From Bernardetiaceae bacterium (GTDB lineage: Bacteria > Bacteroidota > Bacteroidia > Cytophagales > Bernardetiaceae), in NCBI GenBank assembly GCA_020832465.1, contig JAFIER010000107.1, forward strand, positions 1 to 55,386: a DNA stretch of 55,386 bases, in the 5' to 3' direction. A program made the position numbers and the translations under genes. The number at the start of each line of letters is the position of its first letter. Position 1 is the first letter of the stretch. The notes beneath the pieces are model-generated. The model had not been told where the DNA came from. It saw only the letters and a program-made list of their open reading frames with translations, and ran no database searches. Positions 1 to 55,386 of this stretch are shown one piece after another.

Positions 1-58
1 ACCCTTGCTTCCTTCCGGACCTGGGGGAGTTCAGCAGGAGCAAGTCGCGCCGACTACC
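1..58 (-). ncRNA. ffs: Signal recognition particle RNA, 5' part (cut by window edge)
   Basis: Read on the minus strand, this stretch contains CCCCCAGGTCCGGAAGGAAG followed by CAAGGGT. This is the conserved SRP RNA domain IV tetraloop and asymmetric-loop region that binds the Ffh protein. SRP RNA with Ffh targets nascent membrane and secreted proteins to the translocon. The 5' end is placed near 58 because a promoter lies just upstream. The 3' part runs off the left edge, so the full length cannot be seen. Identification rests on the near-invariant GGTCCGGAAGGAAGCA block and is quite secure. Confidence 0.9.
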
Positions 59-62
59 AATG

Positions 63-93
63 CAAAGGTATGACTTTTTTTTTAATCCGCAAA
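63..93 (-). promoter_or_regulatory. Bacteroidota-type promoter of the SRP RNA
   Basis: On the minus strand a -33 TTTG (plus 90-93) is followed after 19 nt by TACCTTTG (plus 63-70), an exact match to the Bacteroidota -7 consensus TAnnTTTG. A start about 5-7 nt further on falls at plus 56-58, where the SRP RNA sequence begins. Confidence 0.7.
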
Positions 94-309
94 CGCTAAA
101 GCAAATTTTTTTTTCAGTGTTTGAATATCTATCTGAAAATCAAAATTTTAAAGTGCAAATTTTTTTCAATTTTTTTCAATTTTTGTTTTATACATACAAA
201 AATCGTAAATTAGAAGCCTAAAAAAAAATGAAAAATTAGCTTTTGTCAGTAAATAAAAAATTATTTTAGCCCAATTATTTCAAATACGCACCATAAAAAA
301 CTAATCCTT

Positions 310-1731
310 ATGTTAAATTATTGGTTAAATCTCAAATTTTGCTATGCTATAGTGTTGTTTATCTGCTTTTGCGGTATAGCCTCTTTGCATCTACAAGCCC
401 AAAGTTCGACTTCAAAAACAGAGCAAACCCTGCGTGCCATTTTTGATGAGGCTTTGACTAATAATGTAGCTTATCAAAACTTAGACTACCTCGCTAATCA
501 AATTGGCGGACGCTTAAGCGGCTCGCCACAAGCCGCTGCTGCAGTAGAGTTTGCGCGCCAAGTGATGGATACCATGGACTTAGATAAGGTCTTTTTGCAA
601 GAGGTCATGGTGCCGCATTGGGTAAGAGGCACGCCCGAGCGTTGTAGCCTCTTAGGGCAACACAAAAACTTAGCTGTATGTGCGCTAGGCGGCTCCGTAG
701 CTACGCCTAATGCGGGCATTAGAGCAGAAGTCGTAGAGGTTAAAAGTTTTGAAGACCTTGAAAAATTAGGTAAAAAAAATATTGAAGGCAAAATTGTCTT
801 TTTTAATACGCCTATGGACCCTAAATTTATCAATACTTTTCACGCCTATGGTGGCTGTGCGCAATATAGAGTGAAAGGCGCATCGCAGGCTGCCAAATAT
901 GGGGCGGTTGCCGTGCTTGTTCGCTCGCTGACTTTGCGCATAGACGACTATCCACACACAGGTGTAATGGTTTATGAAGATGAAAATGAAGTCAAAATCC
1001 CTGCTGCTGCCCTTAGCACATTGGCTTCCGAAACGCTCAGCGAAGCCTTACAAGAAAACCCTAAGGAACGTGTATTTTTAAAAATGAGCTGTAAAACGCT
1101 CCCTGATGTACTTTCTCATAACGTCATTGGAGAAATTAAAGGAAGCGAAAAACCCGATGAAATTATTCTTATTGGAGGGCATCTCGACTCTTGGGATATT
1201 GGCGATGGCGCACACGATGACGGCGCGGGCTGTGTGCAAGCTATTGAAGTATTACGTATTTTTAAAGCACTTGGCATTAAGCCAAAGCGCACGATAAGAG
1301 CCGTACTTTTTATGAATGAAGAAAATGGGGCAAGAGGCGCAGCCGAGTACGCCAGAGTCGCCGAAGCGGAAAAACTTTTGCATTTCGCTGCCATTGAATC
1401 TGATAGAGGCGGCTTTACACCACGTGGTTTTACCATTGATTCGGAAGACCCAAAAACCATAGCTATGTTTGATAAATGGAGACCGCTACTTGCACCTTTT
1501 GATTTGCACAAAATCGAAAAAGGATACTCTGGTGTAGATATTAAACCCTTAGAGCATGTACATATTGATAGCAAAAATACGATTTTGCTTGGTTATGAAC
1601 CCGATTCTCAGCGTTATTTTGACTACCACCATGCCGCTACTGATGTTTTCGAGGCTGTCAATCCGCGCGAACTTGCACTCGGCGCAGCAGCTATGGCAGC
1701 CTTGGTTTACCTTTTAGATGGCGAAGAATAA
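310..1731 (+). CDS. Secreted M28 family metallopeptidase (carboxypeptidase Q-like)
   Basis: The 473-residue protein opens with a signal peptide (about 1-30, cleavage after LQA). A PA-type insert spans roughly 120-260 and is followed by the zinc aminopeptidase core. Likely metal ligands of the M28 family are H291 and D293 in GGHLDSWD, D303/D304 in AHDDGAG, E337/E338 in FMNEENGARG, D365 in ESDRGG, and a His in FDYHHAATD near 440. Length and order match plasma glutamate carboxypeptidase-like enzymes, which remove amino acids from peptides outside the cytoplasm. It stands alone, between the SRP RNA and an R1 repeat. No binding partner or regulation is evident. Exact substrate is unknown. Confidence 0.9.
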   Translation: MLNYWLNLKFCYAIVLFICFCGIASLHLQAQSSTSKTEQTLRAIFDEALTNNVAYQNLDYLANQIGGRLSGSPQAAAAVEFARQVMDTMDLDKVFLQEVMVPHWVRGTPERCSLLGQHKNLAVCALGGSVATPNAGIRAEVVEVKSFEDLEKLGKKNIEGKIVFFNTPMDPKFINTFHAYGGCAQYRVKGASQAAKYGAVAVLVRSLTLRIDDYPHTGVMVYEDENEVKIPAAALSTLASETLSEALQENPKERVFLKMSCKTLPDVLSHNVIGEIKGSEKPDEIILIGGHLDSWDIGDGAHDDGAGCVQAIEVLRIFKALGIKPKRTIRAVLFMNEENGARGAAEYARVAEAEKLLHFAAIESDRGGFTPRGFTIDSEDPKTIAMFDKWRPLLAPFDLHKIEKGYSGVDIKPLEHVHIDSKNTILLGYEPDSQRYFDYHHAATDVFEAVNPRELALGAAAMAALVYLLDGEE

Positions 1732-1737
1732 AAAATT

Positions 1738-1861
1738 ATACTACTGTACGTTTTTTCATAGCGTGGGGGTTGCAAACCCACGCTATGGAAAAGTGGGCTT
1801 AGAAATAACATTTCTTTGAGAAATGTTATTTCTATATGGAGAATGTCCAGTAGTAGTATGA
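1738..1861 (+). repeat. R1 composite palindromic element, copy 1 (type copy)
   Basis: MITE-like element of about 124 bp. Its termini are inverted: ATACTACTGTAC on the left and AGTAGTAGTATG on the right. Inside are a GC-richer palindrome B (1757-1787, arms CATAGCGTGGG/CCCACGCTATG around TTGCAA) and palindrome A (1801-1833, AGAAATAACATTTCT, loop TTG, AGAAATGTTATTTCT). It has no coding capacity. It lies 6 bp after the peptidase stop. Other R1 copies in whole or part are near 19145, 28945, 37445, 43460, 44371, 50171, 51352 and 55346. Confidence 0.85.
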
Positions 1862-1893
1862 TAAAAAATGGTAATTCACGCAATACCCTCATT

Positions 1894-2898
1894 ATGGCTA
1901 TATATCCTAAAATATCCGTTGTAGTCCCCTCTTATAATCAAGCCGATTTTATAGAAGAAACACTACAATCTATTCTCAATCAGCGGTATCCTCATCTCGA
2001 GCTTATCGTTATTGATGGGGGTAGCAAAGACGGCTCCGTAGAAATTATTCAAAAATATGAAAAATATATCACCTATTGGGTAAGTGAAGCTGATAGGGGG
2101 CAATCTCACGCCATCAATAAAGGCTTCGAGCGCGCCACAGGCGAGCTACTCACTTGGCTTTGCAGCGATGACCTATATACTGAAAACGCACTTTTTAAAG
2201 TAGTGGCGCATTTTAACGAAAATCCGCAAGCAGACCTTGTGCACGGCAAAACGCAAATCCTGACGCAAGGCAAACGCGGCAACATCACCGCTGGCTTTCA
2301 TCGCAATTGGGAGTTAGATTATTTCTCGCACATGGCATTTCCGCAGCCTTCGTCTTTTTTTCGCCGCCAAATTATAGACCAAATAGGACTTACGAACGAA
2401 GCCTTGCATTATACTATGGATTATGATTTGATGCTGCGCATGCAACTTGCTGATTTTACATTCTTACCCGTAGATGACCTGCTCTCTTGTTATAGGCATC
2501 ACCCCGATAGCAAAAGCATTGGGCAACGTGATGCCTTCGACCCCGAGCGGCAAGTTGTGTTTAGTAAGCTTATGCGAAGTATTGACTATCCACAAGGTAT
2601 AAATACTTTGAAAGAAGCCGAGCTACTGCGAGATAGCGAAGGGCTGTATCAAGTAAAAAGAAATTTTTCTGAAAACTTCAAAAAGCAAATCCTTCTTAAC
2701 TATCTCAACAATATGCTTATCAATACTTACAACAACCAAAATATGGCACAAGTCTGCCACATCGGAAAAGCAATTGATGCGCTCGATGCTACATCGCTTG
2801 ATAAGCATGAAAACCGAAGTAGATATAATACCGCACAATATCAACAAGCCAGTTGGATAGGCAAGTTGCGCCACAAAATAGGGAAAGTGTTAAAATAG
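1894..2898 (+). CDS. Glycosyltransferase family 2
   Basis: A 334-residue cytoplasmic GT-A fold transferase that moves a sugar from a nucleotide-sugar to an acceptor, probably for a surface glycan. Visible motifs are the N-terminal strand ISVVVPSYNQ (7-16), DGGSKDGS (41-48, nucleotide binding), ADRG (66-69), and SDD (91-93), the DxD-like metal site. The frame is open further upstream with TTG and ATG codons, but those lie inside the R1 repeat. The ATG at 1894 gives a standard GT2 N terminus and was chosen. There are no membrane segments. It has no glycan-cluster neighbours, so the product is unknown. Confidence 0.88.
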   Translation: MAIYPKISVVVPSYNQADFIEETLQSILNQRYPHLELIVIDGGSKDGSVEIIQKYEKYITYWVSEADRGQSHAINKGFERATGELLTWLCSDDLYTENALFKVVAHFNENPQADLVHGKTQILTQGKRGNITAGFHRNWELDYFSHMAFPQPSSFFRRQIIDQIGLTNEALHYTMDYDLMLRMQLADFTFLPVDDLLSCYRHHPDSKSIGQRDAFDPERQVVFSKLMRSIDYPQGINTLKEAELLRDSEGLYQVKRNFSENFKKQILLNYLNNMLINTYNNQNMAQVCHIGKAIDALDATSLDKHENRSRYNTAQYQQASWIGKLRHKIGKVLK

Positions 2899-2900
2899 TG

Positions 2901-2973
2901 TGGTTCTCCCACGATTAAAATCATGGGTTTTACTCAATTAAGCCCACAAATTTATTTGTGGGAAAGCATATTT
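2901..2973. repeat. R3 repeat, copy 1 (double hairpin)
   Basis: Starts TGGTTCTCC and carries two adjacent hairpins, one around CCACGATTAAAATCATGGG and one of CCCACAAAT/ATTTGTGGG (2943-2962), ending GAAAGCATATTT. A second copy at 28760-28858 shares about 60 nt almost identically. It lies directly after the glycosyltransferase stop. Confidence 0.75.
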
Positions 2974-3001
2974 GAATTTTAGAATTTAACAGTTCTTATT
3001 G

Positions 3002-3469
3002 CTATTTATTGCGCCCTACTTGTTTTTTGTATAACTTCGAACCCAAGCGCAAACCAGCCCCCCAAGTGGGCTGCCACCTATTTTCACTTGGTATATAATA
3101 AAATGCTTGCCCAATAACAAGAAAGCGGTAAGCAATATGCAAACCCGCCCCTAATGTAGGTTGTATATTGGGTTTATTATTGGAATTGAATCGTAAAGAG
3201 GGCATCATGTGAAGAGAGAGTTTCCAATGGTTTTTTTCTATCATAACATTAGGGCCTCCCATATTATAATACCAATTACCTTGAAAATCTGTCAGCATCA
3301 ATATACGACCACCCATATTAAACTCACTTTTGAGCTGCCGTGCTTCCTGGGCAGCCTCTGTTTCTTGTGCGTGTGAGGTACTTATAAAAAAGACTAATAA
3401 AAACGCGGTAAAACTTATACATAATACCGAACGTTGCAATTTCATGTTTTTTTGTATGTTTTTTTTCAT
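3002..3469 (-). CDS. Small secreted or outer-membrane protein of unknown function
   Basis: I do not recognise a family. From the ATG at 3469 the protein has about 155 residues with a signal peptide ending STSHAQ. The start at 3445 is an equally plausible alternative that trims eight residues. The mature part is rich in Gly and aromatics, with segments such as FNMGGRILML, WYYNMGGPN, LGAGLHIAY and WGAGLRLGSKLY. These alternate like amphipathic beta strands, as in small outer-membrane barrels. The frame extends upstream to 3562, but that stretch would precede the signal peptide. It ends facing the glycosyltransferase across the R3 repeat. Confidence 0.6.
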   Translation of the reverse strand: MKKNIQKNMKLQRSVLCISFTAFLLVFFISTSHAQETEAAQEARQLKSEFNMGGRILMLTDFQGNWYYNMGGPNVMIEKNHWKLSLHMMPSLRFNSNNKPNIQPTLGAGLHIAYRFLVIGQAFYYIPSENRWQPTWGAGLRLGSKLYKKQVGRNK

Positions 3470-3587
3470 AAAATACGTTTTTAGGTTTAGTAATGCTATA
3501 ACGCTTGTTACTGCTAAGCAATAAAGTAACTGTAAATCTACACATTTTATTTGCATTAGCAAGTTGAAAAACAGCAGCGAGGTAGCT

Positions 3588-3685
3588 GTACGAGAGTTTT
3601 GCTAAGTTAGCCCTTTACTAATATTTTGGGTAGCACTGTGCGTGCTCACACTACCTAAGCCTATGTATCAACTTGACTTACACCC
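3588..3685. repeat. F2 palindromic element, copy 1
   Basis: Left end GTACGAGAGTTTTGCTAAGT and right end CCTAAGCCTATGTATCAACT continuing TTGACTTACACCC are imperfect inverted repeats, matching the ends of F2 copies near 15615, 25124, 37227 and 44389. The interior holds its own imperfect hairpin (GGTAG...CTACC with TGTG...CACA). Confidence 0.6.
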
Positions 3686-3784
3686 GAATGAATAGTAGCT
3701 ACACTGTATTTTATCAAAAAACTTTGTATTTTTGTTTTTTCATTTACATATCAAATTAAAATTTAACACCCTTTGGGCTATAAA

Positions 3785-4666
3785 ATGCAACTTATAGACG
3801 GAAAAAAAGTAGCGCATCATATACGTGAGCAGATAAAACAAGAGGTAAATCAAAGACGTGAGCAGGGCAAAAAAACGCCTCATTTAGCAGCAATTTTAGT
3901 AGGTAATAATCCTGCGAGTGAGATTTATATACACTATAAAATCAAAGCCTGCGAAGAGGTTGGCTTTAGTTCGTCGCTTATTCGTTTGTCTGCACAGGTC
4001 AGCGAGGCGCAACTTTTAGAAGAGATAGCCAAGCTCAACGAAAACCCACAAATTGATGGCTATATCGTGCAGCTTCCACTACCTTCGCATATTGCTGAGG
4101 ATAAAGTAATTTTGAGCATAGACCCCGACAAAGATGTCGATGGTTTTCACCCTATCAATATTGGGCGCATGGTGCTGGGGCAGAAGGGATTCTTACCCGC
4201 TACACCTTTTGGCGTGCTTAAAATGCTTGAGTATTACGAAATTCCGACTGCTGGAAAGCATGCGGTTGTCTTAGGTAGAAGTCATATCGTAGGAACGCCC
4301 ATGAGTATTTTGCTTTCGCGTAAGCACCCACAAGGCAATGCCTCTGTTACACTTTTGCATAGCCGCAGCCAGCATATAGAAAAAACGCTTCAAGAAGCAG
4401 ATATTGTCGTGGCAGCCTTAGGTATGCCAGAGTTTGTGCGTGGTTCGATGCTCAAAAAGGGAGCTGTAGTTATAGACGTAGGAACGACCAGAGTGGAAGA
4501 TGCAAGCAAAAAAAGTGGATATGCGCTCAAAGGTGATGTACATTTTGATGAAGCAGCTGAAAAAGCTGCCTTCCTAACCCCCGTACCAGGTGGCGTCGGT
4601 CCGATGACCATTACAGGATTACTGCTCAATACACTCGAAGCGGTAAAAAATAAGGATAATAAATGA
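3785..4666 (+). CDS. folD: Bifunctional methylenetetrahydrofolate dehydrogenase/cyclohydrolase FolD
   Basis: The 293-residue cytoplasmic enzyme oxidises 5,10-methylene-THF with NADP and hydrolyses the methenyl product to 10-formyl-THF, supplying one-carbon units for purine and formyl-methionine synthesis. Family signatures are clear: the catalytic-lysine segment YIHYKIKACEEVG, DGYIVQLPLP, the nucleotide-binding VVLGRSHIVGTP, and the C-terminal PVPGGVGPMTITGLL. A TTG 12 nt upstream is also in frame, but ATG at 3785 begins the usual MQLIDGK terminus. A TATTTTTG box at 3727-3734 is a possible -7 element. It appears monocistronic. Confidence 0.96.
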   Translation: MQLIDGKKVAHHIREQIKQEVNQRREQGKKTPHLAAILVGNNPASEIYIHYKIKACEEVGFSSSLIRLSAQVSEAQLLEEIAKLNENPQIDGYIVQLPLPSHIAEDKVILSIDPDKDVDGFHPINIGRMVLGQKGFLPATPFGVLKMLEYYEIPTAGKHAVVLGRSHIVGTPMSILLSRKHPQGNASVTLLHSRSQHIEKTLQEADIVVAALGMPEFVRGSMLKKGAVVIDVGTTRVEDASKKSGYALKGDVHFDEAAEKAAFLTPVPGGVGPMTITGLLLNTLEAVKNKDNK

Positions 4667-4712
4667 TAGCAAGGGGGGAGCAATTCATTTTTACGCAGGC
4701 AGGCATAAGTTT

Positions 4713-4745
4713 AGAAATAACATTTCTCAAAGAAATGTTATTTCT
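4713..4745. repeat. Palindrome A, canonical copy
   Basis: Perfect inverted repeat with arms AGAAATAACATTTCT and AGAAATGTTATTTCT and loop CAA. It lies 46 nt after the folD stop with no U-tract behind it, so it is not a classical terminator. Downstream flank CTGGCTGTTAA matches the flank of the R1 copy at 37510. Confidence 0.8.
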
Positions 4746-4815
4746 GGCTGTTAAATTAGCTTTTACAATAGCTATGGGTGTACATCTGCTTGTGTGCTTT
4801 TGTAAGGCATTTTTT

Positions 4816-4892
4816 AACCACCCCTGCCCCGCCTTGAAAAGGAGGGTAGTTTTGAGCTTCCCTCCTAAGATTAGGAGAGGCTGGGGGTGGTT
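4816..4892. repeat. Long GC-rich inverted repeat (AACCACCCC type)
   Basis: Imperfect hairpin with outer arms AACCACCCCTGCCCC and GGCTGGGGGTGGTT and inner arms AAAAGGAGGG and CCTCCTAAGATT. It is much richer in G+C than its surroundings. Similar AACCACCCCTGCCCC-type repeats are, to my knowledge, widespread in Bacteroidota and some other phyla. It is the only copy in this window. Confidence 0.7.
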
Positions 4893-5011
4893 GAAGGCTA
4901 CACATCTAAAAGGTAGAATTTTATTTTAACATAGTTTTTTAAACAGCTTCAGTGTGATGCACGCATTATCAGCTTACTTTTTTTACAGATTTTACTTCTC
5001 TACCATTATTT

Positions 5012-5890
5012 ATGTCATTTATCAGTAGTTCGACGATTAAACATTTGCGCATTCCTTTTTCCTTTTTTTTGATGCCTGTGTTTTGCATTGCGGCAAGCCA
5101 AGTAAGCAGTTTTGCTTGGTCAGATTATGCTGTGCTTTGGCTTGTTTTGCACGTTTTTTTGTATCCTGCAAGCAATGGTTATAATAGTTACTATGACAAA
5201 GACGAGGGGAGTATAGGAGGTTTAGAAAAACCGCCACCTATTTCTCCAGATTTGCTTTATGTATCCTTATTTTTTGATGCCTTAGCGATTCTTATCGGTG
5301 TGCTTTATTTTAATTTGACCATTGGTATTCTGCTGCTCATTTATGGCTTGGTCTCGAAAGCCTATAGCCACCCTGCCATTCGGCTCAAAAAATATCCTTT
5401 TGCTAGTTTGCTTGTAGTTGCTATTTTTCAAGGTGGATTTACTTATATCCTTTGTTATGGCGCACTTTCAGGATATGATGCACAAGATTTTGGTGTCGCT
5501 AATGTATTTTTGATGTATCCAGCCTTGCTTTCTACACTCTTACTTTGCGGCTCATATCCAATGACACAAATTTATCAACACGAAGAAGATGCTCGTAGGG
5601 GAGACCGCACCTTGAGCTTACTTTTGGGCAAACGAGGTACTTTTATTTGGGCAATGGTATTTTTTACTGTAGCTATTGCCAGTTTTGGCTTGTATTTTTA
5701 TTACTACCGAGAGCTTCAAGATTTTTGGATATTACAAATTGGATTGCTTCCCGTGCTCCTTTATTTTGCCTATTGGATGTCCAAAGTTTGGAAGGACCCA
5801 GCAAAAGCAGATTTCAAACATACGATGCGTCTTAATATGCTCTCCGCTATTTGTATGATTATAACCTTTACTTATCTAACATTGAAGTAG
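5012..5890 (+). CDS. UbiA-family prenyltransferase (integral membrane)
   Basis: A 292-residue polytopic protein with about eight or nine hydrophobic segments. UbiA enzymes join an isoprenoid chain to an acceptor in the membrane, using two Asp-rich Mg-diphosphate sites. Here the first site is N58-SYY-D62-KD in NGYNSYYDKDEGS. The second is the QIYQHEEDARRGDRT segment near 185-200. Acceptor (quinone precursor, tetraprenyl head group or other) cannot be told from sequence. A second, distinct UbiA protein lies at 40827. The gene stands alone and converges on the sulfur cluster across a shared terminator. Confidence 0.82.
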   Translation: MSFISSSTIKHLRIPFSFFLMPVFCIAASQVSSFAWSDYAVLWLVLHVFLYPASNGYNSYYDKDEGSIGGLEKPPPISPDLLYVSLFFDALAILIGVLYFNLTIGILLLIYGLVSKAYSHPAIRLKKYPFASLLVVAIFQGGFTYILCYGALSGYDAQDFGVANVFLMYPALLSTLLLCGSYPMTQIYQHEEDARRGDRTLSLLLGKRGTFIWAMVFFTVAIASFGLYFYYYRELQDFWILQIGLLPVLLYFAYWMSKVWKDPAKADFKHTMRLNMLSAICMIITFTYLTLK

Positions 5891-5913
5891 CATTTTCTTT
5901 TTTGCATACAAAA

Positions 5914-5953
5914 AAACTCTACTTCGTCCTTATCAATGGTTGAAGTAGAGTTT
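5914..5953. terminator. Bidirectional intrinsic terminator
   Basis: Perfect 12-bp inverted repeat AAACTCTACTTC/GAAGTAGAGTTT with a 16-nt loop. A/T-rich tails lie on both sides. It sits between two convergent genes (UbiA and the last YeeE gene), so it probably ends both transcripts. Confidence 0.8.
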
Positions 5954-5988
5954 GTCTATGAACAAAAGAGAGCAAAAGAAAAGCACGT

Positions 5989-6492
5989 TTACTTCTTCAA
6001 AAAGTCAATCTTATCACGCAGCATGGCGTACATCCAAGTACCGAAAATGGCACTGATAAGTGTTACGATAATCACCGTGAACCCACTACCAATTTGAGCG
6101 AAAAGCGGCCCTGGGCACGCGCCCGTAATGGCCCAGCCCAAACCGAATATCATACCGCCAAAAATCTGTCCCCAGCGAAATTCTTTGTTAGGAATCGAAA
6201 TAGGCTCGCCCGAGAAGGTTTTGGCTTTGAATTTTTTTATCAAAAATACAGAAATTGCCGCCACGACTACTGCCGTACCGATAACGCCGTACATAAAAAA
6301 GGATTGTAAGCGAAACATTTCCTGAATCCTAAACCAAGAAATAATTTCAGCTTTTACGAATACTGTACCAAAAATAATACCGACTATCAAGTACTTAAAA
6401 TTTGCTTTAAACATCTCACCAATAGAGGTAGGTGGCACTTGTGTAACAATCGGATTTTGCTTTTGCGACTTTGTTGTTGTCTTTGTTTGCAT
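5989..6492 (-). CDS. YeeE/YedE-type sulfur transporter subunit (DUF6691/PmpB-like half)
   Basis: A 167-residue protein with four predicted membrane helices after a cytoplasmic N terminus. The signature FGLGWAITGACPGPLFAQIG carries C126, the conserved Cys of YeeE/YedE half-transporters that import thiosulfate or related sulfur species through a relay of cysteines. It is the last gene of the minus-strand sulfur cluster and follows its partner half-transporter, with a palindrome between them. Substrate is inferred from the family and from the rhodanese/persulfide context, not shown by sequence. Confidence 0.85.
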   Translation of the reverse strand: MQTKTTTKSQKQNPIVTQVPPTSIGEMFKANFKYLIVGIIFGTVFVKAEIISWFRIQEMFRLQSFFMYGVIGTAVVVAAISVFLIKKFKAKTFSGEPISIPNKEFRWGQIFGGMIFGLGWAITGACPGPLFAQIGSGFTVIIVTLISAIFGTWMYAMLRDKIDFLKK

Positions 6493-6531
6493 AATGAATT
6501 AAATGTCTATGTTTTAGGTAATAATATTTTC

Positions 6532-6578
6532 AAGAATCAGAACTAACAGTTCTGCCAGAACTGTTAGTTCTGATTCTT
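6532..6578. repeat. Palindrome A variant overlapping a stop codon
   Basis: Perfect 22-bp arms (left arm ends AACTAACAGTTCT, right arm begins AGAACTGTTAGTT) around a GCC loop. Relative to canonical A, both arms carry paired changes (A to C and T to G) that keep them complementary. The hairpin overlaps the last two bases of the preceding gene's stop codon. Confidence 0.85.
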
Positions 6579-7140
6579 AAAGCCCAAGGAAAAAACCGAG
6601 CAATAAGTTGGTCATGATAAAACCACCGACCATAAAACTAATCGTAGCGATAAGCGATGGCACTTGTAAACTGGCTATACCCATAATGGCGTGCCCAGAG
6701 GTGCACCCCCCAGCCCAGCGTGCGCCGAAGCCTACCATAAATCCACCCACGACTATAAACATAAATCCACGCAAGGTGAAAAGACTCTCCCAAGAAAAAA
6801 TATCAGCGGGAAGCAAATTGCCAAAATCTGTAACGCCTAAGGCTTGCAAATCCGCTACCGTAGCTTCTGAAACTTGAATAGGCTCGGGATTGCTTAAAAG
6901 AAATGTTGCTACAATACCGCCAATAAGCGTACCGACAACAAAAAACATGTTCCACATTTCGTTTTTCCAATTATACTGAAAAAATGAAATATCCGCAGGC
7001 ACACAAGCCGCACAAGTATGGCGCAGAGTAGCTGAAATGCCAAATTTTTTATTGCCTAAAAAAAGAAGTACGGGCACGGTAAGCCCTACTAAAATGCCCG
7101 CCACATACCAGGACCAAGGCTGACGAATAAATTCTAACAT
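6577..7140 (-). CDS. YeeE/YedE-type sulfur transporter subunit (PmpA-like half)
   Basis: A 187-residue membrane protein with about five helices. It carries the family motif ARWAGGCTSGHAIMG (C146) and an extra C-A-A-C pair (C43, C46) in the first loop. With the next gene it should form a two-piece transporter for thiosulfate, sulfide or persulfide-like sulfur. Its position downstream of rhodanese and thioredoxin genes supports that role. ATG at 7140 gives a normal N terminus. Confidence 0.87.
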   Translation of the reverse strand: MLEFIRQPWSWYVAGILVGLTVPVLLFLGNKKFGISATLRHTCAACVPADISFFQYNWKNEMWNMFFVVGTLIGGIVATFLLSNPEPIQVSEATVADLQALGVTDFGNLLPADIFSWESLFTLRGFMFIVVGGFMVGFGARWAGGCTSGHAIMGIASLQVPSLIATISFMVGGFIMTNLLLGFFLGL

Positions 7141-7186
7141 AGAATAAATAAGTTTGTTTTGATATGAAAATATATTTGATTGTTAT

Positions 7187-7238
7187 AGCAAATTTTAGGA
7201 ATAAGATTTCGTTGAGAAATCTTATTCCTAAAATTGCT
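7187..7238. repeat. Palindrome A variant directly after a stop codon
   Basis: Arms of about 23 bp (core TTTTAGGAATAAGATTTC against GAAATCTTATTCCTAAAA) around a GTTGA loop. It ends on the base before the rhodanese stop codon. The core GGAATAAGATTTC has the same plan as canonical A with paired substitutions. Confidence 0.8.
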
Positions 7239-7688
7239 TTATTGCTTTATAGGCTGACCGCCTGATTGCCAAGCAGATATGCCACCTTTGAGGTTATACA
7301 CTTTTGCTTCACTTTGAGCGGTCATTTTCTTGACAGCTTGTGTGCTTCGCATGCCACTACGGCAATAGACAGCGTAGGTTTTATCTGCCGACATATTTTC
7401 TACTGCTTTGTTGAAAGCAGCAGAGCCGAGCTCGAGGAGTTTTGCACCTTTGATATGCCCACCGGCAAATTCGCCTGCTGTGCGCACGTCCCAAATTTCA
7501 ACATTTTTATTAGCTACTTGCGCCGCAAACTCCTCTGCATTGAGGTTTTCGTATTTTTTTTCTTTATTACCAAATAGTCCGAAAAACATAGTATTTTTTT
7601 GATTTTGTGTTTTAGATTCTGAACAGCCAAAAAGGCTTGTGCTCACCGAGAGCATCAAGATTGTGAGTATATAGATTGTTGTTTTCAT
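7239..7688 (-). CDS. Rhodanese-domain lipoprotein (sulfurtransferase)
   Basis: A 149-residue protein with a lipoprotein signal (lipobox SLFGC, C22), so it is probably anchored facing the periplasm. The single rhodanese domain covers about 45-145. Active-site loop YCRSGMRS carries the persulfide-forming C109. Such domains move sulfane sulfur between thiosulfate or persulfide donors and thiols. It lies between thioredoxin and the YeeE pair in the sulfur cluster, which fits delivery of extracytoplasmic sulfur to the transporter. Confidence 0.88.
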   Translation of the reverse strand: MKTTIYILTILMLSVSTSLFGCSESKTQNQKNTMFFGLFGNKEKKYENLNAEEFAAQVANKNVEIWDVRTAGEFAGGHIKGAKLLELGSAAFNKAVENMSADKTYAVYCRSGMRSTQAVKKMTAQSEAKVYNLKGGISAWQSGGQPIKQ

Positions 7689-7700
7689 AATTTTAAATAA

Positions 7701-7747
7701 GCATTTTATAACTCACAGTTCTTTCAGAGCTGTGAGTTATGAAATGC
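7701..7747. repeat. Palindrome A variant between thioredoxin and rhodanese genes
   Basis: Arms of 22 bp with two mismatches (core ATAACTCACAGTTCT against AGAGCTGTGAGTTAT) and loop TTC. It lies 13 nt downstream of the thioredoxin stop on the minus strand. The mismatches can form G-U pairs in RNA. Confidence 0.75.
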
Positions 7748-7760
7748 CAAGTGCTCATGA

Positions 7761-8057
7761 TTAAGCATATTTAGCTAATAAATTCTTGAGTTCGGCTTTG
7801 GATTTTACACCTGATTCGCGCCAAAGCATTTCACCTTTTTTGAAAATCATGAGGGTAGGCACGCCTCTGATTTGAAATTTTTGGGCAACAGCCTGATTTT
7901 TATCTACGTCTATTTTTATAATTTTTGCCGCATCGCCTATTTCTGATGATAACTCCTCTAAAATCGGAGCGAGCATCTGACAAGGACCGCACCAAGCGGC
8001 AGTAAAGTCTATCAATACGGGTTTTTCTGAATCTACGATTTCATTAAAAGAAGCCAT
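7761..8057 (-). CDS. Thioredoxin
   Basis: A 98-residue, single-domain cytoplasmic thioredoxin with active site WCGPC (C23, C26) and the cis-Pro segment RGVPTLMIF. It reduces disulfides. In this cluster the likely partners are persulfidated rhodanese proteins or the MBL fusion upstream. It is slightly shorter than E. coli TrxA and has no signal peptide. Whether it is the housekeeping thioredoxin cannot be decided from this window, so no symbol is given. Confidence 0.93.
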   Translation of the reverse strand: MASFNEIVDSEKPVLIDFTAAWCGPCQMLAPILEELSSEIGDAAKIIKIDVDKNQAVAQKFQIRGVPTLMIFKKGEMLWRESGVKSKAELKNLLAKYA

Positions 8058-8113
8058 AATTTTTATTTTGTTTTTTGTGTGATTATAATTTGTGTGCTCT
8101 TATAAATTTTTCA

Positions 8114-8162
8114 AAAATTTTAGAAATAACATTTCTGCCAGAAATGTTATTTCCAAAATTTT
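8114..8162. repeat. Palindrome A, extended copy between MBL fusion and thioredoxin genes
   Basis: Canonical A core with loop GCC, lengthened to 23-bp arms by flanking AAAATTTT on both sides and carrying a single mismatch. It lies 10 nt downstream of the MBL fusion stop. Confidence 0.85.
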
Positions 8163-8172
8163 CTTTAATTAC

Positions 8173-9579
8173 TTAGACTAAGGTAGAAGGACAAACCTCC
8201 GCACTCTTAGCGACATCAGTCTCTGCAATGGCTTTAAAACCGCCCTCTACATTGACTAAGTTGTGAACCCCACGTGCTTTCAATACAGAAGCTGCAATCA
8301 TAGAACGGTATCCGCCCGCACAGTGGATATAAGCATCAGCACTATTATCAAACTTATCCATGTGGTCGTTGATATAGTCAAGCGGTGCGTTGATAGCCTC
8401 CTCTACGTGCTGCGAGAGGTATTCGTTTTGCTTGCGCACATCGACAACTTTTACGTTATCTGCTTTTTTGCGTGAAGCAAATTCAGTAGCAGAAATAGAA
8501 GTTACAGAATCAGTCTCTTTACCAGCAGCCTCCCAAGCAGCGAAGCTACCTTTCAAAAATCCGATAGCGTGGTCGTATCCTACACGAGCTAAGCGCGTAA
8601 CAACTTCCTCTTCACGGCCTTCTTCGGCTACTACAAGTATTTTTTGTGTAATATCAGGAATCAAAGCACCTACCCAAGGGGCAAAACTGCCGTCTATACC
8701 TACAAATACAGACTTAGGAATAAATCCTTTTGCAAACTCATCTGCGGAGCGTGTATCCAACACAAGCGCACCCGTAGCATTAGCTACTTGCTCAAATTCA
8801 TTGGGCGCTAAGGCTTGCAAACCTCTATCCAATACGTCATCAATGCTATCATAACCTTGCTTATTCATACGCACATTTTCAGGGAAATAAGCCGGTGGGG
8901 GCAGAAGTCCGTCTGTTACTTCTTTGATAAAAGCCTCTCTACTTTCAGCGCGTAAAGCGTAGTTTACTTGTTTTTGATTGCCGAGCGTATCGAAGGTTTC
9001 TTTGCTCATGTTTTTACCACAAGCCGAACCTGCACCGTGTCCGGGATATACGATTACATCATCGGGCAAGGTCAAGATTTTGCCGTGCAAAGAATCATAT
9101 AAATGAGATGCTAAATCTTCTTGCGTAAGGTCAGTTTTTACTGCCAAATCTGGGCGACCGACATCACCGATAAAGAGTGTATCACCTGTAAAGATAGAAT
9201 GCTCTTTGCCGTCTTCGTCAATCAAAAGGAAAGTAGTAGATTCCATCGTATGACCAGGCGTATGCAACACTTTGATTTTGACGTTACCGAGTGGTAAAAT
9301 TTCGCCATCTTCAGCTACATGTGCCTCATAATCGGGTTTTGCATTGGGTCCGAAAACGATTTTACCACCGCTTTGCTTTGCCAAGTCTAAGTGCCCTGAT
9401 ACAAAATCTGCGTGAAAATGTGTCTCGAGGACGTATTTGATTTTAGCATTATCTTTTTTAGCTTGCTCTACGTAAGGTGCAACTTCGCGTAAGGGGTCAA
9501 TAATAGCGGCCTCGCCATTAGAAACAATGTAATATGCGCCGTGCGCTAAACAACCTGTATAAATTTGTTCTACTTTCAT
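8173..9579 (-). CDS. MBL-fold/double-rhodanese fusion (persulfide dioxygenase-sulfurtransferase type)
   Basis: A 468-residue cytoplasmic protein. Residues 1-240 are an ETHE1-like metallo-beta-lactamase domain with metal motif THFHADFVSGH (H54, H56, D58), HTPGH, FTGDTLFIGDVGRPDL and YPGHGAGSACG. Two rhodanese domains follow (about 255-350 and 365-455). The first lacks a catalytic Cys in its loop (VAEEGRE), while the second has CAGGYRS with C420. Proteins of this plan (CstB-like) oxidise persulfides to sulfite or thiosulfate and shuttle the sulfur. It lies between the TauE exporter and thioredoxin, consistent with sulfide or persulfide detoxification. The residue after the metal-binding Asp is Phe instead of the more usual His. 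Confidence 0.9.
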   Translation of the reverse strand: MKVEQIYTGCLAHGAYYIVSNGEAAIIDPLREVAPYVEQAKKDNAKIKYVLETHFHADFVSGHLDLAKQSGGKIVFGPNAKPDYEAHVAEDGEILPLGNVKIKVLHTPGHTMESTTFLLIDEDGKEHSIFTGDTLFIGDVGRPDLAVKTDLTQEDLASHLYDSLHGKILTLPDDVIVYPGHGAGSACGKNMSKETFDTLGNQKQVNYALRAESREAFIKEVTDGLLPPPAYFPENVRMNKQGYDSIDDVLDRGLQALAPNEFEQVANATGALVLDTRSADEFAKGFIPKSVFVGIDGSFAPWVGALIPDITQKILVVAEEGREEEVVTRLARVGYDHAIGFLKGSFAAWEAAGKETDSVTSISATEFASRKKADNVKVVDVRKQNEYLSQHVEEAINAPLDYINDHMDKFDNSADAYIHCAGGYRSMIAASVLKARGVHNLVNVEGGFKAIAETDVAKSAEVCPSTLV

Positions 9580-9667
9580 GATATTGGAACGTTTTGAGTG
9601 TAAAAATTAAAAAAAGATTTTTGAAATATTTTGAATAAGTATTGTTGTAATACTATTAAATTCGTTT

Positions 9668-10462
9668 TTAAAACAATTCTTTGAATAAGATATAGATAGA
9701 CATAACGATTAAGAACCAACCAAAACCTTGCTTCAAACTATCGGCTTTGATGCGCTTGGCAAGTCGTGTGCCTATGAATATACCACCACTTGCTAACACC
9801 GAAAATATAGCTAAAAATTCCCATTCCATACCACCTGGATATGCCATTACGTCGCCTACAAATCCGATTAAAGATTTTACCGATATAATCAAAAGCGAAG
9901 TACCGATAGCTAATTTGATGGGCAAGCGTGCCAAAATGACTAAGGCAGGTACAATCATAAATCCACCACCAGCACCTACAAGTCCTGTAATACCACCAAC
10001 AACTAAGCCCTCAACTAATATCAAAGGATAATTATACTTAACCTCTGCTGCCGTTTCAGGCTCTGGTGCTGCATTCTTCTTTTTGCGAAGCATAGAAGCG
10101 GCTGCTAATATCATAATAATAGCAAAAAATACCATTAAAGCAATACCTTTTGTCAGTACAAACTCTCCAAAAGTAGCAATTTCCTCAGGTATGATAGGTA
10201 CAACAAACTTGCGCACCACAAAAACCGCTATAAATGAAGGTATGGCAAAAACTGCTGCTGTCTTAAAATCTATCAATTTCTGACGTGCATAATCTGCTGC
10301 GCCTATGGCAGAAGTTACGCCTACAATAAAGAGTGAGTAGGCGGTAGCTAATACCGGGTCTTTGTCCGCTACATAAACTAATACCGGCACGGTCAGGATA
10401 GAACCGCCTCCTCCGAGAAGTCCAAGCGATACACCGATAATGAGAGCTAATACATATTCCAT
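9668..10462 (-). CDS. TauE/SafE family sulfite/organosulfur exporter
   Basis: A 264-residue membrane protein built of two related halves, each starting with a Gly-rich helix (SLGLLGGGGSILTVPVLVYV near 12-31 and GLVGAGGGFMIVPALVIL near 160-177). TauE/SafE proteins export sulfite, sulfoacetate or related anions. Next to a persulfide-oxidising fusion it most likely removes sulfite. It is the first structural gene of the cluster, with its own promoter and a candidate ArsR operator in the 178-bp gap behind the regulator gene. Confidence 0.88.
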   Translation of the reverse strand: MEYVLALIIGVSLGLLGGGGSILTVPVLVYVADKDPVLATAYSLFIVGVTSAIGAADYARQKLIDFKTAAVFAIPSFIAVFVVRKFVVPIIPEEIATFGEFVLTKGIALMVFFAIIMILAAASMLRKKKNAAPEPETAAEVKYNYPLILVEGLVVGGITGLVGAGGGFMIVPALVILARLPIKLAIGTSLLIISVKSLIGFVGDVMAYPGGMEWEFLAIFSVLASGGIFIGTRLAKRIKADSLKQGFGWFLIVMSIYILFKELF

Positions 10463-10501
10463 TTTTTTGTGTCGTTTTTGAGTGTTTGACTTTCAATGAG
10501 A

Positions 10502-10540
10502 CAAAGGTACAAAATCAAATTGATATATGCAAATATATTC
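10502..10540 (-). promoter_or_regulatory. Promoter and candidate ArsR operator upstream of the TauE gene
   Basis: The minus strand has -7 TACCTTTG (plus 10502-10509) and a -33 TTTG (plus 10530-10533) 20 nt away. The -33 box lies inside an inverted repeat ATATAT-GCAA-ATATAT (10523-10538). A related repeat occurs at the same distance (19 nt from the -7 box) upstream of the regulator gene. Repressor binding would block the -33 box. Confidence 0.7.
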
Positions 10541-10640
10541 ATTTGTTTTTTTGAAAAAAAACTGCAAACTTTTTTGGTTCACAGTTTTCAATCTAAAGCA
10601 ATTTGGGATATGTAAGCAAAAACCTCATTATTTATTTGAT

Positions 10641-10958
10641 TTAGAAAGACTTACAGCCGTTAATGCACTGAATAATATTCATAATAGTTCTATCCATAAG
10701 CGAATAATAAATATTCTTGCCCTCGCGCTCAGTTTTTAAAATACCTTTATCGCGCATTGTAGTGAGGTGATGCGAGAGTAAAGCTTGCTCTACGCCAAGG
10801 TACTCTTGAATTTGAGACACGTTTAAACGCTCACACTGCCCTAAAATGTCTATGACTGATATGCGCGTTGGATGACCTACGGCTTTCAGCACATAGGCAG
10901 CACGTTGCAACTTTTCAGTTTCTATTCTTAAGGCTATTGATTCTTCTGTATCTACCAT
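10641..10958 (-). CDS. ArsR/SmtB-family repressor, probable persulfide/sulfide sensor
   Basis: A 105-residue winged-helix regulator from the ATG at 10958. An earlier ATG at 10988 would add ten residues and overlap the putative -7 box. The recognition helix region is VEQALLSHHLTTMRDKG, followed by the wing EREGKNIYYSL. The arsenic/cadmium ELCVCDL site is absent. Cysteines are C42 after the second helix and C98/C102 at the C terminus. Sulfide sensors BigR and SqrR also pair one Cys near 41/42 with one in the last helix, forming di- or tetrasulfide links, so a similar switch is plausible here. Alignment of C42 is off by a few positions from theirs, so this is inference. Confidence 0.85.
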   Translation of the reverse strand: MVDTEESIALRIETEKLQRAAYVLKAVGHPTRISVIDILGQCERLNVSQIQEYLGVEQALLSHHLTTMRDKGILKTEREGKNIYYSLMDRTIMNIIQCINGCKSF

Positions 10959-10984
10959 AATTATTTGGGTTTTAATGATTGCGT

Positions 10985-11023
10985 GCAATATACATAAATG
11001 TTTTTACATATCTAAATATGTAA
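10985..11023 (-). promoter_or_regulatory. Autoregulatory promoter/operator of the ArsR gene
   Basis: A perfect inverted repeat TTACATAT-CTAA-ATATGTAA (11004-11023) lies 19 nt from a near-consensus -7 box TATATTGC (minus strand, plus 10985-10992). Arrangement and spacing are the same as at the TauE promoter, suggesting one repressor controls both. Confidence 0.68.
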
Positions 11024-11285
11024 GAGTGTTGTTTTCAAAAAAGTCCTGAAAGTAGTGAATTAACAATTTTTATAAAAAAATTACTACCTAAAAATTTCAA
11101 TTTCAAAAATAGAAAACTAACTTTGATAAGATAATACTCTTTCGCCACGAGCATCTGTAAAAAGTTTGTAGCGATTAAAAATATAGAATATACACTAGCG
11201 AATCCTAATGAAAAAATAAAATAGATAATCAAATCAAACTATCTATATACGTAAATAACGTAAGGTTTTAAAAAAAGTTCTAATT

Positions 11286-12620
11286 ATGTCAAAGATTTTG
11301 ATAAAAAGTGCCATGCTTATCAACGAGGGTAAGCGGCAAAACGCAGATGTATTGATCGAAAATGGACGCATCGTACGTATTGATACAGATATAAGCGATG
11401 CACAAGCACAAGTAATATCTGCCGAGAATAAATGGCTTATACCAGGCGTTATTGACGACCAGGTCCATTTTAGAGAGCCGGGTCTTACGCATAAAGCTGA
11501 AATACAGACCGAAGCGCGCGCCGCAGTAGCGGGTGGCACTACGACTTTTATGGAAATGCCCAATACGCAGCCGCAGACGCTTACGCAAGAGCTCCTCGAG
11601 CAAAAGTACCAACGGGCAGCAGCCTGCTCGATTGCCAACTACTCCTTTTTTATGGGCGTTTCGAACGAAAATCTTGAGGAGGTACTCAAGACAAACCCTA
11701 AAAATGTCTGTGGTTTGAAAATTTTTATGGGATCATCTACAGGTGATATGCTCGTCGATCAAGTCGCTGTATTAGAAAAAATATTTGCAGAGACAGACCT
11801 GCTTATCGCTACACATTGCGAAGATGAGCAGACGGTAAGAGCCAATGAAGCCCTATACAAACACGTATATGGAGAGCATATTCCATTTGCTTATCACCCA
11901 CATATCAGAGACGAGGCGGCTTGCTTGCGCTCCTCATCGCTTGCCATAGATTTAGCAAAAAAGCACAATACACGCCTGCATATTTTGCATATCAGCACAC
12001 AAGACGAGCTTGCCCTTTTTTCAAATAAGCTCCCACTCGAGCAGAAACGCATCACCGCTGAGGTCTGCGTACACCATCTTTGGTTTACAGCCGATGACTA
12101 TGCACAAAAAGGTAGCCTTATCAAATGCAACCCCGCCATAAAAGCACCACATCACCGTCCCAAACTTTGGGAAGCACTCTTAGATGACCGCCTTGATATT
12201 ATCGCTACAGACCACGCACCTCACACCATGCGTGAAAAAAGTAATCCTTATACAACTGCACCATCAGGACTGCCACTCGTACAGCACGCACTGCTCATGA
12301 TGATAGAGGCACATAAAAAAGGCTGGATTACAATGGAAAAAGTGATTGAAAAAATGTGCCACGCACCCGCTACCTGTTTTCAAATCAAAGAAAGGGGATT
12401 TATAAGAGAGGGATATTGGGCTGATTTGGTATTGATAGACCCCGAAGCGAAGACTACCGTCTCAAAAAATAATTTGCATTATAAGTGTGGCTGGTCGCCA
12501 CTCGAGGGCGAAACATTTGGTGCAAAAGTTACGCATACCTTTGTATCGGGGCATTTAGCCTACCATGAGGGTAAGTTCTTCGATAATCAAAAAGGACAGC
12601 GTATAACATTTGAAAGATAG
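11286..12620 (+). CDS. pyrC: Dihydroorotase
   Basis: A 444-residue amidohydrolase that cyclises carbamoyl-aspartate to dihydroorotate, the third step of pyrimidine synthesis. Visible are DDQVHFREPGLTHK (57-70), GGTTTFMEMPNT, the carbamylated-Lys segment GLKIFMGSSTG (K145), the metal-ligand H177 in ATHCED, LHILHIST, and TDHAPH near the C-terminal third. In most class I enzymes the first motif reads DxHxH. Here the first His is Gln (DDQVH), which I recall as usual in Bacteroidota homologues. It is monocistronic and divergent from the ArsR gene. The stretch 11024-11285 holds no other gene. Confidence 0.93.
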   Translation: MSKILIKSAMLINEGKRQNADVLIENGRIVRIDTDISDAQAQVISAENKWLIPGVIDDQVHFREPGLTHKAEIQTEARAAVAGGTTTFMEMPNTQPQTLTQELLEQKYQRAAACSIANYSFFMGVSNENLEEVLKTNPKNVCGLKIFMGSSTGDMLVDQVAVLEKIFAETDLLIATHCEDEQTVRANEALYKHVYGEHIPFAYHPHIRDEAACLRSSSLAIDLAKKHNTRLHILHISTQDELALFSNKLPLEQKRITAEVCVHHLWFTADDYAQKGSLIKCNPAIKAPHHRPKLWEALLDDRLDIIATDHAPHTMREKSNPYTTAPSGLPLVQHALLMMIEAHKKGWITMEKVIEKMCHAPATCFQIKERGFIREGYWADLVLIDPEAKTTVSKNNLHYKCGWSPLEGETFGAKVTHTFVSGHLAYHEGKFFDNQKGQRITFER

Positions 12621-12671
12621 GGCGTATTTCAGATTGATTTTGTTCAAATACCAACTCGGTAGTTTAGGCTT

Positions 12672-12704
12672 AGCAATAACATTTCTCAAAGAAATGTTAT
12701 TGCT
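12672..12704. repeat. Palindrome A, compensated variant
   Basis: Arms AGCAATAACATTTCT and AGAAATGTTATTGCT with loop CAA. The third base of the left arm (A to C) and the third from last of the right arm (T to G) changed together, so pairing is intact. It lies 51 nt after the pyrC stop and has no U-tract. Confidence 0.85.
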
Positions 12705-12906
12705 GAAATTATCTAATGCCACTTATCTACTTAATCTACACCCTACTACTGTGTTGTCTTAATTCAATAGATAAAATTTGTTATAAATTGATAAGAAAAC
12801 CCTTTTGAACGCAATTTGAACGGTTTTTGTTATTTGTAGGTAATAGTACTATATCTATAACATCAATAACGTACTACATTATTTTATCAATTCAAATCAT
12901 AACGAC

Positions 12907-13674
12907 ATGAAATTATTTTATTTAGTCATAGCCCATACTTTGCTCATACTTTGCTTTGTGGGCTTGCCAACTTTAATGGCACAAAAAGACAAACCTAAAA
13001 AGGAGCGTCCACTCAGTAGCATCACTATTGCAGAAGGCAATCAAGCAAGTAGTGAAGAAATAGGTGCAAGCGTCGTAAAGCGAGAAGGCGATAACCCCGA
13101 AGATTTTGACAAGTTTGTCAAGTCGCTACCTCGTTTTAGTTATCCCTTTGAAATCAAAAATAAGCCTAATACTTCTAAGTTTAGAAATATTACGGCTAAT
13201 GAGTATGATAAATACTGGACGCTAAGAAATAGAGACGGTGCGGAAGTACTTGTCAGACCTGACGGAAGAAAACGATGCTTCCTTGTCGGTAAAGCCCCTG
13301 ATTTAGGAGATTTTTATGGACTTATTTTTTATGTGTATGACGGAGGGCAATATCAGGTAACGAAGTTTATTACTTTCGAAAAGGACGGAACGCCTATTGC
13401 ACAGCACGATTTGCATTATTATATCTACGGTCGTAAAGATGAGCTTATTCAAGAAATGATTAGCGAATCTTATATCAAAGAAGATGGCGTTATCGAAAAG
13501 CGTATTTACGAATCTTTACGCACAACTTCGCAAAAAGAAAACGAAGGTAAGCGCAAAGAAGTTGCTGGTTATATCATACAAGTAACTGAAAAAGGTGAGT
13601 TTAAGCAAATCGGACTTATCAATGCAGAGGCTGATGAGCAACTCCGAGAAGATAGAAAAGACGATGACAATTAA
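12907..13674 (+). CDS. Secreted protein of unknown function
   Basis: I do not recognise a family. The 255-residue product has a signal peptide (about 1-26, ending LMAQ), then a charged linker with KKERP and a compact region rich in Tyr and Asp (FYGLIFYVYDGGQYQVTKFI near 138-157). The C terminus is highly charged (EQLREDRKDDDN). No lipobox Cys follows the signal, so it is either periplasmic or released. It is not in an operon. It ends facing a small membrane protein across a strong shared hairpin. Confidence 0.7.
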   Translation: MKLFYLVIAHTLLILCFVGLPTLMAQKDKPKKERPLSSITIAEGNQASSEEIGASVVKREGDNPEDFDKFVKSLPRFSYPFEIKNKPNTSKFRNITANEYDKYWTLRNRDGAEVLVRPDGRKRCFLVGKAPDLGDFYGLIFYVYDGGQYQVTKFITFEKDGTPIAQHDLHYYIYGRKDELIQEMISESYIKEDGVIEKRIYESLRTTSQKENEGKRKEVAGYIIQVTEKGEFKQIGLINAEADEQLREDRKDDDN

Positions 13675-13703
13675 CTAAGTCAAGTCTGAAAACAAGTAAG
13701 TAA

Positions 13704-13761
13704 AAAGCAAGTTAGCCGTAACATATTTCTCAAAGAAATATGACGACGGCTAACTTGCTTT
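13704..13761. terminator. Shared hairpin terminator with an A-like core
   Basis: Outer arms AAAGCAAGTTAGCCGT and ACGGCTAACTTGCTTT (16 bp, perfect) enclose ATATTTCT-CAA-AGAAATAT, a relative of palindrome A. T-runs follow on the plus side. It overlaps the stop codon of the minus-strand gene at 13750 and sits between convergent genes, so it can serve both. Confidence 0.75.
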
Positions 13762-13980
13762 GTTTTTGCCTTGTATGGAGTCAAAAAAGAAAGGTATTAC
13801 GATATTATGTTGATATTTTACGTTAGAAAAATTACGCTTAGAGTCGTCAGAGGGCTTTGAAGCTAACTGCTCAGCACTAAAAAACATCAAAACTAATAGC
13901 AACAAAAAGCTCAAGATTAAACCTAAAACGGTAAGTTGCTCTTCTTTATCTTTTACAAAGGAAAACACAAGATGCTTCAT
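13750..13980 (-). CDS. Small single-pass membrane protein, unknown
   Basis: A 76-residue reading frame. It has a charged N terminus (MKHLVFSFVKDKEEQ), one strong hydrophobic helix (about 17-36, GLILSFLLLLVLMFF) and a polar tail. It has an ATG start and its own downstream hairpin. No family is recognised. The clear start, membrane segment and terminator favour a real gene, but the short length leaves doubt. Confidence 0.5.
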   Translation of the reverse strand: MKHLVFSFVKDKEEQLTVLGLILSFLLLLVLMFFSAEQLASKPSDDSKRNFSNVKYQHNIVIPFFFDSIQGKNKAS

Positions 13981-14166
13981 GGTAGTATCAATTTAATCGA
14001 TAAAAATTCTTTTGTTATTATGTACGTGAGTAAAATCAATAAGGTTTTAAAATCTTAACTTTTTTTTCACAAAATAGTATTATTAGTAGCCATAACATGA
14101 TATAAACCAGCTTTATTGTCAAACTAACCCTGCCCACTACTATATTTCTTGCTGTGCTATATTTGT

Positions 14167-15522
14167 CTATTTATCATTAGGCACGAATGTTATACGTAAT
14201 ATTTTTTTTGTATCTAACTGATAAGCAAATCGTTCGTCTATACGTCTATTGATAACCCATGCGATTTTATTTTTTGATAAGAGCACATAAGTTTGCTTTT
14301 TTTCAAAGGTATTTATTTTTTGGTCTGTAAGAAATCGGTTTATTTTTTTCATTTTACCTTTCATACCAAGGGGTGCAAATCGGTCTGCTGGTTGGACAAT
14401 ACGAACTGTTAATGGGAACTGCAAAAGTTGGCTATCAAAATCTGCTACTGCGCTCTCCTGCGAAAGTTGAAAAGCAGGCGTTACTTCTATTTGCCTTAGC
14501 TCGAGTTTTCCTATGGGTAGTTCTACTTCTGAGGTCTCTTTTTCTATGGTAAAAATTAAAGTATGTTTTGCTTCGGATTTTTCCATTTTTTTTAGAATCA
14601 AGGCCTCTCTATCTCTTAGCAAACCATAATTCTGCGCATAAAAAACCGCCCCTGCTTTGCCATTGAGGTCTGCTATAATATTTTGACATTGTGCATAATT
14701 AAAGCCGTAAGGCTCGAGCAAGCGATATAGCAATACAGGCGGTGCGGGGCTTTTTTGCAAAGCCTTCATATTGATAAGCCACGCTTGTTTTTTATTTTGA
14801 CAATGATTTGCAATAAAATGTTGGGTATATGCTTCGACAAACTCCTCCGCACCTGATAGTCGTTCAAGTGTTTGCTGGCTATTTTCAATCAAATTCGGAT
14901 TGATACGCTCCATTTGAGGGATAATATGATGCCTGATTCGGTTGCGTGCGTATTTATCTTCGGCATTTGAAGCATCTTCACGCCATTGAATTTGGTGCTT
15001 TTGCGCATACATCTCAATTTGAGCACGTGAAGCACTAAGTAAAGGACGTATAATCTGACCTCTTCGCGCGTGCATACCTTTTAGGCCTCGCAAGCCCGTA
15101 CCTTTTGCAAGCCTAAAAATAAGCGTTTCGAGTTGGTCGTTTTGATGATGGGCAGTAGCAATGACATCAAAATTTTTTGTTTTTCTAAGTTGCTCGAGCC
15201 AAGTATATCGCAAATCGCGCGCCGCCATCTGAATAGATATTTTTTCAGATTGAGCTATGTCAGCAGTATCAAAGTTTTGGCTATAGAATGGAATACCCAA
15301 AGTTTGTGCATAATTTTTTAGAAATAGCGCATCGCCATCAGAGGCTATACCACGCAGCTGAAAATTGCAATGCGCAATAGCAAAAGGCTGTTTTAGTGCT
15401 AAAAAAAGAGAGGCCAAAACCATAGAATCCAGACCGCCACTGCTTGCTAAAAGTACTGATGCCGTAGATTTGGTTTGGCACTGTTGCCGTAAAAAAAATT
15501 CAAATTTAGCGATATTGAGCAT
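14167..15522 (-). CDS. tilS: tRNA(Ile)-lysidine synthetase
   Basis: A 451-residue ATP-dependent ligase that adds lysine to C34 of the CAU anticodon of tRNA-Ile2, switching its reading from AUG to AUA. The PP-loop motif SGGLDSMVL spans 28-36. Further markers are AHHQNDQLET (HxxDD-type loop), GLRGLKGM and DASNAEDKYARNRIRH. The C-terminal part (about 355-450) holds the TilC-like domain. It is an essential function, single copy in this window, and transcribed alone. Length is in the usual range. Confidence 0.95.
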   Translation of the reverse strand: MLNIAKFEFFLRQQCQTKSTASVLLASSGGLDSMVLASLFLALKQPFAIAHCNFQLRGIASDGDALFLKNYAQTLGIPFYSQNFDTADIAQSEKISIQMAARDLRYTWLEQLRKTKNFDVIATAHHQNDQLETLIFRLAKGTGLRGLKGMHARRGQIIRPLLSASRAQIEMYAQKHQIQWREDASNAEDKYARNRIRHHIIPQMERINPNLIENSQQTLERLSGAEEFVEAYTQHFIANHCQNKKQAWLINMKALQKSPAPPVLLYRLLEPYGFNYAQCQNIIADLNGKAGAVFYAQNYGLLRDREALILKKMEKSEAKHTLIFTIEKETSEVELPIGKLELRQIEVTPAFQLSQESAVADFDSQLLQFPLTVRIVQPADRFAPLGMKGKMKKINRFLTDQKINTFEKKQTYVLLSKNKIAWVINRRIDERFAYQLDTKKILRITFVPNDK

Positions 15523-15607
15523 AAGAATGATTTTTAAATTCGGTTAAGCAAGGCATGTACATGTATGTGTCCATAAAAATAAACAAAAAAGCAAGAAGAA
15601 AAAAAAC

Positions 15608-15835
15608 GGGTGTACGGGTGTACGACAACTTTGCTAAATTAGTTCAGAAATAACATTTCTGGCAGAAATGTTATTTCTATAATTTACTAATTGTCAATAA
15701 CTAACAGTTTCCGAAAAACTGTTAGTTTTGAATCTTCCTAAGTCGATTTACCAACTTGACATACACCCGGGTGTACGGACAATCTTGCTAAATAAAATTG
15801 TAGTGCTGCATAGTTCGGCCAGAACTGGTAGAGCT
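15608..15835. repeat. Two F2 elements joined end to end, with two A-type palindromes
   Basis: The first unit (15615-15769) has ends CGGGTGTACGACAACTTTGC and CCAACTTGACATACACCCG. It contains a canonical A palindrome (15646-15678, loop GGC) and a second one, AACTAACAGTTT-CCGAA-AAACTGTTAGTT (15699-15727). Its right end runs into another left end (GGGTGTACGGACAATCTTGC from 15769), followed by a decayed palindrome. An extra GGGTGTAC precedes the first unit. This accounts for most of the 418-bp gap. Confidence 0.75.
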
Positions 15836-15861
15836 AAGTTTTTTTATCGGCTTAATATAGC

Positions 15862-15896
15862 AAAAAAAAACGATTCCTATAAGGAATCGCTTTTTT
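15862..15896. terminator. Intrinsic terminator, usable on both strands
   Basis: Hairpin CGATTCCT-ATA-AGGAATCG (15871-15889) with A9 before it and T6 after it. On the minus strand it follows the DUF4625 lipoprotein stop by about 50 nt and ends in a T-run. Confidence 0.8.
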
Positions 15897-15940
15897 CAAT
15901 GTCTCAGTTTGTTTTGGATTAAGTTCTTATCAACCCTCGA

Positions 15941-16744
15941 TTAGTCCACGTGAATTTTAGCTTTTACAGTTTTTGTATTGCCTTCTGTATCAAAAGCTGT
16001 AATAATAAGCTCTAAGTGAGCGTGGTCGAGGTCTGCGGGGATTTGAATTGCTTCTGCATTGGATAAATCCCAAGCATTTATACCACCTGCTATGTACTCT
16101 TTTTCGTAGAGTTCGTGGTCATGGTCGCCACCTTCGTGGTCGTGATCATCATCATCTTCTTTGAACAATTTGATTGCTATCTTTGCGAGTCCGATTTCGC
16201 TCGTAACCATACCTTGCAGCACGAGCATATCGCCTGCTGCCATATCAGTTTCGGCATTAGGGTTAGGGAATCGCAAGGCAATCTGTGGCTGATTATCGCC
16301 TGTAATTTCAAAATCGATTTCATAAAACTCTCCTTCATTGCCTGCGGCATCAAAAAATTGCACAATAAAGTGATACATTCCTGTGGCGGCATCGGCTGGC
16401 ACGGCAATCTCTTCATGGGCTTCATAGATGCGCCCACTCATATTATATACCTGCACAAACTCAAAAGGCGTAGCTTCTATGCGTCCGTGGCTGTGCCCAT
16501 CAAAGTTGTCGTGTATATCAATTTTGAACTGCCCGAGTTCGACATTGTCTTCAAATTTTGCTCTAAAATCAATGCGCTCACCTTGCGCTATGCGAATATC
16601 TTGCCTCAAATTATTGAGCGTTACTTCGCTAACTGTTGGCGGTGTATTATCTACGGGATTTTCATCATCGTTGTTGTTGCAGGCTGCAAAGAGTGCAAGC
16701 AATGCAAACAAGCCCAAAAAGTTCCATTTTTTTAGATTTCGCAT
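15941..16744 (-). CDS. DUF4625 lipoprotein with His-rich metal-binding segment
   Basis: A 267-residue lipoprotein (lipobox LFAAC near 21). An N-terminal DUF4625 domain (about 30-150) contains KIDIHDNFDGHSHGR. A second, weaker Ig-like repeat (about 155-267) carries the Asp/His-rich run DDDDHDHEGGDHDHE, typical of zinc or copper binding. It is a longer paralogue of the protein at 23438, with the same TPPTVSEVT/TPPTVSQVT start and FKIDIHD core. It is probably exposed at the outer membrane. Upstream is a promoter overlapped by a TTGCAA-type operator shared with the other two DUF4625 genes, so metal-dependent repression is likely. Confidence 0.85.
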   Translation of the reverse strand: MRNLKKWNFLGLFALLALFAACNNNDDENPVDNTPPTVSEVTLNNLRQDIRIAQGERIDFRAKFEDNVELGQFKIDIHDNFDGHSHGRIEATPFEFVQVYNMSGRIYEAHEEIAVPADAATGMYHFIVQFFDAAGNEGEFYEIDFEITGDNQPQIALRFPNPNAETDMAAGDMLVLQGMVTSEIGLAKIAIKLFKEDDDDHDHEGGDHDHELYEKEYIAGGINAWDLSNAEAIQIPADLDHAHLELIITAFDTEGNTKTVKAKIHVD

Positions 16745-16787
16745 GTTTATTTCCTATTGTTTTATTTTTGTATTTAATTACGTTTCA

Positions 16788-16819
16788 CAAAGATATAATA
16801 AATGCAACAGAATTGCAAA
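16788..16819 (-). promoter_or_regulatory. Promoter with TTGCAA-type operator (Fur/Zur-like)
   Basis: On the minus strand -33 TTTG (plus 16816-16819), 20 nt, -7 TATCTTTG (plus 16788-16795). The spacer contains the inverted repeat TTGCAAT-TCT-GTTGCAT (plus 16802-16818). The same 16-bp pattern, in the same register, precedes the gene at 23438. Confidence 0.75.
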
Positions 16820-16928
16820 TAAGTAGCTGTATTTTTTTCAAAAAAAATCAAACTTGAGTGTAATAAGGCATTTTTAGGGGTTGTAAGTAAAAAAAGAAAC
16901 TTTTTGTATTAATTTTTTGGTTATATAG

Positions 16929-16959
16929 TTGTAAATCATTTATAAAGTTATTAGATTTG
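16929..16959 (+). promoter_or_regulatory. Promoter of rpsU
   Basis: TTG (16929-16931), 20 nt, then TAGATTTG (16952-16959), an exact TAnnTTTG match. The transcript would carry a leader of about 50 nt before the rpsU ATG. Confidence 0.65.
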
Positions 16960-17014
16960 CAGTTCTTTAATTCAAACGAAACTGTTTTATCAAACATACA
17001 AGGAGAAAAAAAAT

Positions 17015-17212
17015 ATGTTATCTATCAATGTAAAAGACAACGAGTCTATCGATAAGGCTCTCAAACGTTTTAAGAAAAAATTTGACCGTGCGGGTATCAT
17101 GCGTGAATATCGCTCTCGTACTTATTTCCAAAAGCCCTCGATAGAGCGTCGCAGTGAAGTTATCAAAGCCGCTTATCGTCAAAAAATGCAGAATCAAGCC
17201 GAAGAGGAATAG
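17015..17212 (+). CDS. rpsU: 30S ribosomal protein bS21
   Basis: A 65-residue, strongly basic protein with the bS21 pattern: INVKDNESIDKALKRFKKKFDRAG, then REYRSRTYFQKPSIERR. bS21 sits near the anti-Shine-Dalgarno end of 16S rRNA. In Bacteroidota it helps sequester that sequence, which fits the scarcity of SD motifs seen here. It is monocistronic with its own promoter and terminator. Confidence 0.97.
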   Translation: MLSINVKDNESIDKALKRFKKKFDRAGIMREYRSRTYFQKPSIERRSEVIKAAYRQKMQNQAEEE

Positions 17213-17287
17213 CCTCAAAAGTGCTGTATTGATTTTTGCTAACAATAATAACGTAGCTATTCAATTCAATGTCTCAGTTTAGTATAT

Positions 17288-17325
17288 AAAAAACCTCTAA
17301 TTCGTCAGATTTAGAGGTTTTCTTG
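17288..17325 (+). terminator. Intrinsic terminator of rpsU
   Basis: AAAACCTCTAA and TTAGAGGTTTT form a perfect 11-bp stem around TTCGTCAGAT, followed by TCTT. A 16-bp sequence TTCAATGTCTCAGTTT just before it (17265-17280) is repeated exactly at 15895-15910 beside another terminator. Confidence 0.8.
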
Positions 17326-17370
17326 GTTAATCAAAAAAGGCTTAGCACTCATATTTATGTCAGACATGTG

Positions 17371-17411
17371 AATTAGAAATAACATTTTTTCAAAAAATGT
17401 TATTTCTAATT
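17371..17411. repeat. Palindrome A, near-perfect 20-bp arms
   Basis: AATTAGAAATAACATTTTTT and AAAAAATGTTATTTCTAATT are exact reverse complements separated by a single C. It lies about 60 nt beyond the stop of the GH3-like gene. Confidence 0.85.
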
Positions 17412-17474
17412 TTAGTTTTTGGCCGCCGAATGTTTATGTAGTATGAAGGTAGATATTGATTTGCATAACCCTTT

Positions 17475-19001
17475 TTAGTTATTGATTAGCATAGGTAATA
17501 TGTCATCAATGTACTCTCTGCTATTGGCAAGCCTTGGGACTTTATTTTGCCCTCCGAGTTTTCCTCTTTTTTTCATCCAGTTATAGAATGTATTGGAGGG
17601 TGCGATATGTAGTTTGGGTGGCATCAAGGCAATATTAGCGGTGCGTTTTGCATCGTAATCGGAGTTGATTTGTCTTAGACTTTCATCGAGTTTGGCTACA
17701 AATTTTTCTGTGATATCGGGTTTTTTGATAAATTCTATAATCCATTCGTGCCCTCCTTTTTCTTGTTTTTCACCAAAATAAATAGGTGCTGCGGTAAAGT
17801 CTTTAATTTCTGCACCTGTGGCTTGGCAGGCTTGTGCAATAGCATAATCAGCATTTTCGATGACAAGCTCTTCGCCAAAAGCATTGATAAAATGTTTGGT
17901 ACGCCCTGTAATGCGAATGCGATACGGATTTTTGGAAGTAAACTTAATCGTATCACCGATTTTATATCGCCAAAGCCCTGCGTTGGTAGATATAATCATA
18001 GCGTATTTGGTATCGAGCTGTACTTCGTCAAGGCTTAGGGTTTTGGGAAACATCTCGTCGGCTTGGTCTAAGGGGGCAAACTCGTAATATACGCCATGGT
18101 CGAGTAGCAGTAGCATCTCGTGCAAATCGCTACGGTCTTGTAATCCAAAGAAACCTTCGGAGGCGTTATAGACTTCCATATAACGCATATTGGGCGAGCG
18201 TACAATTTCGTTTCTAAAAAGACTTCTATAAGGCTCAAAAGAAACTGCACCGTGGAAAAAGCATTCGAGGTTTTCCCAGACATCGAGAATATCTGACTTC
18301 CCACTGAGTTCTAAAACCTTTTGAATGAGGAAAATTGTCCAAGTAGGTACGCCTTGTATGCTTGTAACGTCTTCATGCCTTGTGGCTTCTGCCATTTTCA
18401 AAATTTTATCTTCCCACTTATCCATCAGGGCAATATCCATACTTGGCGTACGCATATATTCAGCCCATATTGGCAAATTGAGCATAATCAATGCCGATAC
18501 ATCACCGCAATAAGTTTTGTCATTATAAGGATTTGGGTGCGAAGACCCACCAACGGCTAAACCTTTGCCTGTAAATAGTTTAGTCTCGGGGTTGTTATGA
18601 AAATACAAAGCAAGCATATCCTTGCCAGCTGCATAGTGGCAGTCTTGCAAAGCCTCGTCGGATACAGGTATGAACTTGCTACGCGCATTAGTCGTACCTG
18701 AGGATTTAGAAAAATGCTTTATGGGTGTATCCCAAAGTACGTTAGGCTCCCCTTTGAGCACACGCTCAATATAGGGATAAAACTCCTCGTACGTATAAGC
18801 CGGTACGCGCGCTTTGAAAGTCTCGAGGTTATTGATTTCGTGATAACCGTATTTTTTTCCCCACCAAGTATGCTGCCCCCGGCGAAGTAAATATTGGAAT
18901 ACACGCTCCTGCGTGCGATACGGCTCGGCAATAAACTCCTCTATTCTTACTATCCGACGGGTAAGCATTTTGTTACCCAACCAATTTACAATTTCTCTCA
19001 T
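17475..19001 (-). CDS. GH3 auxin-responsive-promoter family protein (ANL-type adenylating enzyme)
   Basis: A 508-residue cytoplasmic protein of the GH3 branch of acyl-adenylate-forming enzymes. The ATP loop is FSKSSGTTNARSKFIPVS (about 92-109), followed by YNASEGFFGLQ near 280 and WRYKIGDTIKF and ITGRTKHFINAFGEE in the later part. Plant GH3 proteins conjugate amino acids to acyl acids. Bacterial members are common in Bacteroidota but their substrates are mostly unknown. A short palindrome TGGTGC-GAT-GCACCA lies in its leader at 19034-19048. It is transcribed alone. Confidence 0.85.
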   Translation of the reverse strand: MREIVNWLGNKMLTRRIVRIEEFIAEPYRTQERVFQYLLRRGQHTWWGKKYGYHEINNLETFKARVPAYTYEEFYPYIERVLKGEPNVLWDTPIKHFSKSSGTTNARSKFIPVSDEALQDCHYAAGKDMLALYFHNNPETKLFTGKGLAVGGSSHPNPYNDKTYCGDVSALIMLNLPIWAEYMRTPSMDIALMDKWEDKILKMAEATRHEDVTSIQGVPTWTIFLIQKVLELSGKSDILDVWENLECFFHGAVSFEPYRSLFRNEIVRSPNMRYMEVYNASEGFFGLQDRSDLHEMLLLLDHGVYYEFAPLDQADEMFPKTLSLDEVQLDTKYAMIISTNAGLWRYKIGDTIKFTSKNPYRIRITGRTKHFINAFGEELVIENADYAIAQACQATGAEIKDFTAAPIYFGEKQEKGGHEWIIEFIKKPDITEKFVAKLDESLRQINSDYDAKRTANIALMPPKLHIAPSNTFYNWMKKRGKLGGQNKVPRLANSREYIDDILPMLINN

Positions 19002-19144
19002 ACGAAAGCTCTTTTATAAGAAGCATAAAAAGTTGGTGCGATGCACCATAGCCTACAAATTTACAACAGAATAGGCAAATAATCGTGTATTTTGAGATTT
19101 AAATTTGTACTTATTAAAAATTATTGCATTTTTTTATCAAAAGT

Positions 19145-19218
19145 TATACTGCTATACGCTATTTCTCTAACGCAGCGTGTGAAAAGCCCACGCTATAGAA
19201 AAATGTATAGGAGTATGA
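19145..19218. repeat. R1 element, short degenerate copy lacking palindrome A
   Basis: Ends TATACTGCTATAC and GTATAGGAGTATGA are R1 termini. Only a decayed palindrome B lies between them (AGCGTG...CACGCTATAG). The rest of the 358-bp gap 19002-19359 shows no gene. A TATATTTG box at 19313-19320 is a possible -7 element for the next gene. Confidence 0.6.
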
Positions 19219-19359
19219 TTAAAACTAAACAAATGAATATTCGCTATTTGCTTGCTACTTCTTCTTTTGACTTAAGCCTATTTAGGAATGCCATAAAGAC
19301 CATAAAAAAAGTTATATTTGCAAAATAATAGCATATAGCAACCTAAAAAACGAACAAAT

Positions 19360-20343
19360 ATGATATTACAAGAACGATTTTTGTTATTTATTAGCTTAGT
19401 TTTAATCTTCTTTGTAGCAGTGCAAGGGCTGCAAGCACAAGAAGATGTATTGCGAGATACGGTAATCAAGTATGAAGTACGTATAGATACAATTCGTATA
19501 GATACAAGTATTGTAGAAAAACCACGTGTGCAATGGGAGCGCGCACTTATAACAAATATGAGCTTTGCAAATGTAGGGTTGAGCAATTGGCAAGGCGGTG
19601 GGGAAAACTCATTATCTATTGGAGGGCTTATAGACGGAAAGCTCGTCAGAACAACGCCTAAATCTATTTGGACAAATAGCCTCAACGCCGCCTTAGGCAT
19701 GGCAAGAGTTGGCGGTAGAGAACGAATTTTTAAAAAGACTGATGACCAATTGGTAGCCCAAAGTACGTATAGCTACCGTACTAAAAACAATTGGAACATT
19801 ACAACCGCTGCTGAATTTCGTACGCAAAATGCGCCTGGTCATACTTTTGCAGTTAATGATGAAGGGCAAGAAATAAGAGCAGCTACTATCTCACGTTTTC
19901 TTGCACCAGGCTATATACGTGCTGATATCGGCGCTGAATACAAAAACAAATGGTTCTCTATAAGATTATCTCCTTTGGGTAACCGAACAACGCTTGTATT
20001 AGACGACTCATTATCGAGTGCTGGTGCTTTTGGTGTAGAGGAAGGAGAGCGCATACGCATGGATTGGGGTGCAAACTTACAAAATCATATAGATTTAAAA
20101 ATCATGGAAAACGTGCGTTTAAAATCAAACCTTAACCTTTTTGCTGCCTACGATACCATAGACAAGGTCGTTGTAAACTGGGATACGATACTTTCTTTAA
20201 AGGTAAATGATTATATCTCTACAAGTTTTGCTACACAAATGTTTTATGACCATAATGTACTCATACCGCTCGAAGATGGTAGCACTACACGTGCATTACA
20301 GTTCAAACATGTGTTGAATCTAAACTTTGGTTATACTTTTTAA
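19360..20343 (+). CDS. DUF3078 outer-membrane protein
   Basis: A 327-residue protein with signal peptide (about 1-27, ending LQAQ). The DUF3078 hallmark is SFANVGLSNWQGGGENSLSIGG (66-87), followed by alternating beta-strand-like segments rich in aromatic residues. It ends in an aromatic residue (LNLNFGYTF) as outer-membrane barrels do. The function is unknown; it is probably a barrel in the outer membrane. It is followed 23 bp later by the OmpA/PD40 gene, suggesting co-transcription. Confidence 0.85.
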   Translation: MILQERFLLFISLVLIFFVAVQGLQAQEDVLRDTVIKYEVRIDTIRIDTSIVEKPRVQWERALITNMSFANVGLSNWQGGGENSLSIGGLIDGKLVRTTPKSIWTNSLNAALGMARVGGRERIFKKTDDQLVAQSTYSYRTKNNWNITTAAEFRTQNAPGHTFAVNDEGQEIRAATISRFLAPGYIRADIGAEYKNKWFSIRLSPLGNRTTLVLDDSLSSAGAFGVEEGERIRMDWGANLQNHIDLKIMENVRLKSNLNLFAAYDTIDKVVVNWDTILSLKVNDYISTSFATQMFYDHNVLIPLEDGSTTRALQFKHVLNLNFGYTF

Positions 20344-20366
20344 GTCCATAATAAAAACAATTGATT

Positions 20367-22394
20367 ATGAGGTTTTTTTTTCTTTTGGTATTCATTTTAG
20401 GGACTTTTTCACTCAATGCCCAGCAGGTGCAGTGGGCAAGTCAAATCTTAGGTTTTTCGTCTGAATACCGCGATGAGCGCAGTCCTAAGCCTAATGGTGC
20501 TTTGCAAATTTTGGGAGAGCCCAACTGCCTGCCCGCCGTCGAAGACTGCCCCTGCGCTTGGATGCCTATGCGAAAAGATGCAAGGCAAAATGAATGGATT
20601 CATGTAGGATTCGAAAATGCGATGCCTATCAGACAGGTGGCTATTGCCGAAAATCATAACGGAGGTGCCATAACAAAAGTATATGCTTATGATAACGCTG
20701 GAAATGCAAATCTGATTTATCAAGAAAGAAATAATCAGCCTCGCATAGAAGGAGGAGGTATGTTACATATCATTCTACCACAAAAAACAAATTTTGCCGT
20801 CAAAAGCATCAAAATAGAACTCAGTACCCTCGATGTACCAGGTTGGAATCAAATTGATGCTATTGCTATTGCAGACCACGATACGCCCATACAGGCGCAA
20901 ATCCGACTTGCTTCTGACATCCCTTTTTCAGAAGTAGAGACCTTAGGCGCAGGCGTAAATTCTGATTATGATGAAATATTGCCCGTTATTTCCCCTGATG
21001 GCAAAACCCTATATTTCGACCGAAAAAATCACCCTAATAATACCAGCTCTACTGCGCCTGGTGTGCCCAATGACGATATCTGGTTTTCTGTATTTAAAAA
21101 TGGAACTTGGCAAGGTGCCGAAAAAATGCCAGCGCCACTCAATAACAGCGAGCATAATTATGTATGCTCCGTTATGCCTGATGGAAATACCTTGCTTTTA
21201 GGTAATGTATATCAAGCTAATGGCACACTCACCCGCGGCGTTTCTATCTCAAGCCGTACGGCAAGCGGGGGCTGGAGCTTTCCAGAAGCACTTAATATCA
21301 AAAATTTTTATAATAAAAACCGATACGCAGAGTTTTCGCTCAGTCAAAATGGTAAAGTATTGCTTTTAGCTATTGAAAGAGATGATACCCACGGTATGCG
21401 GGATTTATACGTGAGCTTTTTACAAAATGATGGAAGCTGGAGCGAACCCAAAAATATGGGTAATACACTCAATACAGCAGGCTCGGAAATTACACCTTTT
21501 TTAGCCTCTGATATGAAATCCCTTTATTTCGCCTCTAACGGACATAGCGGATACGGAAAGCACGATATGTTTATGAGTAGAAGGCTTGATGATACTTGGA
21601 CTAAATGGTCTGTACCCGTAAACCTCGGTCCGACGCTAAACTCCAAAGATTGGGACGCTGCCTACTCCATTGATGCCAAAGGAGAATACGCTTATTTTGC
21701 ATCTAATAGAGGAAGCAATCATTCTAATATTTATAGAGCCAAACTGCCCGAAGAGGTCAGACCAGAACCCGTGCTACTTATCGTCGGTACGGTTTATAAT
21801 TCTAAAACAAACGAACCCATAGGGGCAAGCATCGAATACGAAATCCTAAGCAACGGAGCAGAAGCAGGAACTGCAAAATCAGACCCAAGAAACGGAGACT
21901 ATAAAATTACGCTACCGCTCAATCAAGAATATGGATTTAGAGCAGAAGCAGCAGGGTTCTTTTCTGTAAGTGAAAATATCGATCTAAGAGAAAGTGAGCA
22001 AACTTATAGCGAAATTAGACGGGATTTATACCTTACGCCCATAGAAGTAGGCCAGTCCATAAGGCTGAATAACGTCTTTTTCCGAAGAGGAACAGATGAG
22101 CTTACGCCTGAGTCATTTTCAGAACTCAACAGAGTTATCAAAATTATGACACAAAACCCAAGCCTTAAAATTGAAATTGGAGGGCATACAGACATTGAAG
22201 GAATCCCAGCACAAAACCTCAAACTCTCGGGTATGCGTGTAACGAAAATTAAAGAGTATATCGTAAGCAAAGGAATTGCAAAAGAGCGCATCGAAACGCA
22301 AGCATACGGCAGTAAATTTCCGATTACAAGAAATAGAGACCCCGAAAGCAAAAGGCAAAACCGAAGAGTCGAGTTTAAGGTTTTGGATTATTAA
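20367..22394 (+). CDS. OmpA-family protein with PD40 beta-propeller repeats
   Basis: A 675-residue secreted protein with signal peptide ending LNAQ. Residues about 20-180 form a discoidin-like or unassigned beta domain. PD40-type blades follow (LPVISPDGKTLYFDRKN, SVMPDGNTLLLG, TPFLASDMKSLYFASNG, AYSIDAKGEYAYFASNRG), then a carboxypeptidase-regulatory-like domain (about 470-545). The C-terminal OmpA peptidoglycan-binding domain (about 565-675) includes IGGHTDIEG and RVEFKVLDY. It anchors the outer membrane to peptidoglycan. The TTG 6 nt upstream is also in frame but ATG at 20367 is preferred. A hairpin AGGCATCAGC/GCTGATGCCT follows at 22407-22442. Confidence 0.9.
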   Translation: MRFFFLLVFILGTFSLNAQQVQWASQILGFSSEYRDERSPKPNGALQILGEPNCLPAVEDCPCAWMPMRKDARQNEWIHVGFENAMPIRQVAIAENHNGGAITKVYAYDNAGNANLIYQERNNQPRIEGGGMLHIILPQKTNFAVKSIKIELSTLDVPGWNQIDAIAIADHDTPIQAQIRLASDIPFSEVETLGAGVNSDYDEILPVISPDGKTLYFDRKNHPNNTSSTAPGVPNDDIWFSVFKNGTWQGAEKMPAPLNNSEHNYVCSVMPDGNTLLLGNVYQANGTLTRGVSISSRTASGGWSFPEALNIKNFYNKNRYAEFSLSQNGKVLLLAIERDDTHGMRDLYVSFLQNDGSWSEPKNMGNTLNTAGSEITPFLASDMKSLYFASNGHSGYGKHDMFMSRRLDDTWTKWSVPVNLGPTLNSKDWDAAYSIDAKGEYAYFASNRGSNHSNIYRAKLPEEVRPEPVLLIVGTVYNSKTNEPIGASIEYEILSNGAEAGTAKSDPRNGDYKITLPLNQEYGFRAEAAGFFSVSENIDLRESEQTYSEIRRDLYLTPIEVGQSIRLNNVFFRRGTDELTPESFSELNRVIKIMTQNPSLKIEIGGHTDIEGIPAQNLKLSGMRVTKIKEYIVSKGIAKERIETQAYGSKFPITRNRDPESKRQNRRVEFKVLDY

Positions 22395-22456
22395 AATTTT
22401 AACCTCAGGCATCAGCATTAAAAAATAGTACGGCTGATGCCTCAAAAAAACTGCTT

Positions 22457-23293
22457 ATGTATTACATACGAATACTGCCCATTTTTATGCTGCTACTGCT
22501 AATCGGCTGTACGCAACTCCCAAAGCAGAAATATGCTCAATTTGAAGTACCGACCTCGTACAAATATGAAAATGATGAAATTTCATTAGGATTAGAAAAC
22601 TTGCTGCAATGCCCCTTGAGGATTTGGATATATAGTTCGGATAAGGATTTGCAAGACCGATTAAATCAAACCAATCCCGTTGAGCTGAGTAAGCAATCTG
22701 ATACCGTATTAGTGTTTCCTAATATGCCAAACTTTAAAGGCAAAATAACGCTCAATACACACTTGGGAAGCCCCTCCAAAAAAATCGATACCATAAAAAT
22801 GGAGTTGCCGTTTCCTAAAGGAAAAACCTACAAAGTGGTGCAAGGCAATAACTCCAGCTTTACGCACAATACCGAATGGTCGAGATATGCCATTGATTTT
22901 AACCTCAAAACCAACGATACGATTTGCGCCGCTACCAGTGGGTATGTCGTGGGCGTAATTGAGGGTTATGAGCAGGGCGGGCAGGGGGCAGAGTGGAAGC
23001 CTTTTGCTAATTTTATTACAATTTATGAGCCGAATTCAGGTATTTTTACGCAATATGTACACCTTGTAAAAAATGGTGCACTTGTAAAGGTCGGTGATAG
23101 CATCGAGCGTGGGCAGCCCATCGCACTCTCGGGAAATACAGGACAGACAGCAGGAGAGCATCTTCATTTTAATGCCCTTATACCCGTAGAATCAAAAGAC
23201 GGTAAAGACGAGGGACTTAAATCATTCCCTATTGAGTTTGTTGAAGGATACAAAGGATGGGACTTGAAAAGAGGCGATAGGGTTAAAAAGTAG
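22457..23293 (+). CDS. M23-like (LytM) peptidase lipoprotein
   Basis: A 278-residue lipoprotein (lipobox LLIGC, C18). The C-terminal half (about 125-260) is a LytM/M23 fold: YAIDFNLKTNDTICAATSGYVVGVIEG, QYVHLVKNGALVKVGD, and GNTGQTAGEHLHF. D147, H202, H235 and H237 are in place. The first zinc His, normally four residues before the Asp (HxxxD), is Arg or Ser here, with the nearest His at 137. It may therefore be a non-catalytic scaffold or use H137. It is 63 bp behind the OmpA gene and may belong to the same envelope operon. Confidence 0.82.
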   Translation: MYYIRILPIFMLLLLIGCTQLPKQKYAQFEVPTSYKYENDEISLGLENLLQCPLRIWIYSSDKDLQDRLNQTNPVELSKQSDTVLVFPNMPNFKGKITLNTHLGSPSKKIDTIKMELPFPKGKTYKVVQGNNSSFTHNTEWSRYAIDFNLKTNDTICAATSGYVVGVIEGYEQGGQGAEWKPFANFITIYEPNSGIFTQYVHLVKNGALVKVGDSIERGQPIALSGNTGQTAGEHLHFNALIPVESKDGKDEGLKSFPIEFVEGYKGWDLKRGDRVKK

Positions 23294-23352
23294 CTCATAA
23301 AATCTATATTGCGCTACTGAAAAGCAAAAGTTTTAAAAAACAAAGATTTTTA

Positions 23353-23384
23353 TTTGCAATAAAGTTGCATTTGCTGTATATTTG
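23353..23384 (+). promoter_or_regulatory. Promoter with TTGCAA-type operator (Fur/Zur-like)
   Basis: -33 TTTG (23353-23356), 20 nt, -7 TATATTTG (23377-23384). The inverted repeat TTGCAAT-AAA-GTTGCAT (23354-23370) overlaps the -33 box and spacer in the same register as at 16788-16819. Confidence 0.75.
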
Positions 23385-23437
23385 TGATTGTCAAAAACTG
23401 TTTTTAATTTTTTTCTCAAAATCAAAATAACGAAGAT

Positions 23438-23899
23438 ATGAACAAGAGTTCTTACTTATGGCTACTCGCTTTGCTGTTCTTTTTTACAGCCTGTAATAAT
23501 GACGACGAGGCAGAGCCTATAGACACTACCCCCCCGACTGTGAGTCAAGTTACTATCAATGGTTTTTCCAAAGATGATGAGATTAAGCTCAATCAAGGTA
23601 CAAGGATTCATTTTGATGCTGTTTTTCAAGATGATGTAGCACTTGGTCAGTTTAAAATAGATATACACGATGCTTCCGAAGGGCATAATCACGGTGGACG
23701 TATAGAGGGCGAGCCTTGGTCTTTTGTCAAAGTATTCGACCTTTTAAATGTGCGCCGTCAAACCGTACATGAGCATATCGATATCCCCGAAAATGCTATG
23801 CCTGGTCCTTATCATTTTTTGATTCAGTATTTTGATGAAGCGGGAAATGAGGGCGAACTTTATGAATTAGAGTTTGAAATTTTGAGTAATGAAGGCTAA
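23438..23899 (+). CDS. DUF4625 lipoprotein, short form
   Basis: A 153-residue lipoprotein (lipobox FFTAC). The DUF4625 core is TPPTVSQVTINGF, LGQFKIDIHDASEGHNHGGR, and GPYHFLIQYFDEAGNEGELYELEFEI. It is clearly paralogous to the N-terminal half of the protein at 15941 but lacks the second repeat and the Asp/His run. The His cluster HNHGG could bind metal. It is probably co-regulated with the next gene and the distant paralogue through TTGCAA operators. Confidence 0.87.
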   Translation: MNKSSYLWLLALLFFFTACNNDDEAEPIDTTPPTVSQVTINGFSKDDEIKLNQGTRIHFDAVFQDDVALGQFKIDIHDASEGHNHGGRIEGEPWSFVKVFDLLNVRRQTVHEHIDIPENAMPGPYHFLIQYFDEAGNEGELYELEFEILSNEG

Positions 23900-23911
23900 A
23901 TCCTACTTTTT

Positions 23912-23974
23912 TATGCAACATAGTTGCTTTTAACAGAAAAAGGTATTACTTTTGAATATTGCAACATAGTTGCA
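23912..23974 (+). promoter_or_regulatory. Promoter flanked by two TTGCAA-type operators
   Basis: -33 TTG (23923-23925), 20 nt, -7 TACTTTTG (23946-23953). Operator 1 (23912-23928, ATGCAAC-ATA-GTTGCTT) covers the -33 box. Operator 2 (23958-23974, TTGCAAC-ATA-GTTGCAA) is a perfect 7-3-7 palindrome covering the likely start site. Two sites suggest tight repression of the downstream lipoprotein. Confidence 0.78.
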
Positions 23975-24014
23975 AATAAAATTTTACTGTTATTTAAACT
24001 AAATCATTTTGAAA

Positions 24015-24929
24015 ATGAAAAAATTTAATCCCTTAGTCTTATTAGGACTTTTAAGTATGTTGCTTTTTACAGCCTGCAACAATGATGATGATGCTTCTGG
24101 CGATAGCGATACGTCTGCACCTGTAATTGGCTTTGCCGAAGGGCGTGACGGACTTCGCCCTGGAAAAGGCGAAGTGCGTAGCAGCGCACACATGCACGTG
24201 CGTTTTAGCGTAACTGATAACGCTGGCTTAGCTAATGTAACTGTAGGCGTAGCAGGTAGGCACGCTGGCAGTGTAGCTAATGGCTTTGAGTTGCTCGCTA
24301 TCGAGGACGTATATAGCGCTACGGCAGATAATGAAATTTTTAGATTCGAAGAGGGTGCTAAAAGTTTGAACGTAGATAGCCGCCCTACGGATATTTATTG
24401 GGACATGGAAAGCCCTGACTCCCGCACTAATGTACCTATTCTGACAGGTCCTTATGATTTTTCTATTACAGCTACAGACATCAATGGAAATACTACCGTC
24501 GGAGAAGCAGCTGTAAATCATCGTTTTTATGCACACCGCCCTTACGGACCTGCCCTCGAGATTACTAACCTTGAAGATGGCGAACTCGAAGGAGAGCCAG
24601 GAGAGGCTCTTTCAGTAGAAGGCACTGTAGGACGTGGAGAAGGTAGCAATGCCTCTGATTTAGTATTCTTGTGGGTGCGTTTGGTAGAAGAAGACGAGCA
24701 CAATGACTTCGAAGCAGGTAGTGCTATTTTTGATAAAAAATGGGGCGCATCGGCTCGTATCGCAGGTTTGCGCGGCGATAGCTTGCCAAGTGGAAGTATA
24801 AATCTTGCCGAAGCATTAGCTGGTGCTATTGTATTGCCAGCAGGTGAGGCTCATTATGATTTAATCATTTGGGCTGAAGATGCCAATGGCAACGTAACTC
24901 GTATGTCGTATGAAGTACATGGGCACTAA
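24015..24929 (+). CDS. DUF4625-like two-repeat lipoprotein
   Basis: A 304-residue lipoprotein (lipobox LFTAC followed by NNDDDASGD). The fold appears to be two Ig-like repeats. The first (about 30-170) has RSSAHMHVRFSVTDNAG and GPYDFSITATDINGN. The second (about 175-304) ends in AHYDLIIWAEDANGNVTRMSYEVHGH. Similarity to DUF4625 neighbours is in organisation and key phrases, not close sequence. A TTG 6 nt upstream is in frame but ATG at 24015 gives the classical lipoprotein start. Its promoter carries the strongest operator pair of the three family genes. Confidence 0.8.
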   Translation: MKKFNPLVLLGLLSMLLFTACNNDDDASGDSDTSAPVIGFAEGRDGLRPGKGEVRSSAHMHVRFSVTDNAGLANVTVGVAGRHAGSVANGFELLAIEDVYSATADNEIFRFEEGAKSLNVDSRPTDIYWDMESPDSRTNVPILTGPYDFSITATDINGNTTVGEAAVNHRFYAHRPYGPALEITNLEDGELEGEPGEALSVEGTVGRGEGSNASDLVFLWVRLVEEDEHNDFEAGSAIFDKKWGASARIAGLRGDSLPSGSINLAEALAGAIVLPAGEAHYDLIIWAEDANGNVTRMSYEVHGH

Positions 24930-25047
24930 GCCTGTGGTTCAAAATGCGATTTAGACACCATAATTAGATTCACGGTTTTGAGCGAACTGTGAGTTTGAAT
25001 ATCTAAACTGTAAAGCAGAGTTAGCCAATCAAACCTGATAATACTAT

Positions 25048-25100
25048 AAAAAAGTCTTAGCCCTTGTAGTTCTCAAAACTCAGGGTGCTAAGACTTTTTT
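25048..25100. terminator. Bidirectional intrinsic terminator
   Basis: Stem AAAAAAGTCTTAGCCC against GGGTGCTAAGACTTTTTT with A- and T-runs at either end, between convergent lipoprotein and pruA genes. A decayed A-type hairpin also lies near 24965-25005. Confidence 0.85.
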
Positions 25101-25123
25101 GCTGGTGTAATTACACTTCGTGC

Positions 25124-25202
25124 TGTGTGTACGTCAAGTTGGTAAAACGACTTAGATAATTTGAGCACTCACAGTTCTGCCAGAGTTGTTAGTGCTCAAA
25201 TT
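25124..25202. repeat. F2 left end fused to an A-type palindrome
   Basis: Left end TGTACGTCAAGTTGGTAAAA followed by CGACTTAG, then the palindrome TTTGAGCACTCACAGTTCT-GCC-AGAGTTGTTAGTGCTCAAA (25158-25202, three mismatches). No right F2 end is visible before the pruA stop 11 nt later. Confidence 0.65.
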
Positions 25203-25212
25203 GATGAGTCAG

Positions 25213-26886
25213 TTACTTGTTTTTCTTTTTGTTGTCTTTTTTGGCTTTTTTAGTTTTTTCAGCCTCGAGGAATGGGTATTTGTAATCCGTAGGTGGTACA
25301 AAAGTTTCTTTGATAGCGCGCTGGCTTATCCAACGATGTAAGTTGAGCATTGAGCCTGCTTTATCGTTTGTACCTGAGGCTCGGCTTCCGCCGAATGGTT
25401 GTTGGCCTACGACAGCTCCTGTAGGCTTATCATTGATATAAAAATTGCCCGCTGCGTGGCGCAATCTATGCACTGCCAAATCAATAGCATAACGGTCGTT
25501 AGAAATAACAGCACCTGTGAGTGCATAAGGAGAGGTTTCATCTACAAGTGTAAGCGTATGCTCAAACTCTTCAGCGGGATATACATAAACGGAAAGGACA
25601 GGGCCAAAAATCTCTTCGCGCATCGTAATATACTGACTATCCTCTACACGCAATACTGTTGGCTCAATAAAATAACCCTCTGATTTATCAAAATTTCCAC
25701 CCGCTACGACTTCTACCAGATCGTCGTATTTTGCATTTTCGATATAATTAGTAATTTTATCAAAGGCTTTCTCATCAATAACGGCATTGATAAAGTTTGA
25801 AAAGTCTTCAGTACCACCCATTTTGATTTCTTTTAAATCAGCGAGCATATACTTTTTGACATCTTCCCAAAGATTATTCGGAATGTAAGCCCTTGAGGCT
25901 GCCGAGCATTTCTGACCTTGATACTCAAAAGCGCCGCGAATCAAAGCCGTAGCAACGACTTTGGGATTAGCAGAGTGATGCGCTACAACAAAATCCTTAC
26001 CGCCCGTTTCTCCGACAATGCGCGGATAGGTTTTGTATTTTTGAATATTTTCACCAATGGTTTTCCATACAGTTTGGAAAACTCCCGTACTTCCCGTAAA
26101 ATGAATACCAGCAAAATCAGGGTGCGAGAATATAATATCGCCTGTTGTAGGTCCGTTTACATAAATCAAATTGATAACCCCATCAGGCAAACCCGCTTCA
26201 CGGAAGACTTCCATCAATACTTTGGCGGAATAAATTTGTGTATAGGCGGGTTTCCATACCACGGTATTGCCCATCATAGCTGGTGCAGTGGGTAAGTTTC
26301 CTGCAATAGCAGTAAAATTAAAAGGTGTAAGTGCAAATACAAAACCTTCTAAGGCACGGTGCTCTACCCTATTCCATACGCCAGGCGAAGATACGGGTTG
26401 CTGTTCATAAATTTCTTGCATAAAGTAGCAGTTGAATCGCAAGAAATCAATAATTTCACAAGCAGAATCAATCTCTGCTTGATATACATTTTTAGATTGT
26501 CCGAGCATCGTAGCGGCATTAATTTTAGCGCGGTAGGGGCCTGCGAGCAGGTCTGCGGCTTTTAAGAATATAGAAGCGCGGTGCTCCCAAACGAGGTCTT
26601 CCCAAAGGTCTTTGGCATTGAGTGCGGCTTGAATCGCTTGTTTGACGTGGTCGGCATCACCTTCGTGAAAATGAGCTAAGGTATGCTTATGGTCGTGTGG
26701 CGGAGAGAGTCGTTTTTTGTTACCCGTGCGCACCTCTTCACCACCGATATACATGGGAATATCCCACTCTTCTTTTCTCATTTGAGCAATCATAGCCTGT
26801 ACTTCTGCACGCTCGGGGCTGCCTGGTGCATAAGATTTAACAGGTTCATTGACTGGAATAGGGACTTGAAATACTGCGTTTGACAT
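25213..26886 (-). CDS. pruA: L-glutamate gamma-semialdehyde (1-pyrroline-5-carboxylate) dehydrogenase
   Basis: A 557-residue NAD-dependent aldehyde dehydrogenase oxidising glutamate semialdehyde to glutamate, the second step of proline breakdown. It has the general base E293 in VGETGGKD and nucleophile C327 in YQGQKCSAASR. Other markers are TPFNFTAIAGNL and the P5C-dehydrogenase-type ending YINDKPTGAVVGQQPFGGSRASGTNDKAG. The C-terminal tail is a Lys-rich run (KAKKDNKKKNK), an oddity of unknown effect. The gene follows gpmI by 31 bp and is probably co-transcribed. No proline dehydrogenase lies nearby. Confidence 0.93.
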   Translation of the reverse strand: MSNAVFQVPIPVNEPVKSYAPGSPERAEVQAMIAQMRKEEWDIPMYIGGEEVRTGNKKRLSPPHDHKHTLAHFHEGDADHVKQAIQAALNAKDLWEDLVWEHRASIFLKAADLLAGPYRAKINAATMLGQSKNVYQAEIDSACEIIDFLRFNCYFMQEIYEQQPVSSPGVWNRVEHRALEGFVFALTPFNFTAIAGNLPTAPAMMGNTVVWKPAYTQIYSAKVLMEVFREAGLPDGVINLIYVNGPTTGDIIFSHPDFAGIHFTGSTGVFQTVWKTIGENIQKYKTYPRIVGETGGKDFVVAHHSANPKVVATALIRGAFEYQGQKCSAASRAYIPNNLWEDVKKYMLADLKEIKMGGTEDFSNFINAVIDEKAFDKITNYIENAKYDDLVEVVAGGNFDKSEGYFIEPTVLRVEDSQYITMREEIFGPVLSVYVYPAEEFEHTLTLVDETSPYALTGAVISNDRYAIDLAVHRLRHAAGNFYINDKPTGAVVGQQPFGGSRASGTNDKAGSMLNLHRWISQRAIKETFVPPTDYKYPFLEAEKTKKAKKDNKKKNK

Positions 26887-26917
26887 GATTTTGTATTGGT
26901 TTTGGTATGATAAAAAA

Positions 26918-28453
26918 TTAGTGAATTAAATTTTGTCCTGTCATTTCGACAGGTGCTTCGATGCCCATAAGTGCCAAAATAGTAGGCGCTATATCAGGCA
27001 GCGAACCGTCTCGGATTTGCTTTTTTTCTTGTGCTTCAAGATTTGGAGAAAGCCAAACTAAAGGCACGGGTACGGTCGTATGCGCTGTATGTGGCGTGCC
27101 ATCAGACTTTTGCATGCGGTCGGCATTGCCGTGGTCGGCAATAATGAGCACTTCATAGCCATGGCGCAAAGCTGCTTCGGCTACTGCCTCGGTGCAACTA
27201 TCAACGGCTTCGCAGGCTTTTACAGCGGCTTCGAAAACACCAGTATGCCCGACCATATCTGCATTGGCAAAATTTAAACAAATAAAATCTGCTTCTTGCT
27301 TCTCAAGCTCTGGAATAATTTTATCCCGAATCTCGAAAGCACTCATCTCGGGTTGCATATCGTAAGTAGCAACCTTAGGAGAAGGGCACAAAATGCGCTT
27401 TTCGCCTTCGTAAGGATTCTCCTCTCCACCAGAAAAGAAAAACGTAACATGCGGATATTTTTCCGTTTCTGCTACTCTTATCTGCTTTTTTTGATTTTTT
27501 GACAAAACTTCACCCAACGTATTATACATGGGAATGTCATCAAAAAGCACTTCTACGTCGTGAAAGCTATCGTCGTAGTTGGTCATGGTAACATAATAAA
27601 GAGGCAGTTTTTTCATCTCCTGCGAGGGAAAATCTCGCTGCGAGAGTGCCTGTGTAATCTCGCGGCAGCGGTCGGTGCGAAAATTCAGACAAATTACCAC
27701 ATCGTCAGCTGCAATGCGTGGAAGTAGTTTATCTTGCTCATCTTTGATGACAATAGGGTGCAAAAACTCGTCCGTAATACCAATGTCGTAGGAGCGTTCT
27801 ATAGCGCCAGACCAGTGTACCCACTGCCGCCCTATGCCGTGCACCATAGCATCATAAGCCTTTCGGATTCGCTCCCAGCGGCGGTCTCTATCCATAGCAT
27901 AATAACGCCCTACGATAGTAGCTATTTTGCCTGTGCGCTGATTCATATAACTCTCAAGGCGTTCGAGGTACTCCATCGCTTTTTGCGGTGCGGTATCGCG
28001 CCCGTCAGTAAAGGCATGTATAAATACATTTTTGCAATCATTTTGATGCAATATATTTGAAAATGCTTCAAAATGATCGATATGAGAATGTACTCCACCA
28101 TCGGAGAGCAATCCCATAAGATGTATATTTTTGTTATTGTTTTTGGCGTAAGCAATTGCTTTTTGAAGCTTGGTATTTTCTGCTAATGACCCATCTTTGA
28201 TAGCAAGCTTTATGCGCACCAAATTTTGATAGACAATACGCCCCGCGCCGATGTGCATGTGCCCGACTTCGGAGTTGCCCATTTGCCCCTCGGGCAAACC
28301 AACAAAATTGCCATCAGTACGTAACTTTGCATGAGGATACTTCTTGTACACCTCACGCATAAAAGGGGTATTTGCAGCTTCAATGGCAGATACTTTGGGG
28401 TTCTCGGCAATCCCCCAGCCGTCGAGAATCATCAATAAAACTTTTTGAGACAT
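26918..28453 (-). CDS. gpmI: 2,3-bisphosphoglycerate-independent phosphoglycerate mutase
   Basis: A 511-residue, two-Mn enzyme of glycolysis interconverting 3- and 2-phosphoglycerate. Metal and catalytic residues are visible: D11 in MILDGWG, catalytic S61 in GNSEVGHMHIGAGR, FTDGRDTAP, the RRWERIRKAYD segment, NFANADMVGHTG and IADHGNADRM. Length is normal. It appears to be the first gene of a two-gene transcript with pruA. Confidence 0.96.
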   Translation of the reverse strand: MSQKVLLMILDGWGIAENPKVSAIEAANTPFMREVYKKYPHAKLRTDGNFVGLPEGQMGNSEVGHMHIGAGRIVYQNLVRIKLAIKDGSLAENTKLQKAIAYAKNNNKNIHLMGLLSDGGVHSHIDHFEAFSNILHQNDCKNVFIHAFTDGRDTAPQKAMEYLERLESYMNQRTGKIATIVGRYYAMDRDRRWERIRKAYDAMVHGIGRQWVHWSGAIERSYDIGITDEFLHPIVIKDEQDKLLPRIAADDVVICLNFRTDRCREITQALSQRDFPSQEMKKLPLYYVTMTNYDDSFHDVEVLFDDIPMYNTLGEVLSKNQKKQIRVAETEKYPHVTFFFSGGEENPYEGEKRILCPSPKVATYDMQPEMSAFEIRDKIIPELEKQEADFICLNFANADMVGHTGVFEAAVKACEAVDSCTEAVAEAALRHGYEVLIIADHGNADRMQKSDGTPHTAHTTVPVPLVWLSPNLEAQEKKQIRDGSLPDIAPTILALMGIEAPVEMTGQNLIH

Positions 28454-28549
28454 AAAAAATCTATCTTTGTAGGCAAACGCAAAGTTTTAGTACTTTGTAG
28501 GTTTTGATATAAGGCAATAGGCAAATTTACGAAAAAAATAGATTTAAAC

Positions 28550-28657
28550 CTATGATTTCACAAACCACATAGTTTTCTGCTCGGCTAACTCTTCAAAATC
28601 GAGGATCATAATGCTTTTTAGGCGAGAAAGCTTTCTAAAGAAAAAACGATAAGTCAT
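28550..28657 (-). pseudogene. Possible gene remnant (35-codon open frame)
   Basis: From an ATG at 28657 the minus frame reads MTYRFFFRKLSRLKSIMILD and continues to FEELAEQKTMWFVKS before a stop at 28550. The frame stays open about 23 codons upstream without a start. The amino-acid composition looks protein-like, but it is too short to assign. It could be the tail of a decayed gene or chance. It lies in the 646-bp gap 28454-29099, which otherwise holds the R3 and R1 repeats. Confidence 0.25.
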
Positions 28658-28759
28658 CGATAGCGTTTTAGTTTGCTTGTAGTGGTGCGCTGAGCTCCAT
28701 CTGAAATTTATACTATCAATTCAATTCAAATGCAATAACTTTTAAAATACAAGTATTTT

Positions 28760-28858
28760 TGGTTCTCCTACGATTTATACGGCTTTTTAGCTCCACGATT
28801 AACATCGTGGGTTTTACTCTATTAAGCCCACAAATTTATTTGTGGGAAAGCATATTTT
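28760..28858. repeat. R3 repeat, copy 2
   Basis: Begins TGGTTCTCCTACGATT like copy 1, with an extra 25 nt, then CCACGATTAACATCGTGG and CCCACAAAT/ATTTGTGGG hairpins ending GAAAGCATATTT. The hairpin half differs from copy 1 (2907-2970) at only a few bases, and the CCACGAT/ATCGTGG stem is perfect here. Confidence 0.8.
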
Positions 28859-28944
28859 TGTAGTTTAATGCTTGCATTTTAAGTAAAAAATAACTAAATT
28901 GCCATTCTTACTTTGCAAATATCTAACTTTTATATTATTTTTCT

Positions 28945-29069
28945 CATACTACTAGGCATTAGCTAGTCAGAAATAACATTTCTCAAAGAAATGTTATTTC
29001 TAAGTACATTTTTGCATAGCGTGGGGTTTACAAACCTCACGCTATGCAAAAATGTATAGTAGTATTATG
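28945..29069 (-). repeat. R1 composite palindromic element, copy in reverse orientation
   Basis: Full 125-bp copy with termini CATACTACTAG and TAGTAGTATTATG. Palindrome A (28969-29001, canonical, loop CAA) precedes palindrome B (GCATAGCGTGGGG...CCTCACGCTATGC, 29014-29046). Order is reversed relative to 1738-1861, so the whole element is inverted. It ends 30 nt before the antiporter start. Confidence 0.85.
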
Positions 29070-29099
29070 TATTTTTCTACTTGAAAACCCTTTCATACA

Positions 29100-31256
29100 A
29101 TGATACTATTAGATATCTTTGACACGACCTTACCATTAACTAATCCAGTATTAAAATTCCTTTTGATATTGGTAATTATTCTGTTTGCACCAATTATTCT
29201 AAATAAAATAAAAATCCCTCACTTGTTGGGGCTTATTATAGCTGGAGCTGTAATTGGTCCTTATGGTATTAATTTGATGCAAAGGGATAGCAGTATTATA
29301 CTTTCTGGCACGGCGGGTCTTTTGTATATTATGTTTCTTGCGGGCTTAGAAATTGATTTAGCAGATTTTAAGAAAAATAGTGATAAAAGTATAGTTTTTG
29401 GTTTATATACTTTCATTATTCCAATGGTATTGGGCACTTTATCAGGGGTTTATATATTAGGGTATTCGATGCCTACTTCTGTTTTGCTGGCAAGTATGTT
29501 TGCTTCTCATACACTTATAGCCTATCCTCTAATTAGTAAGTTGGGTGTAGCCAAAAATAAAGCAGTAAATATTACAGTTGGCGGCACCATGATAACAGAT
29601 ACGCTCGCTCTTTTAGTACTTGCCATAATTGTAGGAATGACTTCAGGTGAGGTAAATGCTGAGTTTTGGATAAGGCTTACTGTCTCTATTATTATTTTTG
29701 CTCTTGTTGTAATGCTTCTATTTCCCATTATTGGTAGGTGGTTTTTCAAGCGTTTTGATGATAATGTATCTCAATATATCTTTGTTTTAGTCATGGTTTT
29801 TCTTGGTGCTGTACTGGCGGAAATGGCGGGTATTGAAGCTATTATTGGTGCTTTTTTGGCGGGTTTGGCACTTAATAGGCTGATTCCCCATACTTCTCCT
29901 TTGATGAATCGAATTGAGTTTGTAGGTAACGCTATTTTTATTCCATTTTTTCTTATAGGAGTAGGTATGCTCATTGATTATCGTGCATTTTTTAAAGACC
30001 TTGAAACAGTTAAAGTTGCATCTGTTATGATTATTGTTGCCACTTCTTCTAAATTTATAGCGGCATGGCTAACTCAAAAAACTTATAATTTTTCTAATGA
30101 TGAGCGTAGATTAATTTTTGGACTGAGTAATGCGCAAGCGGCAGCTACATTAGCAGCTGTTTTAGTCGGTTATAATATAATTATTGGAGAAACCGAAACA
30201 GGTGAACCCATTCGTTTATTGAGTGAAAGTATTTTAAATGGAACGATTTTAATGATATTATTCAGTTGTACTATTGCTTCTTTTGTAGCGCAAAAAGGGG
30301 CTAAAAATATTGCATTATTAGAAACCACAGCTGAAACTGAAGATGATGATGAAAATCAAGAAAAAATATTAATTCCTATAAGTAATGGCGATACTTTAGG
30401 TGAGCTTCTCAACTTAGGGGTTACAATTAAGTCAAAGAAAAATAAAGATGGTTTATACGCACTAAGTATTGTCAATAATAATAATAATGCTGATACACAA
30501 GGTGCGGCTGATAAACATGCAAAGAAAATATTAAAGAAAGCGGCTGTAACGGCTTCGGCTACGGATAACTTTGTGCATCAATTGCTTCGTTATGACCTAA
30601 ATATAGTCAACGGCATAACAAGCGTAGTAAAAGAAAACAGAATTACGGATATAATATTAGGGTTACATGTCAAAAAAGGAATTTCAGACTCCTTCTTAGG
30701 TAATCTGACTGAGGGCATTTTGACAAAATGTAATACAACTACTTTAATTTATAAACCTGCACAGCCGTTTGGTACTATAAAACGACATATTATTATTGTG
30801 CCAGAAAATGCAGAGAAAGAAATTGGATTTCCTTTCTGGATAGTTAAAATTTGGAATATAGCAAGAAATTCAGGCGCTAAACTTATATTCTATGCAAGCC
30901 AGGAGACATTAAAATTTATCAAAGAAATTCAAATAAAACACCCAATTGAATGTGAATTTGAAGAGTTTGATAATTGGAATGATTTTTTAATTATTGCAAG
31001 GGACGTGCAAAAAGATGATAATTTAATCATTGTTTTAAGCCGAAAAGACAAGGCTTCATACAATAAAAATATGATTAAAATTCCAACTTATTTGAATAAC
31101 TATTTTAAAGATGTAAGCTACATATTAATATACCCTATGCAAGAAGGGGTAGTAGATTCATTAGAAATAGATTTAAAAAATCCAACATTTATAGAACCTC
31201 TTGAAAAACTGGACGAAATTGGAAAAACGCTTGCTAAAATATTCAAACGAAAATAA
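29100..31256 (+). CDS. CPA2-family cation:proton antiporter with C-terminal USP-like domain
   Basis: A 718-residue inner-membrane protein. Residues about 15-410 contain some 12-13 helices of a Na+/H+ or K+/H+ exchanger, with the conserved LLYIMFLAGLEIDL near 75-90 and EMAGIEAIIGAFLAGLALNR near 240-259. After about 425 a soluble part resembles one or two universal-stress-protein folds (TDIILGLHVKKGISDSFLGN near 520). It is likely to regulate internal pH or cation levels. No KefC-type RCK domain is seen. Base composition is more A+T-rich than neighbours. The gene stands alone. Confidence 0.88.
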   Translation: MILLDIFDTTLPLTNPVLKFLLILVIILFAPIILNKIKIPHLLGLIIAGAVIGPYGINLMQRDSSIILSGTAGLLYIMFLAGLEIDLADFKKNSDKSIVFGLYTFIIPMVLGTLSGVYILGYSMPTSVLLASMFASHTLIAYPLISKLGVAKNKAVNITVGGTMITDTLALLVLAIIVGMTSGEVNAEFWIRLTVSIIIFALVVMLLFPIIGRWFFKRFDDNVSQYIFVLVMVFLGAVLAEMAGIEAIIGAFLAGLALNRLIPHTSPLMNRIEFVGNAIFIPFFLIGVGMLIDYRAFFKDLETVKVASVMIIVATSSKFIAAWLTQKTYNFSNDERRLIFGLSNAQAAATLAAVLVGYNIIIGETETGEPIRLLSESILNGTILMILFSCTIASFVAQKGAKNIALLETTAETEDDDENQEKILIPISNGDTLGELLNLGVTIKSKKNKDGLYALSIVNNNNNADTQGAADKHAKKILKKAAVTASATDNFVHQLLRYDLNIVNGITSVVKENRITDIILGLHVKKGISDSFLGNLTEGILTKCNTTTLIYKPAQPFGTIKRHIIIVPENAEKEIGFPFWIVKIWNIARNSGAKLIFYASQETLKFIKEIQIKHPIECEFEEFDNWNDFLIIARDVQKDDNLIIVLSRKDKASYNKNMIKIPTYLNNYFKDVSYILIYPMQEGVVDSLEIDLKNPTFIEPLEKLDEIGKTLAKIFKRK

Positions 31257-31466
31257 GTTTGTTTTATCCCTTAAATAGCTAAAAAATTAACAAGAAGCAA
31301 CTTTCCAATTTGTTTAGTTTAGAAAAATATGGGTTGTTAGTATTTGAAGCACCTTAAAAAATAAATGGCTATAACAAATGCTTTCTCAAAACGTTTGCAG
31401 CAGGTTGAAGCACACGGCAAACCCTAAAATTATTTTTTCTTTGCTAAGGAAAAGGCATAGCAAGTA

Positions 31467-34400
31467 CTACTCCCCCACCATGACAAAAGCACCCCAAAAG
31501 TAGGGTTCGGGATATTTTTGACGGAGGCTATTTTGTGCATTTTTGAAAGCAGTGCGTTTGTCTTGCTTTTTTAAAAGCATATTTTCGTAAAAGAGAACCA
31601 TCATTTTTTGGGTAGCTTCGTCATCGACTTTCCATAATGACATCAGCACTGTTTTTGCGCCCGCTTCTTGCAAGGCACGTTGCAAACCAAAAACGCCCTC
31701 TCCGATTTTGATTTCGCCTAATCCTGTTTCGCAGGCTGAAAGCACGACTAAGTCGGTATGATATAAATCCAAATCTATTGCTTCTTGAGCCGTCAGGATA
31801 CCATTTTCTGTCTCTTCTGTAGCTTTCTGGTTTAAAGTCATTTCGGCATTGGCAAGAAGCAAGCCCGAGCGCAAAAGAGGATTATCAAATCCATTTGTTT
31901 TTTCCTTTTCAGGGATAAAAAAACCGTGCGTTGCAATATGTAAAATGTTAGGAGAGCTAATAGATTTTAGATTTTCTTCCGTAGCATCTTTTTCTATAAA
32001 AACATCAGCTAACGTATTGCTTTTCGAAGCCATAGCCTGTATGGCTTCGATTTCGGTTTTTGTACCGGGCAGGTAACTGACTCTCCCAGAGGCGCTGTTG
32101 AAATACCGCTGCTTTGTTGCATCTAAACGAGTAGCGAGGGGGGTATAAACGAAGTTTCTATCGCTGCCTTCGGTATTGTTTTGGCTACCATCACCAGCAA
32201 AATCGGGCGAGCCGAAAAGATAAATTTTGTAGGCCTCTGTTTGCTTTTTTAAATTATTATTACCAAAAGCTAAAAAATCGCGTGCCGTACTGATAAGTTG
32301 AATGTCGAGCTCCTCGCTTAAATATTTTTCTGTTTTGGGATTGAAAAGTGTGGCGAGGTTGAGCTGATGATATACACCATCGGCACTAAAATATACTTTT
32401 TTGCTTTTGCCTATTTTCTTTTTTAAAGGTTCGAAAAAAACTTGATAGGAGTTTGCATCTTCGATTTTGTATTGAATGGCATTGCGGTAGTAGGTAAGTG
32501 CCTTCTCTTCGAGGAATTGCCCATTGGGCAGTATGACCATTTCAGGACGTTTGCTATTGTGCTTTACGATAAGTGCGACATACAAAAGGCTGTCTGTAAA
32601 TCCCTCGTTACGGTAGCGCACTCTGTTGATATCGACGAGGGTTTCTCCTTTTTTGAGTTTTCTTTTAATTTCTTTCCATTTGCGTTGCTTTGGTGTAAGT
32701 TTGGCAGCGATGCCTTCTTCTTCGAGCAGTAAGCTGAGTTCTTTTTCGATTGTATTGACTTGTAGCTCGAGTTTTTGGGTTTTTATATTTTGCTTTTCTT
32801 TTTCTTGCTCGCTCATCTCGTAGGCTTGTGAGAGGGCAGTTCGTTTTTCTAACCAATTTTCGTATTGCGTTTTGAGGCTTTCGTTTTGGGTTCGTTCTAA
32901 TTGTCGGCGCAATTGGTTGGTAGAATAGAAAAGCAAACCTTTGGTAATGAGGTTATTTTCTAAAAGCCAAGTATTGAGCTTTGGATTTTGAGCTTGTGTG
33001 GCAAAGGAAAAATAAATTTCAAAATTATTTTTAAACGTGGCTAAATACTGCTCTTTTTCCTTTTCTGAAAGTCCGATAAAATTGTTTTGAATTTGGAATA
33101 TAAAAGCTTCTGAGGCTTCTTTATAAAAAAGTTCTGCTTTTTTGTAATCCCCTTGACTTTTGTACATGCCTGCTAAATGGGATATGTTACTTGCGTAGCG
33201 TCGGTGGTTGTTTCCCAATGTGTTGCTATAAATACTCTTCGCTTGCAAATATAGTTTTTCGGCTTCCTCATATTTGTTTTGAGCCTGATACATACTGGCT
33301 AAATTGCTTGTGGCTATAGCATACATAAAATGCTCTTTACCAAAAGCCTCGGCATAAATATTTTGAGATTCTATATATAAGTTTTCAGCCTCTTCGTACT
33401 TTTCTTGCATTTCGTAGGTAGTAGCTAAGTTATTCGTTACATTTCCGTACAAGGGGTGAGTTTTGCCTACTGTTTGCGAAAAAATATCTTTAGCCTCGAG
33501 GAGCAGCGCAGCAGCTTGCTCAAATTGCCCTTGCCCGTGATGAAGCCCAGCGAGATTAATACAAGCAATGGCGTAGTCATGATGTTTTTTACCCTTTGTT
33601 TTTGCAAAAATATCTTTAGCTTCTTTGATAAGTGCTTCGGCTTCGCGATATCTACCTTCTTTTTCGTATAATGCAGACAAGCTATTGCAAGTACTTCCAT
33701 AATCTTTATTGTCCGTGCCGCTCACTTTGGTATAAATCTCTTTGCTCTCTAAATAGAGCTTTTCAGCTTCGGAAAACCTACCTTGAATTTGGTACAAATC
33801 TCCAAGCTTCAGACAAAACATTGCGTACAAAGGGCGTTCTTTTCCGAATGATTGTGCTAGCATATTTTTAGTCTCGATATACAAATTTTCAGCTCTCGTA
33901 TATGTGCCTTGGTCTCTATAAAAGTTAGCTAACGAAAGGCAGGCTACGGCGTAGTTGAGGCTTTCCTTACCCTCAGCCTTTTCACGAATATTTTTAGCAT
34001 CTATAAAAAGATTTTCCGCCTCTTCGTATTGCCTAAGTCTTTTGTGGATATTTGCTAAGTTTGTAAGTGCAGCGGCATAATTTTTATGTTTTTTACCAAA
34101 CTGCACCTCAGCCTGCGCCCTCGCCTCCTCGAAAGCAATGAGTGCTTCTTGATATTTATTTTGATGAAGAAGTGCACGTGCCTTATCGTTGAGTGATTTA
34201 TAATCTTCTGTAATCAAATTACCTTCTTTGTCATAAAAACTTGTAGTGATGAGTTTTCCGTCTTCATAAGTTTCTATTTTTTCTTTGTTTCCGTCGGGTC
34301 GGTAAAAGGTCCGATTCCCCTGAAAACTTATAGGCGTTTCGGCAGTAATAGAGTCATTTACAATTTTGGGTGTGCCATTTTTGTAGTACAAAGTAACTTT

Positions 34401-34616
34401 GCCTATAGGCTTATCATTTTGATAATTAACGAGACGATAAGTATCTGCTTTTCTTTTATTTTCAGTAATTCTGCCTTTGGCATCAAAAAAAATAATCCAT
34501 TCACCTTGCTTGCGCCCTTCGGCATCGGTTTGATTAGAGGCTTCTGGCATATCTTGTGCATATAAATTCGGATTTATCCAAAGACCTATGAGCAGTAGTA
34601 AAAATAAATGTTTCAT
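31467..34616 (-). CDS. Secreted TPR-CHAT protein (caspase-like protease fold)
   Basis: A 1049-residue protein with a signal peptide (1-20, ending LYAQ). MORN-like repeats follow (about 30-125, GEWIIFFDAKG, GKVTLYYKNG, TTSFYDKEGN). Eight or nine kinesin-light-chain-type TPRs of about 42 residues come next (about 145-520, with repeated YEEAENLYIEAK-like helices), then a charged coiled-coil stretch (about 580-660). The C-terminal CHAT domain has the caspase-like dyad H897 (HIATHGFF) and C962 (LSACETGLG), both intact. CHAT proteases act in several bacterial immune and peptidase systems; secreted members are largely uncharacterised. It has no obvious partner gene. Confidence 0.9.
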   Translation of the reverse strand: MKHLFLLLLIGLWINPNLYAQDMPEASNQTDAEGRKQGEWIIFFDAKGRITENKRKADTYRLVNYQNDKPIGKVTLYYKNGTPKIVNDSITAETPISFQGNRTFYRPDGNKEKIETYEDGKLITTSFYDKEGNLITEDYKSLNDKARALLHQNKYQEALIAFEEARAQAEVQFGKKHKNYAAALTNLANIHKRLRQYEEAENLFIDAKNIREKAEGKESLNYAVACLSLANFYRDQGTYTRAENLYIETKNMLAQSFGKERPLYAMFCLKLGDLYQIQGRFSEAEKLYLESKEIYTKVSGTDNKDYGSTCNSLSALYEKEGRYREAEALIKEAKDIFAKTKGKKHHDYAIACINLAGLHHGQGQFEQAAALLLEAKDIFSQTVGKTHPLYGNVTNNLATTYEMQEKYEEAENLYIESQNIYAEAFGKEHFMYAIATSNLASMYQAQNKYEEAEKLYLQAKSIYSNTLGNNHRRYASNISHLAGMYKSQGDYKKAELFYKEASEAFIFQIQNNFIGLSEKEKEQYLATFKNNFEIYFSFATQAQNPKLNTWLLENNLITKGLLFYSTNQLRRQLERTQNESLKTQYENWLEKRTALSQAYEMSEQEKEKQNIKTQKLELQVNTIEKELSLLLEEEGIAAKLTPKQRKWKEIKRKLKKGETLVDINRVRYRNEGFTDSLLYVALIVKHNSKRPEMVILPNGQFLEEKALTYYRNAIQYKIEDANSYQVFFEPLKKKIGKSKKVYFSADGVYHQLNLATLFNPKTEKYLSEELDIQLISTARDFLAFGNNNLKKQTEAYKIYLFGSPDFAGDGSQNNTEGSDRNFVYTPLATRLDATKQRYFNSASGRVSYLPGTKTEIEAIQAMASKSNTLADVFIEKDATEENLKSISSPNILHIATHGFFIPEKEKTNGFDNPLLRSGLLLANAEMTLNQKATEETENGILTAQEAIDLDLYHTDLVVLSACETGLGEIKIGEGVFGLQRALQEAGAKTVLMSLWKVDDEATQKMMVLFYENMLLKKQDKRTAFKNAQNSLRQKYPEPYFWGAFVMVGE

Positions 34617-34743
34617 AAAATTTTGATAGTATGATTATTGTGAAAAGTACATTTTTATCATACTACGAAAAAAAAGACAATAAAAGACGCTTTTTTGAAC
34701 CAAAAATTATAATTTTTTTAAATTGGGTGTATTTTAAGATAGT

Positions 34744-34796
34744 AAATCAGCCCAGAAATAACCTTTCTTTAAGAAATGTTATTTCTGGACTGATTT
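34744..34796. repeat. Palindrome A, extended 25-bp arms
   Basis: AAATCAGCCCAGAAATAACC... against ...GTTATTTCTGGACTGATTT around a TTA loop, with two mismatches. Just downstream, CAATTTTTCGTATTTT is present twice (34800-34815 and 34862-34877) as a direct repeat. Confidence 0.8.
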
Positions 34797-34906
34797 AGCC
34801 AATTTTTCGTATTTTATTTAACCTATGCTTTGCTTCAGGCTTAGAAGTATAAAATTAGATTCAATTTTTCGTATTTTGAAAACAAAACGCGCTAAACAAA
34901 AACAAT

Positions 34907-35488
34907 ATGTTCAGAAAAATTACACTTACACTTTTACTATTTTTTGTTTTTTTTCATTTGGCTTTAAGCCAACAAGATTTTTATGTCCGCTTATCAGAAG
35001 CTGCCCTTGAGCTTACGCAGGATAAAGTGCGCTACGACCCTGCTTATTATAGCATTCCCTATCCTGCTGGCGATGTACCTGCCGATAGGGGAGTTTGTAC
35101 AGATGTTGTCATTCGGGCTTATCGCAAATTAGGTATAGATTTGCAAAAAGAAGTGCATGAAGATATGCGTGCTAATTTTTCTATTTATCCTCAAAATTGG
35201 GGGGCGAAGCGCACGGATACGAACATCGACCATAGGCGTGTACCTAACTTAATGAAATTTTTTGAGCGCAAAGGCAAGGTTTTGGCAATTTCTAAAAATG
35301 GAAAAGATTATCAAGCGGGCGATATTGTATGCTGGCGTTTGAATAGCGGGCTACTACATATCGGGATTGTTATCGATAAAAAAACAGGCGACCGCCCTTG
35401 GATTGTACACAATATTGGTAGCGGGCAGGTAGCCGAAGATATGATTTTTGAGCACAAAATTATCGGGCATTATCGCTATAGCAAGTAA
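34907..35488 (+). CDS. DUF1287 protein (secreted, NlpC/P60-like fold)
   Basis: A 193-residue protein with signal peptide (about 1-22, ending ALS). DUF1287 covers almost all of the rest. ADRGVCTDVVIRAYRKLG contains the presumed catalytic Cys (C64), DTNIDHRRVPNLMKFF and GDIVCWRL follow, and LHIGIVIDKK supplies the His. The Cys-His order resembles papain-like NlpC/P60 hydrolases, so a role in cell-wall cleavage is possible but not shown. It is a single-gene unit between two minus-strand genes. Confidence 0.85.
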   Translation: MFRKITLTLLLFFVFFHLALSQQDFYVRLSEAALELTQDKVRYDPAYYSIPYPAGDVPADRGVCTDVVIRAYRKLGIDLQKEVHEDMRANFSIYPQNWGAKRTDTNIDHRRVPNLMKFFERKGKVLAISKNGKDYQAGDIVCWRLNSGLLHIGIVIDKKTGDRPWIVHNIGSGQVAEDMIFEHKIIGHYRYSK

Positions 35489-35550
35489 TTGAAGTAGTAG
35501 TTGATTCGTTTATCAATCCTTGCTTGTTGTAGTTGCTCTTAGCTGCGATT

Positions 35551-36993
35551 TTATTTTAAAAGTATAAAATTGGGTTTGCGAAAGTCTTCCAAATCTTTGT
35601 ATGCGATATAAATAGGAAAAAAACTTCGTTTATCCGTATCATAAAGCATAAGCCTCAAATTTTGAGGTAGGAAGTTTACGTTGCGCAGTGCAGCGGCTTT
35701 GTCGTAAAGAATTTGGTTGCGATTTTGCTTTTCAGTTTCTATTTGAATTTGCTTATTGATAAGATTTTGCAATCGTTTTTGAAAATGCGGGCTTTCGGTC
35801 TGAAAAATATCAGATAGTGTAATCAGACTATCTACTTTTAAATCGTAGTTCATAGATAGAATATCGAGCTTTTTGTTTTGCTGTTTGATATAAAAAATCA
35901 AACTGATGTATTGTCTATCTGCCCTTAATAAGTGGTAGTTTATTTCGATATCGCAATTTTGAAATTTGGGTTTAGCGTCCTCTACGGCAAAAAACTCTTT
36001 TTTCCAGGCCTCTACTTGCCTTCTTATGATTTCTTGGTTGAAATGGGGCTCTTCGGATTGCAAGTCAATAAGCTGTGGATAATATATACATATTGCACTT
36101 CCATCACCACTTTCGTAGCGTGAGAGAAAATCTTGTACTTCATAGTTCCAAGTATTTTTTTCTTCAAAATAAAATGCAAGTTCTTGTTTTTTTGCAGTAG
36201 ATACCCATTTTCCTGCAAAGCGATAGCTCTCGTCTATGTATCCACGAAATACGCCTGATAATCTTTCGGACTGAATAGCGGGGTACTCGTATATTTCCCA
36301 AGCAGTAGATGTATCGCTTAGGTTTTGTGGTTTATACTCGAGGTATAGGTCTCTCCAAAATTTTTCATAAAAATATACACCTTTAAGAAATTGCGGGACA
36401 TTTTCTCTGTCTTTGATACAAATATATGCAGCTGTTTTGCGGGTTTCGTCTCCAATTTGACCTTCTAAAAATAGCCATTCTCCGTGTCTTTCTGTATTTG
36501 GTTTTGCAATTTGTTTGGAGTCGTATATAGGCTCGAAGCGTTGTAAATTTTCGTAAGCTGTAAAGTATCGGGTTTCGGATTTAAAGAAATCAAGCGAGCC
36601 ACTCCAAACAAATATACTTTCGTTTTCGGTATATTGGGTGCATTTGATTTGTGCACGCTTATCGCTATCTTCTTGTTCGAGGTAGAACTCATACTGGTTT
36701 TTTGATTGTTGAATTTGTAAAATTCGCCATAGACTTTTCCCCTCAGGGAGGTAAAAACGCAATAACCAAGCATTTTGATAAGTGCTGTATGCGAGCTCGA
36801 GGCGTGCGCTTGGTTTTTCGAAAGATTCTATGCGCACGAAATCTTGCTGTTCGTTGCGCTTGAGCTGCTCCCACTTTTTGGGCAAAGTTTTCATAACTTC
36901 TGTTATTTCAGCAGTGGTTTCAGCTGTTTGATGCGTTTGGCAGGCGCATAGCAAAAGTAGTAATATGCCAAGTTGAGCAATAAAATAAGGCAT
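35551..36993 (-). CDS. Lipoprotein with RsiV/DUF3298-like C-terminal domain
   Basis: From the ATG at 36993 the product has 480 residues and a lipoprotein signal (LLLLCAC). An alternative start at 37020 would add nine residues. The N-terminal two-thirds has no recognised family and is rich in aromatic and charged residues. The last 200 residues resemble the DUF4163/DUF3298 (RsiV-type) module: INYHLLRADRQYISLIFYI, a LSDIF segment, helical NLINKQIQ, then LPQNLRLML and YIAYKDLEDF. In RsiV that fold binds lysozyme. Here the ligand is unknown and the match is by pattern only. Confidence 0.6.
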   Translation of the reverse strand: MPYFIAQLGILLLLLCACQTHQTAETTAEITEVMKTLPKKWEQLKRNEQQDFVRIESFEKPSARLELAYSTYQNAWLLRFYLPEGKSLWRILQIQQSKNQYEFYLEQEDSDKRAQIKCTQYTENESIFVWSGSLDFFKSETRYFTAYENLQRFEPIYDSKQIAKPNTERHGEWLFLEGQIGDETRKTAAYICIKDRENVPQFLKGVYFYEKFWRDLYLEYKPQNLSDTSTAWEIYEYPAIQSERLSGVFRGYIDESYRFAGKWVSTAKKQELAFYFEEKNTWNYEVQDFLSRYESGDGSAICIYYPQLIDLQSEEPHFNQEIIRRQVEAWKKEFFAVEDAKPKFQNCDIEINYHLLRADRQYISLIFYIKQQNKKLDILSMNYDLKVDSLITLSDIFQTESPHFQKRLQNLINKQIQIETEKQNRNQILYDKAAALRNVNFLPQNLRLMLYDTDKRSFFPIYIAYKDLEDFRKPNFILLK

Positions 36994-37226
36994 AATCAAT
37001 GTATTGGGAATAGGAGTCAAACTTCTTTTTTCAAATTTAACTTAAAAGAATGTTTTTTTACGCAAAATCCTAATTTTTTTGTGCTTATTTTCAAAACTTA
37101 TAAAGATAAGCCCAAATGCCGTAGAAAAACAAGGGTAAAAAAATAAAAAATCTTAATCAAAGAACCTCTTTGTAGCTGCTTTACGTTTATAGATATGCCA
37201 AACTAAGACACGCAATAGGTATGCTT

Positions 37227-37326
37227 GTACGAGGTTTTTGGCTAAGTTAGTTTAGAACTAAGAGTTTGCGAAAACTGTTAGTTTTGAAACTGCCTAAGTC
37301 TATTGAGCAATTTGGTATGTACCTCG
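37227..37326. repeat. F2 palindromic element
   Basis: Ends GTACGAGGTTTTTGGCTAAG and AGCAATTTGGTATGTACCTC are imperfect inverted repeats with the internal CTAAG/CTTAG-type motif. The centre is an A-type hairpin AGAACTAAGAGTTT-GCG-AAAACTGTTAGTT (37254-37280). Confidence 0.65.
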
Positions 37327-37444
37327 CCATACCCGATGCAAATATTTTTTTGGCAAATTTTTGATAAAAACAAATCTATATGGCTTATTTTTAGTTTAGG
37401 AGTTAGCACTAAGATTTCTTGGCAGAACATTTAATGCTAATTTT

Positions 37445-37562
37445 CATACCCCTATACATTTTTCTATAGCGTAGGGTTTGCAAACCCCACGCTATAGAAA
37501 AATGAGCTTAGAAATAACATTTCTTTGAGAAATGTTATTTCTGGCTGTTAATGTCCAGTAGC
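37445..37562 (+). repeat. R1 composite palindromic element
   Basis: Left end CATACCCCTATAC, palindrome B (37464-37497, CTATAGCGTAGGG...CCCCACGCTATAG), spacer, palindrome A (37510-37542, canonical, loop TTG), right end GTCCAGTAG. Same orientation as 1738-1861. Together with the F2 copy just upstream it fills much of the 648-bp gap before the protease. Confidence 0.8.
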
Positions 37563-37641
37563 TTGGCTAATTCTTAAACGTGATAACATCTAAAAGATTA
37601 AACTTTTCAAACTCCTACAAACAAAACCACTTTTTTAAATC

Positions 37642-39189
37642 ATGAAAAACTCCATAAAACTATTTTTAATGATGTGCTTATCGGCGGTATTAGGCGGCGG
37701 CATAGCTCTATCTGCTTATACTTACTTTGTAGATGCCCCTGCTGGACAAAAGGACGGCAATTATTTTGAATCCGCCACGCAAAAAAGCAAAGACAAACAA
37801 GAAAGTTACCTTGCTACGGGGGGGGGGCGACCTTATGCGAATCCTATGGGCGAGGTAGATTTTGTCAAACCTGCTGAAAAGGTAACGCCTGCAGTAGTGC
37901 ATATCCAAACTTTTGGCTCTCCAAGCTCAAGAAGCAGTAGCCAAAGCAGGCTATGGGACGAGATGTTTAGAGATTTTTTTGGAGATAGAGGTAATCCATA
38001 CCAACAAAAAGATGATGATGACTCGGATAGTGGCGAAGTGCTTATTGGCTCGGGTTCGGGTGTGATTATTTCCAAAGATGGTTATATCGTTACGAACAAC
38101 CACGTTATTGATAATGCTGAACGTATTAAAGTCGTTTTAGAAGACAAAAGATTTTATACGGCAGAGCTTATAGGCAAAGACCCTAATACGGATTTAGCAC
38201 TGCTCAAAATTGAAGAAAAACAAGATTTTTCATATTTGCAATTCGGAGATTCAGATGCTACAAGAGTAGGCGATTGGGTAATGGCAGTAGGCAATCCTTT
38301 TGATTTGACTTCTACTGTAACGGCGGGTATTATTAGTGCAAAAGCACGTAATATCAATATTCTTCGCCAGCCCGATGGCATGGGCATCGAGTCTTTTATC
38401 CAAACTGATGCGGCTGTAAATCCTGGTAATAGTGGGGGTGCGCTCGTCAATTTAGAGGGCGACTTAATCGGCATCAATACCGCTATTGCTACGAAAACGG
38501 GTAGTTTTTCGGGTTATTCTTTTGCTGTACCGGCAAATTTAGTAAAGAAAATAGTAGAGGATTTGCGTGTGTATGGCACTGTGCAGCGTGGTTTATTGGG
38601 TGTGCGCATTCAAGAAGTAGATGCTAAGCTTGCAAAAGAAAAGGATTTGCCTCGCATTGCGGGAGTATATATTGCAAGTATCAATGAAGGTAGCGGTGCT
38701 GATAAAGCGGGTTTAGCTCCCGAAGATGTAATTACGCATATCGAGGGGGTAGAGATAAACTCTGTAGCGCGATTGCAAGAAATGGTTGCGCGTAAGCGTC
38801 CAGGCGATATTATTGAAGTTGTATATTTGCGCAAAGGCAAAGAAAATAAAGCTAAGGTAACGCTACAAAATGTCTCGGGGACGACTGAAATTGTAAAAAA
38901 TCTGCGTAGCAAATCTGTGTCTATCAAGCAGCTTGGCGCTGAGGTCTGCAAAACTTCTGAGGAGGATGAGCAAAAAATCGGTATGCCGGGCATAGTGGTT
39001 ACGAAAATCAAAGATGGAAAATTGCGCAAAGCAGGCATGTCAGAAGGCTTTATCATTACGCACATAGACAAAACGCCTATTACTTCAGTTGAGGAGTTGC
39101 AAGCCCAAATCAAAAACAAAGAAGGTGCGGTACTTATCGAGGGCTTTGATGCCGATGGTGAGCGAAGTTTTTATGCACTTGGTCTCTAA
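37642..39189 (+). CDS. htrA: HtrA/Deg-family periplasmic serine protease
   Basis: A 515-residue envelope protease/chaperone that removes misfolded proteins. A signal anchor (about 5-27) leads to a low-complexity linker. The trypsin-like domain (about 75-295) has catalytic H154 (TNNHVI), D184 (NTDLALL) and S264 (NPGNSGG). Two PDZ domains follow (about 300-395 and 410-510). All catalytic residues are intact. Codons 59-62 in the linker are built on an uninterrupted run of ten G (37818-37827); any slip would shift the frame before the protease domain. It is probably monocistronic. Confidence 0.93.
   Translation: MKNSIKLFLMMCLSAVLGGGIALSAYTYFVDAPAGQKDGNYFESATQKSKDKQESYLATGGGRPYANPMGEVDFVKPAEKVTPAVVHIQTFGSPSSRSSSQSRLWDEMFRDFFGDRGNPYQQKDDDDSDSGEVLIGSGSGVIISKDGYIVTNNHVIDNAERIKVVLEDKRFYTAELIGKDPNTDLALLKIEEKQDFSYLQFGDSDATRVGDWVMAVGNPFDLTSTVTAGIISAKARNINILRQPDGMGIESFIQTDAAVNPGNSGGALVNLEGDLIGINTAIATKTGSFSGYSFAVPANLVKKIVEDLRVYGTVQRGLLGVRIQEVDAKLAKEKDLPRIAGVYIASINEGSGADKAGLAPEDVITHIEGVEINSVARLQEMVARKRPGDIIEVVYLRKGKENKAKVTLQNVSGTTEIVKNLRSKSVSIKQLGAEVCKTSEEDEQKIGMPGIVVTKIKDGKLRKAGMSEGFIITHIDKTPITSVEELQAQIKNKEGAVLIEGFDADGERSFYALGL
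37818..37827 (+). repeat. G10 homopolymer tract inside htrA
   Basis: Ten consecutive G residues encode the end of Thr59 and Gly60-62 in the linker after the signal anchor. Long G runs are otherwise rare in this A+T-rich window. In this assembly the tract is in frame. Confidence 0.95.
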
Positions 39190-39294
39190 GGATTTTGAAC
39201 ATTTAGCATTTAAAATCATTATATACACGGCCCGTTCGCTATATGGCGGATGGGTTTTTCTTATTTCTAATCATTCTCACTTTAATCTACTCTT

Positions 39295-39858
39295 TTGAAA
39301 AATATAATTTTTTTTGGCGATAGTCTCACTGAGGGCTATATGGTTTCGCCGCAGGAGGCTGTACCTGCCTTAATTCAACAAAAAATTGATGCTGAGGCAT
39401 TGCTTCATATCACACACAATGCTGGTTTGAGTGGGGATACAACCGTTTCTGCACTTAGCCGCTTAGACGATGCTTTACGATTTTCGCCTGATGTGCTTGT
39501 CATAGAGTTAGGTGCAAATGATGCTTTTCGTATGCTTACACCAGAGCTTATCAAGAATAATTTGCGTTTTATAATAGAGCGGAGTTTGGCACAATATTCA
39601 GATGTAGAAATAGTGCTTGCTGGTATGGATTTACCTTATATTCCTGCTTTTACGCACCGTTTTGAGCCTTACCGTTTGCGTTTTATAGAAATTTATCCAG
39701 AATTGGCTAAGGAGTATAATTTGCCACTTATTCCCTCTTGGCTTGAGGGTGTAGTTGGCGATCCTATGCTGAACTTTCCCGATCTTATTCACCCTACTGC
39801 TAAAGGCTATGAGATTGTCGCAGATAACGTATGGCGTGTGCTAAAACCCGTACTTTAG
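39295..39858 (+). CDS. SGNH/GDSL hydrolase (TesA-like esterase), TTG start
   Basis: A 187-residue hydrolase with all four SGNH blocks: GDSL with nucleophile S10, GLSGDT (G47), GANDAF (N75), and DLIHPT (D163, H166). It resembles thioesterase/arylesterase TesA, which acts on acyl esters. There is no signal peptide, unlike E. coli TesA. The only usable start is TTG at 39295: an in-frame stop lies at 39283-39285 and the first ATG would remove the GDSL motif. Confidence 0.9.
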   Translation: MKNIIFFGDSLTEGYMVSPQEAVPALIQQKIDAEALLHITHNAGLSGDTTVSALSRLDDALRFSPDVLVIELGANDAFRMLTPELIKNNLRFIIERSLAQYSDVEIVLAGMDLPYIPAFTHRFEPYRLRFIEIYPELAKEYNLPLIPSWLEGVVGDPMLNFPDLIHPTAKGYEIVADNVWRVLKPVL

Positions 39859-39957
39859 CCCTTCTGTAAAATTTTACCTATATATAATTTTGAAATGCTA
39901 TTTTTTTGTGCGTATTTAGTTAAAAATAATATTCACTTAGATTTGAATCGTAACAAT

Positions 39958-40704
39958 ATGAAACTATTAGCAGGTAAAAATGTCTTGATTACAGGTGCTT
40001 CACGCGGTATTGGGCGTGCTATGGCCATTCGTTTTGCCGAGCAGGGCGCAAATGTTGGATTTACCTATCTTTCAAGCGTAGAGAAGGGACAGGCATTAGA
40101 AAAAGAGTTGGAAGCCTTAGGCGTAGTGTCAAAGGGTTTTCGCTCCGATGCTTCTGATTTTGCTGCTGCTGAGCAGCTAATAGCTGATTTTACAGCTAAA
40201 TTCTCGAGTTTAGATGCCCTTATCAATAATGCGGGTGTTACAAGAGATAATTTGATTTTGCGTATGAACGAGGCCCAATGGGACGAAGTTTTGCGTATCA
40301 ATCTCAAATCGGTATTTAACCTTACTAAAGCGGCTGCCAAAACTTTTATGAAGCAACGCAGTGGTTCTATTATCAATGTCAGTTCTGTTGTAGGCATTAA
40401 AGGCAATGCGGGGCAGGCAAATTATGCTGCATCAAAGGCAGGGATTATTGGATTTTCAAAATCTATTGCCCTTGAGCTTGGCTCACGCAATATCAGATGC
40501 AATGTGCTTGCGCCCGGCTTCATCGAGACCGAAATGACCGAACAGCTCGATGAGAAAATGCTCAAACAGTGGCAAGAGGGCATTCCGCTCAAGCGTGCTG
40601 GGAAAGCCGAAGAAGTTGCTGACGCTGCTATTTTCTTAGCCTCAGACCTCTCTGCTTATGTCTCGGGGCAGGTTTTGCAAGTAGATGGCGCAATGCTTAC
40701 GTAA
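39958..40704 (+). CDS. fabG: 3-oxoacyl-[acyl-carrier-protein] reductase
   Basis: A 248-residue short-chain reductase reducing 3-oxoacyl-ACP with NADPH in fatty-acid elongation. NADP-binding TGASRGIGR spans 12-20, NNAG lies at 90-93, the catalytic S142/S143 region is in NVSSVVG, and Y156/K160 are in YAASK. The C terminus LSAYVSGQVLQVDGAM is typical FabG. The frame is open 21 codons upstream, but ATG at 39958 gives the standard N terminus MKLLAGKNVLITG. A TAGATTTG motif lies at 39938-39945, perhaps too close to the start to be the promoter. Other SDRs are similar, but length and motifs favour FabG. Confidence 0.9.
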   Translation: MKLLAGKNVLITGASRGIGRAMAIRFAEQGANVGFTYLSSVEKGQALEKELEALGVVSKGFRSDASDFAAAEQLIADFTAKFSSLDALINNAGVTRDNLILRMNEAQWDEVLRINLKSVFNLTKAAAKTFMKQRSGSIINVSSVVGIKGNAGQANYAASKAGIIGFSKSIALELGSRNIRCNVLAPGFIETEMTEQLDEKMLKQWQEGIPLKRAGKAEEVADAAIFLASDLSAYVSGQVLQVDGAMLT

Positions 40705-40826
40705 CAATGAAGCTGAAAGTAAGTCTTAGTAGCAATAGTTCTACCTGACCTGCTGCTGCTAAGGCTTAAATTAAAAGCAATAATTTAGATTGAAAAGGCT
40801 GTTTTTTATCCTTCTTTATCAAGTGT

Positions 40827-41681
40827 ATGTTTGATGCTATCCTACAAAAAGCTAAGCTACGCCTTCGTTTATTTAGGCTACCTAATTTGCTGATTATAGC
40901 GATAACGCAATATCTTATTGTGCACTTTTTGCTTTTGGATAATTTTTGGCATGCCAACTACCTTCTTTTTGTACTTTCAACGCTTCTTATTGCCGCAGCT
41001 GGTTATGCTATTAATGATTATTTTGATTCAGCTATTGATTCGCATAACAAACCTCACCGCGCCTGGCAGCCTTTCAAAGTCTCTTCTTATGAACTTTTGA
41101 GCTATTATTGCCTATTTAATTTTTTGGCTTGGCTCATAGCTTTTGTGCTTAATAGTCATATACTCACGCTTTGCTTACTGACTTCTTTTTCACTTTTTAT
41201 TTATTCATATCGCTTAAAAAAGTGGTTTTTTATAGGTAATATTATCATTGCTTTGCTCAATGCAACAGCAGTAGCCTCGCTTGGGCTTGTCGCTCAAAAC
41301 TATCCCCTTGAGTTATGGGCATTTGCTAGTTTTGCGGCTTGGCTCACACTGCTACGAGAAATCATTAAAGATATGGAGGATAAAGAGGGCGATGCCATAT
41401 ACGGTTCAAAAAGTATGGCTGTAGTTTGGAAAGCTTATTGGGTAAAAAATATGCTTTATTTTATCAAAGTGCTTTTTGCTTTACAACTTTTTTATTTTGC
41501 ATGGGTTTGGAAATCGCTTTATTTTTTTAGTTTTAGTGCCTTTTTTACGGGTTTATTGCTGTTTTTAGCATTGCGCATTCGCAAAGCACAATTTACAAAG
41601 GATTATAGTTCTTTGAGTTTGTGGTACAAAATTTTGATTTTAATTGGTTTTATAGGTTTGATAGCAAATCATTATGGGTGA
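40827..41681 (+). CDS. UbiA-family prenyltransferase, geranylgeranylglycerol-phosphate synthase-like
   Basis: A 284-residue membrane enzyme with about eight helices. The first Asp motif is AINDYFDSAIDSHNKPHR (N63, D64, D67, D71) and the second LREIIKDMEDKEGD (about 178-191). Close Bacteroidota relatives are usually annotated as digeranylgeranylglyceryl-phosphate synthase-like, but the physiological substrate in bacteria is uncertain. It differs strongly from the UbiA protein at 5012. It lies 122 bp after fabG in the same direction. Confidence 0.82.
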   Translation: MFDAILQKAKLRLRLFRLPNLLIIAITQYLIVHFLLLDNFWHANYLLFVLSTLLIAAAGYAINDYFDSAIDSHNKPHRAWQPFKVSSYELLSYYCLFNFLAWLIAFVLNSHILTLCLLTSFSLFIYSYRLKKWFFIGNIIIALLNATAVASLGLVAQNYPLELWAFASFAAWLTLLREIIKDMEDKEGDAIYGSKSMAVVWKAYWVKNMLYFIKVLFALQLFYFAWVWKSLYFFSFSAFFTGLLLFLALRIRKAQFTKDYSSLSLWYKILILIGFIGLIANHYG

Positions 41682-41704
41682 GCAATAAATCATACCGTGA
41701 AAGT

Positions 41705-41736
41705 AGAACTAACAGTTTTTTAAAACTGTTAGTTCT
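41705..41736. repeat. Palindrome A variant, perfect 15-bp arms
   Basis: AGAACTAACAGTTTT and AAAACTGTTAGTTCT with a TT loop, nine nt after the deiminase stop on the minus strand. It shares the AACTAACAG core of the copy at 6532. Confidence 0.85.
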
Positions 41737-41745
41737 AAAACTGAA

Positions 41746-43314
41746 TTATTGATCACTACCAAAAGGATCTCGCAACAGCGGCATGCTCATGCAGTGTGAG
41801 CCACCACGTGCACGTGAGAGCTCGCCTGAAGGTAGTACAATCATGGTATCGCCTGTAATGACTTCATCAATGGTTTTTCCTTTTTCCATTTTAGCAATAA
41901 AATCCGCTGAATGCATGATAGTAAACCCATGCTTTTCAAACTCCTCCATAGTCTTGATATTGCGGTCGTAACCGATAATTACACCTTCACGGAGTGCTAA
42001 AAAGTTGCAGGCATCAGTCCACTGTTCGCGCTCGCTATAAGGGAATTTGCCGCCTCCGCAGTAAATAATCTGGCAAGATTTAGCACCAAAATCTTCTTTA
42101 CTTATATGCTCAAACAAGTCCTCTAAGTAGTCAAAATGGGCGGTTTTCATGGTAAACCCTTTTTTATTTTTGTTGTCTTTTTTGCGGAATTGTGTGATGC
42201 GTACATCTACCTCAGCTTTTTTCTGTTTGGTAAGTGTTTCATTAAATTTAAAAAATTGTTTGGCTTCTTTTTGCCCGGCTTTAGCAAATTTATCAAATAC
42301 GACCCACATATCGTGGCGCACTTGAGTGAATACGGTGTCTATGTGCATATAATCACGGCGTGGCGGGATCTGTACAGCTGTAATTTTACTGACTAAATCT
42401 TTTTCAAAAAGTTTGAGTGCAACTTTTCGCATAGCCTGTACGCTGGTGCGCTCGCTCAATCCTATGAGCAAATGATCGGGTGCAATCATCATGACATCGC
42501 CTCCTTCTATGGTAACGATTTCACGTTTTTTCTCCTCGGCATCGAGCAGAAAAAATCTATCGTTTTCGCTAAGCTCTATAATTTTATCTGAAAAGTTATC
42601 CGTTTTGCGCTCTTCCCTATCCTTAAAAAGTTCGTAGTAAGCAATGTATTTGGCTAAAATAGATTCGCGCTTACGTGCAGGCTCATGCGCACGGCTTAGC
42701 AACAAATGGTCTTTGATAACAATACCAATATCACGTGTAAAAATAAAATTGGGAATGGGGGGGAAAAGAAACTCTTGCTCGCCGTTATCGTGTACAAGTA
42801 CGCCCGAGATAAGTACACGTGCGAGCGATTCAGGACACAGTCTTTCTAAACGTTTTTGCAGTTCAAATGTACCATTTTCGATGGCTACAATCGAGACGAC
42901 AAGCTCTGTTTTTGCTTTTTGGTTATTGAGTACGCGTATAAGCAGTCTTTCGACATCTATAACTTTATCTGAGTTGACATAATTGCTATCCGTGGGCGTA
43001 AAAAAAGCATCAGCCTCGGGCGTACCACTTTTAGGCTTTCGCCGAATGGCTTCGGGGTCTAAAAACCAAAGCAACACTTCGAGGTACTCGTCATACTCAT
43101 TGCGCATGCGTTCAAAATGCACAATATCATCATACAAAAGATCGTCTTTGATTTTGGGAATAATCGTTCCGATGCCGTCATCAGGGCGATGCACGATAAG
43201 CCGCCGCAGATTGCCAATTTCTGAACTCACAAAAATCTCATGATTTTTTCGAGGCGTAGCATCTTCTTGACGCTTTTTTTTGTCTTTAATTGTGTTGTTG
43301 TTGTTTGTGTCCAT
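41746..43314 (-). CDS. Arginine deiminase-family protein, extended
   Basis: A 522-residue amidinotransferase-fold protein, longer than the usual 400-420-residue arginine deiminase. N-terminal SSEIGNLRRLIVHRPDD, TIEGGDVMMIAPDHLLIGLSERTS (Glu/Asp), YMHIDTVFTQV (His) and C-terminal ARGGSHCMSMPLLRDPF with nucleophile C508 match the catalytic scheme that hydrolyses arginine to citrulline and ammonia. An insertion near 370-420 is Lys-rich (KKDNKKKG). No arcB or arcC genes lie nearby, so a full ADI pathway is not shown. Another guanidino substrate is possible. Confidence 0.85.
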   Translation of the reverse strand: MDTNNNNTIKDKKKRQEDATPRKNHEIFVSSEIGNLRRLIVHRPDDGIGTIIPKIKDDLLYDDIVHFERMRNEYDEYLEVLLWFLDPEAIRRKPKSGTPEADAFFTPTDSNYVNSDKVIDVERLLIRVLNNQKAKTELVVSIVAIENGTFELQKRLERLCPESLARVLISGVLVHDNGEQEFLFPPIPNFIFTRDIGIVIKDHLLLSRAHEPARKRESILAKYIAYYELFKDREERKTDNFSDKIIELSENDRFFLLDAEEKKREIVTIEGGDVMMIAPDHLLIGLSERTSVQAMRKVALKLFEKDLVSKITAVQIPPRRDYMHIDTVFTQVRHDMWVVFDKFAKAGQKEAKQFFKFNETLTKQKKAEVDVRITQFRKKDNKNKKGFTMKTAHFDYLEDLFEHISKEDFGAKSCQIIYCGGGKFPYSEREQWTDACNFLALREGVIIGYDRNIKTMEEFEKHGFTIMHSADFIAKMEKGKTIDEVITGDTMIVLPSGELSRARGGSHCMSMPLLRDPFGSDQ

Positions 43315-43459
43315 TGGATTTTTATCTAAAAAGTAAGCAATAAAAAAGTCAGTTAATTGAGCTGCTAAGTTTTGCGCTTTATCAGCTTTGAAAAGATAAC
43401 TATCTTTATGCTAAATTGCAAAATTCCACATAGAAATACGTTTGTAAATCAGAAATAAT

Positions 43460-43568
43460 CATACCACTATACATTTTTCCATAGCGTGGGGTTTGCAAAC
43501 CCTACGCTATGGAAATAAGATTTCTCAAAGAAATGTCATTTCTGGGTAGCGAATGTATAGGAGTATGA
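43460..43568 (+). repeat. R1 composite palindromic element with eroded A
   Basis: Termini CATACCACTATAC and GTATAGGAGTATGA are nearly perfect inverted repeats. Palindrome B (43479-43512, CCATAGCGTGGGG...CCCTACGCTATGG) is good. The A arms are partly lost (GATTTCT-CAA-AGAAATGTCATTTCT). It occupies the gap before tdk. Confidence 0.8.
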
Positions 43569-43656
43569 GAAATAATAGGAGGCATGAGCACTAAGAGTTT
43601 GGGCATGACGACTATTATTGACTATTCCTAAACGCGACAATTTTTATTATTTTGGT

Positions 43657-44289
43657 TTATGAGTGCTTAGTAGTATGTCCGTTTGTATAAACTTGTGCCT
43701 CTTTTTTTTTATCTTTATAAAAACATTGGCGGCATCGCGGTTCGTATGCTTCTTTTTCGCCGAGTAGCACACGCTCTTTTGAAGCGGTAAGTCTGTATGA
43801 ATAAGATGCAATAGAACCACATTTTACGCATATTGCATGAACTTTAGTGATAAACTCTGCAATGGCAAGTAGGTGTGGAGTCCAGCCAAAGGGTTTGCCT
43901 TCAAAATCCATATCTAATCCTGCCACGATTACACGTTTTCCTTGATTAGCTAATATTTGACAAACATCAGGTAGGTCTTTATCAAAAAACTGTGCTTCAT
44001 CAATAGCTACGACCTGGGCTTTGTGGCTGTGTATCAAAATATCTTTAGCACTGTTTACGGGGATTGAACGCACTGCATTTTTATTATGCGAGACCACTTT
44101 TTCTTTGTCATAGCGTGTATCTATGAGTGGTTTAAAAATGCTTACTTCTTGCTTGGCAATCAAAGCACGTCGCACTCTTCGTATAAGCTCTTCGGTTTTG
44201 CCGGAAAACATTGAGCCACATACGACTTCAATCCAGCCCACTTGGGCATTGGCATTGACCGTATGATTCAAATCAGGTTCTAAAAACAT
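43657..44289 (-). CDS. tdk: Thymidine kinase
   Basis: A 210-residue type II thymidine kinase of the salvage pathway, phosphorylating thymidine to dTMP. P-loop GSMFSGKT spans 25-32, DEAQFF is the catalytic Walker-B-like motif, and the lasso domain has zinc-binding Cys pairs CVKCGS and CRQC near 157-190. The N terminus has an extra 15 residues before the core; ATG at 44289 is the only good start. It is monocistronic. Confidence 0.95.
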
Positions 44290-44370
44290 AGGTATTTTGT
44301 AAAAATAAGAATAAAGATTATCGCACTTAGGTATTAGATTTACTTAGCTTACAAGGGTTTGAGAAAAGCC

Positions 44371-44542
44371 CCTCAATAACATTTTTTTGGGTGTACGTCA
44401 AGTTGCTAAATTGACTTATATAATTTCAGCGTTGTGGTACACCCTTTTTTTGAGAAATATTATTTTTAAGCCTATTTTTCCATAGCTTAGGGTGGTTTGC
44501 AAACCCTAAGCGCGTTATGGAAAAATGTATCGTATTATTATG
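44371..44542 (-). repeat. R1 element interrupted by an F2 insertion
   Basis: Outer sequence (CAATAACATTTTTTT before, TGAGAAATATTATTTTTAAG after, then palindrome B 44480-44520 and end GTATCGTATTATTATG) is an inverted R1 copy. In the loop of its A palindrome sits a 56-bp F2 element (44389-44444) with ends GGGTGTAC and GTACACCC, flanked on both sides by T7 (44382-44388, 44445-44451). Confidence 0.75.
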
Positions 44543-44546
44543 TGAG

Positions 44547-45920
44547 CTATATGAGTTTGCCTATCAAATCAAATTCAGTAGCATCTTCTATTTTGACTTG
44601 TGCAAAATCTCCTATTCTGACAAAATTTTCTTTGGCATTGATAAGTACTTCATTATCTACTTCGGGCGAGTCGTACTCTGTTCGTCCTACGAAATGTTCT
44701 CCTTCTTTTCTATCAAAAAGGACTTTAAAAGTTTTACCAATTTTAGCTTGATTGAGTGCAAAAGATATGCCTTGTTGTAGTTCCATTATTTCTTGGACTC
44801 TTTGTTGCTTAATGTTTTCGGGCACATCGTCTTTCATAGAAAAAGCGTGTGTATTTTCTTCGTGAGAATAGCTAAACACGCCTAATCTTTCGAATTGCAT
44901 TTGCTCTATAAATCTCAAATTTTCTTCGTGCTCTGCTTGTGTTTCGCCTGGGTGTCCGGCTATGAGGGTCGTTCGGATAGCGATTTCGGGTAGTTTTTCT
45001 CTAATATTTTGGATAAGTGCTTCTGTTTTTTCTCTTGTAATTCCTCTGCGCATACGTTTGAGCATAGCTGTGGCGCCGTGCTGTAGCGGGATATCCAAGT
45101 AATTGCAAATATTAGGATTTGCTTTCATTACATCTATGATTTCGAGTGGGAAGCTGGTTGGATATGCGTAGTGTAATCTAATCCAGTCTATTCCTTCTAC
45201 ATCGGCGAGTTTTTGCAAAAGTTCGTTGAGGTTTCTTTTTCTATAAATATCGAGACCGTAATAGGTAAGGTCTTGTGCGATGAGCATAAGTTCTTTTACG
45301 CCGTTACGGGCTAAATTTTTAGCTTCGAGCACGATGTCTTCAATTTTTTTAGATCGGTGCTTCCCTCTCATAAGGGGTATAGCGCAGAACGAACAAGGTC
45401 TGTCGCATCCTTCGGATATTTTGAGGTAGGCATAGTGGGCTGCTGTGGTGGTGAGCCGTTCGCCGATAAGCTCGTGTTTGTAGTCAGCACCCATTTTATT
45501 GAGCAGTAGTGGCAGTTCCATTGTGCCAAACCAGCTATCTACTTCTGGGATTTCTTTGGCAAGGTCTTCTTTATACCGTTCTGATAAACAACCAGTTACA
45601 AATAATTTTTCAATTTGTCCTTCGGCTTTTGCTTCTGCAAATTGCAATATAGTATCAATAGATTCTTGTTTTGCACGGTCTATGAATCCGCAGGTATTGA
45701 TAACGATGACGTTAGCGTCTTGGTCTTGCGCTTCGTGCTTGGCATCGATTTGGTTGCCTTTGAGCTGTGTGAGCAATACTTCGGAGTCGACTATATTTTT
45801 AGAGCAACCGAGTGTAATGATATTGACTTTATCTTTTTTGAAACTCTTGGTTTTCAATGTATTTTTTGTTTTGAAGTTTGATATATAGCCTTTTGACTTG
45901 TTAGCTGTCATTGTAGGCAT
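44547..45920 (-). CDS. rimO: Ribosomal protein uS12 methylthiotransferase RimO
   Basis: A 457-residue radical-SAM enzyme adding a methylthio group to a conserved Asp of ribosomal protein S12. The N-terminal MTTase domain has cluster Cys C39, C77 and C111. The radical-SAM triad is C172, C176, C179 in GCDRPCSFC. A TRAM domain ends the protein (about 390-457). The N terminus carries about 30 extra basic residues before KVNIITLGCSKN. A strong hairpin with a T-tract ends only 11 nt before the ATG. Distinction from MiaB rests on NIITLGCSKNIVDSE, typical of RimO. Confidence 0.95.
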   Translation of the reverse strand: MPTMTANKSKGYISNFKTKNTLKTKSFKKDKVNIITLGCSKNIVDSEVLLTQLKGNQIDAKHEAQDQDANVIVINTCGFIDRAKQESIDTILQFAEAKAEGQIEKLFVTGCLSERYKEDLAKEIPEVDSWFGTMELPLLLNKMGADYKHELIGERLTTTAAHYAYLKISEGCDRPCSFCAIPLMRGKHRSKKIEDIVLEAKNLARNGVKELMLIAQDLTYYGLDIYRKRNLNELLQKLADVEGIDWIRLHYAYPTSFPLEIIDVMKANPNICNYLDIPLQHGATAMLKRMRRGITREKTEALIQNIREKLPEIAIRTTLIAGHPGETQAEHEENLRFIEQMQFERLGVFSYSHEENTHAFSMKDDVPENIKQQRVQEIMELQQGISFALNQAKIGKTFKVLFDRKEGEHFVGRTEYDSPEVDNEVLINAKENFVRIGDFAQVKIEDATEFDLIGKLI

Positions 45921-45931
45921 TTTGTATAAGA

Positions 45932-45970
45932 AAAAGGCTTAATAGTATTTGTAATACCATTAAGCCTTTT
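45932..45970 (-). terminator. Intrinsic terminator directly before rimO
   Basis: On the minus strand AAAAGGCTTAATGGTATT pairs with AATACTATTAAGCCTTTT and runs into a T-tract. It probably ends the ExbB/ExbD transcript. Because it lies 11 nt from the rimO ATG, rimO would need a promoter inside it, read-through, or attenuation. Confidence 0.75.
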
Positions 45971-46018
45971 GGCAAACAAAAAAACGAGTTAAAAAGTTAC
46001 TTATCGTTTATATTATTA

Positions 46019-46114
46019 TGCCTTAAAAGCAATTTTCGGTGGGTACATTTCAAAACTACGTGGTTTGTGTTTGGTGTGGAGACCAAACACGGCAAGCGTA
46101 GTTGTTTTAAGGCA
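46019..46114. other. Structured intergenic element of about 96 nt
   Basis: Nested inverted repeats: an outer stem TGCCTTAAAA/TTTTAAGGCA, a middle stem AACTACG/CGTAGTT, and an apical stem TGTTTGGT-GTGGAG-ACCAAACA. It lies between exbD and rimO, upstream of the terminator at 45932. No coding capacity is seen. It may be a structured RNA leader, a repeat element or a transcription-end structure. Confidence 0.6.
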
Positions 46115-46171
46115 GTAGCTTATGCTGCGTAAATTATGAATTGCACCCTTTTCGGTTTATGTATTATTGGG

Positions 46172-46636
46172 TTAAAGCTCGCTATTGGGTTTGCTTGATG
46201 AGTAGTTTACTCTTAGTGCGTCTGCATCTCTGAGTTGCTCCCTTACATCAATAACGATTCCCATTTTAGCATCTTTATCTACTTTGAGCGACATAATAAT
46301 TTGGTCAGCCTCTTCTTTGAGTTTGTCCTTTTCTTTGAGAACAAGTCTCTGTACTTGTCTAGGCTGTATGATTACGTCGTTCATCTGTATTCGGGGCTCT
46401 GTGCCGTATTTATCTTGATATTTAGGCTGCGGTGCACCGATATAGATATAGCTCACAAGAGATTTTTTCTCAATTTTTTCTATTTGAGTTGCTTTTGGCA
46501 ACTTGACATCTACGAGCAGTTCAGTTTCTCTAAGTACAGTAGATACCATAAAGAAAAATAGCAACATAAAAATAATGTCAGGTAGTGCCGAAGTCGGTAT
46601 TTCTGGATCGGCTTTCTTTTTTTTCTTGAGTCGCAT
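46172..46636 (-). CDS. exbD: ExbD/TolR-family proton-channel subunit
   Basis: A 154-residue inner-membrane protein with one N-terminal helix (about 17-38) preceded by a basic KKKKKADPEIPTSALPD segment. The helix contains the critical Asp (D20, ALPDIIFMLLFF) used for proton-driven work. The periplasmic part carries an ExbD/TolR domain. It is the last of four genes (ExbB, membrane protein, ExbD, ExbD). It powers an unknown TonB-like or motility process. Confidence 0.9.
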   Translation of the reverse strand: MRLKKKKKADPEIPTSALPDIIFMLLFFFMVSTVLRETELLVDVKLPKATQIEKIEKKSLVSYIYIGAPQPKYQDKYGTEPRIQMNDVIIQPRQVQRLVLKEKDKLKEEADQIIMSLKVDKDAKMGIVIDVREQLRDADALRVNYSSSKPNSEL

Positions 46637-46673
46637 AAAATATGGGCGATTAAGGTCTTGTATTTACAGAAAA

Positions 46674-47258
46674 TTATTTAGCTATTGCTTTTCCATCGGA
46701 GGGTTCAGCATCAGATATTCTCATAGGGAATTTTTTTCTTGCGGCTTCATACCATATACGATGTTCCTCTGTTTTTTGCTGTGCAATTTCGAGGTAGTGA
46801 TCTACGGTTATGGTTCTACCTGCAATTTCTCCAATATAATCAGCACGTATTTCGTGATAACCAGCTCGGACTCTATCCAGGACTGCGAGATAGACTTCAT
46901 AAGTTGTGCCTCTATCGGTTTTGATAGATACCACTGCGGCATCAGGGCTGTCAGAGAAATTGGGGTCTTTTCCATAATTTCTGACGTGCTTTTTGATGTC
47001 TCTTTTGATTTGCCCTATTCTTCCGGGTTTATCTTCGATGAGGAGTTCGTTGTTAGAGTTAATCAAAATGCTATAGACATTTCTTTTATTGATTTCGACA
47101 TCTTGCTTTTGGTCTGAGTTTTTGGGTGGTAGCAGTACATTAAGTCCTTTATCAGATGCAATTGTAGTTGTTACCAAGAAAAAAATCAGTAGTAAGAAGG
47201 CGATATCAGCCATTGAACTGGCATTTACGCCTGCGGTTTCTCGTTTTTTACGCGCCAT
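46674..47258 (-). CDS. exbD: ExbD/TolR-family proton-channel subunit, long form
   Basis: A 194-residue paralogue of the next gene. N-terminal helix SSMADIAFLLLIFFLVTTTI (14-33) holds the conserved Asp (D18). The periplasmic part is longer than usual (about 160 residues) with a C-terminal basic helix. Two unlike ExbD subunits in one operon suggest a heteromeric periplasmic dimer, as seen with gliding- or TonB-linked systems in Bacteroidota. It lies 37 bp upstream of the short exbD. Confidence 0.9.
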   Translation of the reverse strand: MARKKRETAGVNASSMADIAFLLLIFFLVTTTIASDKGLNVLLPPKNSDQKQDVEINKRNVYSILINSNNELLIEDKPGRIGQIKRDIKKHVRNYGKDPNFSDSPDAAVVSIKTDRGTTYEVYLAVLDRVRAGYHEIRADYIGEIAGRTITVDHYLEIAQQKTEEHRIWYEAARKKFPMRISDAEPSDGKAIAK

Positions 47259-47297
47259 AATTCAGTTTCTCAATTTGATGAGTAAAATTCAGTAATA

Positions 47298-47888
47298 TTA
47301 TTTGAAAGCTTTTGAGATTTCTGTATAGACAATCCCTGCCACTGCCAAAGCTATGAGTATGTACATGGTATTTATAGCCCCTCCTATGCGTTTGGATATG
47401 CTATCATCTATGCCTTGCTTCACATAAATTTCGGCTATGGCATCGTTAGGCGGTTCTGTACCTGCCATGATATAGCCGATGAGAAATACAACGACTACAA
47501 CGCCTAATCCGATACCAAAAGAGCGCATAGACTTAGGTTTTTTGACGGCGTTCATGATAGATAACCCGATAAGTGCTACAATAGCACCAAATCCGAGTAT
47601 ATAAGCAATCATAAGGCCGTTAGCACCCACTGCACTACCCGTAATGGTATCCATTTTTTTGGGTTCGATGATTTTTGCGGGGTCTAGCTTCATTTTTTCT
47701 TGAAAAGCGGGCGAGTCTTCTTCGAATCCTTTATCGAGCACTTCTTCACGGAGTGCGTCTTGTAGGAGCGGGGGGCGGTCTATAAATATTTTAGCGACAA
47801 AAATGACGATAATTAACGCCACAATGCCATATACGATAAGCGTAATTTGGTTTCGCTTAGCTTCATTTTTTTTAAGTTCTTCTGCCAT
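47298..47888 (-). CDS. Four-helix membrane protein of the ExbB/ExbD operon
   Basis: No named family recognised. From the ATG at 47888 the protein has 196 residues; an upstream ATG at 47948 is less likely. It has four hydrophobic helices (about 14-36, 90-113, 121-142 and 172-190) and a charged loop between the first two. In many Bacteroidota genomes a similar gene sits between exbB and two exbD genes, so it is probably an accessory part of the proton channel. The gap to the exbD start is 39 bp. Confidence 0.7.
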   Translation of the reverse strand: MAEELKKNEAKRNQITLIVYGIVALIIVIFVAKIFIDRPPLLQDALREEVLDKGFEEDSPAFQEKMKLDPAKIIEPKKMDTITGSAVGANGLMIAYILGFGAIVALIGLSIMNAVKKPKSMRSFGIGLGVVVVVFLIGYIMAGTEPPNDAIAEIYVKQGIDDSISKRIGGAINTMYILIALAVAGIVYTEISKAFK

Positions 47889-47970
47889 AATTGATAAGCG
47901 GTTTTGTTGCTTTTTAAAATAATAAAAAAAGGGTATAAAATAAGACAAAAACAGGGTATTCTACCTTATT

Positions 47971-48837
47971 TTAATTGCCTTCGGCCGCTTTATGCTCAAT
48001 GAGAATATCCACAAGTTTGATAGAAGTTTCTTCCATATCAGTAACTAATGAATCAATTTTAGCTACGCAGTAGTTATAGAAAACCTGCAAAATAACGGCT
48101 ACAATCAAACCACCAACTGTAGTGAGAAGTGCAACTTTAATACCGCCTGCTACAAGCGAGGGTGAAATATCACCAGCAGCTTCAATGGCATCAAATGCAC
48201 CAATCATACCGATTACAGTACCCATAAATCCAAGCATAGGTGCAAGTGCAATAAAAAGAGATATCCAAACAAGGCCTTTTTCTAAGCGGCTCATTTCTAC
48301 GGAACCAGTAGCGATTACGGTTTTTTCTACCATATCTACACCGTGCTTATAGCTTGCAAGTCCTTGTGCGCATACACTTCCAATAGGGTGGCGTGCTGCT
48401 TTTGCTTCTTGGTAAGCAGCTTCGCTACCTCCGGAGGCTAAGGCATCTCTTATTTTATCTATGAACTTTTCGCTATTGGTAGTAGCCAAGTTCAAGACAA
48501 TAATACGCTCTAATGCTACGGCAAGTCCAAGAATCAAGCAGATAAGTACTAATGACATAAAGTCCCAGCCACCTTCAATAAATTTTGTTTTTATGGCTTG
48601 ATTAAGCGATACGTCATCATCACTTGAGGCGTTAAAAGGGTCGACTACTTCCGTTGTTTCTGTGGTTTGCTGCGGCTCTTCTGTTACGACTTCGGTTTCT
48701 TGTGTAACAGAGTCTTCGCTTGTAAACTCTTCAGTAGTAGCCTCCTCGGTAGTAGGCTCGTCGGTTTGTGCATATACTGCTACATTGAAGCAAAGAAGTG
48801 CACAAATAAGGGCAATTGATGTGAAAATTTTTTTCAT
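47971..48837 (-). CDS. exbB: MotA/TolQ/ExbB proton-channel family protein
   Basis: A 288-residue inner-membrane protein with a cleavable signal (about 1-23) and a Thr/Glu-rich periplasmic linker (24-80). Three helices follow: about 92-112, then the conserved pair 190-215 (SLFIALAPMLGFMGTVIGMIGAF) and 230-255 (GGIKVALLTTVGGLIVAVI). This is the TolQ/ExbB core that forms the ion channel with ExbD. It is the first gene of a four-gene operon ending at 46172. Confidence 0.9.
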   Translation of the reverse strand: MKKIFTSIALICALLCFNVAVYAQTDEPTTEEATTEEFTSEDSVTQETEVVTEEPQQTTETTEVVDPFNASSDDDVSLNQAIKTKFIEGGWDFMSLVLICLILGLAVALERIIVLNLATTNSEKFIDKIRDALASGGSEAAYQEAKAARHPIGSVCAQGLASYKHGVDMVEKTVIATGSVEMSRLEKGLVWISLFIALAPMLGFMGTVIGMIGAFDAIEAAGDISPSLVAGGIKVALLTTVGGLIVAVILQVFYNYCVAKIDSLVTDMEETSIKLVDILIEHKAAEGN

Positions 48838-49022
48838 GATACAAATTTCGTGTTAAACTTCAAAATGTTTAGGTCTTGCCTAAGGGTTTTGCTAAAATAA
48901 TTAAGGTCTAAAGTAGAAGGTCTAAAAAAAGTTTCTAAATTAAGATTTAATGCCAAAGTCTCATAAAATTAAGATTTGTAATGTTTTTTTATAGCTTTTA
49001 GCCTAAGATTTTCTTAGGATAG

Positions 49023-49110
49023 CGGAGAGAGCGGGATTCGAACCCGCGATATCCTTTTGGGATATACACGCTTTCCAAGCGAGCGCCTTCAGCCACTCGG
49101 CCATCTCTCC
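49023..49110 (-). tRNA. tRNA-Ser (anticodon GGA)
   Basis: Minus-strand class II tRNA of 88 nt. Acceptor stem GGAGAGA/TCTCTCC, D-arm beginning TGGCCGAGTGGC, anticodon stem CGCTT-GGA-AAGCG, long variable arm ATATCC-CAAAA-GGATAT, and T-arm GCGGGTTCGAATCCCGC. It decodes UCC and UCU. CCA is not encoded. Confidence 0.97.
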
Positions 49111-49455
49111 GTATAAGCTACAATACTAAAACTTGCTTTTAGACACAGTTTCTAAATGCAAATTTAGGATTTTGAAATACATTTCAAAACAATCTTACGA
49201 TTTATTCTTTGTAAATATAGTTTTTTTAGCCTTTAATTCAAAAAACAGATTTAAAAATGAACTTTTTTTTTTACAAATGCAAATAAATCAATAAAAAAGA
49301 TAGCATACAAGTTTTTTAAATAAACTTTGTGTGAATAGCATCAAAGCATTCGAAAGCTACAAGTGCATATTAAAAATCAATAAAAAAAATTACCTTGCCA
49401 TTTTAAGGCTAAATTTACTTAAATTTTTATTTTTTTCACAATAAACATAACTTTT
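49111..49455. other. A+T-rich intergenic stretch, no feature seen
   Basis: Very A+T-rich sequence between the tRNA and the SDR gene. I see no palindrome A, R1 or F2 copy, no DnaA-box cluster and no open frame worth naming. It should hold the promoters of both flanking genes. Confidence 0.5.
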
Positions 49456-50151
49456 ATGTTAGTAATTACAGGAGGGACGAAGGGCATAGGGCGTGCTATT
49501 ATTGAAAAATTTGCCCAGCAGGGCTATGATATTTTTACCTGCGCACGTAATCAAGACGATTTGAAAATGCTCAAGCAAGAGGTAGAAAGTCAATATCAGG
49601 TTAGTCTTGAGTATGAAGTAGCTGACCTGTCGCAAGCCAGCGAAAGAAGTGCTTTTGCAAAAGCTGTAAAAGCTACGCATAAGCCCGTAGGCATACTTAT
49701 CAATAATACAGGTGTGTTTCGCCCCGGCACAATACAAGAGGAGGAGGAAGGTACACTTGAGCTGCTTATACAGACAAATCTATATAGCGCATATCACCTT
49801 ACCCGTGCATTACTACCAGATATGGTAGCTCGCAAAAAAGGACATATTTTTAATATTTGCTCGACAGCAAGTTTTATGGCTTATACAAATGGGGGCAGTT
49901 ACTGCATCTCGAAGTTTGCGCTTTATGGCATGAGCAAAGTATTGCGTGCGGAGCTTAAAGATAAAAATATTAGAGTTACTTCCGTTTTGCCGGGGGCTAC
50001 TTTTACGGCAAGTTGGGAGGGGGCTGATATCCCGCAGGAGCGTTTCATGCCCTCCGAGGATATTGCTGAGTGTGTATGGACTGCCTTTGCACTCTCTGAC
50101 CGCACTGTCATCGAGGACTTGGTGCTACGCCCACAGCTTGGAGATTTGTAA
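49456..50151 (+). CDS. Short-chain dehydrogenase/reductase
   Basis: A 231-residue classical SDR oxidoreductase. It has NAD(P)-binding GGTKGIGR (6-13), NNTG (about 76-79) in place of the more common NNAG, a catalytic Ser in ICSTASF near 136, and YxxxK as YCISK near 149-153. C-terminal sequence is short. The substrate is unknown. Similarity to FabG is moderate, and its context (tRNA, repeats) gives no pathway. Confidence 0.88.
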   Translation: MLVITGGTKGIGRAIIEKFAQQGYDIFTCARNQDDLKMLKQEVESQYQVSLEYEVADLSQASERSAFAKAVKATHKPVGILINNTGVFRPGTIQEEEEGTLELLIQTNLYSAYHLTRALLPDMVARKKGHIFNICSTASFMAYTNGGSYCISKFALYGMSKVLRAELKDKNIRVTSVLPGATFTASWEGADIPQERFMPSEDIAECVWTAFALSDRTVIEDLVLRPQLGDL

Positions 50152-50170
50152 TTGACTTTTCAATCAATAA

Positions 50171-50270
50171 TAGCATAGGGCTTTAAAGCTCTATGCTATC
50201 ATACTATGCTTATGGAAAAACGGGATTAGAAACAATATTGCTCAAAGCAATTTCTTGTATTTGTTTCTGT
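50171..50270. repeat. Diverged R1-like pair of palindromes
   Basis: TAGCATAGGGCTTTAAAGCTCTATGCTA (50171-50198, quoted as two arms TAGCATAGGGCTTT and AAAGCTCTATGCTA) takes the place of palindrome B. It is followed by an A-like hairpin AGAAACAATATTGCT-CAA-AGCAAT...TTGTTTCT (50227-50268). Layout is R1-like but sequence is strongly changed. Confidence 0.55.
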
Positions 50271-50422
50271 TTATCAATAAGTTAGATTTAAAAAACCGAT
50301 AATGCACGTTAAAAATTTACTCATATAGCCATGTTAATGCCTTTTCTTTATCTGAAAAGTTTTTTATTGGGTATTGATTTGCTAAGTTCATTTGAAAAAC
50401 TTATCAAATAGTTTGCTTATAG

Positions 50423-50473
50423 CAGTTTTATAGAAATAACATTTCTGACAGCAATGTTATTTCTATAAAACTG
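50423..50473. repeat. Palindrome A, extended copy
   Basis: Canonical core (loop GAC) with one mismatch in the right arm (AGCAATGTTATTTCT), lengthened by CAGTTTTAT/ATAAAACTG to 24-bp arms. It lies 51 nt beyond the stop of the zinc-ribbon lipoprotein. Confidence 0.8.
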
Positions 50474-50523
50474 TTGCCCTACAGGAGTTATGGTTAAAAT
50501 CAGTAGGATTTTAGTCCTGCGCT

Positions 50524-51252
50524 TTATTTAGTTTCTTTTTTAACGCTTAATCCTGCGCCACAAGATTTACAATTAGTGAGTGCAGCTTCGTTTCTGCTTG
50601 TGCAATATTCGCAGGTTATAAACTTTGCTTCCTCTTCTTTTTGTTTTTTCTCTTCGGCGGTTTGCTCTTCTTGTTTTTTCTTGTCTTCTTTTTCAGACGC
50701 TTTAGATTGAGCATTGCTCACGACTTTGGCAAGGTCTTGATTAGCTTCTTTGAGTTGCTTGCTGAGTGTTTTAAGTCTTCCTTGTGCGTCGTCGATGGTC
50801 GTTGCTCCTTGCTGAATTACCATATCAATTTGTCTGATGGCAAAATCAGCATTTTTAATGGCTCTTTCGCCGAGCATGCGGTCTGTCTCATCGAGTTGTG
50901 TTTGTTGTAGCTTATCGATTTCTCTTCGTAACGATTTTTTTTCGCTATCTAAGCTACTGAGGATTCTGACAAACTCGCTATTTGCCATGCTATTGACGGC
51001 GGAGAGTTTTTCGATTTTTTTCTTTTCATCAGATTCAGCATCAGCTTGTTTTTTGGCTTCTTTGACTTTATCAGCTTGCGAAGCGAGTGCGGTTTTAAAC
51101 GTCGGATACTCTTGTTGAAGTTTTTCGAGTTTTTTGATATTACTCTGAAATGACTTCTCCTCTGATTCTACAGACTTGCTACAAGCCGAGACTACAAAAA
51201 GAAAAATAGCGAGGGCAATAAACCTAGAAAAATACGTTGAATAAATTGTCAT
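50524..51252 (-). CDS. Lipoprotein with coiled coil and C-terminal zinc ribbon
   Basis: A 242-residue protein with a lipoprotein signal (LFVVSAC, lipid Cys near 24). Residues about 30-200 form long charged helices (coiled-coil-like, with KKQEEQTAEEKKQKEE near the end). The C terminus holds CEYC...CKSC, a four-Cys zinc ribbon (about 212-232). A zinc ribbon on an exported lipoprotein is unusual because such folds are mostly cytoplasmic. No family name can be given. It is the last gene of the HU-SPOR/ExbB/ExbD/TonB cluster, though separated from tonB by an R1 repeat. Confidence 0.72.
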   Translation of the reverse strand: MTIYSTYFSRFIALAIFLFVVSACSKSVESEEKSFQSNIKKLEKLQQEYPTFKTALASQADKVKEAKKQADAESDEKKKIEKLSAVNSMANSEFVRILSSLDSEKKSLRREIDKLQQTQLDETDRMLGERAIKNADFAIRQIDMVIQQGATTIDDAQGRLKTLSKQLKEANQDLAKVVSNAQSKASEKEDKKKQEEQTAEEKKQKEEEAKFITCEYCTSRNEAALTNCKSCGAGLSVKKETK

Positions 51253-51351
51253 AATAAAACTGAGATTTGGGTAAAATAATAAATTGTAAGTGTATTTAAA
51301 TTATAATTTGTGCTAAACAACAGTGTTTTTCTTTGAAATATTACTGCTAAT

Positions 51352-51454
51352 CATATCGCTATACATTTTTCCGTAGCGCGGGGTTTGCAAGCCCTGCGCT
51401 ATGGAAAAAAGAGCTTAGAAATAACATTTTTTGAGAAATGTTATTTCGGGCTGG
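51352..51454 (+). repeat. R1 composite palindromic element
   Basis: Left end CATATCGCTATAC, palindrome B (51371-51404, CGTAGCGCGGGG...CCCTGCGCTATGG), then palindrome A (51417-51447, AGAAATAACATTTTTT/AGAAATGTTATTTCG). In B, a T-to-C change in the left arm is matched by an A-to-G change on the right. The right terminus is eroded. Confidence 0.75.
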
Positions 51455-51487
51455 CAGGTGTGCAATTTGAATTATGCCTATATTTGA

Positions 51488-52354
51488 TTATTTTTTTTCT
51501 ATGCGTATGGTAAACTGTCCTTTGGTTTCGTTGGGCACATTTACACTTGAATTTATGGGTTTAAACAGCACTTTTTCTTGAAAAGCTTTTCGATACTTTT
51601 CGGCAACTATTGAACTCATGCCAGTATTTTGGCGGATTTTAGCATAGGTAACTCTTCCGCTGGCGTTTATGGCAAAGTTAATGACAATGATTCCTGTTTC
51701 GGCTGTTTTGTCATCAACTTTGGGTAGCTCTGCGAGTTTCCAAGCAGAGAGGTTATGCTCATAAGGTCCTGTGTTTGGTTCGCCTACGAGGTCTCCTCGA
51801 TTACCTACCTGTGACGTATTTCCTTCGCCTTCTTCTGGTTTTGTTGTTTTTTCTGTGGGGTTTTGATTTTCTGTTTTTGTTGTATTATTGTCTGTTGTTT
51901 TTTCTTGTTGAGGTTTGACTTGCTTTTCTTCTTCTTTTTTGGGTTCGTTATTTTGGTCTTTATCGGGCTCAATAGAAGTTTTGACTTCTGCTTGCGTGGA
52001 GCTTTCGTCAGTGGCGAGCTTTGGTGTAGCTTCTGTTTGCTGTTTAGTTTCTTGTGGTGTATTTTCAGTTTGGCTTTCGGTTTGTTGCGGCTCTGTGGGC
52101 TGTATGGCATTGTCGTTTGTGCCTTTGCCTTTATCGAGTTGCTGTCCGAAGTTTACTAATTTATATATCATTTCACCACGTGGCTCCAGCTCGGAGTTGT
52201 CAGCGGGTGTTAGTTTGATAAAAAAAAGGAGGATAAGAAAAACTCCCATTATTCCAAAAGCGATGAGCATAGCAAAGAACATACGATTTTTTTCGTCTTG
52301 TTCTTCTTGTTTTTTGCGATACTGCTCGGTATGTGTGGTGTAAGTGCTTGTCAT
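51488..52354 (-). CDS. tonB: TonB-like energy transducer
   Basis: A 288-residue protein: cytoplasmic N terminus, one helix (about 27-49, MFFAMLIAFGIMGVFLILLFFIK), a long polar linker rich in Gln/Thr/Glu/Lys (about 85-185), and a TonB C-terminal domain (about 205-288, GIIVINFAINASGRVTYAKI). The linker spans the periplasm. It lies behind its own exbB and exbD (33 bp from exbD), giving a complete TonB complex for energised outer-membrane uptake. The Gln/Glu/Thr-rich linker replaces the Pro-rich one of E. coli. Confidence 0.87.
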   Translation of the reverse strand: MTSTYTTHTEQYRKKQEEQDEKNRMFFAMLIAFGIMGVFLILLFFIKLTPADNSELEPRGEMIYKLVNFGQQLDKGKGTNDNAIQPTEPQQTESQTENTPQETKQQTEATPKLATDESSTQAEVKTSIEPDKDQNNEPKKEEEKQVKPQQEKTTDNNTTKTENQNPTEKTTKPEEGEGNTSQVGNRGDLVGEPNTGPYEHNLSAWKLAELPKVDDKTAETGIIVINFAINASGRVTYAKIRQNTGMSSIVAEKYRKAFQEKVLFKPINSSVNVPNETKGQFTIRIEKK

Positions 52355-52386
52355 GTTTTTAAAGAGTTTATTTAATAGTTATAGGA

Positions 52387-52785
52387 TTATAATTGTTCTA
52401 CTTGAAAAGCATAAGCTCTTTCTTGTTTGATAGATGCGTCGATAGCCCTAAGTGCCTTTTCTAGTGGGATATTTTTGTCTGCTTTAATCAAGATATAACT
52501 TCCTTCGCCTTTTCGTTTGTTTTCTAAGAATGATTCTAATACAACATCTAACATATCTTCTTGCGTTGCTTGCCCTTCGACAAAAAAGTTACCTTCTTGT
52601 GTAATCTGAATCGTACAATCAGGATTTATGGTTTTTCCTGATTCGCTTTTGGGCAGTTGCATCGGTATGGCTTGTTGCGAACTGAAGTTATAGGTCAGAA
52701 TAAAAAAGATGAGCAACAAAAAAATAATGTCAGTCATAGAGGAGACATTAAGGGTCGGATTGATTTTATTTTTTCCTTTTATCAT
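52387..52785 (-). CDS. exbD: ExbD/TolR-family proton-channel subunit
   Basis: A 132-residue protein with the ExbD signature NVSSMTDIIFLLLIFFILTYNF (conserved D19) and a compact periplasmic domain. It belongs to the second proton-motive complex, between exbB and tonB, with short gaps (39 and 32 bp). It differs clearly from the two exbD genes near 46-47 kb. Confidence 0.92.
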   Translation of the reverse strand: MIKGKNKINPTLNVSSMTDIIFLLLIFFILTYNFSSQQAIPMQLPKSESGKTINPDCTIQITQEGNFFVEGQATQEDMLDVVLESFLENKRKGEGSYILIKADKNIPLEKALRAIDASIKQERAYAFQVEQL

Positions 52786-52824
52786 GGCAATTTTGTTTAA
52801 ATTTTTAGGACAAGGACTATATGC

Positions 52825-53529
52825 TTACTTTCTACGCACTACATCAGGGTGGTTGTTAGGCATCTTCATAAAGTTTTGACGAGATTCCTCCAAAATAGTT
52901 GCAATTTTATTTAATTTTTGTGTTAATAAACCGTGGCAGAATTGCAAAAATAAGCCTATGCCAAGTCCGACAAGTGTAGAAATCAATGCTTCATATATTC
53001 CGCCTGCCAAATCTCGGGGGGTGGGGGGCTGTGCCATTTGCGCCACTTTATTAAAAGCCTGTATCATACCGAGTACTGTTCCAAAAAAACCTATCATAGG
53101 TGCAATAGATGCTATCAGGGCAATGGTATCGAGCCACCTTTCGTATTTGGCTAAAATAGTTATGCCAACTTCCTCGAGTCTTGAATTGATATAATTACTT
53201 GTTATGTTTCTTGTGCCACTGATTCGTATGCCCTCCATAAAAAGCGGTGCGCTTATCGTATCTTTTTCTTTGAGGCGGCAGGAGGTTAGGGCTTCATCTT
53301 TAGTGCTTGCAAGACAAATCTTACTAAAAAGTTCTTGATGCTTATCTTTACCCACTTGTACTTTGCGATATAGCAAAAAACGCTCGAAGAGTAATATAAG
53401 ACCAAAAAGTCCCATGGCTAAAAGTAACCATACTGACCAGCCACCTTTAATCAATATAATTTCGAACCAATTGGCTTCTGATGCAACTTCTACTAGGTTT
53501 GTGCTATCTATGGCTTGTAATAGAAACAT
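52825..53529 (-). CDS. exbB: MotA/TolQ/ExbB proton-channel family protein
   Basis: From ATG at 53529 a 234-residue protein; an upstream ATG at 53586 would add 19 basic and hydrophobic residues and is less likely. The three-helix ExbB plan is clear: about 27-48 (WSVWLLLAMGLFGLILLFER), then the paired core IASIAPMIGFFGTVLGMIQAF and GGIYEALISTLVGLGIGLFL. It opens the exbB-exbD-tonB unit behind the HU-SPOR gene. Confidence 0.9.
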   Translation of the reverse strand: MFLLQAIDSTNLVEVASEANWFEIILIKGGWSVWLLLAMGLFGLILLFERFLLYRKVQVGKDKHQELFSKICLASTKDEALTSCRLKEKDTISAPLFMEGIRISGTRNITSNYINSRLEEVGITILAKYERWLDTIALIASIAPMIGFFGTVLGMIQAFNKVAQMAQPPTPRDLAGGIYEALISTLVGLGIGLFLQFCHGLLTQKLNKIATILEESRQNFMKMPNNHPDVVRRK

Positions 53530-53663
53530 TTTTTTTAGGAGTATTTGTAAGGATTTAATTTGAAAAGTCGTTTGCAAATCCACCATTTTATGAGTATGGT
53601 AGAATATACAAACGACTTAAAGGTTCATTTATGATATTTCAAAGATAAAAACGCATATTTTGT

Positions 53664-55052
53664 TTAGTAGTTGAGCACCCAAAGTTCGCCAAAACCGCCT
53701 ATAAGTTGCAAACGTGCATTATAGGCTTCTCGCTCTGTAGCTGTATCGTTTAGCGTAACTCTATACATACCTTTGCGCGGATACATCACAATTTTGGATT
53801 CGCTATTACCCTGTTGTATGACTTGCTGTTGGAATGCTTGTGCATTGGCGTATTCATTAAAACTGCCCGCGACGACATAAAATCGGTTTCGGGGTTCGTT
53901 GATTACGCCTGCAGGCAAGCTACCGTCATTTTCTTGTGCTGTATTTGCACTTGCTTCATTAGCATCATTAGCAGCATCATTAGCTTCGTTACTATTAGCA
54001 TTATCTGCTACGGCATCATTTGCTGTATTGTCGTCTGCATCGGAAGCGGAGGCATCAGTATCTACATCGTTGTTATTAGCATCTTCATTGGTGCTATTAG
54101 CATCTTCGCTTGCTGTCTCTTCGCTTGGCAATGGAATTTCTACTTTTTCTACTTTTTCCACCTTTTCAGTAAAAAACAAGCTTTTAAAAGTAACCAAGCT
54201 ATCTTCGCTTATAAACATATAGACTATAAAAAGTAAGGCAAAGATTATGGGAATGCCAAAAAGCCATGCATAAATTGTGCGGTCTTCTTTCTTTTCTTCT
54301 TTTTCGTCGTCGTTTTCTTCTTCTGTATTTTTTGTCTCTTCACTGCTTTCGCTAGCCACAGGCGGGCTTTGTGTTTGTGCTTGTTGGTAAGCAAATCCAG
54401 CAGAGGTAGCTGACTTTGTTTCTTCCTCTTGCTGCTTTTCATTATTTTGAGCGTTTTCGCTTCCAGGACCATAGAGCTTGGCTTGCTCGTCAGTACCGTC
54501 ATTTTCAGTGGTTTCTGGCTGTGCAAACCAAGAATTTTGATTGTTTTGAGTTTCTTGCTCTTTTTCTTCTTCTTCTTGTATTATGGGTAGAGGGGCATAT
54601 TGCTCTTCGTCTTCTTCCTGCTCTTCTTCGTCTTTAAGCCCTGCTATGGGAGGCTCTTCGAGCTTAGGCATTCCATAGGCATCGGTAAGAAAATTTTGCG
54701 CTTCGTCTTGCTCGAACTCGAGCTCGCCTTCATAGTTGCGTCTAATTTTACCTACCCCTTCGATTTCAAAAACCTCGTCATTTTCAAGGGCAGTATTCAT
54801 ACGCTCTGCAAAAGCATCGAGCTGTGCAGCAAATTCCTCGCGAGAGATACCCTCACCCTCTTGCATGCGGTTGAGAAGCAACTCACTTCTATCAGACTTG
54901 AGCTTGGCGTAAAACAAGATTTTCTTACTTGGTGGTTCGATTTCTGCCCCAGCAATTTCTGAACCAGCATAACCAGCCACGAAAGTACCTACCTGAGGGA
55001 CGACAACCTCGTCGTTTTCGCTCAGTAGCAGATTGATATATTTCTCAATCAT
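53664..55052 (-). CDS. HU-like/transmembrane/SPOR fusion protein
   Basis: A 462-residue protein in three parts. Residues 1-125 match the HU-CCDC81-type prokaryotic domain pair (MIEKYINLLLSENDEVVVPQ onward, VGKIRRNYEGELEF). An acidic Glu/Gln-rich linker follows, then one helix (about 260-281). Outside lie an Asn/Asp/Ala-rich low-complexity stretch (about 310-375) and a SPOR peptidoglycan-binding domain (389-462, RFYVVAGSFNEYANAQAF). The cytoplasmic HU-like part could bind DNA or act as a scaffold, while SPOR binds denuded septal glycan. It lies upstream of exbB-exbD-tonB in the same direction. Confidence 0.88.
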   Translation of the reverse strand: MIEKYINLLLSENDEVVVPQVGTFVAGYAGSEIAGAEIEPPSKKILFYAKLKSDRSELLLNRMQEGEGISREEFAAQLDAFAERMNTALENDEVFEIEGVGKIRRNYEGELEFEQDEAQNFLTDAYGMPKLEEPPIAGLKDEEEQEEDEEQYAPLPIIQEEEEKEQETQNNQNSWFAQPETTENDGTDEQAKLYGPGSENAQNNEKQQEEETKSATSAGFAYQQAQTQSPPVASESSEETKNTEEENDDEKEEKKEDRTIYAWLFGIPIIFALLFIVYMFISEDSLVTFKSLFFTEKVEKVEKVEIPLPSEETASEDANSTNEDANNNDVDTDASASDADDNTANDAVADNANSNEANDAANDANEASANTAQENDGSLPAGVINEPRNRFYVVAGSFNEYANAQAFQQQVIQQGNSESKIVMYPRKGMYRVTLNDTATEREAYNARLQLIGGFGELWVLNY

Positions 55053-55345
55053 TTTCTTTGTATTGTAGTTTCTATATAAACAAATCTTCTATCCGGAGCT
55101 ATCGCAACAAATTTTGATAGAAATATGAGTGCGAGCTCTTAAATGCGATTATCTTTAAGTTTTGGTGTGTTAATCCAAAAAAATAAAGGCAAAAACCGTG
55201 CAAAGGCTAAAATAATCAATTTTTGTTGAAATCTAAGCAAAAAAAACAAAAATCAAAAAAAAATATGAGCAGAGTTTAAAAATATTTTCAATTTGAAGTG
55301 TAAATTTGCTACAAATCTAAGTGTTTTCAAAGTTAAGAAAATAAT
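55053..55345. other. Intergenic stretch, no gene seen
   Basis: A+T-rich sequence upstream of the HU-SPOR gene. It should hold that gene's promoter, but no clean TAnnTTTG/-33 pair was found. There is no tRNA or long open frame. Confidence 0.5.
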
Positions 55346-55386
55346 CATACTATTATGCATTTTTTCATAGTGTGGGGTTTGCAAAC
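55346..55386 (+). repeat. R1 element, left part (cut by window edge)
   Basis: CATACTATTATGCATTTTTT followed by CATAGTGTGGGGTTTGCAAAC, i.e. an R1 left terminus and the first arm and centre of palindrome B. The rest lies beyond the window. Confidence 0.75.

Follow-up and report, generated by a model that had tools for sequence, protein, structure and literature searches.

A hairpin module carried by MITEs of a Bernardetiaceae bacterium varies in step between its arms, probably through a palindrome-restoring mutational process

The window, the whole stretch of DNA analysed here, comprises 55,386 nucleotides (contig JAFIER010000107.1 of assembly GCA_020832465.1) of the 4.60-Mb draft genome of a Bernardetiaceae bacterium, which consists of 289 contigs. 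At 12672-12704 its letters read exactly AGCAATAACATTTCT CAA AGAAATGTTATTGCT, a copy of a 33-letter palindrome, denoted as A, with 15-bp arms and a 3-nt centre. This copy carries a paired A3C change; its right flank scores as arm a of the F2 family described below, its left flank is unrecognised, and it is probably a decayed F2 MITE. The A arm matched the window 49 times with at most 3 mismatches on both strands, against 6.2 expected and a maximum of 13 in 100 shuffles, and the canonical whole palindrome was found genome-wide at 626 sites (at most 3 mismatches), whereas its reversed control gave 0. The palindrome noticed at 12672 from the letters alone is thus real. Nearly all arm matches in the window are parts of palindromes, and for this reason a DNA uptake signal was dropped as an interpretation. 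When both subfamilies, A1 (AGAAATAACATTTCT) and A2 (AGAACTAACAGTTCT), were searched in a sample of 1,086,863 bp, 358 A sites were obtained (reversed control, 1), from which we estimate by proportion about 1,500 copies in the genome, a thousand or more. A count of 16,875 perfect inverted repeats was inflated, probably by N runs, and was left out of the results. The long hairpin has energies of -14.9 kcal/mol for the canonical core and -19.5 kcal/mol for the A2 core, and is ahead by a wide margin of the two small nested hairpins, which reach -2.5 and -7.1 kcal/mol, respectively. Rfam at gathering thresholds detected one tRNA in the window and nothing else, and a search of the open-licence literature with four A 15-mers found no paper containing A sequences.

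At least three MITE families, F1, F2 and F3, which differ in their ends, contain A as a core module, and further families probably carry it as well. F1 runs from CATACTACT through A and a second palindrome, B, to AGTAGTATG. F2 runs from GGGTGTACG through A to CGTACACCC and is also present in a two-hairpin form, in which A1 and A2 are 18 nt apart, and F3 has the layout GGTAGTGTATAACAAGTAATGCTT-A2-GAAAGACTTTGAGCATTACATCTTTAAGACTACC, with nearly identical copies of 91 bp. Terminal inverted repeats are present at both ends of each family, beginning with CATACTACT in F1, GGGTGTACG in F2 and GGTAGT in F3. In 689 kb, exact direct repeats of at least 7 bp flank 8 F1, 10 F2 and 13 F3 copies (raw counts without a shuffle control); by eye, the target duplications of the three families are 8-9 bp, and MITE copies with a duplication are 85-299 bp long. 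By carrier, the 358 sample sites comprise 98 in F1, 71 in F2, 30 in F3, 9 in the repeat type E1, 6 mixed and 144 unassigned. A is therefore not confined to MITEs, in that 144 of the 358 sites are without a recognised MITE arm, but the null thresholds for the arms are conservative, having been derived from this same repeat-rich sample, and MITE copies may be among the unassigned sites.

The window contains examples of most of these arrangements. F1 MITEs with palindrome B lie at 1737-1857 (minus strand; A core 1801-1833), 28969-29056 (plus strand; A core 28969-29001 adjoining B), 37445-37542 (plus strand; A core 37510-37542), 43460-43567 (plus strand; A core 43511-43543, with AGAAATAAT directly repeated at both ends) and 51352-51448 (plus strand; B side and A core 51417-51448, right part decayed), and a strongly diverged A2-like core at 37405-37438 adjoins an F1b-like flank. 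Palindrome B itself (CATAGCGTGGGGTTTGCAAACCCCACGCTATG) was located at 1752-1792, 29005-29056, 37457-37504, 43476-43515 and 55346-55386, inside which the window ends. F2 is represented by a two-hairpin MITE at 15616-15768 (plus strand; A1 core 15646-15678, 18-nt linker, A2 core 15697-15729), by a diverged A2 core adjoining F2 arm a at 25164-25196, whose flank pairs across the core over 6 nt, by an F2-derived core at 34754-34786, whose F2b flank is mirrored on the opposite side (34743-34797) in a template-switch-like manner, and by a decayed A2 core inside an F2 copy at 37254-37285. An E1-type repeat holds the core at 4713-4745. Cores with an outer stem occupy 6529-6581 (A2 core 6539-6571; stem locus-specific and overlapping the 3' end of the minus-strand gene 6577-7140), 7191-7235 (core 7197-7229 with paired changes; stem locus-specific), 7701-7747 (diverged A2 core 7708-7740), 8114-8162 (core 8122-8154; stem AATTTT/AAAATT, about 10 nt from the 3' end of the minus-strand gene 8173-9579) and 50423-50473 (core 50432-50464 in a convergent gap; stem locus-specific). 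Two more cores are situated in convergent gaps, one with a paired C14T change at 17375-17407 (by our own gene calls) and the A2 core AGAACTAACAGTTTT-TT-AAAACTGTTAGTTCT at 41705-41736. The sequence-only reading had listed three variants whose places needed revision: the AGAACT variant exists with its core at 6539-6571, the given position 6532 falling in the outer stem; the AGGAAT variant lies at 7197-7229 and not at 7187; and the supposed AGTTCT form at 41705 reads AGAACTAACAGTTTT/AAAACTGTTAGTTCT with a 2-nt centre. The window also holds six clustered minus-strand genes at 5989-10462 whose domains are sulfur-related (two Sulf_transp, rhodanese, thioredoxin, MBL-rhodanese and TauE), and an A hairpin follows four of the six.

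Regarding the origin of the families, a 1224-bp element at locus L207 (contig 277 of the window's genome, G000) has the F1 end CATACTACTAGACA at both ends and encodes a PF01609 protein, whose best NCBIfam match is NF033591 (IS4 family) at 149.7 bits, just below the cut-off of 152; the sequence stops at its right end, so that the target duplication is out of view. We consider this IS4-like element a candidate transposase source for the F1 MITEs. Considering that it carries no A, the A module was probably not inherited from that IS. No autonomous relatives of F2 and F3 were found, and the 689 kb contained no long element that combines F1-F3 ends with a duplication. An IS1 parent was rejected, as the sole PF03400 match was below the cut-off, had four internal stops and was judged false (its neighbourhood looks VgrG-like by eye), and an IS1595 parent was rejected because there was no PF12762 match. 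Candidate empty sites of F2 within the genome were also discarded; by eye, most of the reported pairs were alternative forms with one or two hairpins, or carried other insertions, and were not clean empty sites. The genomes drawn included no second species of the genus, and when one protein was compared with five relatives, their best matches were 59-64% identical.

We also considered that A could be a REP element moved by a RAYT (Y1) transposase, given that the genome has three Y1_Tnp genes and that A is palindromic, extragenic and abundant. However, no A palindrome lies in the 2.0-3.3 kb around the three genes, where only two lone arms with 3 mismatches were seen, A sits inside MITEs with target duplications, and no constant GTAG or CGTC tag was visible by eye beside the core in 76 long-stem sites and in MITE copies. 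We give this reading almost no credence.

Other palindromes were encountered in the same elements. A third palindromic repeat, which has GAAGCTCCAGCTTCG arms, occurs within F2 copies (L029:1439-1633, L030:14674, L182:14341-14477 and L050:8472-8578), apparently inserted in or beside the A core. Several E1-type repeats (L027:16769, L042:9709, L047:2105 and L166:5755) have another palindrome, around GTAGCATAAGCTAC, in the place of A; the central hairpins of E1 are interchangeable. A slightly diverged duplicated segment (L156:150-700 and L185:290-840) has two A hairpins per copy, the second with centre GGC in one and GCC in the other.

The two arms of A change together more often than expected. 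Among 201 distinct cores, 154 cells had changed on both sides to a matching pair, against 42.5 in shuffles (maximum 58) under a null that ignores relatedness, and 44 pair types were observed versus 16.4; another 29 cells had changed on both sides without a match, and 406 were one-sided. In a second alignment of 73 hand-chosen sites out of 123 A sites (71 distinct cores), there were 67 two-sided cells versus 13.3, a value reached in 0 of 500 shuffles, with slid controls at 16 or fewer. This alignment also gave 34 pair types versus 21.5 (0 of 500) and 9 covarying pairs versus 6.1 (16 of 500). As in the first alignment, none of these shuffles preserves the relatedness of the copies. The compensatory pairing that was proposed from the variants at a few positions is therefore beyond chance in both alignments. 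The absence of any excess of paired over unpaired substitutions had been named as the observation that would speak against it. Pairing does exceed the shuffles, and in that sense the excess is there, but one-sided cells outnumber paired ones by 406 to 154, so the correction of one arm to the other is far from complete.

The proposal further held that A is self-complementary at two levels and that in one variant both nested pairings are kept. Within subfamilies, 26 paired changes were counted at the nested level versus 25.5 expected. With subfamilies pooled, the percentage of paired positions (86.3 versus 82.4) and the covariation score (0.147 versus 0.081) were above the shuffles, while covarying pairs (4 versus 5.1) and pair types (17 versus 17.3) showed no excess. 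The pooled two-sided cells (27 versus 10.6) were also raised, but 25 of the 27 fall in columns 5/11 and 23/29, which separate A1 from A2. Many of the listed sites in the genome G085 read AGAACTAACATTTCT/AGAAATGTTAGTTCT, in which the long pairing is kept and the nested pairing is broken. The two-level self-complementarity is thus a property of two founder sequences and not a maintained feature.

Covariation normally counts as proof that an RNA structure is under selection. The paired changes could reflect an RNA hairpin, in which A serves as a terminator, possibly a bidirectional one, and a second change restores the stem after a damaging first hit. The position of A relative to genes is in line with this. 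With our own gene calls in the sample (796 genes, 80% coding), 355 of the 358 sites are outside called genes and 3 are inside. Gaps of at least 40 nt contain A in 73 of 112 convergent, 138 of 387 codirectional and 37 of 121 divergent cases, the divergent gaps being the longest (median 415 nt versus 170 and 163 nt). An outer stem of at least 5 bp was present at 76 of the 143 unassigned sites with full flanks (null 11.3, maximum 21). The stem sequences vary from site to site by eye, and for 39 of the 76 some flank is repeated elsewhere in the sample. These long-stem copies number 26 in convergent, 35 in codirectional and 6 in divergent gaps, with 9 at stretch edges, whereas the intergenic bases are distributed as 13, 56 and 31%. 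A hairpin followed by a T-run was detected at 28 of 52 gene ends where a convergent gap contains a long-stem copy and at 24 of 74 where it contains a MITE-type copy. The corresponding figures are 10 of 78 for convergent gaps lacking A, 13 of 168 for divergent gaps lacking A and 30 of 642 for the interior of genes; the contrast was weaker in codirectional gaps (9 of 34 for long-stem copies versus 35 of 249). The core also forms the stable hairpin expected of a terminator, with the energies given above. Arm mismatches were fewer in convergent than in divergent gaps, 1.11 versus 1.81 (P 0.03, one of ten uncorrected tests).

Several results are not in agreement with the RNA hairpin as the cause of pairing. 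On the sense strand in codirectional gaps, mismatches comprised 49 G.U, 68 A.C and 105 others, so that G.U was not commoner than A.C. Long-stem copies in codirectional gaps had no excess of downstream T-runs (T5 in 5 of 35, A5 in 7), and although positions 6-10 downstream of them are T-rich (0.47), this is mirrored by upstream A (0.45). The convergent bias would also be expected if insertions are tolerated better at a distance from promoters, and it is present to a lesser degree in MITE-type copies (46 convergent, 93 codirectional and 41 divergent among 180). Inverted centres and mirrored flanks, described below, are not predicted by an RNA hairpin. We therefore regard selection on an RNA hairpin as possible but rather unlikely to be the source of the paired changes. 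Later recruitment of some long-stem copies at gene ends as bidirectional terminators is plausible. At gene ends, selection on the structure of an RNA may also contribute, but the paired changes do not show it.

Alternatively, A could be the site of a dimeric protein, which would bind the two 6-3-6 half-palindromes, so that paired changes would track a drifting specificity. The recurrence of the same core in two families of the order would fit such a site, but it is explained by copy number and MITE carriage. Moreover, paired changes were accepted at 14 of 15 positions in A1 and 13 of 15 in A2, that is at nearly every position, the nested, site-like level has no covariation within subfamilies, and palindrome B covaries as well. 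Thus, a dimer site seems improbable. For B, 34 paired changes were found versus 13.6 in shuffles (maximum 23) among 48 distinct cores of 49 sites. By eye, mirror-image insertions were noticed in both arms of a palindrome, namely 3 nt in B at L023 and 1 nt in A at L046.

The symmetry also extends into flanking sequence. Flanks mirrored across the core over at least 7 nt were found in 5 of 97 F1 copies (null 0.8, maximum 3) and 9 of 70 F2 copies (null 0.8, maximum 4), together 14 of 167 versus about 1.6 expected; examples are window 34743-34797 and L149:11211. With a threshold of 5 nt, F1 had 7 of 97 (null 2.4, maximum 7), no more than the highest of its 300 shuffles, and F2 had 11 of 70 (null 3.2, maximum 7).

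The centre of A occurs in both orientations. In 35 F1 copies with both arms recognised, the centre is TTG in 21, CAA in 11 and another sequence in 3. Among 93 oriented copies, 29 pairs were close (at most 6 of 48 flank differences), of which 18 share the same centre, 11 have the exact reverse complement and none differs otherwise; these pairs share copies, drawing on only 20 F1 copies overall and on 12 for the flipped ones. Because so few copies were involved, we built a tree, leaving out the core, from the 32 copies that have TTG or CAA and sufficient flank. This flank-only tree requires 9 centre changes (bootstrap 8-10) versus 9.3 with shuffled labels, of which its strongly supported branches force only 2. 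Centre orientation in F1 has no memory of descent. The window copies at 1801 and 28969 are both CAA, with nearest relatives in TTG. In F3, 1 of 30 copies has a flipped centre together with a corrected arm mismatch, and its right flank is lost. In the genome G147, which belongs to another family of the order, the central stretch of A1' was compared among 21 strict-pattern copies of a different MITE; it reads TTTTGAAAAAAA in 8 copies and, exactly inverted, TTTTTCAAAAAA in 7 copies, the remainder being TTTTTGAAAAAA in 2, its inverse TTTTCAAAAAAA in 1 and three others once each. Flips of GCC/GGC, CTG/CAG and TTA/TAA are one-base differences and prove nothing, so the TTG/CAA pair and the G147 stretch are the diagnostic cases. 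We considered whether the flipped centres could be assembly artefacts of a repeat-rich draft of 289 contigs, since contigs end in these repeats (the window in B, and contig C25 has A at bases 3-35). However, both the G000 and the G147 assembly contain flips, a palindrome of 33 bp is shorter than a usual read, and the covariation and mirrored flanks are independent of the flips. An artefact is therefore very unlikely.

Beyond this genome, the A1 pattern (at most 3 mismatches) was found in 7 of 390 genomes drawn from the order, including that of the window; five genomes of another family have 65, 21, 21, 19 and 1 sites, and one genome of the same family has 2. The pattern of both subfamilies (at most 2 mismatches) was matched among 149 genomes from the class, 144 of them outside the order, only by the window's own genome, with 779 sites. 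In the other genomes, and so in a second family of the order, the core occupies other repeats than in the window's genome: G147 has an A2-18 nt-A1' pair within the ends TAGGACTTACGCA, and G085 has A within an F3-like element, GGTAGTGCCACACAAGTAATGC. MITEs with different ends, F2 in G000 and the TAGGACTTACGCA element in G147, share both the core and the layout of two hairpins separated by 18 nt. This sharing favors ectopic gene conversion, in which copies would recombine in either orientation, homogenise arms, flip centres and move the core between MITE families, and the lack of memory of descent in spacer orientation would also be consistent with it. On the other hand, the mirrored flanks are locus-specific and would be hard to acquire from another copy, and 33 bp is short for homologous recombination. 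Gene conversion is the strongest rival for the sharing of cores between families and may act alongside template switching, but as an account of the whole we consider it a minority possibility, a little below the RNA hairpin. The likelihoods that we attach to these alternatives are not exclusive shares.

The absence of a G.U preference, the covariation of B, the mirrored flanks and the flipping centre together point to a mutational copying process that restores palindromes. We thus think it probable that such a process, most likely template switching, keeps up the symmetry of A, a hairpin module carried by MITEs. In this model, A would have spread over the genome as a DNA hairpin inside F1, F2 and F3, whose ends differ. 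A stalled nascent strand at replication would fold back or cross to the other strand and use the opposite arm as template, so that a change in one arm is copied to the other and compensatory pairs arise. Copying that runs past the core would mirror flanking sequence and produce longer, locus-specific stems, and a template switch between strands would invert the centre. While the copy number, MITE anatomy, paired changes, mirrored flanks and inverted centres are directly observed, we infer polymerase template switching as the process from their sequence pattern. In a study of yeast (PMC8604942), template switching at short inverted repeats is described as giving arm homogenisation and spacer inversion together, and in PMC8794818 it is proposed as a source of compensatory changes.

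Since the arms seem to be matched mainly by copying, paired changes here do not prove that an RNA or a protein site is under selection, and such selection is not needed to account for them. The sequence-only reading had taken paired substitutions as an argument for selection on an RNA hairpin, a cruciform or a dimeric site and against mere copying. The former part is not borne out, considering that G.U is not preferred (49 versus 68 A.C), and it is weakened further by the covariation of B, the mirrored MITE flanks, the flipping centre and the 14 and 13 of 15 positions that take pairs. The latter part stands in so far as copies are not merely inherited and pairing is kept above shuffles, but a mutational copying process is indicated instead of selection. 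More speculatively, the hairpin module itself might be mobile or contagious, with a dedicated process, of the cell or of a mobile element, that flips cores so often that descent is erased, lengthens them into the flanking DNA and, in two families of the order, passes the core among MITEs with different ends and hairpins at gene ends, thereby seeding new bidirectional terminators; we hold this to be less likely than gene conversion.

A resembles known systems in part. The template switching at short inverted repeats described in PMC8604942 and PMC8794818 likewise homogenises arms, inverts a short spacer, makes compensatory changes in a single step and extends stems, but these precedents are in yeast genes and RNA genes, whereas here hundreds of copies of one bacterial repeat serve as parallel replicates and flanks of mobile elements are mirrored too. 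Bacterial MITEs, which are non-autonomous and IS-derived, likewise have terminal inverted repeats and target duplications, with lengths of 85-299 bp and, for F1, an IS with matching ends; unlike them, families with different ends here share one internal palindromic module, which is absent from the F1-type IS. REP repeats of the GTAG and CGTC superfamilies (PMC3733652) are also extragenic palindromes of 20-40 bp in high copy, but neither a constant tag nor a RAYT association was detected for A, which is embedded in elements with terminal inverted repeats and target duplications. In common with bidirectional intrinsic terminators, many A copies lie in convergent gaps, some with A-run and T-run flanks, yet the A stem is A/T-rich, T-runs accompany few of the codirectional long-stem copies and A is also found in divergent gaps.

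Taken all together, hundreds of near-replicate palindromes, in which covariation is accompanied by inverted centres, mirrored flanks and no wobble bias, would represent the product of a mutational process. One internal hairpin is common to MITE families with different ends, and its copies provide a natural test bed for template switching in bacteria; they also urge caution when RNAs are sought by covariation in intergenic DNA that is rich in repeats.
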